Origin: Kappaphycus alvarezii
Lineage: Eukaryota > Rhodophyta > Florideophyceae > Gigartinales > Solieriaceae
Length of the DNA: 64,000 nucleotides
Assembly (NCBI GenBank): GCA_002205965.3
Contig: NADL03000683.1
Location: forward strand, 124,001 to 188,000
Direction: 5' to 3'
The notes beneath the pieces are model-generated. The model worked only from the letters and a program-made list of their open reading frames with translations, had not been told where the DNA came from and searched no databases. A program made the translations under genes and the position numbers. This document shows, piece by piece, positions 1 through 64,000 of the stretch (positions are counted from its first letter, which is position 1; each line of letters begins with the position of its first letter).

Positions 1-784
1 CCATGTCATCCGAGGCTGCCATGTCTTGGCGACGTTCAAGTCCCGGTACAGCATCTTAGCCGTTACTGGGTCACCTGCCATCTTGTAGAACTCGGTACGC
101 AGACCTACGACACGAAGGGCATACACACAGAAAAAAGCCCAGGCGTCATACTTCTCCGCTTTCTCCAGAATGTCGGCAGCAATGCGTCATGTCTTAACTG
201 TACTGCTGCTTCGTGAAGGACAGCCAGTACCCTGTTGCATTCATGTAGTTCGCCTCGTAAGTGGCAACGGGTCTCATACTTGACTGTCGTTCGAGTGCAA
301 TCGAATTGGCCATTGTTTGTGCTCGAAAAACCCACCGCTGAACGCTGAACACGGACGGCCTCAAGGATAACGAGAAAGTCCGAACTCCTTGTCACCCGGC
401 AGCGACGAGCTATCTCGCATATGCTGTTAGCCACTCTGCATCAATACCAGCAGCGGCTAGCGACTTTCCCTTCTGTATTTCCTTCGATTTGAGGATAATA
501 TCCTCTGTGTCGTTGACATTCTTCTTAAATGGAGTAGTCATTGCAGCTTGGGCGATAATCAATATCGCTGAGTCGTTTTCGTTGGACCTTTTGAAAGTGC
601 CTACCACCAACGGACTGGGGACTCGCAAAGAGAGAGGCATAGCTCGACTTCGCTGCGAGTTCGCGAGATCATCGACCTTGTTAGGATACACCCGACGGCG
701 AAGTCCATATATTGTAAGCCCACAGGCTACAGTAATGCGTACGTGTCGACTGAGCGGCCAGAGCCTGCCTCTCACTCTATCCAT
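1..784 (-). pseudogene. Unknown protein, fragmented, runs off the left edge
   Basis: Not recognised. Three minus-strand stretches read like real protein but in different frames. About 620-410 ends with the residues AEWLTAYAR. About 330-190 has a run rich in aromatic residues including YWLSFTKQQYS. About 165-1 contains EKYDAWAFFCVYALRV followed by TEFYKMAGDP and is still open at base 1. The joins need one-base shifts or short introns that I cannot place. Given the indel pattern of the whole window this may be an intact gene with sequencing errors rather than a true pseudogene. No motif of a known family is visible, and the start of the protein is not clear. Confidence 0.35.
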
Positions 785-1221
785 TGCTGGCGTTTCATCC
801 GCGTAAACGCAAGCGTCTACACAAGACGGAGTATCAACGTTTTTCTAACATTTGACGTCGTGTGTGGTGACTCCTAAGCGCTATGCTGTCTTTAGTATGT
901 CTAGTGGCATGCTCCTGTTGCTAAAAATGTTCTGCGTACTGTAGGCTCTCCTGGAATGTTTTACCAACGTCGACGAAGATAACACCTTTCCAAATAGCTT
1001 CTTTGTGTTCTTAGATGTAAAGATGGTTCCAACACGAATGGTATCTCCATATAACTATATGCTCCCCTTTCATGGCTTGCTTCACACACTTTCATATTCT
1101 CACGCTTCGCCGCCACTTTGCTCTTTCACCCGCTCCCAGGATATTCGTACTTTTCAGAAGAGCTCGCAAGAACGGTCTGACACTTTAAGTACAAATCATC
1201 GCATGAAATTTCGGAATAGTG

Positions 1222-1837
1222 TCAAAATATCAGCTCATCGAGGATTGCGGCGGACTTTTTCGAGCCCACTCCGGTACTAAGGACATCCTCTTCACCTAAC
1301 AGATTATTATGGATATTATTTACGTGTAATTCAACGCAGTGCTTCCTATCAACCACAGTTTCCTTCATATCAAGTGGCCTTTTCTTTAAGGAAATCTCCA
1401 CACAGAACATGCGGGAAGCAAGGCTGGAATGGCGGACTTCTCTCTACACAGGGCCGACCTAGGTTCCCACGTCAAGAACAGTTTTACCCCCATCTTTCCA
1501 TGCTGTCGGCGTTAAATTTTCATCCCTGGAGAAGAATGTCATAAGCTGTACTGAGTAGGAGAAAGTAGTATCAACCCGCTCGGAAACTCTATCGCAAACT
1601 ATGTTCTCTCCATTCTGATGCTTTCCTGATTTACTGCTATCGTTGTCCGATTAGGCCATCACCGATTCCCTTGACTCGGAAGTTATCGCCCATCGGAATC
1701 GTGCTCGGGTAATATCCTTCCACTTGAGTTTCGGGAGCCCTCAATTTCGAGAGACTCTCTTCGAGGTCGTTCAATCCTTTCCATAGCAGCCCGCTAAGAG
1801 ATGGAGGAGACGGCCAGCCTGCGAATAAAAAGAGCAT
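1222..1837 (-). pseudogene. Unknown coding fragments
   Basis: Three minus-strand fragments look coding by composition: 1837-1637 (contains GLNDLEESLSKL), about 1640-1470 (contains SYSVQLMTFFSRDE) and 1410-1222 (contains KHCVELHVNNIHNN). They lie head to tail in different frames and could be one protein broken by indels, possibly upstream of the fragment at 1-784. I recognise no domain. Alternative: chance open frames. Confidence 0.25.
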
Positions 1838-1839
1838 TG

Positions 1840-2949
1840 CGACAAGGTCCTTCCTTCAGATGAAATCAATTGAAGTTGGTAGTCAAGTGCCCGTATTGAA
1901 GCAAAGGCTCATTGCGACCCGCAGTGGTGAATGGACCGGGCGGGCGTCGTAGGCGCTGTGGATCGCAACAAGAAATCCATTTACTGTATATCACAGACGC
2001 ACGATCAAACTCGAATCCTTCGCCGTTTGGTTTCGCTCAGTTTAGGCCTTACCGCACCCCAGTCGATGCCTCCATCTTTTCCCTTACAATCTACTCCTTT
2101 ATCGGGCAGAGAGTGGACTCTATTAGCATTATCCTCAACTAACAGTAACCTTCAGCGACACGCCGCGTTGATTTTCACCTCCAACGCGGCTTGCTTGTTG
2201 ACCGGGCCACCAGCAGCTTTTTTAGTTGGTAGAAATGCTCTGTTATCTTTTTATAGATCCTAGATCATGGGTTGAACGCAAGTTCAAGGGACTCCTACCC
2301 TTCGCACCACTCGCAGCTCTTAGCAGGAAAATTAAGTATACCAACCCATTGAAGTAAACCCCAAAAACCCCACCTACCCCACTTAACCCCCTCCTCAACC
2401 ACTGCTTTGCCGATGATGGTACTCTGATTGCGACGCTGGGTGATCCTAGAGATGGTCCCCGGTTGATCCAGCACCACGGCCCCAGTGTCGGTCTCTTCCT
2501 CAATTTCGTAAAACCCTGATCTTATAGCTTTGTACATTATCTCCAGCCCGCTCTGCCTTCCGCTTTGCCTTCCCTCTCGAGAACTACATTTATGAATGCG
2601 TCCAACTTCTGGTTCACCTTTTCTTGGACCTTAATTCACCACATTCTTCCTTCCTGCCAAAAAAGAGGCTTGCGGGAACTCCCAGGACCAGCTGCAGAAG
2701 CCCTTGCAACCCGCGTACTTTTCGACATCCATAGCCTTTGCGCCTCGGCCTGTCTCATGGCGGACGACTTCCGTCTGTACGACCCGCAGCAATCTACGAG
2801 CGCTGTGCTCTAATTCGACGACCTGCAAAAGACTTCCCACAGGTCCCTGAACGGTGTCACCATTTCTTACGATGCGTGGATCTAGGCTTCCACCCCAATA
2901 CTTCTGGGTGCTCATGGTTTCGCAGCACTTCACCAATCTCAATAAACAG
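1840..2949. other. No gene I can support
   Basis: Several short open frames overlap on both strands. None shows a motif I can name, and composition does not favour one strand. The last part (from about 2565) could belong to the reverse-transcriptase relic that follows on the plus strand, but I cannot show it. Confidence 0.3.
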
Positions 2950-3790
2950 ACCTGCCCCCCGCCCTCTCGGGAAGTAGCCGTCCTACATCTCTAATCAGAA
3001 AAGCACCACATATTCCCACCCTCCCTCTTCAAGCCGCTGCCGCCGCCAGCATCATCGATTTGGCCCCTAACCGAGCCCGCACTGCCCAGTACTCAACACC
3101 CAGCACATCCCGGCTTCTCTCGTAAGCATGACTTGCTGCCTCCAGCTCCCTCCTTTTACAAAGGCCACATTTACCATCTTTCCTGGCCACAGCCGCCGGC
3201 TAGACATTGTCCCGTGACTTTCGCCCTAAGTCCCAAATGCCCATGTTACCTTATCAGTAAAACTTTCTCTGTTCTAAATAGGTGCACCAGGACGCTGCGG
3301 TTCGGTGCCTCTAGAAGGACAATGAATGGGATACCACTCCCACCACTACGAACACAGTGATGGGGACATATCCCGCCACTGCAGCTCTGCTGCCTCCCAA
3401 TACACCACCACCACTACCCTCGCCCCCCCGCTAGACAGTGATGCTCAGGCGCTACGCCGGCCTCCCGGTTTTTTCACCACTACCGCAGAAAGATGGATGT
3501 CTTTGGGACCAGTCTGCCGACCATTGCCCGTCTGGAGTCGGCAGATTCTACCGTCACAACGGGCCTCGTAACGCGCTTGAAATCCATGCGATCCGCGTTG
3601 CCGGACGTGACTGCGAGGTCGAGGCCCCCTCCTCGTCCCTGGCACAGAACCGCTGCCAAATGACGTTCTCCTGCAGCCCCTACTATGTCCTCTTCGTCCG
3701 ACTCCTGCCTATTTGCGTGTGAAATCCCCATCGTATCTCCTATGAAATCCACCGCACGCACTAGGCCACACAACTAAGTGGTAGCGTCGC
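2950..3790 (+). pseudogene. Reverse-transcriptase C-terminal relic (non-LTR-like)
   Basis: The plus strand carries decayed pieces of a C-terminal region seen in many reverse-transcriptase-derived proteins. In order: a helical stretch with NRARTAQYS (about 3070-3110), LRRYAGLPVF (about 3440-3470), a Cys/His part with SADHCPSG then RFYRHNGPRNAL (about 3515-3580), PNDVLLQP (about 3655-3685), and ACEIPIVSP (about 3715-3745). In the family the last two normally read PGDVL and DVTV(x)SP, a pair of acidic motifs resembling a PD-(D/E)XK nuclease fold. Here the Asp of DVT is Glu. The frame changes at least twice. The same module is found at 10627-11076 and 11855-12923 on the minus strand. Family assignment is by motif pattern only. 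Confidence 0.5.
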
Positions 3791-4149
3791 TGAGATCTCC
3801 AATCGTAAAGGAATTCGCGACGTCGAGCGCAAAACGCCAGGCAACCCCTCAATCTCCCAAACGGCCCAACACTCACCATCTCTAAACTTATCTTCCGGCC
3901 CATCGTCATTGACCTTCTACCGCCCTGTCAAATTTACCAATCTCCCTCTTTATGAATTTATCCCAACTATCGCCCGCCGCTTGTTTACGTGTACCGGTAC
4001 GGCTCGCTGCAGATCCACAAACGACTTAGTTCTATCATTTGGTCATCTATGATGCCATAAGGAGGAGTATGGTGTGGAAGATGCCGGACCCGACGACGGA
4101 AAAGGGGGGCCAATGGTTTCCCTACTCGTGAGTCGTGGCTGAGATATTA

Positions 4150-5180
4150 TCAGGCCTCCCGTAAATACCGTTCAGATTCTGTGAAGTTGCCGTTGATTCT
4201 AAGTCCTGCGGGCCGGATGACGTGAAGGCGGTGGTCTTGAGGGATGCCGAAGCTCGTAGGCTGTGCATTAGGAATCGGCAGCGGGTGCTGCGGACACAGA
4301 AGGGCCCTTTGCAACTGCGTAGCATAAAACTGTATTTGACGGCGACTTCTTCCTCAACTCTTGGTTACGGATCTGGGGTCCCAAGAGCTTGAAGCCTTAC
4401 GGAGGCACTATCGGGGAGGGAACCTTGTAGGGAAGCGACGCATGTCGTGAGGGGGCTCTTGACTCACGAAATGCGCGGGTTGCGTATGTTCAGGTGGAGA
4501 CGTTGTGGCGGAACTATATGCTGGAATTTATCATGCTTTTTGATGAGATGTTCGAAAGTCTCTGCAGGTATCCCACCGTTAGCGTGCCAATGTACAATAA
4601 ATTCGCGACGGTGTTTTTCGTTGCGTTAAGCTTGTGGATCAGAGCCTACACAGCAGGGGGAACTTGAGCATGCAAATGCTCTCCTTGCTGCGTCCCTTGA
4701 GTGCCCAGATGATCCTGCAACCCACGTTAGGGACTACGGGCGGAGTAAATGCTCCGTGGTGACTCGTGTCAAGAAAAAGCCCGAGCGTAGCCATGTGGGT
4801 GGGAAGGAGACGCATGAGAGGCTACCGATCCATAATTTGAAGGCTTTAGAGGAGTTGATGAGGACTGAGGACCGCGGCGGCATGTGGAGTCTGAGAGGTG
4901 TGTCACCTGAGAACGTGGATGTCGTCGACAAGTACATCCATCGTTTACCTTGATTCTGTTCGCCGTCCAATTTGGAAATACGAAATCTTGGGGTGGCAAT
5001 GGCAGTCGGGAGGGGAGTCATTGTGGCTATGTTGCAAACCGACTTAACGACTATGGGGTGGATGTGGGCCGGTTCTGGCTGAACGAGAAGCAGCGTCGCA
5101 ACTGTAATGGAGGGAAAAAGGGAGTTTGGGAGGTCGTCCTCGAAACTCGGTTTCCAACTATGCGGCGTGGCCTGCTGTGA
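4150..5180 (+). CDS. Hypothetical protein, broken frames
   Basis: Not recognised. Plus-strand coding-like stretches follow each other. About 4160-4340 contains DAEARRLCIRNRQRVLR. About 4430-4660 contains YMLEFIMLFDEMFESL and a hydrophobic helix around FFVALSLWIRAYTAGG. Position 4663 shifts by one base into HANALLAASLECPDDPA, which ends at 4953 with KYIHRLP. A further open stretch, 4960-5180, may belong to it. Charged C-terminal residues and one hydrophobic segment are all that can be seen. The one-base shift near 4660 sits in an otherwise intact reading, so it is likely a sequencing indel. Confidence 0.4.
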
Positions 5181-6007
5181 TATTCTCAGCGCCATTGGAA
5201 ATTTTCAGGATACGGTGGAAAACTTCATGTGGGTGGAGTGGTGCCAGGAGTTTGACGGCCTCGCCAGCTGAATTGTCTTTTGAGATCCTATACGCTGCCT
5301 GAGCAACAGCGAATCGGGTAATTGAGGGAGCGGTTGGACGGCCAGACTCAGAGGGCTGGACAATTTGCTGTAGTACGGGGTTCACCGTAGCGGCAGCTTG
5401 CCATAATGCCATGAATGAGGAAAGCCGTAAGAGGCCCAAACACAGAATGTAACCTGTTCAGAGCGCGGAACTTAAGCTCATGCCCGCATACTACGCCCGG
5501 TGAACGTCATTCCTGCTCTGAAATGAGGGCTGATGCGAGGTCGAAACTGACCTCTCTTAACCTCTTTATGTCATGCATGAACGAGACTTGACGCATGCTG
5601 TCATCGCTACTGAGGAGATGGAAGGACGTCACTTGGACAATAGGCGAGTACTGTACCCTGATTTCGTTGGTCACCGAGGAGGCTGTGCATTGATTCTTTG
5701 TCATTTGTAGACTCGAGGTGCAGATAGGGAGGTGTGAAATTGTGCAAAGGAATGACAAGAGGTAGTTGAGCAGCACTGTAACCTGCCGTTTGCTAAACCT
5801 TTGCGGAGACAGTTGACTCGACCCGAATTTCTCGTTTAACCTTTTGACGTTGATTGCCCCAGCATCATTAGTTTCTGCCACAACTTGCCTATGTCAAGAC
5901 ATGGTGCCACATAATGTGAGCAAAATCTAGGTTTCTGCGAAGACAGTCTGCTGCCGAAGCAGGGCCTCAATGAATAAAACCTGATTCTCTGTCGAAATGG
6001 CGATCAT
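5158..6007 (-). CDS. Hypothetical multi-exon gene
   Basis: Not recognised. The likely start is the ATG at 6007, giving MIAISTENQVLFIEALLRQQ and a stop 26 codons on; this suggests a small first exon. The second open stretch, about 5885-5507, includes VKRLNEKFGSSQLSPQRFSK and ends in an amphipathic helix (HDIKRLREVSFDLASAL). The last, 5439-5158, contains FMALWQAAATVNPVLQQ and AYRISKDNSAGEAVK and ends GHAA. Splice sites are plausible but not unique, so the exon structure is uncertain. It is divergent from the Myb gene; the roughly 900 bases between them hold a palindromic GTAC-rich cluster. Confidence 0.4.
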
Positions 6008-6188
6008 CTTGCGAGACGCGAGAAATTCTGTGCGGTGTTGGGGAAACTTGAACCTTTATTTAAAGATAAAAGTGGCCTGGGAAACAGAACTGCAGTGGAC
6101 ATGATAGAAACATTGATGTAAAGTGTTTCCCAGACACAAGCCGGCAAGGGCTGAACCGATTCCTACTCACGCAAAGACTGTCTGAACA

Positions 6189-6290
6189 ATGCATACTGTA
6201 CTGTATCATGGTACAGTACAGTATGTACACTGTGCACTGCAGTAGAGTACAGTATACAATGTACATGTACTGTACAGTACAGTAGTAATC
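6189..6290. repeat. GTAC/ACTGT palindrome cluster
   Basis: About 100 bases made largely of overlapping TACTGTAC, ACAGTACAGT and GTACATGTAC words, self-complementary throughout. It lies between two divergent genes, upstream of both. Similar clusters occur at 9868-9970, 10139-10206, 18138-18270 and in shorter form near 23410-23490, 26010, 26190 and 54690. Confidence 0.7.
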
Positions 6291-6929
6291 CCGCGAAGGA
6301 CAGTATACGGTAAATTCAATTCATTGCGCAGGACTGAAAAAAGTGTGCTGCCCAATGTCAGCAACATCATTTACTGTGGGTTTTGCCCAATTGATGAACA
6401 ATCCAAAAAAACGTTTACGGCGGCGGTTCAATGACAAGCAATGGCTTTGCCCCTCCAAACGGCGAGATACACGAAATCGCACGAAATCTGCACCCTTTCC
6501 GCCAATGACAAGTTTCCAAGCAAAACGTGCGGCTGTGCTGACCCCACAACCAATGCTGCTTGCTATTGCAAGACAATGCCAAATCGCTTTTCCATTTATT
6601 TCTAACGGCATTCCGTCCGATTTTGTATCTCGTCCTCTTCCTTCCGCTTTCCCACTTTTCAGCCATACAGTTGTCAGCCCCATTTTTTGCTTTTCTTGCG
6701 CAGCGCTTGCATCCATGTGATTTTGCACACATTTTCGCAATTACCGCCGACCCCTTCATTTCCATCCTATTCTACTGCCATTGTCACAACTGATGCCGAT
6801 GATACCTGTCCTGACTGAACCGCCGTCTTTACTTTCCTCACCTCGCCAATCCAATTCTTTCGCATCGTAGGCAACCGCCTCTACTTGTTGCTGCCCTCAA
6901 CACACAAATCCCAAGTCCCAAACCAAACA

Positions 6930-8279
6930 ATGCCTAATTCTCCTCCCTCAGCCCCTAAACCTCCTCCCTCTCCACCACCTTCCAATCCCCAGCAACCCTT
7001 CCAATTTCTGCCCCAACTTCCCCACCCCCACCCCTACCTCCAGTCCCTCCGCAAAAGCAACCACGCAAAAAATATGTCCTAACCAAACGTCGTGAATACT
7101 GGACCGACGACGAACACAAACGTTTCATCACCGCCCTTGCCCTCTACGGTCGCGAATGGAAAGCCATTGAGCGCGACGTCGCTACCAAGACCGCCGTCCA
7201 AATTCGATCCCACGCTCAAAAATATTTTCTTCGTCTTGAGCGTAACCGTTCCGCCGCCCTTCTCCAATTCCTCCTCCGCGCCCTCGCAAGTCTCGCTCTC
7301 ACTCCCAACCCGCTCTTTCTGCTGTTCATTCCCATTCCTCCGTCCCGACATCTCTGCATCCCTCATCTAACCTTTCCAAGCTTGCTTCCAGTGCCTTGTG
7401 TCCCTCTGCACCTCCCGCAAACCTACCCCATTCCCCTTCTGTCCTCCCGCCACAGCCACCGCCCCCGCTCCTCGCTCCCAATCCTCACTATGCCCTTCAT
7501 CATCATCATACACCCCCGCCACCACCACTGCACTCACACCATCCACCCGCCCCCGTAGCAATTGCACCCGCCTTACCCACGCCTCCGCCTCCGCACCATC
7601 CCTCAATGTCCACTCGTCTACTCGTACCCAACTCACCCGCCCCAATATCCCTCCGCCGCGCCGTTGCCCTCAACCCATTACTATCCCTCCGCCATACCGC
7701 CTGTATCCTCTTATTATCACCATCCGCATTACGTGTCTCCCACAGCCACCCTGCTCCTCCAAGCCACTTGACCCCACGTGTAGAAGGTGCCTATTATGCA
7801 CACGTCAGCCTTGGCAAGTCAGGCAGTCACCCCGGCCAGACAAGAAGCGCAACGCGATCCCTACTCAACCCAGAAAGAGGACTAGGGACGAAGAGTCGGA
7901 CGAACAAACTGAGAGGCACGGGAAGAGAAGAGCCAGTAGCGTCGCCGATGACGTCGACAAGGAAGATATCGCAAGTAGCGACAAGTTGCAAATGAGTAGT
8001 GCGGGATCGTCCGGTGAAGAAGCGGACATTGACAGTTGCAGCGGAGGGTCAGGCAGTGGTGAAATGGCAGCCAGGAGGATGCACAAGGCTAGGGCCGCTG
8101 TCATGTGTAAAGACGGCCACGTTCCGCCTGCCGTGCATCAGCATGAGGGAGATTGTATGGTAGCCTCAAGGTTGTTGGCTCTGTGGAATGCAGGACCGAT
8201 GGCCATGGGAGGTGGGAGTGTGCAGCAGAAGCAGACCGGAGCGGGAAGAGGCAAGGCCGCTGCGACCGTAACGTGTTAA
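6930..8279 (+). CDS. SHAQKYF-class single-Myb transcription factor
   Basis: This encodes a DNA-binding factor of the plant/algal one-repeat Myb class (the CCA1/REVEILLE-like group), expected in the nucleus. The Myb repeat lies at about 7097-7231: it opens with WTDDEHKRF, has a central Trp in YGREWKAIE, and ends with the diagnostic [11 protein letters not shown]. It is followed by the IPPPRPRK basic tail typical of these proteins. The rest is low complexity: Pro/His/Ser-rich (about 7270-7760), then an acidic and basic tail ([12 protein letters not shown]) to the stop at 8279. The start at 6930 gives a Pro-rich N-terminus. At least four one-base frame changes occur (near 6990, 7258, in 7600-7800 and near 7860), all without other decay. 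They look like sequencing indels, several in C or CT runs. The target genes cannot be told. Confidence 0.8.
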
Positions 8280-8921
8280 TGATGTGTTTTTGTGATATTG
8301 CCGTGTTTTTTAAGTTTGTCAATGGGGAAGGGGATAAGGTAGGTATTAACCAGGCCTGGGACGAGTAGAATGAGAAAAGGTGGGGAGGTTGAGGTAGCGC
8401 CAGGATTGCAACTTCAATTACCGCAATGCTGAACTGTTGAATGGTTGTGATACATGCAAGGAGGGCTACGATCGGGTGCCCGTCGCAGTCTAAGGAAAGC
8501 ATGTGAAGGGGAGCGTTTTTGTTGAATAGCAGGGTGTCCACATGAAGCGATCGATAGAGCGAATCATGGGCGAATTGTTGGGTACCGGATAATTGCTGGG
8601 GAGACTAGTTGCGGGTAATTTTGGTGCATGTACTTATGAACAAGATGAGTTTTCAAAGAAAAATGTCTTTTCTTTCTCCCCTGAGCGAGGTGTGATGCCT
8701 CAGCGAGCGACGCCATTAGTCTCGGCAGCGCATCTTATCGTTTGAGCTTCCCTCTCGAGGACTATCTTAACCCGTTGCACTGTACCTGAATCCCCATTTC
8801 CACTACGGCATATTGTCACCAGTCGTGCATCACAAAGAGAGAGCGGATCACCAAAATTGCGAACCTCACTTGTCAGCATACCATAGCAGTTCAGCAAAAA
8901 AAGTCCAGGATATCGGGAACC
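8280..8921. other. Intergenic, convergent 3' ends
   Basis: Space between the 3' ends of the Myb gene (+) and the LSM12-like gene (-). Only short open frames; nothing recognised. Confidence 0.5.
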
Positions 8922-9630
8922 TCAGATATCTAAGAGATCACCCAACGACCTAGATCTTAGTGCAGACTCCCCCCTCCCCGAACTGTAAAAACATGAAGAC
9001 GCAGACGCACAGCTTACCTAATCGAAGCGATGTCATACGGCGGAGCGAGTCGGACGGTATCCAAAATGACTATAGCATTATCATCCCAGCGACAGGGCAA
9101 TGTTTTGGCCAAGACATCGAAAATAGCCTGGCCTTCAGCTGAGACACCAACGCCGATACGGGCAAACTCCTCGTGATGTTTCCGGAACACGCGGTCTTGC
9201 TCGGCGTGCGGACGGGTCATGTCATGGATGCCTGTCAGAGGGAAATGAAAAGTAGATTATATGATTTCGATCAGGATGAATGGGGAGATACAGAGGTTAG
9301 TGGAGGTCTAGATGTACGGCGATGGTAAACATTACGGATTAAATCGGCTGGGGCAATGAAGTGGTTTCAGAGATGTATTCGTTGTTGCAGAGGATGGGGG
9401 TACAAAGTGAGACAACTCACGCTTTTGGGAGGGCCATTTGCTCTGTGGCGGGGATGTGGGAGACGGGAGATGAGCTTAATGTTGTTTGCAGGTATGAGTG
9501 CGAGGTCTGCCGACGGGATGAGCTCAAGGGAAACAAGACCGGCCAGTTTATCCTCTGCGTGGATGAAAGCGTGAAGAGAGGTACCGTCCTTGAGGTCGAG
9601 GGAGACGGGTTTGTGAAGTTCGAAAGACAT
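8922..9630 (-). CDS. LSM12: LSM12-like RNA-associated protein
   Basis: Homologue of eukaryotic LSM12, a small protein with an N-terminal Lsm-like domain and a C-terminal anticodon-binding-like (AD) domain. Family members associate with ataxin-2/Pbp1 and RNA. Exon 1 (9630-9421) starts MSFELHKPVSLDLKDG and shows the Lsm strand pattern ending ANNIKLI. The donor is GTGAGT; exon 2 (9231-9018) carries the strongest match, EGQAIFDVLAKTLPCRW followed by AIVILDTVRLAPPYD. Intron 2 is GTAAGC to TTTTTACAG, and exon 3 (8982-8922) ends GESALRSRSLGDLLDI, matching the family tail. Exon 2 to 3 phases agree. Exon 1 is one base short of the needed phase, so one base is probably missing between 9421 and 9480. 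Length (about 161 residues) is a little below human LSM12. Its upstream side holds the palindrome cluster at 9868-9970. Confidence 0.85.
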
Positions 9631-9867
9631 GATGTTGGGAAGGGGGATGTTGGAGTGATAAAGTGGGGCAAAAGCGGAAAGGGACGCGGAGGGTAGGTAG
9701 GATTTGCAGAGGCAAGGACAAAGCGGAGGTGTAATTTCAAGCGGGAGATGGGTTGAGACGAGTTGAGCGTCGTAATCGATGGGCTTGATGAGGAAGATGA
9801 CGGCGTTCGATGAGACGGCGTTGGTGAGGGGTAGGGGCAGGTAAGTCCTAGTTGAAAAGGCGACAAG

Positions 9868-9970
9868 AGTGCACTGTACATACGTACAGAGCTGTGCAGT
9901 ACAGTATTACACAGCTTGGTTCTGTACAGCACATGCATACAACTGTACAATACAGTACTGTACAGTACAA
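9868..9970. repeat. GTAC/ACTGT palindrome cluster
   Basis: Dense ACTGTACA, TACGTACA and ACAGTACTGTACAGTAC words, about 240-340 bases upstream of the LSM12-like start codon. Same word set as 6189-6290. Confidence 0.7.
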
Positions 9971-10138
9971 GGGAAAGTTTTTTATGTCTATTCAACGACA
10001 AATGATCGACAGAGTTACCATTTGCATGCTTGATTCCTGCAAATCAGCGGCACCGGATCTCCAAAGTGAAATTTTTTAATTCACACGTGTCGAGACAAGA
10101 TTGGCTGGAGTTGGAATACTCATTCATTATGTGGTTCA

Positions 10139-10206
10139 AGCACATGTGTACGGCACATGTAGTAAATACTGTAATTACAGTTCAGTACAGTACTGTGTAG
10201 TACAAC
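10139..10206. repeat. GTAC/ACTGT palindrome cluster
   Basis: Third cluster of CACATGTGTAC, TACTGTAATTACAGT and CAGTACAGTACTGT words. TACTGTAATTACAGT is a near-perfect palindrome. Confidence 0.65.
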
Positions 10207-10626
10207 GACAAAACCTGTCAATCCGGAGCTCCGAGTTCTGCAACACTGCAAGACAAAGTCATACTGTAGGGTTGTTGACATGATGATAATGCCTAAAGGC
10301 GTGAGCCGTAGAGACAAGTCTCATTCTTCGTATGGGCAATTACTGTATACCTTTGCGTAAACTCCACCCTTTCACAACGCGAGTTTGGTGGTCTTACACC
10401 GCGGGTGAACTTTCAGGGTTAATCTCAACATATATAATCATCTTTACTTCATGTATTATAAAAGGCGTACAAGCCTAGCTGACAGTGTAAGCTAAGATAG
10501 TTGAAGTTTGTCGCTGCCCAGCTAGGGAGTACGCGCTAGGATCGATGTTGCAAAGGTAGACCATATGGTCGACGAGATTCGTTGCCGCAGGAGGTCAAGG
10601 GCCGCCGCTGGTGTACAGAACAGTCG
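10207..10626. other. Intergenic, no gene seen
   Basis: No coding-like frame and no RNA gene recognised. The stretch 10430-10460 is AT-rich (ATATATAATC) and could be promoter DNA, without further support. Confidence 0.4.
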
Positions 10627-11076
10627 TCACGATATCAATTTCGCATGGGTCTCAATCACCCCAGAGATTGACTTACAGGGCGCGGCGAAAGAGTCGAAAG
10701 CTAGCGGAACAAAGTGAAAACCGAGCATTGGAAAAGTAGCGTCCGGGGTCAGGTTAAACGCAGCTCTCACTGAGCAGTCGAAGGTCTTCACCTTGTCAAA
10801 GTTGGCCGATTCGGCTGCCCCGCAAGGTGCCAATGCAGCTTGTTTGAGGTAAGATCGGGCCATGGGATTGCGAATGGTGACATCATATGCGATTTGCGTC
10901 GGCGCATTGAGCGTGTCAGTAGGTTCCGGTCCACATTGGACGAGGACGTCGGCTGGCCGGAGGTCTGTACCCGGCACAAGGTTGGGAACTTCTTGTCTGT
11001 GAGCAAGACCGGCAGGTCGGAACATGTCGGTCGTAAGGAGGTTCCGGAGGAATCTCAACAGTTCCAAAATCGCCAA
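10627..11076 (-). pseudogene. Reverse-transcriptase C-terminal (nuclease-like) relic
   Basis: A 149-codon open frame encodes only the C-terminal part of a reverse-transcriptase-derived element protein. Near its N-terminal half is RPADVLVQCG; about 25 residues later comes QIAYDVTIRNPMARSYL, then a Lys/Phe-rich helix, then FHFVPLAFDSF. The spacing PxDVL...YDVT(V/I)xNP is shared by the C-termini of many invertebrate and algal RT-like proteins and resembles motifs II and III of PD-(D/E)XK nucleases. The RT catalytic domain itself is not visible upstream (above 11076). Unlike its relatives in this window the frame is continuous. Function of an isolated fragment: probably none. Confidence 0.55.
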
Positions 11077-11854
11077 GAGGCCGGTCCTAGCAAACTAAAG
11101 CGACCAGTTACTGCACATTGCCCTTTTAACAACGTTCCCCGCTGTCCGCTCTTCATGCTTAAGTACTCCCCTTTCGGTTAATAACCGCCACTGCCTCTAC
11201 AGTAAATTACTAAAGCACCAAAGCTTCCCCCCCTCCTAAAACAGGGGATACCTTTTGGACTCACCTTTTTGGACGGAACTTTTGTTTTTACTTGCCACTG
11301 CCCTTGACTGATTACAAAAGGGTCATCTGCGTTGGCTAGCTGCAAATTCTAAGCGGGGAAGGTTCGGATGGTTTACTCCTGGGAGCACATTCTACCTATT
11401 CTAAAGTACTCCAGACAACCACAATCGACTCAAAAGAGCACGCCGACACAGTAATGGGGAAGGAACTACGCTCCCTAGAGGGCCACCTCATGACCAGTCA
11501 TCAACCAGGCCGCAATGGACTCTATGGCTGCAACGGTTTGCCTTTGCATCAAAATCCTCGGAACCTTTCCATAGGTCTCCGTTGTCCTTACGGCCACGTT
11601 CTCCGCCACATCATTTCACACCGCGCGTGCATCCTGATTCTGTGTCATTTTCAGACTCTGTAGTACACAGACCTGCCCCTTGTAGACTTCGGAGAATAGC
11701 GGTACTGCATCCCTAATCAGTAAAGCACCCCAATTCCCCCTCCCTACAAAACGGGCCAGCCTGCCAAATAAATGCTTCACCGCACCTACTGCATTTTCGA
11801 GGCAGCAGTTCAGAGAGAAAAGAGACCTTTTATTTCATAGATTCTAGAGGGGGA
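11077..11854. other. Relic DNA with short dispersed repeats
   Basis: No intact gene. Two short segments, about 11190-11240 and 11700-11750, and a third at about 2985-3035, share the core (A)TCA/TTA-G(T)AAAGCACC followed by a C-rich run. The two better copies (2985-3035 and 11700-11750) also share CTAATCAG before it. They lie next to reverse-transcriptase relics, so they are likely a common part of that element. A plus-strand frame at 11454-11663 is open but unrecognised. Confidence 0.35.
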
Positions 11855-12923
11855 TCAGCCAAGAGCCTGGTCTGGAGGTCCGGTGGTGGGGTATGTGCGC
11901 TGTTTTTGGTGATTCAGCATGACCGCTGTGTACTGGAGAACAAATGCCGAGACACATATCTTAAGCCTCAGGAATTCAGAGAGAGGATGCTTCTCTCGAC
12001 GGTCTGCAGTTAAGTTACTAACATCATGAAGCGCTTGGAGTTCGGTCGACCCGATTTGTCCGTAAATGTCAATGACGATAGGTAGAAAGTCCATACCCTC
12101 GGCACGACAAGGTAGGGCACAGTATTCCCTTTTCCGTTGTTCGGCTCTTGTCAGTGCTGAGAGACCTCCATCGGCCTGGTTGCGATATGGCGCGTAGTGA
12201 GGACTGACAATGGTCACATCGAGACTCTGTAGGGTGGGCGCGAATAGAGGGTCGTCGATGACGGGGTCCAGTGCGCGTTGCTCGGCTGGGCTCTTGTGGA
12301 GGTCGGCAGCAAAGACTTGCTCCCGAATTACGGAGAGGGAAATGGCCGTGGCGGTGAGTTCGCGGTAGAGAATATCCCAAAGACGGCTGTGACGGCGCAC
12401 CGCACCCACACCCCCTTTGCAGGTTCATGCATGATGGCCCATGGTGGTGAGGAGAAGAGGAACAGTGTAGTTACCCTCTAGGCATGTAGGCAGCACAGGA
12501 GACCGCAGAATACTGGGTTGCCTAAGCGAAGGTCGACCATCGTGCGCCATATCTCCCCTGAGGTGTGTAGGTCGGTGGGCGGCAGCGGAAGTGATGAGAA
12601 CGGGCGGAAGCCGTTGAGGAGGCCGTCGAGAGCGCGCACGTTTAGCCCGCTCACCTCGCTCAGCACTGCAATACCCGCAAAGCAAAGAAGATATGAGTCC
12701 TTTATTTCGACCGCAGCAAGAAGCCGGCTCGTGCCTATCCCCATTTCCACCCTTTGATGCTGGTACCCGGATGCCTGTTCAGTGCTAACCGACATCGCCC
12801 GATGTATCGCTGTGAGAGCGATGGAGACCCATGGAAAGGTCCGAGTAGTGCTCTCTCAAAAGCACGCCGCAACGGCCGTACTGTCCAACGCAGCATGCCT
12901 GATGGCTGGTCTTGAGCCGGCAC
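11855..12923 (-). pseudogene. Reverse-transcriptase C-terminal relic, longer copy
   Basis: Reads from about 12923 down to the stop at 11855 in changing frames. Upper part (12795-12478) contains GIAVLSEVSGLNV and ends RLGNPVFCG, matching the RLGxP segment before the Cys-rich loop in RT C-termini. A frame change follows; then VGAVRRHSRLWDIL (the RHNxLRD motif region), a Glu/Lys helix, LDVTIVSPHY (the DVT motif), REYCALPC and MDFLPIVIDIYGQIG. Compared with the copies at 2950-3790 and 10627-11076 this one preserves the most. The RT core and the initiation end are missing. Confidence 0.5.
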
Positions 12924-13839
12924 CTGTAGAGGAGGTTACGGTGTAGATATCAGTTCTATCATCCGCTACTGTACCTGCCGAAATATCCTGGGACACAGCC
13001 GCTCGCATCTCCTAAATGTAAAGAACCCAACCTTTTCTCCCGTTTACCTCGAAAGCATGCAGAACTGTACACTTGTACACTGGGCATCTGTTTTTTTTGC
13101 TACTTCTGTTACTTTGTATTTCCTGGAGAAAACAGCCGGTTATCACCAATCGGTAGGGCAGATTCAATCCGCACTCGACGATTCAAACAGTCAAAATTGT
13201 AAATTTAGGGGAAAATCCAATTATATGGCCGGAAGTCGAGCAAAAATATTTCCTGCACTTGCAAAGGAAATTATTGTACAAAACTACATTTGATTTGTAT
13301 TTTTTTAGAATTTTGCAATTCCGTATTTTATGTGAACGGGAGGGTCTCGTCGTTATTTCTTGGGTGTACTTTCTAATTTTTCTTTTTTTTTTTTGGAAAC
13401 GTTTTGTTGATTTTGTCCACACCCTCGGCCGAATTTTCGCTTTTCTAACCATCGCAAAGCATCACACTCGCCCTTCGCACCGGCACTCGGCAAGCTTTCG
13501 TTGAACCGACTGCCACAGTCGAGAAGATTGCATTTCTCACTTTTCTTCGCTTAAATCACCGGGGCATTTGATCGAACACGATAGCGTCTTTTCTGCGCGT
13601 CTGGACCCCGACAACCGTGCCGTCGCCGCCCTTGTCCCGTTTCCTTTTTGCAAAGCACGCATTGTGACTTTGTCAAACCGAGGCCCTTGAGTCTATTGCC
13701 ACTTGCGCAATCTTGACATTGGCAAACCCTGCCTTGCGTTGTCGCCCTTGAGTGAGGACACAACTACGTGGCTGCAACTTGGATGTTTGGCGTTTGCTTC
13801 GGACCACAACTTCTCGTCAAGTAGAAACTCGCAGTCCAT
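12924..13839. other. Intergenic upstream of IWS1, AT-rich centre
   Basis: No coding-like frame with support. 13080-13460 is AT-rich with T runs (for example a 12-base T tract near 13382), unlike the GC-richer flanks; this could be promoter DNA of the IWS1 gene or a decayed insert. Confidence 0.4.
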
Positions 13840-15324
13840 ATGGCGGATGACGGAGGCGTATTGCATGAAGTCTTTGGGTCGGATCTTGGATCGGATGAAG
13901 AGGTTGAAAGGCTTCAAGCATCTGTTCCCCACCTGTGAAAAGGGCATCTCCTGAAAGGAAAGAGGAAAAAGCCGAGTCTTTGGCAGCAGATAGGGAGGAC
14001 AAGGGAGAGAAGTCTCTGTTTGATGAGGACGACATGGAAGATCCCGAGGACGACTTTGTCAAGAGACCTTCGGTAGGGAAAAAGAGGGCTGCCATTGTCT
14101 TTGACGAAGAGGGTGCCGATGACGAAGACGACCAGGATTCAGTTGATATGCGCCGCCAAGAGAGGAAGAGGGGTGAAAAGAGACGAATTGGTGCCAGTGA
14201 TGAGGAAGAAGAAGACTACGATGATGAAAGTGAGGAGGAAAGAAGAAGGGAGAAGAAAAGGAGGCGTCAAGCAAGGAGAAAAAGCGAAAGTCCTCCAAGG
14301 GGAAACACAATACACAGAATGCCTGAGGATGATGAAGATCAGATTACTCCAGCAGCTGATGATTTCCAAAATGGTGACCGTTCCCGTGGTATTGACGAAG
14401 GATTATATGAATTTGATGATGAAGAAGAGGAAAAACCGAAGAAGCCTCAAACTGAAATGGAAAAGGCTTTTGGAGGCGAACAAAGCCCTCCGCAGACCCA
14501 GGAAGCAAGAGCTTGACCCCGCAAAGGTGGAGGCAGAATGCGTTGCGTTTCTGGAGCGCATGATGGCGGCTAGGGACGACGATATGAGGTCCTATAAGCG
14601 TGGAAAACCGGCTCTGGAGAAACTGAAGATGTTGCGCGATGTCGAGTTGATGGCATGAAAGTCAGTCACAGAGAACATTTGTTGGACAACATGTTGCTTG
14701 CAATCATCAAGGCTTGGTTGGACCCGATGCCTGATGGTGCTTTGCCGAATGTGCAGATTCGTACGTCTCTTTTGAACATTCTAACAATATGCGGGTGGAC
14801 GATGACTGGGTGGCGACTTCATGGATCACAGGCCTCGGGCGTGTGATTCACTTTTTGTCTCGGAATGATGATCATGCTCCGAACAAACGCATGGCTGAGA
14901 AGTTGATGATGAAATGGGCACGTCCGGTATATCAGAGCAATGCAAACTTTCATGACTTACTCGATGAATTTGACAGACCGGAGGGGGTCGTAAGGCTCCG
15001 AAGGATGGGGTTGCATCAGAGCGCCGCGCGGCAATGGAGACGGTGCGACACTTCAAAACGACGCAGGAGAGGATCCGCTCCTTCAAAAGCAGGACAGGAA
15101 ACGATCGCAAAGATGAGCAGATCTTGGCCACGGTCCCTCGTCGTATGCCTTTCCTGTTCACAACAATTGCGGAGGGATCTACATCCGTGGATGAAAAGCA
15201 GATGCGCGAAATCCGCAGTGCGAAGGCTAGGAACAAGAAGGTGAACAGGACAATGTCTACATTGCGGCGTGCTAACAAGAACCGCTCGGCCAGGGCAGCA
15301 AAGCCGTCCTTAAATGGCCGCTAA
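13840..15324 (+). CDS. IWS1: IWS1/Spn1 transcription elongation factor
   Basis: Conserved eukaryotic factor that binds Spt6 and elongating RNA polymerase II in the nucleus. The start at 13840 (MADDGGVLHEVFGSDL) opens a long acidic and basic disordered region (EDDEDD, EEERRREKKRRR runs) as in the family. The conserved TFIIS N-terminal-like fold follows: RRPRKQELDPAKVEAE at about 14492, ALEKLKMLRDVELM at about 14615, then HLLDNMLLAIIKAWLDPMPD and LPNVQIRTSLLNIL (14670-14780), then DDDWV and IHFLSRND. The C-terminus is Lys/Arg-rich, ending at 15324. The reading changes frame at a C run near 13933, a T run near 14470 (one T too many restores a perfect fit), near 14654, near 14780 and near 15030. 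No stop or other damage occurs within the conserved parts, so these are most likely sequencing indels in an intact gene of about 495 codons. Confidence 0.85.
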
Positions 15325-15421
15325 GGAGGGCACTCTTGCCTTGTGCCTTACAGACTCTCCTGTTGGGAGCTGTGTCCTCGTAGAAGAGATAATGCTATAT
15401 GTTTTTCATGTTTTGCAGAGT

Positions 15422-15718
15422 TTATTGCCTGTGTGATGTGTGTGAGCGCCAGTTGAAATCTACTTTGACGACGTTAAAGGCCCATGAGCTGACAATGGAG
15501 AAGGGCAGGTTTTTGGCTTTACTCTGCAAGAAATTAATGTGATCGGCTAATTGCCGGCTAGTTCGTAATTCTGCGATTGTTCTGACTCCGTAAAGCGTTT
15601 TCTTCACATGGGAGCCAAAAGATTGGCGATTGTTAAAGGCTGTGTACATCGCTTGCGAAGACCAACCGCTTGATATAAATTGTGGATGTAGCGCAAATGG
15701 GCTAGCCATATGTCTCAT
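15422..15718 (-). CDS. Small hypothetical protein
   Basis: Not recognised. The 98-codon frame, convergent with IWS1 and 97 bases from its stop, reads like real protein (HPQFISSGWSSQAMYTAF, VRTIAELRTSRQLADHI, VVKVDFNWRSH). The open frame continues upstream to about 15757 without a stop, so the true start may be earlier or this may be a last exon. No signal peptide or membrane segment. Confidence 0.4.
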   Translation of the reverse strand: MRHMASPFALHPQFISSGWSSQAMYTAFNNRQSFGSHVKKTLYGVRTIAELRTSRQLADHINFLQSKAKNLPFSIVSSWAFNVVKVDFNWRSHTSHRQ

Positions 15719-15759
15719 GCGCCATCGTAGTCCGTAGATACATTTTTGATAGCCTCCTT

Positions 15760-16112
15760 ATCACACCGCGAAGTTGAAGCGGGATTTACCACCTTTGCTG
15801 GACTTGACTTTGAACCAGACACGTAAACGATTATGCCTTAGCCTGAGGGAGGAAGTATCCTAAAGCGGCTCGCGAAAGACATCGAGGTAAGCTGTATCTC
15901 TCTTTAGTTGCCGTGACTAGACCTCTAAATGGTTTCCATCCCCATAAGTCCATATTCAGTAACTGCTCTAGAAGCGTTCATACTTCTGATCACCGTAATC
16001 ACCATGGCTTGCACTCGTCGAAGTCCCATCGTTCAAAAAGCCCCACCTCTATATCCTCCGCATTTCTACGAGCAGTGTAGCCATACTTAGCAGCATCACC
16101 TCGGAGTACCCA
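15760..16112. other. Intergenic, nothing seen
   Basis: No coding-like frame or recognisable site. Confidence 0.4.
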
Positions 16113-17080
16113 CTAGCCAAAGACGTTAACTTTAACGCCACGACTGACGCCACAAAATACATAAAATAACAACCTACAGGACTGCAATCCCGACGTCTTC
16201 CCTTTCCGTAACTGGTTTCCAGACTCGACCACCATAATCAATGGCGACAGCGATTCGAATCCAAGTTCCATCATCAACATCTTCCAGCCCTTATTCCTGC
16301 GGTTTTGCGCCATTCCTGCGACAATCACCCCACATGTGACCCAAAATAACCCCCCAGACAAATTGTATAAACACCAGGTTCACCTCACTGATATGTCTAA
16401 GGCCCTCAAATGCATCCCCGATCAACAAAACACTACTGCCCATGATGGCTAACACGAAGCCAGATCGAATAAATTCAAGGCCGTCAAGACTTTCATGAGC
16501 GTCAACTGCTTGACGTATCTCAACAAATATAAAGTTGTCACACCAAGAGGCACCAAAATAACCCCGTTTGCCACTATCCCAGCAATTCACCGGCGAGAAT
16601 TTCGGGCTCGCAAAGTTTTCCAAGCCGCTCTCCTCCAAAAAAGTTTTCAACTCGCCCGCTTTTTCCTTCAGCCACACTGCAGCACCCGCATTCCGTAATA
16701 ATTCGGCCTGGTTTTGTAACTGCTCTCCAGCTTCGAGATTTTGTCAACAAGGCTACTTTCTCCTGCCTCAACTGCTTATTTTCAACGTAAAGTTGATTCT
16801 TCTGCTGACCCAGTTTGGTAATGACGTTGCTGAGCTTTTCAAACTTCCTCTGCATCTTCAGTGCATTCTGCCTTGCATGTTCATCATAGCCAGCATTAAG
16901 ACCTTTGACAGTTTGTTGCACAGCATCGATCACTTTATGGAGTTGGTTAAGTTTTTCGTGCACATCTTTGTCAGTTGATCGGAGATCACCCTTGGTAATA
17001 TGGTCTAAAGGTGTTGTTTGAGGTTCGGATGCCCGAATACGGGTAAACGCTGAAACAAGCAAGATGAATAACATGCGCAT
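16113..17080 (-). CDS. Secretory-pathway coiled-coil membrane protein, hypothetical
   Basis: Not assigned to a family. The start at 17080 gives a signal peptide (MRMLFILLVSAFTRIRA). Residues 40-120 are a strong coiled coil (KLNQLHKVIDAVQQTVK, KMQRKFEKLSNVITKLGQQK, VENKQLRQEK). After two frame changes near 16740-16690 the reading continues with WLKEKAGELKTFLEESGLEN, a Cys/Trp-containing segment, and then hydrophobic stretches FVLAIMGSSVLLIG and LVFIQFVWGVILGHMW (about 16460-16310). After another change come LFWVTCGVIVAGMA and RLLFYVFCGVSRG before the stop at 16113. The plausible product is a roughly 320-residue ER or plasma-membrane protein with a lumenal coiled coil and three or four C-terminal membrane segments. 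The frame changes are probably indels. Confidence 0.55.
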
Positions 17081-18283
17081 TTCCGAAAATGGTTACAATC
17101 AGAGAACGGGGCACAGGTTGAAGCGCGTAAGTCTGAAATGTACGAAATGTGTAGAAAGGATGTCGAACAAAATTTGTCGAGGGGATGTTATGTATGAAAT
17201 GGTTTCAGGGAAACAATATCGACAAAGGGCGAGGAATAGGAAGGGGCTGCCAAACTACAACTAGGTCGCTTCCTGGGGTACTGGGGAGTTTCCGAAGGGA
17301 GGATGGATGGATTGCTGGTAAGGTGGTCAAAACGTTTTTATCGTTCGGAGCGGTTTTCCATAAATGCCTGCTTACAATGCAGCTGTGGTGAGCATGGACG
17401 AGGTCTGATATAAGTGATGCGAGAAAGTGACGTGGGGCAACGCCGTCGGCATACTAACACTCGGAGGAATGACCGTGGGAAGAGCGATGTGTGTGAAGGA
17501 GTGCTGTCAGCGCGGCGATCATTGGACCGAGGGGCACACCAAGACGAAGACGAAGTGTAGCACTCAGACATCACCATTCAGACATACAATGCACTAGATG
17601 ACGTTACTAATGCAATTGCACTACTTTTCCCGGTGCAGGTACTCTTTTTTGCAAATCAGTAACCCGTCCGAGCCTACCCATGAGTGATCCGACTGATATT
17701 CACCTTGCCCTAATTGATACTCACCTGACCACAGCACGGCAATCTAAATTTATCTGTGCGGTTGAAGATACCAACTGCATCTGAAATGCTGAACGGTCGA
17801 GCGCCGAAAGGTCACTCTAACTCTGCACGATTTGGTTTGGAACTAGTAAAAGATTGGCAACATCGGATTTTTGATCTACTATTTCAAGGTCAGGCGGCCC
17901 ATTGTCAGCATATTGGCGAGATTAACCGAAAGGAAGGCGGCTTGAAGAGAATTTGCTGCATGTAGCTTGAAGTTGGCTGTTAGGGAGCTTCCTACTAGCA
18001 GCTTACAGCGGATTTGAAGCCGCCTTTCCACTCGATTCATATCTGCAGGCTGCCCTACTCAACCAGGCGAACTGCCGACAGGGTGCTGTTGCTGAAGTAA
18101 AATGTTCTTCATTTTCAGCGATCCCTTGAATCAGAACTACTGTACTGTCCCGTTCAGCGATCCCTTGAATCGGAACTACTGTACTTCACTTTGTTGCACG
18201 TACAAATTAAAGTGAAAAATCATCGATTACTGTACTGAACGGACTATACTGTACTTGTACAGTACAATGAATCGTGGGTTTTG
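17081..18283. other. Intergenic, no supported gene
   Basis: Short open frames only. Near its right end is the 39-base tandem repeat and a palindromic GTAC-rich run just before the DNA transposon. Confidence 0.45.
18114..18186. repeat. 39-bp tandem duplication
   Basis: TTCAGCGATCCCTTGAATC(A/G)GAACTACTGTACT occurs at 18114 and again at 18153, a 39-base period with one clear substitution. It ends in the same ACTGTAC word as the palindrome clusters. Confidence 0.85.
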
Positions 18284-18296
18284 GGTAAAGTGGGTC
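18284..18296 (+). repeat. Left terminal inverted repeat
   Basis: GGTAAAGTGGGTC, inverted match to 20586-20598. Confidence 0.8.
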
Positions 18297-18650
18297 AAAA
18301 AATTTCCTTTTTTTGAAAAAATTATTTCTGCTCACAGTGCGTTCCTGAAACTTGGCACAAATATCTGCCTACTATCAATGATAACGTATACTGTACCAAG
18401 TTTAAGGACCAACAGCAAATGAGAACATTGCATCGACCATCGGTACATGTATTTATTATGACATTCAGATGTACAACTCCAAATGGGTTGCAGCCAATCC
18501 ATACATCTCAATAAAGAAATCCCCCTTTTTTCTCTAATGAGAACAGGATCAACGAATGATTTTGTGATGACCCCGGTGTCTTTCAACTAGCCGCATATCA
18601 GGCCAGTCCTTGGTCACAGTAATGAAAAAATCATAAAAAAAGAAATTATT

Positions 18651-20340
18651 TTATTGCATCTGAAGTAGCCCGCCACCCTGGCTCCTAGGCAAGGGCCCTC
18701 CGTACTGTAAGACCCTTGTCCCCTTCCAGGAACTCAATCGGCCGCGACGTCCATACCGCAGAATTGAACACTCCGCTTCCTGGCGGAGCTTCTCCTGCCT
18801 TTTGGCACCCCACCTAGCCTGACGTTTATTCGCCTCCCGCTCCCTCACAAGCCTTCTCTCCGCCTATTCCCCGCCTGTAATGCCCTCTGGAGCGCTTCAA
18901 CTGCACGACGCTGTTGGCGCTGCCGCAATGAAGTTAAATCGTCATCGCCAGTCAACAAGGCCCAAGGTCTGGTCTTAACAGTTCCTGACTCTATCACCGA
19001 CCAATCTGATTGAAACAAGTTTATGTTTCTTTTATTATGTGTATAGAGCCATTTGAAGTCAGTGAACACATCCTCGCGCGATTCGTACCCAGTAATGATC
19101 ATCATGTCTGCTACCTTGATGAATTCAGGCAGAAACGACCTAGAAACGTTACACCACGCGCCAAAGGCTCGAAATCCGTTCACAATGTCATTGTAAGTGA
19201 GGGCCCTCCTATATCCGTTTTGCAACTTTGCCAATGGTGTACACATCGTTCCTCTGCTCGGGATTGTGGGAATGATTCGCTCGTTAATTGCATTCCGCAC
19301 GTATGGATTATAAGAAGAAAAAACAGTGTAATACAGAACTTGAACACGGTGGCTTGTGATTAGGAAAGCCGACCGCGATGATGTTGTTTTCACTTAGAAT
19401 ATACAGCGGGCTGAATTACTCATATGCTCCATAACAATCCATCGGAAGGACAAGGTACTTGTGTTTCTTGTGGAGTTTTTTGGTCTGCTCAAAAAAATGT
19501 CTGGCCCAGTCGGTAAAACAACTCGTAATCTACTTCCGCTGGATCCGGATATGCAAACAGGGCATTGTTTGGCAAGAATTGGGTAGGAGTTCCAATGGTT
19601 CCATCCGATTTCTTACGCAATTTTGTCTGTTTCCTCTGAATAATGACAACGGGGTTTCAAGTTGAGACGTCCGGAGATACAGCAGGCATGATCGTTACGT
19701 GCTGGGCATTGGATGAAAACTTTGATTTAACGGTGTTCCTTGTCCTTTTTCGCTCTGTGACTGATTTGGCACGCGAACTGGACGATGTATTCGTTGACAA
19801 TTCGTTTTCATCTATATTGAAGATTTGTTCCGTACTCGTTACTTTCAACTCCGTGTACACCTGTTCGAGTCGGCAGTAATGTCTTTAGAGGCTCTCCGGG
19901 GACATTGCTGATGCCTTGGCAAACTGGAACTTTCCAAGGCCGCCCTTCTTTTTTACGTCGGTTCAGGGTGCCTTCTTAACAAGTTACAGAGAGAAACGTA
20001 ACCTAGTGCATTTTCCCGAAAGGGAAGTCAGTGCCGCCTTGCAGAAGGAAGCTTGGAAAAAAATAATTTATAGACATTCGGAGCCCTTCCCGCGACAGCA
20101 GAGTGACATTACGCGCAAAATCCAAACATGTGTTGATTCCCATGCTCTCCTCTTGTCGGTGAAGGCAGCGCGACGTACTGGTTTGATTGCTTTTATGTCG
20201 TGGTTTTGCGGTAAATTCTTCAAACGGCGCTTGAGTGTGGTGTTAGATACACCATGCGCCTTTGCAGCCTTGCGATAGCTTAAGTTGTCGTTTCTGACGG
20301 CTCTCAAAGGATTTTTAAGGCGCTTTTTGGCCGTGTTCAT
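18651..20340 (-). pseudogene. pogo/jerky-like DDE transposase, frameshifted
   Basis: Transposase of the pogo branch of the Tc1/mariner superfamily; it would cut and paste the element through its terminal repeats. The start at 20340 gives a pipsqueak-type helix-turn-helix: LSYRKAAKAHGVSNTTLKRRL (written here in part). Downstream in other frames are IFNIDENE at about 19824 (the IFNxDE motif with the first catalytic Asp), VTIMPAVSPD (about 19690), YLVLPMDCYGAYE near 19430 (second catalytic Asp position), NNIIAVGFPNH near 19380, and YNDIVNGFRAFGAW then FLPEF at about 19190-19110 in place of the usual final DDE segment. A basic tail (NKRQARWGAKRQEKLRQEAE) ends at 18651. At least three frame changes; whether decay or indels cannot be decided. 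Confidence 0.7.
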
Positions 20341-20585
20341 GAGTTAGGTTTGAAAATACCTTTTTGGGCTACCCAATATGACTTTTCTCTCGTTTGGTCT
20401 TTGGGAGGCCGCTTTGTTTCTAGATGATACCGATTTTCGTATAAATTGAGTTTTGGGCAAAAATGGCGTGAAAAAGAGATTAGAGGCATATATTTTGCCG
20501 GCAAATGAATGTTTCAGAAGATAGACGAATGTTTGTGGATTTTTTCGGGTCCTTTTTTAGAAGAATCAGAAAAAATTTAAAATCT

Positions 20586-20598
20586 GACCCACTTTACC
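20586..20598 (-). repeat. Right terminal inverted repeat
   Basis: GACCCACTTTACC, inverted match to 18284-18296. Confidence 0.8.
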
Positions 20599-21472
20599 GT
20601 TGCGAACCATAACTACCCTACTCTAGGATACGAGGGGCGGAAACATTTGGTCCATAAAGTTAGTTCTATAATCGGTCAGTCGGTGCAAACTCAAGATAAG
20701 CAATGAGCAAAGATCATTTCTTCTCTTAAATCTGTTCAAAAACATTACCCTGTTGGAGCGTTAAGACTAGATTAAAAGACATCTACAGGCGACGAATGAT
20801 CCATGCACGCACTCCATCAAGGCAGGGGACAGCAGAAGAAAATTTCACAATCTAATTACGAGATAAAGACACCTTGAAAATATTTTAGTGTAAGCATGAC
20901 CGCTTAGGACACCCAACTCAAAACCCGCACCCCGCATAAATCAAAAGAAAAATGAAGATCAGAGTGCATAAAATTCAGACTTGTGAACGCAGCGCGACAA
21001 GCACTTGCCACTGCAAACGTTTTTCCACAGTTTCTGGCACGACGCTGTTACCAATGTGGCATAAAAGTATAACATCATGAGAAACGCAGTTAACACCAGC
21101 TGCCTCGCCTAAATCTAACCTGTCAAAGACCCACACAAAAAGGGCTGCTAGATAGGGCGATCCGTGAATGGCATTGAAGGAGTTACTTACGAATTACGAA
21201 ATCTATCGATATTTATTGATAGGACTACACCTCTATTCATAAAAAGTGGGTGTATGGGCAGTCCAATGCACATACCTGCAGCTATAAGTCCAGTAAATGG
21301 ATTCAGAGCTATGAGCAATTGCAAAACATTAAAAACTAACATTATCATTACCGTCATCGTATTCATTGAGAATCGACCCCGCTCTAGCCTCTATGTCCCG
21401 ATGCATGCTTCTTTACATCAAAAGCTATCGGTAGCGGCGATATGAGACCTGAGAGCGCCTCCGCTTACTAGC
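20599..21472. other. Intergenic, no gene seen
   Basis: No coding-like frame. At 21444-21481 GAGACCT and AGGTCTC form an inverted repeat around a 24-base centre, adjacent to the transposase stop that follows. Confidence 0.4.
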
Positions 21473-22372
21473 TTAGGTCTCAGCAATACCGTTGAGGCGC
21501 GTTATGTATCGCTCCCAAGTCCGACCATCCTCATCGCGAAGAGCATGCCACTTGATGCGTAAATTGGTTAAGACCAACCTAACAAGAAAATTTTTTCGTA
21601 GCTCTCCTCAACCCAGCGGTACTTTCTGGAAACGACGACACACGAACCCCCTGCCGAACAGTTTTTTTCCGCAGTAACGCGGTCAGACGCATTGTTCCCG
21701 TCCTTCCTTTTCTATGAAATCCATAAAAACCCCCCGAGTGGTTTCTTCTTCAGTACAACAGCCCTCACCTCAGACTCTATATCTGCATATCACGTGTCGA
21801 AAAACACACCCCAACTTTCCGGAAACCTCTCTGACAGAATTCCAATATCCGTAATATTCTTCTCTGCATTGCCTTTTGAAAAGCATGATCGTGAAAATAC
21901 AGTATTCCTTGCAGTATATCAATCAGAGGCCTACCCTGGAAGTCGATCACTAGCGCAAATAGCCAGCCCATATGGCAACACTGAAGCTTCTGTTTTGAAC
22001 CCATAAAGCTTGTTCTTGCCTGAAAAATACTTCTTTTCATCTTCTTATGTCCCCATGGCATTGGAATCTGCTAGAAAGTGACATCTTCGGCGTATCAACA
22101 CATTTTAAACGTCTTTTATGTGACTTTGTCAGAATCTATCCATCAATTCCAAATCGCTCTCCATAGGACAATACAAAATGCCTATAAATAAACAATGAAA
22201 GCAACTTTATCATCTCCGCTACACGTTTCTCTAATTTTGCGGTTTTGATGCTAAAAATGCATGCCATAAAATCCCACTCCGGGCCGTGTTTCAAGATGTC
22301 CATTGTCATACACAGGAGGTCACGGGGTTTGATTGGTGAATTGATTTTTCTCCATTTGTTTAGGTATTACTG
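21473..22372 (-). pseudogene. Harbinger-like DDE_Tnp_4 transposase relic
   Basis: A transposase of the PIF/Harbinger-related DDE_4 group found in oomycetes, algae and fungi, on the minus strand. From about 22370: INSPIKPRDLLCMTMDILKH and EWDFMACIFSIKTAKLEKR form the N-terminal helical part. Then DVTF (first catalytic Asp, about 22095) is followed by a stop where the family has Gln. Next come MPWGH, YFSGKNKLYGFKTEASVLP (about 22030), GLAICASDRLPG, ITDIGILSERFPESWGVFF then DTxYADIESEVRA (second Asp). Further on are KYRWVEESYEKIFLL and WHALRDEDGRTWERY, ending GIAET at 21473. At least one internal stop and three frame changes. No terminal repeats or target duplication identified. Confidence 0.75.
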
Positions 22373-22627
22373 ACATGGCCCTCGAAGTAGCTCCAGATGG
22401 AATCGAACTACACAAGATTGAAGTTGGTCATCTCATGAATGGCTTGATTTCAGTTTTCTTAAGAAAAATTATCGGTGACAGGACAACCGCTCTCTTCTTC
22501 GTTGTAGCTTTCGGGTAGACCTAGATAATCCTCTTATTTCTCTAATTGCTCCCGTGTCTCGGCAGAGTGCTACACAAGTGTTTGCAGCGCTGGTGCCGCT
22601 GTGGGTCAAGACGTGTGACGGGGCATC

Positions 22628-22717
22628 TTCGGGAGGGGTATCGGGGAGAAGGGTGCGATCTTTGTGGATTTATTCGGGAGGGGTATCGGGGAGAAGGGTG
22701 CGATCTTTGTGGATTTG
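22628..22717. repeat. 45-bp tandem duplication
   Basis: The unit beginning TTCGGGAGGGGTATCGGGG (22628) repeats at 22673 with almost no change. Period 45 is 15 codons, so any frame through it stays open; on the plus strand it encodes a repeated REGYRGEGCDLCGF. No known protein recognised. Confidence 0.85.
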
Positions 22718-23683
22718 ATTTCGGGAGAATCGGTTTTAAAATTGTAGGGGGTAGAAGACGGTTCGTAATTTTCAATTTGATATATTTCGTAGCGACAAGG
22801 ACAGGATAATAAGCGCCATTTGCAAGATCACTCTGTCTAGTTGGAGAAAATTTCCTCTTTTTAATCTTCGATCCTAATTCTAGGAGCAATCGATTTGTTC
22901 TGTGAACAAATATAACTGGAAATCTCTCATATTATCAAATTTATTATAAATTTATTATAAAATGATTCATAACATCGTTATTATCGGCTATATTCTGTGG
23001 AAAGAAATTGTCTTCCGGAGTGGAGCGCAGAGCATCATAGTGACAAACGTGATTCCCAACCTGCATTGATGCAGCTAATGATTGCCAGTACTACACGCAA
23101 TTTGATTCATATCTATGCGTTCCAATCGTACTGTACGTCGAAGATGTACAAACGTCTTCAACAGAAAAGAATGGAACTGTTGTCTGAAGGACAGAGACAT
23201 TGATTGATGGCTGTAGACGCAATAATCAACAAATACGAGGGTAGTAACCCCAGGTAGACCCCAGATTTACATTCTTTCAACATATTGCTGTGAACCCCAT
23301 GGCACCAGAATAAAAGGGAGATATATTCCGGAACAGTGCATAGCTGCTCCGTTCATTTACTGTATTCACCTTGGGTGAATATTCGTAACGACGATTTTGT
23401 TCAGTATACTGTGCCGTACCATAAAAATATTAGCCGTTTTGGACATCAGCGGCTATTGTACTGTATACTATGGAGTACATGCTTACAGTAAGGATCTTTC
23501 AAGTCAATCCTACTCCCAAACCAAGCGTATCACTCAGGCCTGGAGGGCCCTGAGCCAGCCTGTAAGGGAAAATTAAGAGGTACTACTGGTCACCTCCTAG
23601 GATGTTCCGGGCTACAGCCGAACATATCTTGCAAATATTAAAGCATCCCAGATTAGCACCCCTCCGGATCTCAGATCTTATTC
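22718..23683. other. Intergenic, AT-rich, with GTAC words
   Basis: 22920-22990 is very AT-rich (repeated AAATTTATTATA). Words CAGTATACTGTGCC and TGTACTGTATACTATGGAGTACA occur at 23400-23485. A 68-codon plus frame at 22997-23203 is unrecognised. Confidence 0.4.
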
Positions 23684-24969
23684 TTGGCCGGAAGGCTCTC
23701 AGGTTTGGATCCAATGTTCAAAATTCCACCTCTGACTAGTTCCACTCCGGAACCACACCTTCGTGCTTCCCCCCTGCGATACAGCCGTTTTGTCATGGAG
23801 AATCCTCCACTTCCCGACTCCTTCATTGATCAAACACCTCCACCCTCATCTCCGTTGAACTCTTCCAGTGGGGCCTGTGACTTCAGCGACCATACATAAT
23901 ACTTTACATTGACAATTTAGCGGTTCGTGGCCGCCTAACTGACACTACGAAACCTCTTCAGGCCCCCTCCGGTGCAATGGTTCTTACGGATGACCTAGAA
24001 GCACCTTCAGCACAAGCAAATCAATAATTGAAAGGAAACAAGGCCCGAATGATGGAGGTGATGATTGCCGGACAAAGCAGGGGAAAAAGTGAAGATGCCG
24101 AAATGCAAGGCCGGGAGGTAGGGGAGAGTCACCAGTGTTGGCAGTGGAAGGTGGCGGGAGTCAGGCGCTAGAGGTGCAAGACGCATTGGAAGAGGACGTG
24201 GTCGCAGGAGAAGCCCAGAGTCTTGAGATAACGTGGATACAAATGTAGGATGGAAGCACGACAGAACGCCATGAACAAGTGTATTGATGGAAAGGAATTC
24301 GTGAACGCAACTGTAAAACGAAGAGCAAGTCTTTATTGTTCTTTGAATGTCAATAGAGTACGTCTCGATAAGAGAAAATGCTCAAACTAGGGGTGTTTTT
24401 ATACTACTGATGAATGATGTATTACGAAAGCTTGTCGAATGGTTGAATGCGTGTTTTGTAATGAACAAGCGTCTGATATGTTGAAGAAGTTTACTGCTAC
24501 GTGGCAGTGCTCTTTTACTCGCACACGACTGGTTTTATCTTTGAATGAACTCTAGACCAATACAAGTAATCTGGCTATGTTGTCCCGTCCTCGACAGGGT
24601 TCGTGTCATTCAGCAGAATCATTCAGCAGAATTTGTTGGAGTTCTCACCAACGGGAACATCAAACAGCGTTCAGCGAACTGTCAAAAGCGGGAACGTTTC
24701 ATCCTCAAGAAAAAAGACGAAATTGGGGAGGCAGGAGAGGCAGTAATCACAGAGCGGAGGATGAAGGAGCTGAAAAGGTTGGAAAGGGGCCGAGCAAGGT
24801 AAGAACCAAGGGACGTGCTGAAGGGGCCTCGGAAACTGCGAATAATGAATCGCCTGTAGTTGAAGTCGTTGAAGTGGAAGTAGAGGACAAATCAGGATCA
24901 AGGACCAGGAGTCGCAGAAACAGCTTACAAGCTGATAAAGAGGTGATAAGAGATGTGTCGACACCTTAA
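23684..24969 (+). pseudogene. Unknown coding region, gag-like composition
   Basis: Not recognised. Successive plus-strand stretches look coding. 23684-23899 is Pro/Ser-rich (FKIPPLTSSTPEPHLRASP). About 23905-24027 contains NLAVRGRLTDTTKPLQAPS. About 24030-24230 is Lys/Glu/Gln-rich with EMQGREVGESHQCWQWK. 24577-24969 is strongly charged (ERFILKKKDEIGEAGEAV, RRMKELKRLERGR, VVEVVEVEVEDKSGSRTR), ending at 24969. Frame changes or introns separate them; a GTAAGAACC at 24798 could be a donor. The Pro-rich then charged composition resembles retroelement gag or a disordered nuclear protein, but there is no zinc knuckle. Confidence 0.3.
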
Positions 24970-27900
24970 GCGGTAAATGGACGGGACGTTACAGCCGAGG
25001 CTGACCTGATAGAATCATTAGCTGGGATAGGAGCAAGAGGGTAGCCCCACAAGGAAGTAGTTCGGGAAAGTTCGTCCTGAAAAAGCGCAGGTGTTCGGTC
25101 ATTGTGGTGCAATTCGCGGTGCGCAGTTGTTCTCGTCTAGGTACAGAATCCTGGCAGGCAATGAGAAAACCAACACAAAAAGACTCACAGGGTGCACCAA
25201 GACTCACAGGGTGTTCGCTGTCCCCCTTTCTCTTTAAACACACCGCAATGCAGTATCACAGCCCGCCAACGGCAAGGAAAAGTTGAGTTGGTAGAGCGAG
25301 GGTGATTCCTTGGACAGCTGGACGGTATACTTGTCGTCCGGATTGTAATGCCGCGCCGGGATCCGCGGAATGCTAGAAACTTGACAAGAATCGAGTTCAA
25401 AGAACCGCGGACACCAGGGGTGCAATATTGGACAAAAGGAGAGCTAGTAGTGGGTCAGCAGTGCTGATTATCTCCTTTGGAGATAATCGCGTTGTCACCA
25501 ACGAAAAACTTGAAATTCCTATTTGTATATAGACGCCGGGGTCCAGGACACCCAGTGCGGTAAATATCACAAAAAAAATGAAAGAGCTGATATAATATTG
25601 GATGGATAGGGGGGAGGAGATAAAAGGGGAACCCGGGCGGATAAACGTGGCTATAGCCAAAGTTGCCGTTGACAAGGTTGCTGCAAAGGCAGAAGTTGGA
25701 GTCAAGTTCAGAGCCGACACCGGGGTGGCTGTTCATTCTGGGCCCTAGTGGCCAGGAAGATATTAAATAATAGTTATCTAGGTTAAGGTTATCTACGACG
25801 GCGGGGTAAATAAGTAAATATCAGCCAATAAATGGAGATTCAGGCTAGAGATGAGTAAATTTGACACTTGGCCCAATAGGTGCCTTTCAATTGCGAAAGA
25901 ATCAGGTCCTAGTTGGGCCGAAAGGCACGGAATACAAGCCGCCGGCCCACTCGGGTGGGTATAAAATTGCAAGACCGACGGTAGTCGGCAGTGGGCATAA
26001 ATGCCCTTACTGTACAGTACATTACCCGGGATGGCAGTGGTAGGGCCTATACAAAAAAATTAGATAAAAAATTATAATATCAGCTCCCCTGGTGGCAGTA
26101 CGGTGTGAGTGCCAATTGAGCTAAAGTCTATAGTTGGTACATTTTCGTTAGTTCTTCAACCTTCTGTTGATGTAAACTCGCTATTCTACTGTACAGTATA
26201 CTAAAAAATAGACAGTTTCTGAACGAATCTGAGTTCTCTCCGGAAGACATTTTACCGTTGCCCTGGCTTTAGAACCATGGCATGAATGGAAATCAAAATT
26301 CGCGGACACATCGAAATAAACATGTACGGCAAGTATATAGCCTCAGATGTGAAATTTAGTAGGAAACCATGTAGGTTTGAATGGGAAAAGGTCAATTTAC
26401 AATAAAAAAACAACAATTACTCAGCGGAAAATCCGAGCATTAGGATATGGAAACAGGCCCATCCAGAAAATCAAACATAAGCTGTCCGGAAGAGCACAAG
26501 TAGCAATATAAATGCTCGATATCGACCAAATTCTCATCATGGTGTGGGATAAGCCCAAAACGCATACTATCAAACTGGAGCGCTTGACTCCAAAAGTACG
26601 AACTCGAAAGATATCCAGGACAAACCGTCAATATAGCGCTACGAAAAACACCGCTACGCTTCCTAGATCATCCTTAAACCACAGTCCAAGCCTACAGCTA
26701 TCCGGATGCTGCACAATATTCAATATCCCCCGAAAACATCTTGATACGCTCAACAAAGAATCCTAGTCAAATGGATACAAAAAAGAGTAATACTTGAGGG
26801 AAAAGAAAAATTGCTACAATTTTTCTATTGATAGAGACATTTCCCTTTTCTCTACCTCGAACGATAAGTACGCTGCTCCGTACGAAGCGATTGACAGAAG
26901 ACATAATTGAATTATAAAACCGATCAAACACCGTGCTATATGGCAGAAGTATAGACAATAAGACTATTTACCTCCATTGCAGCGCATAAGGTCTGAAAAA
27001 AAGGCCACATATACACTTGAACTGCATATCAACACTAGAATTTCAGCCATGGCTATCCAGTTTATGTCCTCGAACAGCTACGATTCAACTTATCTTTGCT
27101 ACAACCTAACCAGACTGAAATGATGCTGCGAAATCTCTACGGAAAGCCATAATTAACCCTCATTGAAAACAAAGAGTTAGTGGCACTTCCGTAAAATTAC
27201 GACTAATAACAAAGCTACGCTTTTCAGTGAGTTTTTAGATAGAAGACAGCATCCACATATACATCGCCGTGAACATAGACTAATTTCTCCCCACATCCAG
27301 TCCCAAGCTCAAATACATCACCTACTCACTTTCCTCGCTAATAAATACAAAATCAGCAACCTGGATCACCTAATGACATATCTATAAGAGCATATAAACA
27401 CCACAAACCTCGGGAATATCTATATATCCCCCACACGGTAGTAGCTTCCTAGTCGACAAACACGAATTAAACACTGCAAATTAAGAAATACACCGTAAAG
27501 AACAAAAAACCTCGGAGGAAGCCCTCAAAGCTCGCCCACTCACTGTGGGCGAGCGAAAAAATTCTCGGTCACCCTGAGCGATAGTCTACATCAAGCAGAC
27601 TGGACAAGCCATGAAATAAATTCGATTTCAATCTCCTGGGACAAAACACTCAAAAAATTACCCCAAAACACCAAATTCTCTTGAAATTGCTAATCCAGTA
27701 CCTCAGTGTCACCTAATCAAACAGAATACTGTACTGCCTCGCCAGAGTTCACATGCCTCCAGACGCTCATCCGCTAACACATCTAGTCACGCCGACTTCA
27801 AAAACTCACCAAACCGGAAATCGATAACTTGCATTATGCATGTTCTCCTCGGGTCCATAGTCCACCGGAAAAGATCAAAAGTCGTCGCGAAGTCCACTCT

Positions 27901-28539
27901 CGTGGCCGAACACTTGAATGGACTAAAATCAGTAAAAAAAGCTCTGGATCTGACGACTCCTCAAAGACTGCTGGTATGGGAAAAATCACTCAACTAAGCT
28001 GCTTATATATAAAACCACCGCCATACAAGTGACTGACAGACAATCAAAAACGGAAAAGCAAGCTCATAGATGTCTTTTATCACTATATCATTGAAAATGT
28101 CAAAACAATATCGTTACAATCCATCACGTCCCGACCGAAACAGAAAAGCCGAAATCATGACCAAATCACTCTTCAAAAACAAAAGACACGGAACTGCGCA
28201 CTAACCCGACTCATAGAACTCCTGAAAAAAGTACGGGTCAGACCTAAGTCTCCTTAACTGCAAAAACAAAACGTCCAGAGCTCCACCCTAGAGACAATTA
28301 TGGACAACAATATGTCATATTTTTCTCCAGAACCAAAAATTAACTGTGAATGACATTGGAAAATGCAATGAGAGCTTTGAAAAAGGATCTACTAAGAAAG
28401 ATAGCCTTCACACAAAGCAGTATAAATACTGTCCGCGCACTAAAAATACATGAATGAAGAAATATGTTCGCTCTTAATCAACTTTCCCACCATTGGCCCC
28501 TCAACTTCCATGAAAATATCAATTGCTCTGTCTCTTTAG
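24970..28539. other. Long gene-poor region, AT-rich from 26 kb
   Basis: Minus-strand frames at 25185-25736 are open but carry no motif and may be chance or relic. 26000-28500 is AT-rich with only short frames on both strands. A GC-rich hairpin at 27530-27554 stands out. Palindromic TACTGTACAGTA-type words occur at about 26009-26020 and 26190-26200. Confidence 0.4.
27530..27554. repeat. Perfect GC-rich hairpin
   Basis: GCTCGCCCAC, loop TCACT, GTGGGCGAGC: a 10-base stem with a 5-base loop followed by GAAAAAATT. In the surrounding AT-rich DNA it is conspicuous. It could be a terminator-like or transposon-end structure; no CTRR Helitron end follows. Confidence 0.7.
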
Positions 28540-30651
28540 ATGAATAGTGTACAGAAAACCAGATATTTCAAGAATCTTGCACCTTTTAGAAACATACCCA
28601 GCTTCGGTATCCCTCAAGCTCATCATCCCAGTCTATTTATGCTGCAACTCCAGGGGTCCTCACATAATCAGCCTCACACAACTCATCACTACTCCACCCA
28701 ATTCTTCCGCTTGCACATCAACAACCTTCTTCGCTCTTCACGGCTTCGAAGTCGACTACAGTCCCTTTCCTGTCGATTTTAATCCATTCCTCCAATCCTG
28801 AGGTCTTCGGAAGGTTCTCGTTTAGCAATCTTCTCAGGTATTGCTGAAACCGCGATCTCGACAATTCTGCGACTCAATGCCGCAGTCCTGAGAGAAATAT
28901 TCGACCAAGCACCAGAAGAAATCAAGAATGAGCTAGGGGTAACCTAAGTCAGAGGTCGTGGTAATCTAATGGATGCTCTACTTCGAGTGCGAGAATTTGT
29001 CTAACGCAACTTGATTCATGCTTTTCAGGACAATGATTGTGCCCCAGAAAAACTGCTCGAGTTGTCTATAAATCAGCTATATGAGCTCATTGAGAACGAT
29101 CATGAGGAGCTTATTCAGCTTGCTAAAGGAGCCTTTGGTCAAGACCAGATATTGCTTCAGCCTATCAAAGACAATAAATATGTCTATGCGTACCTTTCGG
29201 CTATGCTTGCCTGGAATATTTCTGCAGCTGAAGCTGCCATTAATCACGGTGGGCGCCCCGCAGTCGATTTGAATGCTGCACGGGGTAGAAACTGCAAAGA
29301 AGTCCTAGTTGAAGATGAAAAACCTCCACGCCTCGCCTTCCAGGCATTTGAGATTTGCTTAATCTCACCTGGACGGTCTGCCCATCCAACTTGATGCACA
29401 CAACGAGGAAGAGGACGATGCGGATTTTCGGCTCCGAGGAGGAAACCTCAATCTCCTCCCAAACCAAATAGCACAGTACCCAGGCAAATACTCTTCTTCC
29501 AACGTCATTCGAATCGACGAACGCCTAGGTTCGATCATACTACGGAGAATGGTACAGGAAGGGATAAACCTGGAGCTCTCCGTAAGAAACAGGGCCTAGA
29601 ACAGAGACAGTGACGACAATACTTTCTCCTCAGAGATCGAAGCGCTCACCCTAGCCCGTTACTTACATCTCAATCTCATGGGATACCAGATCATGTTGGC
29701 TGCCCTGAAATTTTTCCCAGGGATGGAAGTGGCATTGAAACGTCTTTACTCAATTCTTCTGGTGGAAGACACAGTTAGAGAGAGTATGAGAGGGGTGACA
29801 CGTGGTTCCGCTTGGGCGATGGCAAACAAGATCCTGGAAGTTCACCCAGCAAGCGGTCTTCGAGTTACAAAAATCGACCACGCAATATCTCTTCCAACCA
29901 CGAAGAAGACGCCAATGCTTTAAAGAGTATTGGAAAACGGAATCCGAAAACCAGGCCAGCAAAGAAGAGCTAGTAACCCTCCGACCTTCTCGCACATTTC
30001 CCATAAATTGTTCCTTTATGCCACCTTGGAAGGACGAATCTAGTCCGCTGCCTTCAATCTTACGCAATTTGAATTCTCTCGTCTTCTGTTATCATGTTGA
30101 TTAGTCTTCAAAAAAAATGCCAAGAAAACTCACGCGCGGCTATAGAAGTTTTACTGCAGATGAACAGAGTAAAGAACAGCATTGGAAGAAAGACGTTTTC
30201 CTTCGTCAATACTGCAGCCAACTCATGACAGATTCTCGACACTCGTAAGAGTCTGACACACCTTTAATCAGATCTGTGGGACGAATTGGCTTTCCTGAAT
30301 ACTATGACGAGTAAGCATAGTGTACAGAAAGGACACTTCACACTAATTGGCTGTACTCGAGTGGATCTTTCTTCAGCTATCCAAGCTCCCTACTCGGTTT
30401 GGACTAAACGCATACCATCCCAACTTCGAAATCTTTTTGAAGACGCTTCACATACTTCGCTTATAATCCATGTCAAGAGCGCTCTACGTGAAGGATCAAA
30501 GTCGAGCAAGAACTATCCGGCAAGGTCCGAGCCTGGTCACTTTGCGGGGATGATTACTTTGTTTCGGGTATCAGATGAGACTTCAGAATTTCGATTGCTT
30601 GCAGATGAAATTAGTATGACATCCTTTTCTGTTCGCAAAGATTTGTGCTAA
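28540..30651 (+). CDS. Unknown spliced gene next to the copia/recombinase locus
   Basis: Not recognised. A well-formed series of plus-strand coding stretches. About 28700-28798 contains FFALHGFEVDYSPFPVDF. 28797-28948 (LRSSEGSRLAIFSGIAETA, REIFDQAPEEIKNELG) ends at a GTAACC donor, and its acceptor TTTTCAG at 29030 leads to DNDCAPEKLLELSINQLYEL. That exon continues with EELIQLAKGAFGQDQILL and HGGRPAVDLNAARGR, then after a one-base shift EEEDDADFRLRGGNLNLLPN and GSIILRRMVQEGINLELS. A second probable intron is GTAAGA to TTTCTCCTCAG (about 29582-29634), followed by LARYLHLNLMGYQIML. Later stretches include RSFTADEQSKEQHWKK (30160) and the 30286-30651 frame with PGHFAGMITLFRVSDET. No known domain. 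It shares strand and neighbourhood with the tyrosine recombinase beyond the copia insert and may belong to the same element. Confidence 0.45.
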
Positions 30652-30785
30652 ATGCACTCTCCAAAATGCAGTTTGCTCTCCTGATTGCTATGCATTCAGC
30701 AGTAAATCATCAGGCTGTCCAATCAAACGAAATCAAAGGGAGGTTACCTGTCAAAGCTTAATACAGTGTAAAGTCATGACGGAGG

Positions 30786-32439
30786 TCACATTTCGACACG
30801 CCCCCTCGAGTTGATGTCCACAATGTTGAGTAAATCTCGATGGTGGCTAGTCAGCTCGGATGGTAAGGCTTTGGTGAGGGAATCTGCCTTGTTATTATGG
30901 GACGAAATGTAAACCACCTCACACTCCTTAGCCTCAACAGCCTCGCGAACATGAAAGTACTTGATAGCAATATGCTTCACATGGCGAAGACCTGGGACTT
31001 TTGTGGTCCAGTTAATGGCCCCAAGGTTATCCTGAAATACCTTTGTCGGCTTTTCATCCGCGAGTCCCAGTTCTTTAAGCACTCCTCGAGTCCATGATAC
31101 GTCTCGAATACTTGATGATAATGCTATGGAATTCAGCTTCTGCCGTTGAGAGCGCAACACTGGACTGTTTCTTTGATGTCCACAGTATCGGTACATCATT
31201 TAAAGTAACTACTGTTCCGGATCTGGACCTTCGCTGTTCCTCATCGCGGCCCCAGTCAGCATCAGAGTGAATTCCACTACAGCCTTCTTTAAACCCTTCT
31301 TTATAATGATCCCGGCGCCTTTTGTTCCAATCAAGTATCTAATTAGGTACTTCATCGCATTCCAATGTTTCGGTGCATGGCCTTTATTAAACTTGGCAAG
31401 CAATGATACCGCAGTTGCTATGTCCGGCCTGCTCCTCGTTGCCAAGTACAGTAAAGATCCCAATATTGCCTTGTACGGCGTATGTTCCATAGCATCCTTT
31501 TCTTTCTGCAGCAGTGGTTTTCGAGCTTCATACAGGACATGTCCCATTGGCAGTGGAGACTTAGTTGACTTTGCTGTGCACATACCAGCCATTTCGATGA
31601 TTTGATTAGTATATGAGGATTGAGATAGGAAGAGGAAGGAATCATGATCTTCAATCCTTACTCCTAAAAAGAAGGATAGCTCTCCAAGGTCAGTCACCTC
31701 AAATGTTTTCCTTAGTTAATCCTGACGTATTCAATGAGGTGAATATCTCCAAGAAGAGCCATATCATCCACGTAACACAGAAGAATAACAACTTTTCCAG
31801 TCCTTTTAAGCATAAAGGCGCATTCATGCATCCGGAGCTCCTCAAAACCAATTTCTTTGAGACGAGTTCTGAGCTTCTATACCAGAGCTTAGGTGCTTGT
31901 CTTAGACCATAAAGACTCTTGAGCAAACGGGCTATTCTACCATCCAGACCTTTGATGCCTGGGATACTTGGCAATCTGATCCATATTGGCGTGTCTACAG
32001 GGAGGTTTGCGTATAGGAACGCCCCTTGACATCAATTGTTGACGAGCCCATCCAAAGCAGCGGAAAGGACGAGAAGTAGTCTGACCATATCCATACATAT
32101 GACAGGTGCATAAAACTCAGATGATCCACTTCCATCTATACGCTGCATGTTGCCCCTTGCGACCAATCTTGCTTTGAACCGAGCAGGCAACCCCTCTGAG
32201 TTGCGTTTTAGCCTGAGAATAAATGCAGAGGGCAAAGCTTTTTCACCTGATGGAGGGAGTTCTGACTCTAGTTTCCAGGTTTTACTGATTTCTAGCAGCT
32301 CCATTTCTTCCATGATCGCATGTTTACAATAGGTACTTTCCTCACTTGAGAGAGAATCTCGAAGTTTCGGTTCGTCTTTGGTGGATATTGATCGTGGCAA
32401 GCCACTTACAGGGCTTTCAGAGGCTGTGGCACGAGCCAC
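30786..32439 (-). pseudogene. copia reverse transcriptase and RNase H
   Basis: Copies the element RNA into DNA. From 32439: ICMDMVRLLLV near the N-terminal part, LKRNSEGLPARFKARLVARG (the typical copia RT entry), the YVDDMALLGD catalytic motif near 31780 in an alternate frame, LYGLRQAPKLWYRS, FFLGVRIE, ILGSLLYLATRSRPDIA, then RNase H: LGLADEKPTKVFQDN, AIKYFHVREAVEAKE and NNKADSLTKALPSE at the end. Reading changes frame at about 32030, 31700, 31210 and 31130. Catalytic Asp residues are kept, so some changes may be sequencing indels. Confidence 0.8.
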
Positions 32440-33540
32440 GAACTCCCCCCTTCGCTGGCATTAGAACTTTCACTGCCGCAAAGAGGTATATGTTCTAAAG
32501 AATCGTGATATAAAGAATCGTGATAATGGTCGATTGACGAGATATTTTTGTCTGACTGCTCGTAGCTATTAGTTTTTTCATCACTAGTGTGTGTCCCATC
32601 TGAATCAAAGTCAGTATGCCACTCTTCCCTCTGTAGAGAATTGTTCGTGACATTAGGTACTAGGTCTTTAAGCCTGGGGAAGTTATCCTCATCAAAGGTC
32701 ACATGCTTTGTTCTAATGACCTTTGCAAGGTGTCCCGGGCAAAGGATAAGTTGACGCCACCTTTGTCATGTCCGAGATTAAGACCACTAGCCATGAGTGG
32801 TGCGAATTTGTTAGATTTAAACTTCTTTCCGGGATCAGTTAAGTAACTGACTTTGCACCCAAAAACGCGCAGATGCTTAATTATTGGCGATTTTGTTCCA
32901 AATAAAGCCTCATACGGTGATTTTCCTGTTTGGGTGTGCGGGATTGCATTCTTACAATCTACGGCGTTTTCACTGCGTATGGCCAGAACTGCAATGGTAC
33001 TTTCGAGACAGACAGAGATGAACGTGCTGCATTGATAATGACGCCCTGGGTTCGCTCAACAAGACCGTTTGATGCTGGAGTGTAACTGGATGTTAGGTCT
33101 ATATCAACGCCACTTACCTGAAGTACTTTTTGTCCTTCAGTAAATTCTCGACCACCATCTGAATGTAAAGACTTCACAGTACAATCTACTTGACGTTCGA
33201 ACCACTTTGTGAATTCCAGCAGCGCAGGAGACGCATCCCCCTTATTCGAAATAGGCTTTGCAAAAATAAGCGCGTAGCTTCATCAACAATGGTAACAAGT
33301 ATTTCTCCCCGCGTGGTGATGTTTGCTTAATCTTACCGAAAACATCGATGTACAGGTGACCAGGCTTATCTGCCTTTGTGATACTGCCTTATAGGAATTC
33401 GAACCTTTCCAAGGATACAAGGCTTGCATTTTGACGTGTAGGTACTTTAGGCAAGTCCCCATTCCTAATCATTTCTCGAATCATTTTAGCTGAACCTTGA
33501 TGGCTAAGCCGATGATGCAAGATTTCACAGTCTCAGAATC
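32440..33540 (-). pseudogene. copia integrase
   Basis: Joins the element DNA into the host genome. LHHRLSHQGSAKM near 33525 is the pre-integrase HxRLxH motif. The core follows: HLYIDVFGKI near 33360 (first Asp), LHSDGGREFTEG at 33170 (second Asp), SNGLVERTQG at about 33075 (catalytic Glu), with the C-terminal part extending to about 32440 through an acidic Ser-rich linker. Several frame changes. Confidence 0.75.
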
Positions 33541-33634
33541 TTTTTGTCGATGGGGACGGTGGAGGCTTTCGTTCTCATTATAAGTAAGCTGGTTTGATGC
33601 CACTCATTTTGTCCCACTTCCGCTGGAGATTCTT

Positions 33635-34028
33635 CATCAGAATTTGCGTAGAGAAACCAGAGTCAGCCTTGTCGGCAGACATATGGCTATCAATTGTTTC
33701 TTTTGATGATAGATCAATAGGTTCACTATCCTCAGCAACACCAGGTGTTGATGATGCAAAGGATACTGTTTGAGAATTAGAAGCACCAAATGTATTCAGG
33801 TCAATGGCCTCGTGCCTTTGTGCAGTTTCGACATCAGAATTTGCGTAGAAACCAGAGTCAGCCTTGTCGGCAGACATATGGCTATCAATTGTTTCTTTTG
33901 ATGATAGATCAATAGGTTCACTATCCTCAGCAACACCAGGTGTTGATGATGCAAAGGATACTGTTTGAGAATTAGAAGCACCAAAATGTATTCAGGTCAA
34001 TGGCCTCGTGCCTTTGTGCAGTTTCGAT
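33635..34028 (-). repeat. About 198-bp tandem duplication inside copia
   Basis: The sequence starting CATCAGAATTTGCGTAG at 33635 recurs at 33832 and runs to about 34028, almost identical apart from small indels. It encodes an acidic Ser/Asp-rich linker (SADKADSGF, IDLSSKETIDSH) lying between the protease and integrase domains. The near-identity suggests a recent duplication. Confidence 0.9.
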
Positions 34029-34149
34029 TACTGCTCTCATCGCGGAGTTTTCTTGGTTTTTTAACTGATCGGTTGAGTTCTGTGCCTCCCCATCTAGTAC
34101 AGCCCGTCCTTATTGACTTTAGCTTTTCCAAGTAGCTTATAATTTTTGG

Positions 34150-34810
34150 TCATGTCAACAGAAGAGCGCAATCAGGCAAGAATACAGTGCATACTCGAGC
34201 ACGAGCAAGTGAGGGAACAGACAGGAGATCCATAGCAAGGTCCTTTGAGAAAAGAGCATTGCTTAGAGAGACATCTGTATCAAAATCCTCAGTAGTCCAT
34301 GTAACTTCACGTGTTCCAGTGTGAGACGCTTTTATCCCCGAGTTGTCTCCCAGAGAAATCTTCACATCACATTCTTTTGTTTGCGTGAGCTTCTCAAGCT
34401 GATTTACCATGTGAGTGGGTTGTGCCGGAATTAGACATCATTTCGACTGCTGTTTTGCTGATGCGGACATTTGCTCTTGCTATGCAAACTCGATGATATA
34501 TATTCTTCTTCTGTTATCCTTCTTTTTATCATCTTCCTGTACAGCATTGTCCTTTGATTCCTGCTTCTTTTGGTCTAGCCGAAGTTGAATCTTGTTTTCC
34601 GATTATTTATATTCCAGAAACAATTGCTGGTTGAGTGTCCATTTCTCTCACATATTTCACAGTACAAGTGTCCTCTGCCAGTACTAGCCGCTTCTATAAC
34701 GTGATAATTGCGAGCTCTGGATTTTATTTCTCTATGCTCCTCAAGTAGTCGGCTAGAGACAACGTTCCGATGAAAGACGAGACAGAATTATCAGCTGGCT
34801 GTGCAATCAG
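34150..34810 (-). pseudogene. copia gag 3' part and protease
   Basis: Nucleocapsid end and protease. A CCHC zinc knuckle (CEICERNGHSTSNC) lies at about 34670-34630, preceded by SRLLEEHREIKSRARN. The frame 34410-34150 matches the second half of copia protease: KISLGDNSGIKASHTG, LAMDLLSVPSLARA. The catalytic DSG region falls in the shifted part between them and is not clearly seen. The N-terminal gag is missing beyond about 34810. Confidence 0.65.
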
Positions 34811-34819
34811 AACTCATAC

Positions 34820-36943
34820 ATGCCCGACTCACCGCCAGTAGAATTGCTCAGTCCAAGTCTCTTCGATAACATACGTATCCCAGAGAACTTCAAGCTCGGG
34901 GCCTCCTTCTCTAACATCTCAAATATGGTCCATAACATCTCTCTGACATCCATGCTTGCAAATTATATCCCATTTGTCACGGTCCAATTAGGTGATCTTC
35001 TAGGGTGCCTACAGCTAAAGTTCAAGAAGAAATTCGGAAGGAAAATCAAACAGTCGGAGCGCATTCGCCCATTACAACAAACCCTCCCCATGAGATTCAA
35101 ATGGGCGGCATATTTGGCCCATAAATTCGCAATTCCTGCTTTCTAGAAGCTCTTTACTCCTTTAAAAGCATTTCTTGTGATTAATTTGGGTTCCTGCAGT
35201 CCACGAAGCTTCAGGTTCTGAGAAATCTTCCGGAATTGTCAGGCTCAAGAACGGAGATATATTGCCCCTACACATTTTTGTAATGTCAACATCGTACGTG
35301 TTAGCTGGACAGACGCAATCGTGAGATTTCAAGAAGTTTTAGAAGGAGTCTTTGAGTCCAACAGACTCCCTATCGAGCTATCAAAATCGAGTCCACTAGG
35401 ATATGTGGAAAGGACGCGGGGAATCATTTGGCAGCGAAAAATAAACCGTTAACTTACGGCATGCATCTACGTGAATACTGTGGGTCGCTTTGTTGAAACT
35501 CATTCGTGGAGGACCGCTTTTACGCATATAATGCAAAGGATGTAGCGAATCAGTAATCTTGAAGCCACTACTGCTGTACATGCTATACAATGAGCAGTAT
35601 CGCATCAAGTATCTGGACAAAGGTTAATTCTACTTTCCAACTCTATGGTTACTATTGGGGAATTAAATAAGGACCGGTCTTCCTCTTTTCCCATCTGCCT
35701 ACCCTGTAGCCGTTTTTCATTTCTTAATTTGGCACAAGAATTTCGAAAGCACCTTTCGTACATTCACACAGACCTAAATCACGCAGATGGGCCTTATCGT
35801 GGCGTCTGCTGGAAAAATGAGTAGGACTAGGAGGCCTGCGGAGCCACAGAGGCAAAGACACAGACCAATGCAATTCGCACTACGCCCGATCGATGTTCTC
35901 TATCGTTTATTGGTTTTTCGAAGAAGAACTATTCAAGCTCGCTTCAGAGACTCATATCCGACCCCCCTTGACTTCTTTGAAAAACGCCCCCTCCTATGCC
36001 TCACCTTGAAACTTAACACCCGCCTTTTGTATTCAAGTGCCTTTAATAGGTAAGAGAGTGCTGTTGGAAGCCTTGATCTAATTCTTAATCCAGACCTCGC
36101 TTTCGCTTATTACATTGACGAAGAATTCTTTTTCGACCCTTCTCCGGAAAGACGACAAGACAGGGCAAATCCTCTCTCTTTTATTGATATTTGTTTCCCT
36201 AGAATCAGAGGAAACTTGTACATGACTCATAGTACACTGGCGCGGCTAGCATCAGTACTGTCCTCCGAAATCTTCCATGCCACTTACTGGGACTGTCATG
36301 ATGGCTTTCTACCAACATTTACTATCTATCGGTAGGCAATGCACCTTTGTGGCCCTTTCCTTGCAATGGTCCGGTTACCTGAGATCTTCAGAAGTCCTTC
36401 CACTCTATTTTATTGACGTCGCCCTTCCCAGTGACATACGCTTAAAGTAATTTGGACCTCACACAGCAGAAGTGAAAATTTTGGACTCCAAAACTGGTCC
36501 GCTGCAATTTACTCCAATCCGGGATCTTCAAGTTGTCTCCCCTTTGAATTCATACATAGAGTTGCTTCGCTTCACCGGAGTCAAGTCCCCCTAGCCTTTT
36601 ACTATGAACTACTCTACACAAATGAAACACATTCGTGACGCTGCTGTACATTTTTAGTGTACCTGGAAAGTATAAGTCTCATTCGGGTCGAATTGGTGGG
36701 GCACTGCATGACTACTGCAATGGAAAGTATACTGAAATTATAGAAATCACTGGACGTTTGCGCTCGCTCAGTTCGCTGCAGAACTACCTACGCAACGGTC
36801 ATTCAAAAATCCTTGCAGATTCCTCCTCGCCAGATACAATATTCCTTTTGAACTCAGCTGGAAGAAGCTTCACAACCCTGCTGCTCAAATGCTCAGAGTA
36901 TAGCAAAATTGTCTTGCATATGACTACCAGAGATGAAGTTTAG
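34820..36943 (+). CDS. Tyrosine recombinase of a mobile element
   Basis: Encodes a tyrosine recombinase/integrase (Crypton- or DIRS-like type). The C-terminal catalytic domain is clear: LQWSGYLRSSEVLPL at about 36361-36399 (first catalytic Arg at 36382), ILDSKTGPLQFTPIRD at about 36478-36525 (catalytic Lys region), HSGRIGGA at 36680-36703 (His and second Arg) and GRLRSLSSLQNYLRNG ending with the probable nucleophile Tyr at 36785. The stop is at 36943. The N-terminal part is less certain: 34820-35146 (ELLSPSLFDNIRIPENF), about 35270-35450 (WTDAIVRFQEVLEGVFES), 35787-36053 and about 36065-36335 (DLAFAYYIDEEFFFDP). Frame changes or introns separate them. No RT, methyltransferase or terminal repeats were found, so I cannot choose between Crypton, DIRS or another class. 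Confidence 0.65.
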
Positions 36944-37973
36944 CAGAGCCATTAAGCAGGCGGGGTGGGTCACAGCTTGTCATACTGTAGAGGATTCCTT
37001 GGGGAATGAACTCGTGTTCAGACCTATTAACGGCTCATTCTCAGGGGGAATCCCACACCGATGAAAGTTCTGTTCTGAATACTCGCAAGTGAAAGCATGA
37101 TCTCACTTTCTGTTTCAAAACCTTTCGTAAATATCTTCGCTCTGGATTTCGAACAAGCCGAATGAGGATAAATAGATATTTCGCGCTTATTAATATTTTT
37201 AGATTGTTATTATTCTTTTCTTATTCTTTTCTTATTTTTTCGATTTTTTTCGTTGTTTTTTCCGTAAGATTTTAGTAGAATTTGAACAGCTGTGAGGATG
37301 TTTACAAAAAAATAGGTAAGTGCTTTGACACCGTAGTTAAGGACAGAAAACTAGCTGGCGTTTATGAGACAATAATCTACACGTATGACAAATATGATGA
37401 CTGGAAATGCTACGTCTTCGTAAATATGACTAACCGTATTGCCATTCGAAAATCGCGTAACAGTCATTAAAATATGAAAAATTCTCGCCACCTTCATAGG
37501 TCTACCTTCACTGAGCACCATGTAAGTTTAGTAAGTTCAAGAATCATGGAAAAACCTCGTACCCAAAAAATAGCCTAGGAAGTGGTCTGCTTTACCATTT
37601 TATGCCGGCGCCGTCACTGACAACGATAATTCATATGAAACCGTCTATAAAGACATAATCATACTGTATTACTATTAGTCTCGACTTTTCAATTGTACTA
37701 ATGAAAGGAATATCTACGCAGCTCTTGCCAAATATATAAACAAAATCTTTTTGGATTGATAAAGCCCCAGGTATGGATAAATTCGAATTTCTTTCTTCTT
37801 TCCGAACCACCTGTTTCGATCTGAATCGTGACTTTGCGGAGTTTCCATGGACTTAGTTGAAGAAAAGAACTCCGAAAAATATGCAAAGTACTTCTAAAGC
37901 GTTGAATTCACCAATTATGGGTCTTATACTACCCTGGTCAAACAAGAGGACTTAAATTGTTTGCCTCTCTCAT
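36944..37973. other. AT-rich intergenic DNA
   Basis: Strong T-rich stretch at 37195-37265. A 62-codon plus frame at 37282-37470 (AGVYETIIYTYDKYDDWKC) looks protein-like but is unrecognised. Confidence 0.4.
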
Positions 37974-38740
37974 ATGAATTCTTCAAGCATGAAAATTATC
38001 TTTTGGGATGATTTGAGAAGATTTATTAGTGGAAGTGAAAATCTTCTAATGAGCAAACTGGACAGGTACGTCTTTGCTCAGCAAGCGAGGAAGAACATCG
38101 CCGCAATCGATAACGAGTGTCGGGAGCTTGATAGTTTTGTTAAAATCATGAACAAGAAGGTCATAGTTGTTGCCTTTCCATGAAAATTGGATATGAAAAC
38201 GCCAAATTCAACAAAAATGAGCCTAACCATGCATTAAAGTATCATATTTCAATTACGTCGGACGGAATTCTTATTCACGTCCACGGTCCGATCGCAGGAT
38301 ACACGCATGACGTGACGTTGTATGTTCAAAGTAAACTCGAACAGCAACTTCAAAAAGTATTGACCATGGACAACTTGCATTACTACGTGCACTCGGATTT
38401 TGGCTAAAGTTGCTGCGATGTTGCGGGCGTCCTGTTCCAGAGAGCGCATCTGAATATTGAGCAAGATAAAACGAACAAGAACACTTCACGCGTTCGAGTG
38501 ACGGGAGAATGGTCTTACAATTAATTGAAGCTGTACTGGGTAGTTATTGAATTTAAGTGAAAATGATCACTGCGCGAGGCAGTGGATCTGCTCTACACAT
38601 CTTCTATAATTTTGCAGAATATTCGCCAGTTTCTCTACTCAGCACAGATTTTCTGTACTCCAAATGCATGCCACCTTCACCTGAAGATTAGTTTTCCAGT
38701 AAGGAGTAGAATAAATTACGTTTTGCCGACACATCGACTT
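37974..38740 (+). pseudogene. Harbinger-like DDE_Tnp_4 transposase relic, second copy type
   Basis: Clear match in pattern to the DDE_4 nuclease of PIF/Harbinger-like transposases. HALKYHISITSDGILIHVHG and PIAGYTHDVTLYVQSKLEQ lie at about 38225-38345 (KYQ..TPDGL then GxxHD motif). LHYYVHSDFG follows at about 38375-38405, where TAA stands in place of the Tyr codon. Reading on past the stop gives CCDVAGVLFQRAHLNIEQ and SRVRVTGEWSYN (VRxxVEW motif). The helical tail ends at about 38740. The N-terminal portion (37974-38180) is weak. Different sequence from the relic at 21473-22372. No terminal repeats found. Confidence 0.7.
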
Positions 38741-41700
38741 TGCCCTCGATGAGCAGGAAAATCGCAGAGGCAGGAATGGTCCCTTTGACGTATGATCCTT
38801 GAGTATCTACATATTTACCTTGAAATTATGATGCTCCAGCTTGTCACGGGCCTCACGTTCCGCCTTGTCGTCCTTGAGCTCCTATTGTTTCTTTGCCGCC
38901 GATCACACCTAATTCTATTTACTTTTCTTTTCCTTAGCTTCAAACTTGTTCTGCTTCAAACGTCGCCATGCTACTCTAGTTCTCGGTGCGCCTCATCGCT
39001 TCCCTTCAGAAAAGAGTCAAATAGATTCATTTCAACGTTTTATATATGCTGATATTTAATCATTCGACGCTTACTATTCTACCACAGAACATCAAACATC
39101 TCTTTTCCCTGACATCCTCACCTTCAGCGTCACTATAACAAGCAAAATTGTCATCTGAAAGAAAATGGGAATATTATTTCGTGTTTTCTCAAAGAATTGC
39201 GCTCAAGCATCGCGTTTCTTTTGGGTTGGATCACTAATCGCATTGTGGTGCTCATTCATCTTACCGTTCATCTCCTTTCGTTCCTGTTTCATTTGAATGA
39301 GTAGCTATTAAGCAACTTTAACCTATCTTTAGACGCCTAACATCATCGCTTTTGACTTATGTTCCTTTTTGTGCGTTTTGCAGAATTAATTCCCATCGAA
39401 GATACTCTTTCCATCCATTCGTCTGTAGAAGTCGCATTTCTGAAATCAGCACATAATTGGATATGTAAAAGTATTCTGCTTTTGCACCTTGCGGTTCTAC
39501 ATGCTTATCTATGGCGAGTACCTCTTTCAGCATTATGAAAATGTGTAGGCTCATAAAATTTCTCCTTTCTGCGTTTGTTTTTCATTCGATTTAGGAGTTC
39601 TTCCAAAGGATAAAATGCCAGCATGCATGAACGCTGGATTCGTAACTAAAAAAGATGAAGCGGTTGAAAGCAAAGAGTAGGAGGTTAGCGCGGCAGGATG
39701 TAGAGTGGCAGGAAATCGGGCAGCGTGACAGAATAGCTGAACTGTTGAACTAACGTTGGTAAACCCTTAAATATTCGTTTTCCGTTAGAGGTGATGAACG
39801 CAGGCCAGAAAAAGTTCTAAGTTATGTGATGTGCTTCTTTCTGCTGGTGCAACAGAAATTCGTAAAAATCAAATTATGTACAAACAGCGTGACATTGTGG
39901 ACATAAATGAAAATATAATTCTCACTGCTTCCAGGCATATGAGAAAATTGTTGTCGTGACCCACAGCTGATTTGTTCACAAACATATCGGACTTCCTCAA
40001 ATTTCGCAATGCAAGCGCTCTAATTTCTTACGTTGCCCTCATTTCGGAACGCTATCGTGGAAAATGATGAATTTAAAAACGAAAAACTCCACATAATGCA
40101 TTTAATTAGAAAAAAACATCCGTCACATCATCTTAGCAAATGCAAGCTCACTTATGACCAACACAGTGCGTTGGAAGGGGAAAATGTGATTCCATTTGTC
40201 TTATCTTATAAAAATCTGCAAAAGCGTCTGCTGAACAATATTTTGAGGAGGAATTCAAAACTCGGTACTACTTGAGAACTAAACAGGTCTCAATTCCATT
40301 CCTCAATTTCATGCATACACATTAAAAGATAAGGCTATCTTCTACAAAACATACGATGGCTTCGGCTGCTCCGTCTTTACTCCGCTTGTTGCTTCCTCTG
40401 TTACTCCATCAGATTCTCCGTACTGAAAGTACTCGCCAGTGCGTCTACAGCTCCATCCTCAACCCATTACGCTGCAGAAAGACCTCAAGTAGTTGCTGTT
40501 GGTGATGATTTTGAAACATCTGAGATTAGTGAGGGCAAAAAGACGCCTAAAATAAAGAGATTCAACTAAGTACCACATTACACTACTGAGAGCAATCAAA
40601 CTGAAATAAGACTGAAAAGGGTAAAAATAGAAAGATAATCGACAAGAATGGTAATTTCTTCATTGCAGAATTACCTTTGGATGAGTTCAACCTCCAGACG
40701 TAACCAAGTGGTAGGTACCTCCTGGATTTATTCAAAACTTTTCAGTGAAGGTAAATAGAGCAGTACCGGAATCTCAGGGAACATCTCCGAGAAGAACCGG
40801 TTGTTAGAAGACGTAATATTCGAAGTTGACGAGTAAAACGAAACGAGGCATAAATATGGACAAGGATTAGAAGGCGGAGACAGAGGGGAAGTTTTTAGAT
40901 GCATGGGAAGCAACAAGTAGGGAAGCCATAGTCCGTGGAAAAATAAAAGGAAGCAAGTGTGGGGAAGATAAGTTTGGAGAAATAAATGAGGAAGATAGTA
41001 GGAGTGGAAAACTTACCAGGAAAGTTGAGAAAGGCCTGACAATTCAATAGGTGAGCGACACAATATAGCACAGCAAATTTTTTGAAGAGATTTGGAGAAG
41101 ATGAATCTAAGAATAATTGAGGACCGTCTTGGGTTTGAGAAGAAGCTATCTGAAGGTGGGCAAAAATTTCATGTTCATACAAGATGCAGCAGTGAGACAA
41201 ATTTATATGGGTGAAACTATGCTAGAATTAGAGAAGGAGAAAATTGGGAGAGGAGAAAAAGGATGGAAGATAGGTTTTAGATCTAAGAGACAAGATGATC
41301 AGTTAAATCAATTAGTCTTGTCTTCCGGACAGAGCGTATATGAGCTTTACACGCTCAGGATTTCAATAAAAGCACCTATATTTAAAAGTATACTCTGGAT
41401 TTTCGAAATAATGAAACATTTTCAAAATGAACAACTTATTCAGATTCATGTACTCTAAAAAGATAGTTCGGGACATTCAAAATGCGAAAATATGTTTTCA
41501 GCCGTCTCAATGCATTTTTTGAAGTTTAGTGAAGGTACCGATGCACTGCAAATAAAAAATCGGGTCTAATCGTACCTTGAACATAAGGGCTACATCGTTA
41601 CGCTCCCATAATTGCTTCAAACCCTCATAGTCACACTTTGCACTGACAAAAAAATCATTCATTGCTGTATTGAGTTGCAGTTTCCGCACAGCAGCATCAA

Positions 41701-43514
41701 AATTGTCAAATAAACCATTTGTTCAACTTCACTACTTCTTAGTCTCTTCGTTCACACTCCTTAATTATCTTACGCCTCTTAATCATATATGAATGGTTTT
41801 ACAGGATTTTTCCGTCAATCTTGCTCAACTTCGGAGCAAGTTCTCTTATAAAAGATTCTTCGCCATCAAATTGCCCCTGGTTCTCATAATCGTAACGGTT
41901 TAGAATCCCCACAAAACTCGCATAGGATTTAATTATTGTGATATCGGAGGCCAATCAATGATAGGAACAGATTCATCATGAAGCCACATCTTGATATCTT
42001 CTAGCGGTGGCCCGGGGCTCAATATTCCATGGAAGACCAAACAACTGGAAAATAATCAGCGAAACTTAGCGAATTATCCTTCGAGATCTCTAGATAATCC
42101 CCATTAGTCATTTACTCATTTAAAATGACCAAATTACTCTCATTATCCCGCAAATGCTGCCTATGACATAACGCCTCCGACCACTGTGACGCTCTCCGAG
42201 AATACGAGAAGAGTCACCATTATCTTTCCAAACGCATCGTGTAACCACTGGGACCATCCAGAATAAACTTTTTTTTCAATCTAAACATGCAATAGAAGAC
42301 CACATCTGGACAGTCCAGCTCTCTTTGTCGAATTTACAACTTGATTCTGTTCCTCTTGCAGTATGATTTTTCTTAATTGAAGGTGCAGTTGTAACTTTTT
42401 TCTAAAACATGAAAGGTGCCTCAGCCAACATGTACAAATTTTACTTAAATGAACCAGTGTTACATTTTGGCCTGTAGTAAGAAAATGATTTGTTATATCT
42501 TGAAAAGATTTGCTCCTTTTTAAAAGCGATTATCGCATCGCCTTTAGTATTAAAAAAAGAATAAAGGTGTTCCTTTTTTATACTTACGTCAATTACTACG
42601 TGCTCCAGAAAACCAAAAACTTATAAATTTTGGCCACCACTGTGTTTGCTTGCATAGCAGACCAACGGAAATATAATTTTTTTGTCCCCTCTTTATCAAT
42701 ATCCTTTTATCTACTTATGCCATTTTCGGAGAGTATCATAAGCTCCTGCATTTCCCACAGCGTGCAAGTTTCTAGCTAAATGACTAAAAACTTTTTGATT
42801 GATTCTTCACGCTCAGCAGTAATTTCATCAATACTTGTGATTGAGAACCTCTTATTCATAAATACGTTCTATTCTTCGTTCAGCGTTTTTCATGAGGCAT
42901 TTTGCAACAATATTAGACGCTTTTTCAGTTGTAAAGAGAAACTATGCGATAAAGTACTGTTATATGATAAAGTTTCAACTGTATGCAGCCGGCGCGGTTT
43001 ATTCTGTTTAGTACGTGACTTAATAATCGTTTAGCTGGTGCACAATCTTCAGAAGTCATGAGTAATTATTATTTACTTATCTTCTTTTTTGTTAACTCAT
43101 TTTGGGTTACAGTTTATAGAATTAATACCCATGCTCGGAAGACGTTATTGCTTTTTTGCAGGGTGTCCCTTCATTCTTTGGCCTATTTCTAACGGTTAGA
43201 ATAAATAATAGTTGACGAAATTAAAATAGCAATAATATATGCATTTTCATACAGAACAGAGACTAAAAGTCCTAAATGCTCAACAAAAAAAAGTAAACCC
43301 TTTTCATACATCATATAACACAGAAACCAATCGCAGATAAAATAGGAAAACGAAGAAGTTAGATAAAACAGAAAAGAGAGCAATCATTGCTTGAGAGGTA
43401 GAAGGATTGAACAACGGGCTTTCGCAAAGCGCTTGAAAAGGGACAAAATGTTATTGAAAGGTTTCCAGAAAACAATAGGGCTATGGAAAGAGCCATGACA
43501 CAGAAAATAATACC
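38741..43514. other. AT-rich block with scattered coding-like remnants
   Basis: Noticeably A+T-rich. Protein-like stretches without a known domain: 39554-39357 (-; EVLAIDKHVEPQGAKAEYF), 40033-40275 (+; FKNEKLHIMHLIRKKHPSHH) running on to about 40430 (AIFYKTYDGFGCSVFTP) and 40480-40570 (VVAVGDDFETSEISEG), and 41740-41507 (-). From 41730 to 43500 I see nothing convincing. No rRNA, tRNA or viral hallmark protein recognised. Confidence 0.35.
41507..41740 (-). CDS. Short unknown coding fragment with a possible mini-intron
   Basis: Contains FDAAVRKLQLNTAMNDFFV and DYEGLKQLWERNDVALMFK. Directly after it lies a 30-base stretch with consensus ends, GTACGA to TTTGCAG, then CIGTFTKLQKMH and a stop. Thirty bases would be very short for an intron, so this may be coincidence. 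Not recognised. Confidence 0.25.
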
Positions 43515-44290
43515 ATGACCGCACCAAGTGGACTTAGAGCCTTGGTAAGAAGAGCCTCGAAGACTGGTACCTCAGCTTCTCAGCTAAATGTGGATGTTGG
43601 TTTGGGAACTGGAAGGCGTCGAGTGCAGCAGGTTTTTTCTAGTTCTGATCACGTGTCCTTCTTGTAAGATTAAGAGAGAGAGCCCTCTCCAACTGTTGAT
43701 CGTAAAGAAAAGAAGGCAGGGACAGAGGACCACTACGACTAGCTACAGTGTAAGGGGGAACTGGGACTTTCTTTAAAATTTAATTGGGCCTGCTAAACAG
43801 ATACAACCCGGCAACGGCTTGACCAATGCTTACTCCAGCAAATGGGATGGAAGAAAATTCCCAATTGAAATTTCAGCAATCCGAGAAATAAACGGATTTG
43901 AAGACTCCGCGTGTAATCGAGGTGCTTACAGAAAGCGACGACGACAAAGACTAATTCGCGAAGTGAGTGAGCTTGAGTAACTCCAGTAGGACAGAAACAG
44001 CTAGGACCCTCGATTGCTGTGACGAAGGTAGCACTAGTTGGGTGCGACAGGGTACGCTGAGCATTGCTGAGCCTGATCGAGGAGGACGACTTCCTTACAC
44101 GCCTTCCCCAGATGGACCCGACGTGCGGTGGGAGGGAGGGATGGGAATCTCTCCAGAGCGGCAAAAACCAAAATCGACACCACGAGGACTCCGAAGCTAG
44201 AACTGGCGGTCCGTAAGACCCGCTTGGGCTTGATGTCTCGACGCCTGAGCCCAGGATAGCCCGGGCGCAGCGAACTGAAACAATATTGAA
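43515..44290 (+). pseudogene. Unknown fragment beside the Ty3 insertion
   Basis: ATG at 43515 opens SGLRALVRRASKTGTSASQ and VDVGLGTGRRRVQQVF, stopping at 43667. Later plus frames contain AIREINGFEDSAC, RKRRRQRLIREVSELE (ending 43978) and ALLSLIEEDDFLTRLPQMD. The basic, Ser-rich N-terminus resembles a retroelement gag, but nothing decisive is present. A minus frame over 43793-44317 is also open. The right end is cut by the Ty3 LTR. Confidence 0.25.
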
Positions 44291-44295
44291 AGAGA

Positions 44296-45015
44296 TGATG
44301 TGCACAAATTCGCACACGAAAAAATTTAGATGAGGACCATAATTGTATACAGTATTGGAACTGGGAAGATATTTTTACAGTTTTTGAATTTGCAAGATAT
44401 TTTTAATTTGGGTGAGTGTGGCAAATTCATCGGTTGATTTTTTATTTTAGGACACGCTGTCATAGTGGATGTCAGTACAGTTCTAGGTTGTGGGTGATAC
44501 TACGAGTGACTCTGAAAGGTCTATATAATGGCCACATCAATTCCCACCCCTGGCCGATGGGTGGCTGGCATGGGTATGGCACCTAGATATTTACCTTGAG
44601 GAAATATCTTCTAATGGTCTCTCTGGTTCACACGATTCCCGTGAATGCGTTTTATGGTATTTAGTATGTTTGATTGAGACTTTAGGATTAGCCGAAAGGT
44701 CTATATAAGCTGAGTAAAGTGCTTCCTCCTTGAGAGGTCAAGCAAGTTGGCAGACAACTTCAGGTCAAGCTCCGAGTAGTAGGAAGTTGAGAGTCAACTT
44801 CAGACCCTAGAAAACTTTTTCCTAAGCTGGTCGCAGAGCATCAGTGGTAGACCCTGCCCCTTTTATACTTGCTTGTAGCCCTCTCAACTCTCTCCCATAT
44901 ACACTCCTTTTTATTTGTTCAACTATACCACGGTAGCACTTTTGTCGCTCGCAACACCTCCGTCTTGGGGTAGTTGGTTCTAAGTATCTCTTCTCCCGAC
45001 GATTTACCCCTATCA
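44296..45015 (+). repeat. 5' LTR of Ty3 element
   Basis: 720 bases, TG...CA ends. TATA-like CTATATAA at about 44520 and 44699 could serve as promoter elements. The 44755-44805 part has a short imperfect internal repeat (AAGTTG...CAACTTCAG, twice). Confidence 0.95.
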
Positions 45016-45017
45016 TT

Positions 45018-45035
45018 TGGTACTCTTGTGGAGGG
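45018..45035 (+). promoter_or_regulatory. Probable tRNA primer-binding site
   Basis: TGGTACTCTTGTGGAGGG begins two bases after the LTR and starts with TGG, the complement of a tRNA CCA end. The matching tRNA is not known; it is not the common initiator-Met site. Confidence 0.55.
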
Positions 45036-45104
45036 GGTTGCACCCGAGGTATTCGAGTTGAGCAGTCTTAGGGAACCATTCGAGGGGATTTCTTTTCTGT
45101 AATC

Positions 45105-46500
45105 ATGGATCTCAACGCTGCTCGTATAACGTTCACAGGGGGCAAGAATGAAGACGTTGAGGAGTTTCTCTATACATATGTCAACGTTGTGATGCGTGAG
45201 AAGAGCGATGAAGAGAAGGCCGAAAGTATCTTCGCCTATCTTCATGGTGACGCAAAGCACAAATATAAGGCCAAGTTTATCAACGGGTGGTCTCTTAACG
45301 GGAATGGGCGTAACTTCGGTGAGGTATGTGAGTGGCTTGTGAAAGAATATGCTAAGGAGGTAGAACCAGATGAGATGATTCGTACCGCCATAGAGGCCCG
45401 GCTCAACTTCGACGATTTGTTAAGCTCATTGGTATACTTGTGTGATCTCTATGAAAAGGCTGGGTTCAACGCCCAAGCCAAGTACGGAATGCTGCGTAAG
45501 GCGGCGATGGGGGATAAGCGGCTCTCCGATTTCCTCCTCATCAAGGGCCCTCACACTTTTAATGAACTGAAGGGTACCATAGTAGAATTTGTCAAAAATT
45601 CGGAGACGTTTCAGTCACTAAGTGAAATGCCGACGGGAAACCCGTACATCTATGCCGATCGTACATCCTGAAAAGAATTATCAAAGGCCAGCGACTAGCG
45701 CAGCAGCATTGGAATCAGTCAGGAGCGATGTCAAAAACTTGGAAGAAAGGTTGGAAACCCGATTCGATAATCGACTTGACATGATAACCTCGCAGTTGGA
45801 AAGCCTTACTCTTACCATTAAGAAGAACCAGTCTGGGGCCCCCAAGGCCGCAGAAGTCTGTTCCTACTGTCACAAGCCTGGACACTTTGCAAATAGGTGT
45901 CCTGATAATCCACATAGAAACACTCGTTGTGGAAAGTGCGGTCGATATGGGCATCATGAAAGTAACTGCTGGTCTAAAGACAACAGAAAGCAAATTTATC
46001 GGACGCAAGGAGCGAGTCAGGACCAGAGATGAAAATCTTACAAAACAGAAAGGATCACAAGTTGACGGATGCCGGTAACGTATCCATCGCTGAAGAAATC
46101 AGTCAAGTCAATGTGACAAAAAGGGATGGGGAAGGGAACATTTTATCGAAAAAACCTAGGCTAGATTATGGAATGCTGGAACATATCCCAGCACCTGTAC
46201 CTCCTCGAACCAAGAGGTCTGATCAAGTTGTTCCAGGAGTGGAGTCACTCCGGCCAAGAAGACGAAAAGAGTAAGAAATTTAAGAATATCCCAAAGGACG
46301 TACTAGAATATGTGAAGAAGTACAATTTGGTGGCTGAGCTTGCATCAGCCCCAACTGGGATAACGTTTGGTCAACTTTTGAGGGGCGACGCAGAGGACGC
46401 GAGAAAGAACTCAAAAAAATTATCAGGTCTAATAAGTCCGCTAAGGGTAAGAAACTGTTTCTTCAATCGGCCTCGACAGCACCAAGACGTCTTAAACTAG
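45105..46500 (+). CDS. gag: Ty3 gag
   Basis: Structural protein that packages the element RNA. It starts at 45105 (MDLNAARITFTGGKNEDVEE), with the capsid-like region to about 45670 (EWLVKEYAKEVEPDE, AKYGMLRKAAMGDKRLSDF). After a one-base change the frame from about 45670 has a coiled region (VRSDVKNLEERLETR) and two CCHC zinc knuckles: CSYCHKPGHFANRC at 45859-45900 and CGKCGRYGHHESNC at about 45928-45969. A Lys-rich linker continues through frame changes to about 46500 and leads to the protease. Frames probably form one gag-pol reading. Confidence 0.85.
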
Positions 46501-46514
46501 TACCAGTCAAAGTA

Positions 46515-46898
46515 TTGGGAATGCAAACCCAAGCTCTTTTCGATTCGGGCGCTGTTCCAAACCTTATTTCAGAAACTTTGGTGACAGATCTAGGTCTTGA
46601 AATTATTCCAACTACTCGAAGAATAACTGTGGCGGATGGAACCGTATCAAAATGCATGGGCACTGTTGACAAGGTTTCCGTGTTCTTTGGGGACTCTAAA
46701 GTTGATTTAGACTTTCTTGTCATGCCTGATCTCCCTTTCGATGCAATCATTGGCTGCCCTACCATGGAAAGACTAGGGACCTGCATTGACTTGGGCAACC
46801 AAATCGTTTCAGTTAATGTTGACGGCAGAACCGTGAAGATGCCCCTGGATTTCGACAAAAGCACACATCCGGTAGATTTGAAAGAGAACGGACAGTGA
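46515..46898 (+). CDS. Ty3 aspartic protease
   Basis: Retropepsin-like protease that cuts the polyprotein. LFDSGAVPNLIS at about 46539-46574 holds the catalytic Asp-Ser-Gly; LPFDAIIGCPTMERLG is the hydrophobic-hydrophobic-Gly flap-side motif. The frame ends at 46898 and is followed by an acidic linker (to about 47200) before the reverse transcriptase. Only one DSG is present, as expected for a retroviral-type homodimer. Confidence 0.85.
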   Translation: MGMQTQALFDSGAVPNLISETLVTDLGLEIIPTTRRITVADGTVSKCMGTVDKVSVFFGDSKVDLDFLVMPDLPFDAIIGCPTMERLGTCIDLGNQIVSVNVDGRTVKMPLDFDKSTHPVDLKENGQ

Positions 46899-47203
46899 AG
46901 ATTTCACTTCTAGCTATGACAGCGAAGATTCGAACCAACTAACACTTTCGGAAGTGGAGAAGGGTACGCTCGGGGGATACTGAACATGGCATGGGATGAT
47001 TATGATTCTGGGTTTGAAACAGATGAAGACTGGAATTCTAGGGTAGGTGTGACACCTGAATGTGTTTCTTTTTGCGATAATATCGAATCAAAGGACGGAA
47101 TTCGGAGCATGAAAGAAGATTACAATTGCAAGGAAAACAGGAATATATCGGATTCCATATCTGAAGATGTGAGCACGCCGGAAAGGTCCTTCAAAATATT
47201 GAG

Positions 47204-48635
47204 GTGAGAATCAAGAAGAAAAAGGGCGCCAAATGGCAGAAATTCAAGAAAAGTGCAGCACCTTCCCGCCCCGCCTCACTGAAAATATCCGACATGTTAA
47301 CATCTTCCGAAGTAATTGCATGGAGTGTATCAGATTTAAGACAAGCAAGTGTACCGGTCACTCACTCATTTGAACTTACCGATACTCAACCAATTTACCA
47401 CAGGCCTAGACGTCAACCGCCAAAATATGACCAATTTATCTCAGAGAATGTTACAAGTATGCTGGAAAATGATATTATTCGGCCAGTTTCATCCCCATGG
47501 TCATTTCCAGTTGTGGTCGCACCAAAGAAGGATGGAAAGCTGCGTTTTTGCGTCGATTACCGACAACTGAACCAGAGAATGATACCCGATCGATTTCCGA
47601 TTCCGAAATGGAGGAAATCCTCGAGGACTTGAAGGACGGGAGATACTTCACCTCAATTGATCTTTACACTGGTTATTGGCAGATTCCATTGATGAAAAAT
47701 GCAAGGAAAAACAACTTTTACCAGCAAAGCCGGTACATTCAGGTTCGAAGTGATGCCTTTTGGTCTCATGAATGCCCCAGCTACATTCCAAAGAATGATG
47801 AACGAGGTTTTGAAAGGACTTCCATTTGCAAGAGTTTATATCGATGATGTAGTGATATTCTCAAAAACCTTGGATCAGCACATATCGCATGTCAAGACTG
47901 TGGTGGAGAAAATAGCTGCGTACAGCCTGAAAATTAAGTTAAGCAAATGCTTCTTTGCGAAAACGTCTATCCAATTACTCGGTCATATCGTCGATCAAGA
48001 GGGAATTAAAGTGGATCCAGAGAAAACGAAAAAAATCAAGTTGGCACCAAGGCCCGCTTCAAAGACGGAGGTTCGAAGCTTCTTAGGACTGGCCTCATAT
48101 TACAGAAGATTTATCAAAGATTTCGCCAAACTGCAGCACCGTTACATGCCAGCACACAAGAACGGAAAATTTTGGAACAAGGAAATGCAAACCGCATTTG
48201 AGAGCTTAAAGATAAGCTATGTGTCCCCCCAGTGCTCATGTATCCAGATTTCAAGAGACCATTTGTTGTGGAGACAGATGCCTCAGAACGGTCTTTGGGT
48301 GCCGTTTTGTCCCAAAAAGATGAAAACGGAAGACTACACCCTTCAATTCGCAAGTCGCACTCTGAATGATGCGGAAAAGATACTCAGTCTGCGAGAAAGA
48401 AGCGCTAGCTGTCGTCTTCGCACTGAAAAAGTTTCGTGTTTACCTTTTATCACTCGAGAAATTTGTCTTGATAACTGATCACCAGGCACTTAAGACAGCA
48501 TTCCAAAAGAAAGATGTACATCACCGCTTGGCCCGATGGCTCGACATTTTCGCAGAATATCGGTTTGAAATTGTGTATAGGCCCGGACGCAATAATCAGC
48601 CTGCCGATTACCTATCCCGCTTGAGGGATCCATGA
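47204..48635 (+). CDS. pol: Ty3 reverse transcriptase and RNase H
   Basis: RT: SPWSFPVVVAPKKDGKLRF then CVDYRQLN (47490-47575), IPDRFPIP, ILEDLKDGRYFTSIDLYTGY (first catalytic Asp), FEVMPFGLMNAPATFQRMM, and the catalytic YIDDVVIF at 47837. The thumb/connection has LGHIVDQEGIKVDPEK and EVRSFLGLASYYRRFI. RNase H: ETDASERSLGAVLSQKDENG near 48270, EKEALAVVFALKKFRVYL, ITDHQALKTAF, and NNQPADYLSRL to the stop at 48635. Frame changes near 47610, 47710, 48130, 48230 and 48370 are all in well-conserved sequence and are probably sequencing indels. Confidence 0.9.
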
Positions 48636-48744
48636 TTCCAAATGAAAAAGCTTCCGAGACATCGTCGGAGTTGCCGAGTTCAAGTGCCGATCATAACGAG
48701 TACGAAGCTATATTCACGGACTTTAAATTCCTGATGGACTAGAA

Positions 48745-49900
48745 ATGAGAAAGGTTGATCTCGAACACAGAAATTGGGTACGCAGGAACAAAAGGCTTTA
48801 CATTGTGGAATGGGAAACTCTTCCGACACACAAAGCCGGTCCTCGACTAGTGGCCCCTTTGAAAGAAAGAATCAAGATCTTGAGGACTTTTCATGATGAG
48901 TTAGGGCATTGGGATCTCGAAACAACCAAAAATTCATTACGAGAGATTCTGGTGGCCCAGTATCCATAAGGACGTCTATAATTCGTGAAAAGCTGTGACA
49001 ACTGTCAAAAATTCACTCCGAACGAAAGTATAAGACAACCTAAGCTTTCCAGTTTCCGCTCTTTGAAACCTTCTCAATTGACTTTGCCGGCCCATTCAAG
49101 GAAACCTCTTCCGGAAACAAAATACTCCTTATAGGGGTGGAACATCTTACTGGATGGCCAATAGCAGTTGCAGTTGAGGAGGCCAATGCTGAAGTGGTCC
49201 TGAGATTCATCGAAAAAGAAATAATTGAACCGTTTGGTCTTCCAAAAAGGATCATCTCAGATAACGCCTTTGTTTTACTGCAACTTCACTGCTTCGTTTC
49301 TTGGAAGAGAAAGGGATTCAGCTGAAGACAGTTCTCGCATACGCTCCTATGTCAAACGGTAAAGCGGAGAGGATGGTTGGAACCATCAAACGAGCAATAT
49401 CGAAAACTATGTCGAGAATGAAATCCAGTGGGAAGATGCCTTACCAAAAGTGTTATACGGCTATCGTCGAAGAAGAGGAAGAAGTGGACGGTCACCGTTT
49501 GAGCTAATGTACGGAAGGCTCCTAGAATGTTACAGAGAGATATGGAAACAAATATTATCGATGAAGAGAGTAGAGAGGTCGAACTACTGGCCACCGAAAG
49601 CTGGAGATCACACCGCGCGCTAACACAGACAAGAAATAAGAATGAAGAGCCTCCAGTCCAAACTTTCTCAGTCGGCTCTAAAGTACTTGTAGCACACGGA
49701 AAGCAATGCAACAGGCTGTGAAGTGGCCGGCTTTCCCAAACAAAGTACTCGAACCTTGCATCGTCACGGAGGAAAGACACCCGCATTATAAGCTCTGTTC
49801 AAGCTCAGGGAAGAGATCAAGGAGGGCCATCCATGCACGTCGTCTGGTCCCTTACCATCAGAGGCCTGAAGAATTCCTTCTCACACAGGACTATGCGCAA
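48745..49900 (+). CDS. Ty3 integrase
   Basis: Inserts the element DNA. Zinc-binding HHCC region: FHDELGHWDLETTKNSL (48888-48938) and CDNCQKFTPNES (about 48995-49030). Core: SIDFAGPFKETSSGNKILL (first Asp, about 49075), EHLTGWPIAVAV, ISDNAFVF at 49255 (second Asp) and MSNGKAERMVG at about 49350 (Glu). The C-terminal part has VGSKVLVAHGK, EERHPHYKL and IHARRLVPYHQRPEEF. No chromodomain is seen; the reading continues without a stop into the 3' accessory module. Confidence 0.85.
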
Positions 49901-51000
49901 CCACGAGGCATACTCATCTTTAACTATAGAATGATTCCTATGGGAGGAAAAAGGGCCTGGGAATGGATCATCTCGATTACGCGTGACTACTACGAACTCC
50001 ACGTAATCATCCATTTCTACATTAATATATGCCTATGTTTTCGTACGTTGAACGGACCAGCTACCATTGCTACCTCAAGAAGATTTCCGACTATTGATCA
50101 GAGTTCTATTCTCATTCCAAAACGGAAGGTTCACGGAAGCAGGTCCAGAGTTTGTGGAAGTCATATATCATTACTCTATAGGGAGGTATGGAATGGTAGC
50201 TATCGGAGACTTGTCGCAAACATATCTGAACATTATCCGTCCAGTTTACGTTATTTCTTAAGAACAACCAAGATGTGCGACTGAGAGGTTACAGCTTGCC
50301 CCTGATATGGAATATCGACTGGTCCCATATCCTCTATGGGAACCTTACGTTGCTCCGCTCAGAAATACACACCTCAGCCGAAGACCAGGATCCTCCCGAG
50401 GCCGTGATGATGATACGAGCTGGACCATCAAGTGATCGGGGCGGATCATCGAAGAGGGCAAGGCGTCGGGAGCAGCGAGGAAGATCGCCAAGAAGATCGC
50501 CTCAAACACCGCCTAGTCTCCCAGGGGGAAACTATGCATCCTTAATTATTGGACGACTACCAATTAGACGTTGGCTTCGCGAAATGACAGAGGACCCTCG
50601 AGAAGCAGAAGTAATTTCCTTTTTTGCCATTAGTATTTGCATGTGCTTCCAGACCATTCACGGGGCGCACCTTACTCGTGAGGACTCAGTCCTTATGTTG
50701 CGAGTTTTTTTCTCCTTCAGATACCCGTTTCTGGACCCGTTGCCAGAAAAGTTTGCATACTACGTTTACTACCTCACATTTGGAAGGTTTGGAGAAGTGA
50801 AACGGGAGGAGCTCATTAGAGAACACTATGAAACCATACGCCGAATCTACGAAACTCTTGACCAAGGAGATGAGCCGGTCATCGCACGGTACACACTCTC
50901 TCATCATATTGGAAATGAGCTACTACCATATCCTTATAGTGAACCCTATACTCTCCCTGATGAATGGATAGAACTCCCACAAGAACAACAAGAGCAGTGA
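49900..51000 (+). CDS. 3' accessory module with tandemly duplicated domain
   Basis: Sense-strand coding region between integrase and 3' LTR, of unknown function. Two copies of a roughly 140-residue domain follow each other. Copy 1 (about 49930-50365) has INICLCFRTLNGPA, LIRVLFSF, YHYSIGRYGMV, YLNIIRPVY and LVPYPLWEPYVAP. Copy 2 (about 50530-50975) has ISICMCFQTIHGAH, LMLRVFFSF, YYLTFGRFGEV, YETIRRIYE and LLPYPYSEPYTLP. Between them is an Arg/Ser/Pro-rich linker (SSDRGGSSKRARRREQRG). The stop is at 51000, 20 bases before the purine tract. No signal peptide or membrane segment, so it is not a typical env. Copy 1 starts in frame with the integrase C-terminus; it may be a pol extension or a separate ORF. 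Confidence 0.75.
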
Positions 51001-51033
51001 CGAGCCGGGACGTTCGTCTTGAGCGGGAGGGCG

Positions 51034-51747
51034 TGATGTGCGCAAATTCGCACACGAAAAAATTTAGATGAGGACCATAATTGTATACAGTATTGGAACT
51101 GGGAAGATATTTTTACAGTTTTTGAATTTGCAAGATATTTTTAATTTGGGTGAGTGTGGCAAATTCATCGGTTGATTTTTTTATTTTAGGACACGCTGTG
51201 TCATAGTGGATGTCAGTACAGTTCTAGGTTGTGGGTGATACTACGAGTGACTCTGAAAGGTCTATATAATGGCCACATCAATTCCCACCCCTGGCCGATG
51301 GGTGGCTGGCATGGGTATGGCACCTAGATATTTACCTTGAGGAAATATCTTCTAATGGTCTCTCTGGTTCACACGATCCGTGAATGCGTTTTATGGTATT
51401 TAGTATGTTGATTGAGACTTTAGGATTAGCCGAAAAGTCTATATAAGCTGAGAAAGTGCTTTCCTCCTTGAGAGGTCAAGCAAGTTTGGCAGACACTCAG
51501 GTTCAAGCTCCGAGTAGTAGGAAGTTGAGAGTCAACTTCAGACCCTAGAAAACTTTTTCCTAAGCTGGTCGCAGAGCATCGTGGTAGACCCTGCCCTTTT
51601 ATACTTGCTTGTAGCCCTCCAACTCTCTCCCATACACTCCTTTTTATTTGTTCAACTATACCACGGTAGCACTTTTGTCGCTCGCAACACCTCCGTCTTG
51701 GGGTAGTTGGTTCTAATATCTCTTCTCCCGACGATTTACCCCTATCA
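51034..51747 (+). repeat. 3' LTR of Ty3 element
   Basis: 714 bases, same ends as the 5' LTR. Differences are nearly all one- or two-base indels (for example T6 versus T7 near 51176). Confidence 0.95.
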
Positions 51748-51764
51748 GCTGTCTTCGTCCAGAC

Positions 51765-53365
51765 TCAGAGCGCATGTTCATGTTGTTCCTGTTGGATTTG
51801 GCAGTCCGCCTCCTCTGGAACTCCCCCCCTTCTCAGCATGTCCTTCTTCAGTCGCTCGATTTCAGACAACCTTTTCTCTTCAGCTTGCCTCGGCCACCCT
51901 CCGCCATTACTTTCCCACCCTCTCACCTGCCCCTTTGCAGGCCCGTCTCTCCTGGTTTCTCTCTCCGGGTGCGACGCGGCTGTTCCCATTTCCAACTTCA
52001 CCCATTTCTTCCTCATGCACCTCAAATGGGACCTGATCAGTATCCACTGGGGCATCATTCATCGAGTGAGATTCAGGCATTGGCGACGGAGCTTGCCATC
52101 TCGCTGCTTGGTCAGCGTCATTCCAGTCGAATTAGCGCCCTCTCCAGCATCATTACTTTGACCATCGGCATGAGGGGGCCTCGTCCTGTAGCTAACCTGC
52201 AACTTTTCTCCATTGAAAAACGGCAAAACTGTGCAAAGCTGTTCTAGCCGCCTCAACATGTCCGAATGTAATAATCGCCGTCCTTTTCAACACTGCCGCG
52301 ATGCGGTCTCGAACGGATGCTGACGGAAACCACTGAATTCCGGGAATACTATTAAACAAGTGTCTTACAGCATCCTCCGAAAAAAGTTCGACCGAACATA
52401 TGAAAACAGCAACTCCCTCGATCAGGTACCCGGTTGCGGGGGTGCCCTCTGCGTATCGATACGATCGCCACCGGTAGATGTGCCCCTGAAATACGACATC
52501 GTCAACTGCTCGCCTTCAAAATTGCGCCCCCTCGACATAGCAATGGACGCCTCTTGCGGGGTGGCAAACGACACCATGGCGGTACGTCGGCTGTCTGGCC
52601 CCTCAATGAGCCTCTCATGGTCACTCTCAAGGGCGTGACACCTGGAATTGCGCCGAAATGTTTCATAATCATGCGCCCTGAAACAACAGTGGCGGCACGC
52701 CTCGCACCAGAACAGCCTTGGCCAACACCCTGGCGGGCGATCGCCAGGAGCAGCACGAGAATTCGGTGCGGGTGGTGCAAACGGATCATTGCGTGTGTCA
52801 GGGTTGCCAAAGTCACTGGCACCGGCGTTTGAAGAGGAACCGGCGGGAAAATGATTGCGAGTGTCCCAGGTTTGATTAGAGGCTGGTGCAAACGGGTCCT
52901 TGGCGGTGCTGGCAAAGGCATCATCTTGTGTGGACTTGTTGAAGGGATCATGACGCGACGTGTCATAACGGGGTGGAGAGCGGTTGAACGGATCTCTCGG
53001 GGCAGTATTGAAAGGATCCCCCCTGGTATTGGGAGGTGGGTTAGCATTTTGTGAGGCGAAAGGGTCGCGTGTGAAAGAGGTTTCATGGCGTTGTGGAAAA
53101 GAGTTGTCAGCCGGTGAAAACGGGTCCGGGGCAAATGAAGGGGGATCATGGGAACGAAACGGCGAGTTGGCAGAAGGGTTACCAAAGGGGTTAGAGTTTG
53201 GAGCAGAGGAGGGCAAAGGTGCAAACGGATCTGACGGGGCACTGGCAGAGTTTCTGCGAAAGGGATCATTGGGTGTAGCGAAGGGATCTCTGGAGTTGAG
53301 TCAGATAGGCCAGAGTGGTAGCCAGAGCCGGAGTTGTGTGCGGGGCGGTTACCGAAGGGTTGCAT
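51765..53365 (-). CDS. DPF-repeat protein with two RRM-like domains
   Basis: Host-like gene, not a known family to me. The start at 53365 gives MQPFGNRPAHNSGSGYHSG. The next 200 residues are disordered with ten DPF motifs and one NPF. In animals and plants such motifs bind clathrin-adaptor ears and EH domains, but a PFG-rich start also recalls FG-type nuclear-transport proteins such as GANP/Sac3. RRM-like domain 1 (about 52690-52450) has AVLVRGVP, a helix, RRTAMVSFATPQEASIAM and FEGEQLTMSYFRG. RRM-like domain 2 (about 52420-52190) has VAVFICSVELFSEDAVRHLF, RTAIITFGHVEAARTALHSF and GEKLQVSYRTRP. Then a Gln/Glu helix (EEKRLSEIERLKKDML) reaches 51765, only 18 bases from the Ty3 LTR. The natural C-terminus may have been cut off by the insertion. 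Several one-base frame changes. Confidence 0.6.
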
Positions 53366-54791
53366 CGTGACGTGGAGGGATAGCGTTAGACTGTGGTGAA
53401 AAAGGATGAAGAATGAAGTGTTGGGTATGCTGGGGTAGTGTTAGTGGTGTGAGGAAAGCGCTGGGGCGAGAGTCGGGGGTGAGGCAGGGCTTCCGGCTCA
53501 CTCCGGGGTTTATATAGAGTCGAGTGAAGGGATATGGCAGCTGCCGAGAACAGACAAAACGTGATTGCAACTAGCTCATCACAATGTCTCCACTGACAAA
53601 ATATTGTGACTGAGGAGATGAAGAATGCGATGTGCGCTACGCTGCCTAATTCAAATTTAAGTGCTGCTGGATTAATTGCAATAATGCAACGGTATCGTGA
53701 TTTCGATGGTCGTTAAAGATTCTTCTGTAACCAAAGAAATTATTTTCGGATGCTCCCATCTAATTGATCCTCCTGAAGTAGCATCTATGTAAAGGAGTAT
53801 GGACCTACTGTAAATATGTTTGGTAGACATTCTTAGACCAGGTAATCCATTCAAATATTGCAGCAGTTGGAACTTAAAATCCCTTGATACTCTTTTTTTT
53901 CCATTTCTTTCTGCTGCAGTCCTTCGCGAGGTAGTCATCAACTTTTTCTCTGACAAATTGCACTACGGACCATGTTTTGTGTATCTGTTTCTCAATGTTC
54001 TTATTATTGCTTAGAAAATAATCATCCATAGATACTTTGAGTATGGATAGGACTTTCATTTCTATTTAATACCCTTCGGGTTTGTCTTTCAACAAAACTG
54101 AAATTTCTTATGTTTTTCCTTTAGTACTTCGGAAAAATTGGAAACATGATTATGCACATGTGATAATTCCTTGAGAATGACTTCATTGAGTCAAAAATTC
54201 TGATGGTAGACCTACTTGATTGCTTAAAGCAAAGTTTTTAACAATTTTTCAGTCTAATTCTTGTAAATGTGTTTCTTTTATAAAGTTTTTATAATATTCT
54301 TCGTTACTTCTGTAAACAAAAAAAGTCCATTAGTAACTTTTGTGGTTTTGTATGGTCCTTGGTAGCGGTAAATCGGCGGAAGAAAGATACTTAACGCTCA
54401 CTATCTCACAACATGTGGGACAAAACCAATAGGTGTGCGTCGGTAGCCACTAACAAAAGTGGACCTAGAACCCAGATGAGCACCGCAGGAACACGTATAT
54501 TCGCCTAAAAGAGGTTTGCGAGTATAGCACTAGTGAAGGGGTAGGTCCTCTGCGCGGGAGCTTAACCTTAAGGGGGATAAAGGGGTCCCCGTAGAGATGT
54601 CAACAGCTTACCCTTACAAATTTGCGACTCATACTCCTGCCGTCCTACGTACAAGGTGAGCTACCCTACTGCAACTACTGTAAACCTACAGTACTGTACG
54701 TTGCTCCTAAAGGACACATGGCCCCACTGCCGCCACCTCCTTGATCCACCAATAGGAGCTATCTAAACTAAAATATCTAGCTAATTAGCTA
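53366..54791. other. Intergenic; AT-rich part, then left end of the old Ty3 element
   Basis: 53366-53640 would be the promoter side of the DPF/RRM gene (GGTTTATATAGAG at about 53507). From 53640 to 54350 it is AT-rich; minus frames at 54059-53672 (DDYFLSNNKNIEKQIHKTW) look protein-like but are unrecognised. Nothing seen at 54360-54790 apart from an ACAGTACTGTACG word. Confidence 0.4.
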
Positions 54792-54920
54792 ACGCTCCAC
54801 CAGGTGCCCCCACATGGGGTCATGGCGGTCCAGTCCACTCTCCCGGCTTACGGCCTCCACCAAGGTGACTCGTCTTGCAACCAGCACTATCCAATCCAGG
54901 TGCTACTATACTACAGAAAC
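54792..54920 (-). repeat. 3' LTR remnant of old Ty3 element
   Basis: Shares about 130 bases with 61798-61930 including TCATGGCGGTCCAGTCCA and ACTCGTCTTGCA; beyond that the two diverge. Confidence 0.65.
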
Positions 54921-54972
54921 CTCCTAAAGTAGCGACACGTCCTCGTGGCACGCTCGATATAAGATCAACTTT

Positions 54973-57000
54973 TTGGTTTTGAGTCCTATTGTCCCCTCTT
55001 CATTCCGGAAAACGCCAGTTACAAATTCATCCAACGGTTTCCAAAAGTGTATCCATCCCCTCATGTCTCAATCGCCGGACTCTCCCCTTAAAGCGACGCG
55101 TGCGCCTCAGGTCCTTTCGAACTCACCCGCAAACTCCCTACTACGCTTTCTCGACTTCCCCCTCGCCTCCCCAGTGCATCATGCCCGATCCCAACAAGCC
55201 TTACTCATTTTACGCCTACATCTCACCTCGTCAGAGTTCGGCCTATCCGGTTCCGATGATCGCCTCTGCACCTGTTCCGGCCTTGTCGTCCGCTGTTCCC
55301 ATGCCAACCATCCCGAGAGCGCCGCTAGCCTCTTCCTCCTTATCTCTCCCTTCGGTGACCAAGATCTAACCAATCGGGTGAACTCCCCTGCCACCGTATT
55401 CTCTTCTCGGGACTGCACCCGCGGCAGCCGCGCCTACAAACGAAATCTACACTGGTGCCTGGGTTCCGACCGGCCGTATCCCGATCCTTATGCCACGTCG
55501 ACGCCCGGGTCCTCCTCTCGGTTGAGTAACGAAATCTCCTTGAGGATGAATACTGCACTCTCTGTTTGCATCGATTTGATTTGGAGCGCCTCGATTCCGC
55601 AAACACGGTGCAGGGCCGCGATCAGTGGACAAAGCGCAGAAAACACGCTCTTCCGAAACGGCGAGTTGGCGATGCGGCCACCGACTTGGAGTTCCTGCGC
55701 TTTCCCGCCAATAAGAAGTACGTCCAACGCCTCGACCATCTCTTGCGCTATCCCCCTGGGAACTATGAACCCCTCAAGGCGCGAATCTCTTTCATGCTTC
55801 TCCCGTCCTTTCGATCACCAGTGGCGGTTTTCCGAGCTGTGGACGGGTGATATGGAAAGCGAGACTTGTCTTCGTCAGCAACAGAATCACTTTGGGTTCC
55901 ACAACATCGAGTTTTGGATGATGCCGGGTCACCTCTGTGGGAAGCTGTGTCCGACATATCCGTATTGGTGTCGCGACATTGAGGTTCCTCGCTGGATGCC
56001 GACTCTAACTCCTCCGGGTTTTCTTTACTTCGGGAGTCGGCTTCTCACTCCAGGTGCCTTCTCCGTCCTGGTGGAGACAATCGGCAGGTCGGAGTTCCTG
56101 GTGAGCGCTCCTGGCTTTTTGCGTCTGCGCCAAGAAATGGTGTCTGGTTCAACTTTTGGAACCACGAAGCGGGATACCACGCGACCTTCGAGCTCCCCGG
56201 TGGGTGCCTCTTTCGTTTGTTGACCACCTTAATGGAAAGCACCACCGAAATGGGGATCGAGCTCATCCTTCTTGGTATGAACTTCACTGCTTCTTGCGTC
56301 GATCTACATTTTGCGGTGGTGCGCGCCTACCTTTGGAAGGAAAATGAAACATGGGTGGCGCTCAAGTCCGACACTGAAATGAAGTGGACGCGCGACAGTC
56401 AAAAATGGTACCTCCTACCCAACGGGAAAGGCATTTTATAGCATCTTAACAATTCTTCGGCGTATCGCTCCTACCCCATCGTGTCAACGGCACTTCAACA
56501 CGGAGGAGACCCAGATACTCAGCTCCCCTTCTCGACTACGCCTCCTTCACCGACGGCGGCTCCTAGTGGTGGTGCAAGGGGTAGTCCGTATGGAGATCCG
56601 TCTCCACTGTCTCCGCAGGTCGATTATCTCGTGGGAGTTCCGGCTGTTCAAGAAATACTTGCGACTCTGGTGCCGTTTGAGCCTAGGGTGGACCGCACAG
56701 AGGCCCTTCTCGCTGATCCCCAAGAGTTGTGTCAAAGTCTTCATGTCCCTGCGCCTGATTGGGTGGGACAAGAACTCGAGGTGTCCCGCCCTTGAGCGGG
56801 ACGCTTTCGCCCTTGAGGGATGGTTGCGTAACGAAATCACAAAGATGTCGGCGGCGCAAGCGAAACGCGTTCAAGAACCGTCGCTCTTGGTGACCCACCT
56901 CCATCAGGAATCTGTGTCGTACCCTATTCTTTGGGAGAACGTTACGACTCTCCTACTACCCTGCTTCTCCTCCAGGTGGCAGGCTCAGATGACGAAATGA
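54973..57000 (+). CDS. Antisense gene carried in the 3' part of the old Ty3 element
   Basis: Unknown protein on the strand opposite to gag-pol, between the 3' LTR remnant and the integrase end. The first part is Ser/Pro-rich (SPDSPLKATRAPQVLSNSP), then PDPNKPYSFYAYISPRQSSA, then TGAWVPTGRIPILMPRRR. The central part is compact: DEYCTLCLHRFDLERL, RVGDAATDLEFLRFPANKK, DHQWRFSELWTGDMESE, NHFGFHNIEFWMMPGHLCG, YWCRDIEVPRW, FLYFGSRLLTPGAFSVLVE. From 56190: LLTTLMESTTEMGIELILL and VVRAYLWKENETWVALKS. The C-terminal part, 56481-57000, is Pro-rich then helical (VPAVQEILATLVPFEP, GWLRNEITKMSAAQAKRV). It is rich in Trp and Cys, suggesting a folded domain, but no family is recognised. Frame changes near 55165, 55375, 55520, 55815, 56200 and 56440-56500. 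Its start lies about 50 bases from the LTR remnant, which could act as its promoter. Confidence 0.6.
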
Positions 57001-57931
57001 TTTCGCCGTGCCCACAGGGATACATCCTTCTCTGTGTACAGCACGGCCTCCTTGGGTGACAATGACTCTCGGAAGGCCACTGTCCTTCCATTCAAGAGAT
57101 CCTCCCTTTTTTTCGATGACCTTCTCTTCGTTTTTCTAACCCCAATGGGGTGAATGCGTTCTTCTCTGGTGAAGACTCCGACGGCCTTAGGAGTACCCCA
57201 TGCTCAGAGTTTGCCACCTTCAGAACAGTGTTCTATCTACCAGGCGTCGTCAAGGCCTAGCTTACATATCGGCGAATCGTTTCCTCTTGGCAATCCCTTT
57301 TCAAACCCTTCAGACGAGACTTGTCTCACCTTAAACGTGCTATCGGCCTTACCCTTGGCGAGGGTCTCTCCTTTTCTTCATACTGAACCCCAAAAGGCGT
57401 GATACGTAGTCGTCGCGCGCCACATTTATTAGTGAAATCGGGCGATATCGCTCCTATCTCTCTGCTTAGGTGGTACTATATGGGTCGGAAACCTTCCCGA
57501 TACAGCATTTCTCGCCTATTTATGACTTCGATAGGGTAACGCGTGCTTCTCCCCTTAATGATCCCGAAAATCGTCTTTACTCCCTCCTTAGGGTGCCGGT
57601 TTATCGCCGGGTGCCTTCAGGATACAGTCTCCTAACAGAGATACCTCTCCGGGAGGGGTTTTCGTTTCGCTCGCCAATATTGGACGATGAAGTGGTGTGG
57701 AACGTAAGTTTCATATAACCACTCATCACCCTTAGGGGCGTAGTCGAACCACATAACACGTTATTTGTACCCGAACTCGTGATGCCGATGACTCACGAGC
57801 TTCTCCACGGGATACATGTCGCTCTCCAACGGGGGTTACGCCCCAGGTGGAGCCACTCTATCTTCCTCTGGTGCATTATTCGCATTCCCCTCGGATGTAG
57901 ATATATCTTATTCCTGTACAGTAGGCGATAC
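57001..57931 (+). other. Continuation with coding-like plus frames
   Basis: Plus frames at 57123-57250 (NAFFSGEDSDGLRSTPCSE) and 57470-57718 (FPIQHFSPIYDFDRVTRA, VPSGYSLLTEIPLREGFSF) read like protein and may belong to the antisense gene or a second one. Similar short motifs (GGGTGAATGCGTTCTTCTC, GGGTAACGCGTGCTTCTCC) at 57140 and 57534 hint at an internal duplication. Confidence 0.3.
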
Positions 57932-59380
57932 CTAGACTCTGCCCTGGCTCACAGTAATGGCGATGAAGTTCTCCTCTATTGTAATAGAGTGCGAATGCAC
58001 TTTCAACACTTTAAAGGGGCCCGTCGTCTTCACCATCAAATTGGCGGATTTGATATTTTTCTTCCTCTTGGGAATCTTCACCCTCAAGGCACCGCTTCTT
58101 GAAAGTGGGACAATCAACGTAAACTAAATCGTCCACTTTCACCGTCAATGGAGTCAGAGCTCTCTTATCAAAAGCCGCTTTGTATCGCCTCTGGGAGTCA
58201 TACGTTTTCCTCTTCACCTTCCGGAGAGAATTCGCAACCTCTCGGGGTGCGTACTTCTTGAAGTCCGCGGGTGCCAATTACTTGTTCGCCAAATTGGATA
58301 AGTACGCTGATGGGAGACTCGTCACGTGAGTAGGCGGTGGATGACGCGTTAGCACCAAATCAAATGGCGTCTTCCCAATCATTTGATTCACCTGATGGCT
58401 TTACGCGTGCGAGAGAGGCCCCAATAGGCGATTCCAATCCTTCTAGTTCTCGGCGACGTAATTGCCGGAGGCGTTAAACGATCGTTTTGTGTAATCGTTC
58501 AACTTGACTGTTCGCCCTTGGGTGATACGCTGTAGTAAAATAAATTTGCACCACTATGAGTTGACAGACAGCCAAAAAGAACTTAGGGGCGAGCTGTGGC
58601 CCATTATCCGTTAGGGGATAAAATGGTACACCATGAGGCTAAACCCAATGGGTAAGAAAGGCTTGGGCCACAGTTGTTGCCCTAGTGTCCTTCAAAGGAG
58701 GGCTTCGGTACAGATTCGAAAAGCTATCGGAGATCACCAAAACATTGCGGTCCCCATCATCTGTTCGGGGGAGAGAACCGAGAAGGTCCATTCCCAGAAC
58801 TCAAATGGGCCGGCCACCCGGAGCAACTCAAGATAGTCTAGGTGACTCCTTATGGCGCCTCTATTCTTGACGCAGCTCCCGCAATCTCCTACGGTGCGAA
58901 AGACGTCACTCGCCATTTTCGGCCAGTAAAATTCTCGCCGTAAGCTGTAATACACCTTCGAACCTCCTGGGTTCCCGAAAATTAGATAGTGAGCGCGAGC
59001 GAGGATATTCACCCTCATCGACTCCAGTACGACCTCCTGCAAGGTGTCATCCAATTTAGACAACCGAGCAAGGAGTCCGCTCGCCCCGAGGTGATAGGGT
59101 GACTGCTCCTGTTCGGCGAGCGTCATCGATTACGGGCACAAAGGGTCTTTTCGTTGCGTCTACAAAATCTCCTTAAGAGTAGCCGGCGGCTCCGAGTCAA
59201 TGGTGCTCGCGTCTCCTCGGAGGTCCGGTATAGAGAAATAAACTGGGGCGTCCACGTCGTACCCCAAGGTGAAGCACGGAATCTACTCATCCAAAGGTGA
59301 CTAATAGCTCCCATTGGTGGCCAATCTAGACATAGCATCCGCGAGTTTGTGTCTCCTGGCTGGATTGCATCGTAATTCAA
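57932..59380 (-). pseudogene. Old Ty3 integrase
   Basis: Zinc-finger region at about 59005-58890: ILARAHYLIFGNPGGSKVYY, FYWPKMASDVFRTV, CGSCVKNR. The second His of the usual GHPG motif is Asn here. The catalytic core is decayed beyond recognition (WEWTFSVLSPEQMMG at the first-Asp position). The C-terminal part, 58277-57932, keeps DSQRRYKAAFDKRA, VDDLVYVD and GPFKVLKVHSHSITIEEN, the GPF/Y-type module after integrase cores. Probably inactive. Confidence 0.7.
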
Positions 59381-59522
59381 AGTTTAAATTCGCTAATCGG
59401 AGTAGCCACCGGGCCAACCTCCCGTTACAGTTCGTAATATGTAGCAACCACTGTAACAGTTGGTGATCCGCGCCAAGGATTAAGCATTGCCCTTGAAGTT
59501 GAAGCCGTAAGGTGATGACGCT

Positions 59523-60749
59523 CTATAGTACAGCAAGGAACTCCCTTTCGGTGGCACTGTATTTTCTCTCCGCTTTAGGCAGCGTACGGATCCAGTATCC
59601 TATAGGTGACAGCTCTACTAAAGGTTGCTCCTGTAGCAAGCAGCAACCAAGCTGGCGATTGCACGCGTCTGTGTCAACATAAAACCTTTTATTTGTCTTT
59701 GCGAGAGACAACACCTGGGGTGACTTCAGCGCCTTCTTTAACTCCTGAAACGTTTCGAACTCCTCGCGGGTGAGCAATTCAAATTCAAAGGGCTGGTCCT
59801 TTGACAGCTTCTTCGTCAAGGGATGAGCGACGCGCGCATAGTTCTTGAAGATCCTTCTATAGGAATTGCATAAAACTAGAAAGGAGCGTAGTTTCGTCTT
59901 ATTTTGAGGTGGCCGAGCCTTATCGAGCGCCTTTAGGTTCTTCAATGCCAGTTCAAGTTTGCGCTGGCGCACAACATGTCTCAGGTAATCCACTGCGTGC
60001 TCGCAGAACTTGCCCTTCTTCAGCTTCAGGATGATGCGACCGCCTATAGGAGTGATAAAACCGCACGAAGGTGTTTGAGGTGCTCTTTTCGGTTCTTAGA
60101 GTACTCTTTGACGTCTTCCAGATACACCAACGCGTACTTCCACTCGCACCTTGAAAGAATGATGTCAACCGCCCTCTGAAAGGTGGCCGGGGCATTCTTT
60201 AACCCGAATGGAATGCGGAAAAAACAGTAAAGAACAAGAATGGCAGGTGACCGATGTCTTTTCTCAGTCAGCGGGATCGATGAGTACTTACCAATACCCA
60301 GTATTTACAGTCTACTGTAGAAAAACCTCGGCGTCGCCTAAGGAGTCGATGTACTCCTTCATTCTAGTGATAGTATAAGCGTCGCGCACCGTAAAGGAGT
60401 TCAGGTGCCGAAAGTCCACACAAAACCGCGAAGACCCATCCAGCTTCTGAATAAGCACCACAGGAGTTGCCCACTCCGCTTGGGACGGCTCGATAACTCC
60501 CTCTTTGGAAAAATAAGTCCGGGGGGCACTGACGGACGTTCCATAAGAGATGCTTGTCATACGAGGTGTCATTGTTCGGCGAAACAATCCCTCCATTTTG
60601 ATCAGGTTCGCGCGCCTCTCTCCTAAAAAATGACGTCCCACCGTTGGGTCTACAGTAAGAAAATCGCCAGTGAAATGCTCCAGACTAGAGCGTATCCAGC
60701 ACAATCTTGTGGAAATGGTAGAAGTCGTGGTAGACGTGGGCGACGACAC
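59523..60749 (-). pseudogene. Old Ty3 reverse transcriptase and RNase H
   Basis: RT: EPSQAEWATPVVLIQKLDG, SRFCVDFRHLN, YTITRMKEYIDSLGDAEVF (60520-60315). A frame change follows, then NAPATFQRAVDIIL and LVYLEDVKEYSK at about 60130, where the usual YxDD has become YLED. Connection and RNase H (59993-59523): LRSFLVLCNSYRRIFKNYA, FYVDTDACNRQLGCCLLQ, ERKYSATEREFLAVL. The altered YxDD would be expected to abolish activity. About 160 bases near 60200-60330 are out of frame. Confidence 0.8.
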
Positions 60750-60780
60750 AAATAAGGTGTGATAAATATCCTACTGGAGA

Positions 60781-61790
60781 TCAGTCAGCTGTCGAGGCTG
60801 CAGATCCGCAGACTCCTACGAGGAACCATCTTCTTCCTTTTCTTTGTTCCAACCTTGTGTCTTTCTTTATAGACAAAACACCTCTTTGCTTCCTCGCTAA
60901 AGCCGGTCGGGAGTTACAATAAGAATCCCCCAACGCCTGGGCGTAATGCTTGAGCTCCATGAAGGTGACCTTCTTGCTCGTTGACGGATGATTTCGGACG
61001 GTGGCCTGAATGTTCGGCGACAATCCATCCACAAAAATCGACTTCAGAACATCGATCCACAGCGACGTGCCTTGGCTCGAATCAACTCCGCAAAGGTGGA
61101 TTCCGTCATCAACCCTCCATTCCTCATCGAAATCACCTGATAGTAGGCCTTAGCAATCACGTCATCGGTGGCATACGTCCTCAGGATGTATTTCACCGCT
61201 TCGGGTAAGTAGGCACCAGGTATTCTTCCTCATGATCATCGATCACCATACTCCTCGAGGTGTTTAGACGCGACTACAAATTATCCTTTGCTGACCAGTC
61301 CATAAAATTCCGAAATAACAACAAGGTGAGACCTTCACTGACGTCGCTGTGATCACAGGCGTTCTATAAACCTATTAGGAATCCCAAACCCGTGATAGGG
61401 TCCTTTCCGGTAAACCTTTGGGTGGGCATCTGCACAGCCAACCTTTTGAGATACGACGACACCTTTTTGGAGACACTACTCGAATACGATGACGAACGGT
61501 CATTCAACCAATAGGACTTGTAATTCAAAACTCAGGAGAACAATCCATTCAATGGTATGGTACGTTCAATCCTCAACTTCGATCAATGCCTCCGCCTCTC
61601 CTCACCTGAACTGGAGTCCGAATCCGATCCATCTAAAATCCCTGAGGAGGACTACGAACTCCCCTTTGACTTCTTTTTCTATTTACTTGACCCCTTTGAC
61701 TTCTTCTTCTTGCGTTATTTATTCCCTCGACGACCATTTTCGCGGCGATCATGGCACGGCCTAGAATCAGACGAGCCCTATGGGTCACCA
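60781..61790 (-). pseudogene. gag: Old Ty3 gag
   Basis: The 61032-60781 frame contains VDGLSPNIQATVRNHPST, FMELKHYAQALGDSY and a Lys/Arg-rich end, a typical end of a gypsy capsid region. Upstream (61770-61590) the minus strand reads a Lys/Ser-rich and Asp/Ser-rich N-terminus (KKKSKGSS, SDSDSSSGEERRRH) interrupted by TAA/TAG codons. No zinc knuckle is visible. A plus-strand frame over 61489-61799 is open only because it is opposite this low-complexity region. Confidence 0.55.
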
Positions 61791-61797
61791 TCAGGGT

Positions 61798-62200
61798 GAC
61801 GCTCCACTAGGTGCCCCTGCATAGGTCATGGCGGTCCAGTCCACTTTTCCCGGCCTACAGCCTCCACCCAGTTGGCTCGTCTTACAGCCCACACTGCTTG
61901 TGTACTACAGAATGGAGGTGCTCAATCAACAAAAGTGCCACTGTAGTATAGTTGCAGGATCAGGAAGTGGTACATATGGATAAAGGACCAAGGGTGTACA
62001 AGTCTATTCAGAAGGGGCAGGCTCTACTACCTACCATCACTAACAAGAAGTCAAAAGAACGCATACTGGGTATTAGGTTGATTTTCAACTTCGGTCCTCC
62101 CCGAGTACGACTTTCAAGTTGTCTTCCAAGTTGCTTGACCTCGCTCTGAGAAATCAGCTTACTCAGCTTATATAAACTTTTGGGTACCCCAAAAGTCTTA
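61798..62200 (-). repeat. 5' LTR of old Ty3 element
   Basis: On the minus strand it contains TATATAAGCTGAGTAAG (62174-62158), GAGGTCAAGCAACTTGG and AAGTTGAAAATCAACC, CTGCCCCTTCTGAATAGACT, and CAACTATACTACAGTGGCAC then TTTTGT (61954-61930). Each block matches a block in the same order in the young element's LTR. It ends at TGACGCTCC (forward 61798). A possible primer site, TGGTGACCCATAGGG, follows inside. The outer limit is uncertain. Confidence 0.65.
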
Positions 62201-62660
62201 TCAAAACCATACTAAATATCATAAACTTTATGGAAATAATTTCTGTGGACGTGAGATTCCCAACAAAAGACACTTAAAAGATTCTAGATAGACGCGGAAA
62301 CGATTCCAGTCCTTACAATTTCAATTCCCTACTCTAGATCCAAACAAATCATCCAAAATATCCATACCAACCAAACAGTCTACATGAATATCCGCGAACG
62401 GCTTATAATTCTCTCTCTACTCTTGGTGAGATATCTAAACCACTAAAGATGCCCCCATCTTGTTCCAGCGTCGGGACCACTTGGACCATATTATCCAGCC
62501 CCCACCCCGACACTCCAACATTTTCCATGTCTTTATCCCGCTCTTACCGCCGTCCTCCCCCTCGTCCTCCTTGTCCTCCTCCTCGTCCTCCTCTTCATCC
62601 TTGTCCTCATCCTTGTCCCATTCTCGTAAACCAGTCCCAGGGCCCCCAACTCCTCAAAAG
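62201..62660 (-). pseudogene. Retroelement gag/protease fragment
   Basis: The minus strand from about 62630 has an acidic run (DKDEDKDEEEDEEEDKEDE) followed by KSGIKTWKMLECRGGGW, then near 62385-62340 HVDCLVGMDILDDLF. The latter resembles the second motif of retropepsins (hydrophobic-hydrophobic-Gly-Met-Asp-Ile-Leu). The DSG motif was not found. It lies directly outside the old Ty3 LTR and may be a remnant of another element. Confidence 0.35.
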
Positions 62661-64000
62661 CCTCCCCAGCTCCATCCTCGACAATATTTAGGAACACTTA
62701 ATCGAAAATTTTGAAACCATTTAATAATTTGTTTCTGTTTAGTTCTGATCGCAGCTATTTATAGCATGACCGATTTTGAGCACAATCGACGAGAAAATTC
62801 CTCCTAAACTCTCATAGTTAGTACTTGTGCACTTTTCTTCCTTTTGCAGTTAAGGCTTCTTGGATCCTAATTTTTCCAATTTTTTCCTTTTTTACTTTCA
62901 AAAGTAACGAGTTTAACTTTAAAATGGCGTTGCTGTGGTTTTCTCCTATATTTTGCCTTATTTATGGTTTACTTCGGCTTTTTTAGTTCTTTTCTTCAAA
63001 AATTCATTTCACCCAAAACCAGTTACGCTTTGACTGTACTTCGTGGGGTTAAGTATTCAGAACAATAAACTAATTTATATTTTCCCTGTCATCTTCTTCA
63101 AATACTCATTATCATCATCAGAGTTGATATCTCAGACGAGATTCTCAGCGGATATCATTTCCTCATAAACTCATTGTTTATCATGACTAAGTTCCAATGC
63201 TGCAATTTTTTTCTATATTTCCAAGTTATTTTTATAGATAATAAGCTTAATTCATAAATCAGATAATCAGCGTAGTTCAAAAATCACGTAACAGTTAAGA
63301 TTGGCCTGACGAAAAGGACATGTTTCCTTACTAAAGGCCCCTTCCGAGGCAAATGCGACGCCACGCATGCTTAAGCGCCACTTACAGTGATTTGTTGAGA
63401 GTCACCCGGAATATTGTAGGGCTAACAGCATATATATCGAAGGGTTCTGGCAATAAATGATTCCAAGAAACCAACTTGAGAATCTCTGCATTTTGGAAGC
63501 ATTTAATTAGTGGGCACCAAGACTACATGGGGGAATTCTGTGATTAAATTTTTGGATCATTCTCAATGTGCGGTGCTCACCGATTTAAAGTTAGTCGGTA
63601 TATGTCCTTTGTGCACCTGTTCTAAATGACAGATCTCCAACTCTCATACCAACAAGTGCTATATCGTCAGAAGTATTTGAGCGTAATTAATTCTTGGCGA
63701 TATAAATCAATCACGCCTTGAAAATTCTGATATCATCCGCAACTGCCCCCACATCTGATACAGAATCCATATTTTCAAGTGCCAAGAGGAAGAACAAGGA
63801 GTAGTAGGGATACTTCGGGGTATGCACATACCATCTTGATGTATCAGTCCAGGTATGGCGATTTTCGGATAGCGAATGCATGAACACTATTTCCACGATT
63901 AGTTAATTCATGAAAGGGGGAATTTTTAGTATTTTATTAATTTGTAAACATTCCTCATCTCCCTGAAGGGAGGCTAGTTGCTCCCTATTGGACTACTAAG
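62661..64000. other. AT-rich, no gene seen
   Basis: Short frames only. Nothing recognised to the end of the window. Confidence 0.45.

Follow-up and report, generated by a model that had tools for sequence, protein, structure and literature searches.

What is encoded between the integrase and the 3' LTR of a young Ty3/gypsy retrotransposon, and does that region serve the element that carries it? The question is raised by a stretch of 64,000 nucleotides from a Kappaphycus alvarezii contig (hereafter, the window), in which a first-pass annotation had described two tandem, sense-oriented copies of an unrecognised domain downstream of integrase. One nearly complete Ty3/gypsy element lies in the window (Table 1), with LTRs that differ by 2 mismatches and 15 indel events over the 726 columns of their pairwise alignment and that have ends of the TG...CA type (TGATG...TATCA). 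The domain order Gag, protease, reverse transcriptase (RT), RNase H and integrase is collinear by tblastn with that of a related protein, P0037; Pfam detects the protease and RT above its cut-off and the integrase parts below it, and in a tree confined to the RT piece of the element and 34 relatives regarded as Ty3/gypsy, that piece falls inside the set. The flanks of the element (44276-44295 and 51748-51767) show no target-site duplication, which may reflect recombination, error or misplaced LTR ends.

Table 1. Features of the Ty3/gypsy element, numbered from the first nucleotide of the window.
Feature	Position	Strand	Evidence
5' LTR (TGATG...CTATCA)	44296..45015	+	alignment to 3' LTR
Gag, capsid-like part, single open frame	45105..45644	+	tblastn P0037 residues 9-180, 49% identity, 45126-45644; aligned with relatives' Gag
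Gag zinc-knuckle part, different frame	45643..45993	+	tblastn P0037 184-298, 54%; zinc-knuckle Pfam rows sub-threshold, ORF 45622-46029
Aspartic protease	46338..46895	+	PF13650 E 9e-12
RT and RNase H start, frame changes inside	47294..48406	+	PF00078 E 3e-21 (ORF 47696-48475); tblastn P0037 977-1351
RNase H end	48375..48629	+	tblastn P0037 1342-1426, 73%
Integrase zinc-binding and core, frame changes inside	48736..49703	+	PF17921, PF00665 sub-threshold; tblastn P0037 pieces within 1461-1792
Integrase C-terminal domain, same frame as copy 1 start	49700..49903	+	tblastn P0037 1792-1917 = 49700-50056, one frame
Module copy 1; frame change 50056-50070, in-frame TAA 50259-50261	49904..50357	+	tblastn by copy 2; profile of relatives
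Inter-copy linker, basic and serine/proline rich in copy 2 frame	50358..50529	+	three-frame translation
Module copy 2, open, then stop codon 50998-51000	50530..50997	+	ORF 50230-51000; profile of relatives
3' LTR	51034..51747	+	alignment to 5' LTR

Elsewhere in the window, a second set of Ty3/gypsy remains occupies several frames of the minus strand (58737-61149, an extent taken by eye from the ORF list); the one ORF scanned there (59526-60095) has RT_RNaseH Pfam matches, and the module profile finds no copy in these remains. Minus-strand ORFs at 30789-33055 resemble a polyprotein of the Ty1/copia type, again on visual inspection of the ORF list; an ORF with a repeated segment (FGASNSQTVSFASSTPGVAEDSE...) lies at 33581-33991 (minus strand), and 62068-62225 (minus strand) is 75% identical over 160 alignment columns to part of the element's LTR and is likely a relic of a related LTR. 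Two host-like genes are found on the plus strand, one with a Myb domain (6959-7555; PF00249, E 1e-11) followed by SHAQKYF, the other with a Med26/TFIIS-type domain (14735-15241; PF08711, E 2e-5).

Used as a tblastn query against all six frames of the window, copy 2 recovers copy 1 in two pieces, 49922-50056 (38% over 45 residues) and 50070-50357 (30% over 96 residues), with a joint E of 6.9e-15, its next match having an E of 1.3. A profile built from relatives only, with no window sequence in it, likewise matches copy 2 (E 1.3e-23). In copy 1 it matches two pieces significantly (E 1e-10 and 5e-5), a third piece (0.48) not being significant alone. Given both results, the duplication is not a chance resemblance: the tandem arrangement described by the first-pass annotation is borne out, and the motifs it quoted are present in the window's translation. 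Its statement that both copies are open is correct for copy 2 only, as copy 1 is read in frame 2 to 50056 and in frame 3 from 50070 onward, where it meets a stop codon. Copy 2 lies in frame 1, and a further frame change would have to fall inside the linker. The gag-pol of the element is itself spread across all three frames, in 14 tblastn pieces with P0037. Because similar lesions occur throughout gag-pol, and because indels far outnumber substitutions in the LTR pair, the interruptions of copy 1 are likely assembly indel errors rather than decay.

The alignment to P0037 runs in a single frame from the integrase C-terminal domain of the window element into copy 1, and integrase and module lie in one ORF in P0023, P0037, P0056 and P0121. 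Because the two share a frame in this way, the module reads as a C-terminal extension of the Pol polyprotein and not as a separate gene, so that the extra domain of the first-pass annotation is real while its standing as a separate unit is not upheld. The same arrangement speaks against an env-like third ORF, which would be separate from pol.

Relatives were gathered by a search with an open RT stretch, of which the best 120 of 3981 proteins were kept, and by a second search with the integrase and module of P0037, which returned 12 proteins, two of them new, for 122 in total; such listings of relatives depend on shared words, and the plain 256-residue ORF gave no matches as a search query. The module recurs in five of the 122 proteins (best 120 of 3981, plus two), in support of an unrecognised domain, with one copy each in P0023, P0027 and P0037, two in P0056 and four in P0121. 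Leave-one-out profiles recover every one of them (E 9.9e-18 for P0023, 8.7e-18 for P0027, 1.1e-20 for P0037, 1.3e-48 for P0056 and 9.9e-78 for P0121), and the existence of the family is practically certain. The best unrelated row in any of these runs, P0010 (E 0.00069, 12.6 bits, one run only), was judged a chance match, as was P0017 (E 0.005, 9.8 bits), the sixth row when the profile was run on the 122 proteins. The only altered position among the six carriers listed is that of P0027, a protein that terminates within RNase H and whose single module (residues 694-845) lies between protease and RT. Module arrangements beyond those among the matches listed may exist.

All 13 module-less relatives with a well-aligned integrase end 0-65 residues behind it, 12 of them within 23 (P0072, 6; P0041, 0; P0052, 5; P0058, 5; P0036, 8; P0028, 6; P0051, 2; P0060, 15; P0057, 65; P0088, 23; P0080, 22; P0077, 23; P0047, 15). 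This count covers integrase rows of at least 135 bits (four carriers and the 13 others) and leaves aside 18 more distant proteins with scores of 0.4-88, many of which have other long tails and none of which matches the module profile at E 0.01. As a separate observation, short peptides like an RT motif occur outside RT in the tail of P0060 (NYVDVSAGYWQIP) and in the protease-RT linker of P0023 (NYIDLSSGYWQVP).

An RT tree of 35 rows, in which the window is represented by an in-frame piece, places the six carriers in one group (support 91/93; 89% of 200 bootstrap trees), and an earlier RT tree in which the window row was misplaced groups the other five carriers at 99/96. Because the carriers group on RT and the 13 module-less relatives end shortly behind integrase, one gain of the module in the carrier lineage is the simplest reading, a single origin that fits the trees but is not proved by them.

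The module tree, from which the first piece of copy 1 was omitted as too short, groups the second copy of P0056 with the second and fourth copies of P0121 (98/97), and the first and third copies of P0121 with each other (94/95). Two module subtypes, A and B, alternate in P0056 and P0121; the first copy of P0056 has its highest direct scores with the first and third copies of P0121 (49 and 66 bits), a link without support in the tree (55/1). The A-B pair likely predates the P0056/P0121 split and was then doubled in P0121. The two copies of the window fall together with the one module of P0037 (88/93), and the window pair is likely to have had a separate history inside the window-P0037 branch. 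Against P0037 the window copies score 88 bits (copy 1 pieces, about 32 and 44) and against each other about 24 and 23; since they score higher with P0037 than mutually, the window duplication may be older than the P0037 split, with P0037 having subsequently lost one copy.

The module comprises about 140 residues. In an alignment of its ten copies two positions, G88 and P138 (numbered on the translation of 50521-50997), are invariant, and there is a signature of the form YLxFxV..RTL..WL, AY.LIHICLxF, GRYG and LPxP. AlphaFold predicts copy 2 as five helices, any strand being shorter than 3 residues (pLDDT 72, pTM 0.69), a predicted model at odds with a chromodomain-type small beta-barrel. The tandem of P0056 is modeled at low confidence (pLDDT 54), with both domains helical and similar in the order of their elements, the helices of the first domain running together and a linker of about 60 residues falling under pLDDT 50; tandem modules would accordingly resemble beads on a string in these models. 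Within this linker of P0056, from residue 1773, a CTGC with nearby histidines (FLCTGCQRNEIHP) may form a metal-binding knuckle, none being seen in the linkers of the window and P0121.

Sequence searches of Pfam, NCBIfam, PHROGs and the PDB gave no trustworthy match to the module, and in particular none to an enzyme family, and fold searches with the module models gave no confident match. Profiles of gag, integrase-tail or envelope domains were not among the matches: Pfam returned only sub-threshold rows (DUF4886, E 0.28; EAD10, 0.015, and UBA_SIK3, 0.11, in one member each), and a duplicate of the Gag capsid is ruled out by hhalign against the clade's own Gag (E 0.43, probability 0.14%). The module could in principle be a captured cellular or viral domain of known function that has diverged past recognition, given that the libraries covered were sequence libraries, the PDB and BFVD, and that LTR elements have captured further ORFs in the documented case of bdelloid rotifers (PMC5408684); we regard such an origin as decidedly unlikely.

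A mean hydropathy of 1.6 on the Kyte-Doolittle scale is the usual line for a membrane helix. Over the ten full copies the maximum 19-residue mean ranges from 0.65 to 1.78, and two of them lie above that line, copy 2 (1.67) and the third copy of P0121 (1.78). The claim that the domain has no membrane helix is therefore likely to hold, without being proven.

Evidence that the module is maintained as protein comes from two sources. Agreement between the window copies at codon positions 1, 2 and 3 is 0.45, 0.55 and 0.35 over 96 codons and 0.47, 0.60 and 0.42 over 45 codons, random pairings giving 0.25 overall, and the modules are open in P0023, P0037, P0056 and P0121, the RTs of which are 54-63% identical to one another. 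Because of this codon-position pattern and the retention of open modules across these elements, the module appears to be under protein-level constraint. Support for the selection for function proposed earlier is thus drawn from the relatives, and openness in a young element is no proof of it. The interruption of copy 1 would suit a contrary view, in which the region is non-functional 3' sequence, made up of chance open frames or a decaying insertion free of selection; we consider this extremely improbable in the light of the codon-position pattern, the open copies in five other proteins and the indel-type noise that extends over the whole element and its LTRs. For the family, it is refuted by the recurrence among the 122 proteins together with the leave-one-out E values.

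When seven parts were compared among P0023, P0037, P0056 and P0121, the module showed the lowest conservation, with 20-32% identity over the first 125 residues of the first copies. Identity is 49-62% in the integrase C-terminal domain and 52-63% in the integrase core; RT has 54-63%, RNase H 65-75% and protease 38-46%, and Gag, compared in three of the four elements, has 35-50%.

Homology, position, copy number, a single RT group and fast divergence can thus be read from the sequences, and against this background we propose, with a probability of roughly 0.4, that the module is a non-enzymatic, late-acting protein-interaction part, most likely a tail of integrase that would direct or assist integration by contact with a factor of the host's chromatin or nucleus. 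In this account a domain of some 140 residues, predicted to be helical, was added to Gag-Pol in a Ty3/gypsy lineage, mostly directly behind the integrase C-terminal domain, and then multiplied in place to one, two or four copies. Its role and place would parallel those of the chromodomain of chromoviruses and Ty3, and tandem copies could provide higher avidity or, as subtypes A and B, bind two partners. The proposal draws on position, because in five of the six carriers (the window element, P0023, P0037, P0056 and P0121) the module sits directly behind the integrase C-terminal domain, where Ty3 integrase has its chromodomain; low conservation would suit a part evolving in step with a partner in the host. 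The short integrase ends of the module-less relatives, the RT grouping, the leave-one-out matches, the helical models and the lack of a trustworthy enzyme match also count in its favor. Against it stand the interruption of window copy 1 and the arrangement of P0027, where the module between protease and RT can be no integrase tail unless a second copy lies behind integrase. Furthermore, the linkers contain weakly enriched peptides resembling protease sites, and the modules might therefore be cut free.

Such release is the essence of another explanation, in which the modules are accessory proteins within the polyprotein that are freed by the element's protease and act on their own, for example in assembling particles, entering the nucleus or countering a restriction factor of the host, copies being added like beads. 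The position of the module would then not matter, as in P0027, and its fast divergence would be accommodated. Hydrophobic peptides in the linkers do resemble those that, in sisters lacking the module, follow protease or join RNase H to integrase, and over 11 linkers the combined enrichment is weak (Fisher chi-square 39.3, df 22, p 0.013), for peptides chosen by eye before the enrichment test and a scoring matrix trained only on 23 presumed, hand-aligned sites of module-less sisters. A single linker falls below 0.05 alone (third-fourth copy of P0121, p 0.0085), however, and there is no linker signal in P0056 (0.63 and 0.78), P0037 (0.55) or P0023 (0.37). When sites were withheld in turn, the matrix ranked 10 of the 23 first and others as low as 19th, and its best or near-best site in P0023, P0037, P0056 and P0121 is a false one, the inner peptide VG(D/E)(H/K)VLV..G of the integrase C-terminal domain. 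A second indication comes from P0023, in which the peptide PVNVIRL is identical in the protease-RT linker (660) and at the integrase-module junction (1781); repeated 7-mers occur at 0.004 per P0023 shuffle and in none of the other 16 proteins tested. The same protein also repeats HARRLK (488 and 1765), the second of these inside integrase, and repeats in P0023 therefore need not mark cleavage sites. We consider release by proteolysis somewhat less probable than the integrase tail, and short of an even chance. A more elaborate combination, in which the family is new, having arisen in or being confined to one retrotransposon lineage, and forms a multi-copy Gag-Pol accessory with paired A/B subtypes (the pair doubled in P0121) that is released by protease and diverges under the pressure of action on a host factor, strikes us as unlikely.

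Whether it acts as an integrase tail, as we prefer, or otherwise, the module gives the impression of a rapidly evolving accessory component, so far undescribed, that belongs to a single lineage of retrotransposons. Among the known additions, chromodomains, extra RNase H domains, dUTPases and env are associated with the targeting, replication or infectivity of the elements. A module that is unrecognised by the libraries searched, present in one to four copies and once placed elsewhere in the polyprotein offers a natural experiment in the building of an accessory function, and it provides a defined 140-residue target for structural work and partner searches, with copy-number variants ready for comparison. 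It also carries a warning for annotation, namely that the 3' region in the carrier lineage is coding.

Several known systems invite comparison. dUTPases, extra RNase H and other accessory domains occur in the Pol of some Ty3/gypsy elements and, like the module, are extra Pol domains of some elements only, but none of the ten module copies has a Pfam row for a family of this sort. That LTR elements may carry extra domains or ORFs downstream of integrase and ahead of the 3' LTR is already known, the examples comprising chromodomains, env-like ORFs and captured enzymes in the portions of the literature available to us (PMC5408684, PMC7264820, PMC6338049, PMC3248453, PMC5348765, PMC11963269), and in the accessible part of one account it is regarded as rare for LTR retrotransposons to fix a further conserved domain (PMC9289625). 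No description of a helical tandem module of this type was found in the available sections of the open-access literature on extra domains of LTR elements. The additional sense ORFs of plant LTR elements, env-like and others, share its place and orientation as far as that source is available (PMC7264820), whereas the module is in frame with integrase, has no clear membrane segment and, among the searches made, has homologs only in other elements. In bdelloid rotifers, the ORF3 captured by LTR elements (GDSL esterase, DEDDy exonuclease or env) resembles it, in the accessible text (PMC5408684), in being a family-specific accessory coding region that lies between integrase and the 3' LTR and that only some members of a lineage have gained; there, however, a third ORF encodes an enzyme or fusion protein that can be recognised, and the module is a polyprotein extension of no recognised family that multiplies in tandem. 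The closest parallel to the integrase tail proposed here is the chromodomain, which in Ty3 integrase contacts TFIIIB and sets the integration site, and which was thought missing until the structure was solved, according to the available portion of that report (PMC8632968). The module differs in its predicted helical fold, its length of about 140 residues, its one to four copies and the lack of a Pfam chromodomain row in all ten of them, yet, like the chromodomain of chromoviruses and Ty3 as presented in the accessible sections (PMC8632968; Chronos elements, PMC5348765), it is specific to a lineage and extends the C-terminus of Pol by an additional domain placed directly after the C-terminal domain of integrase.
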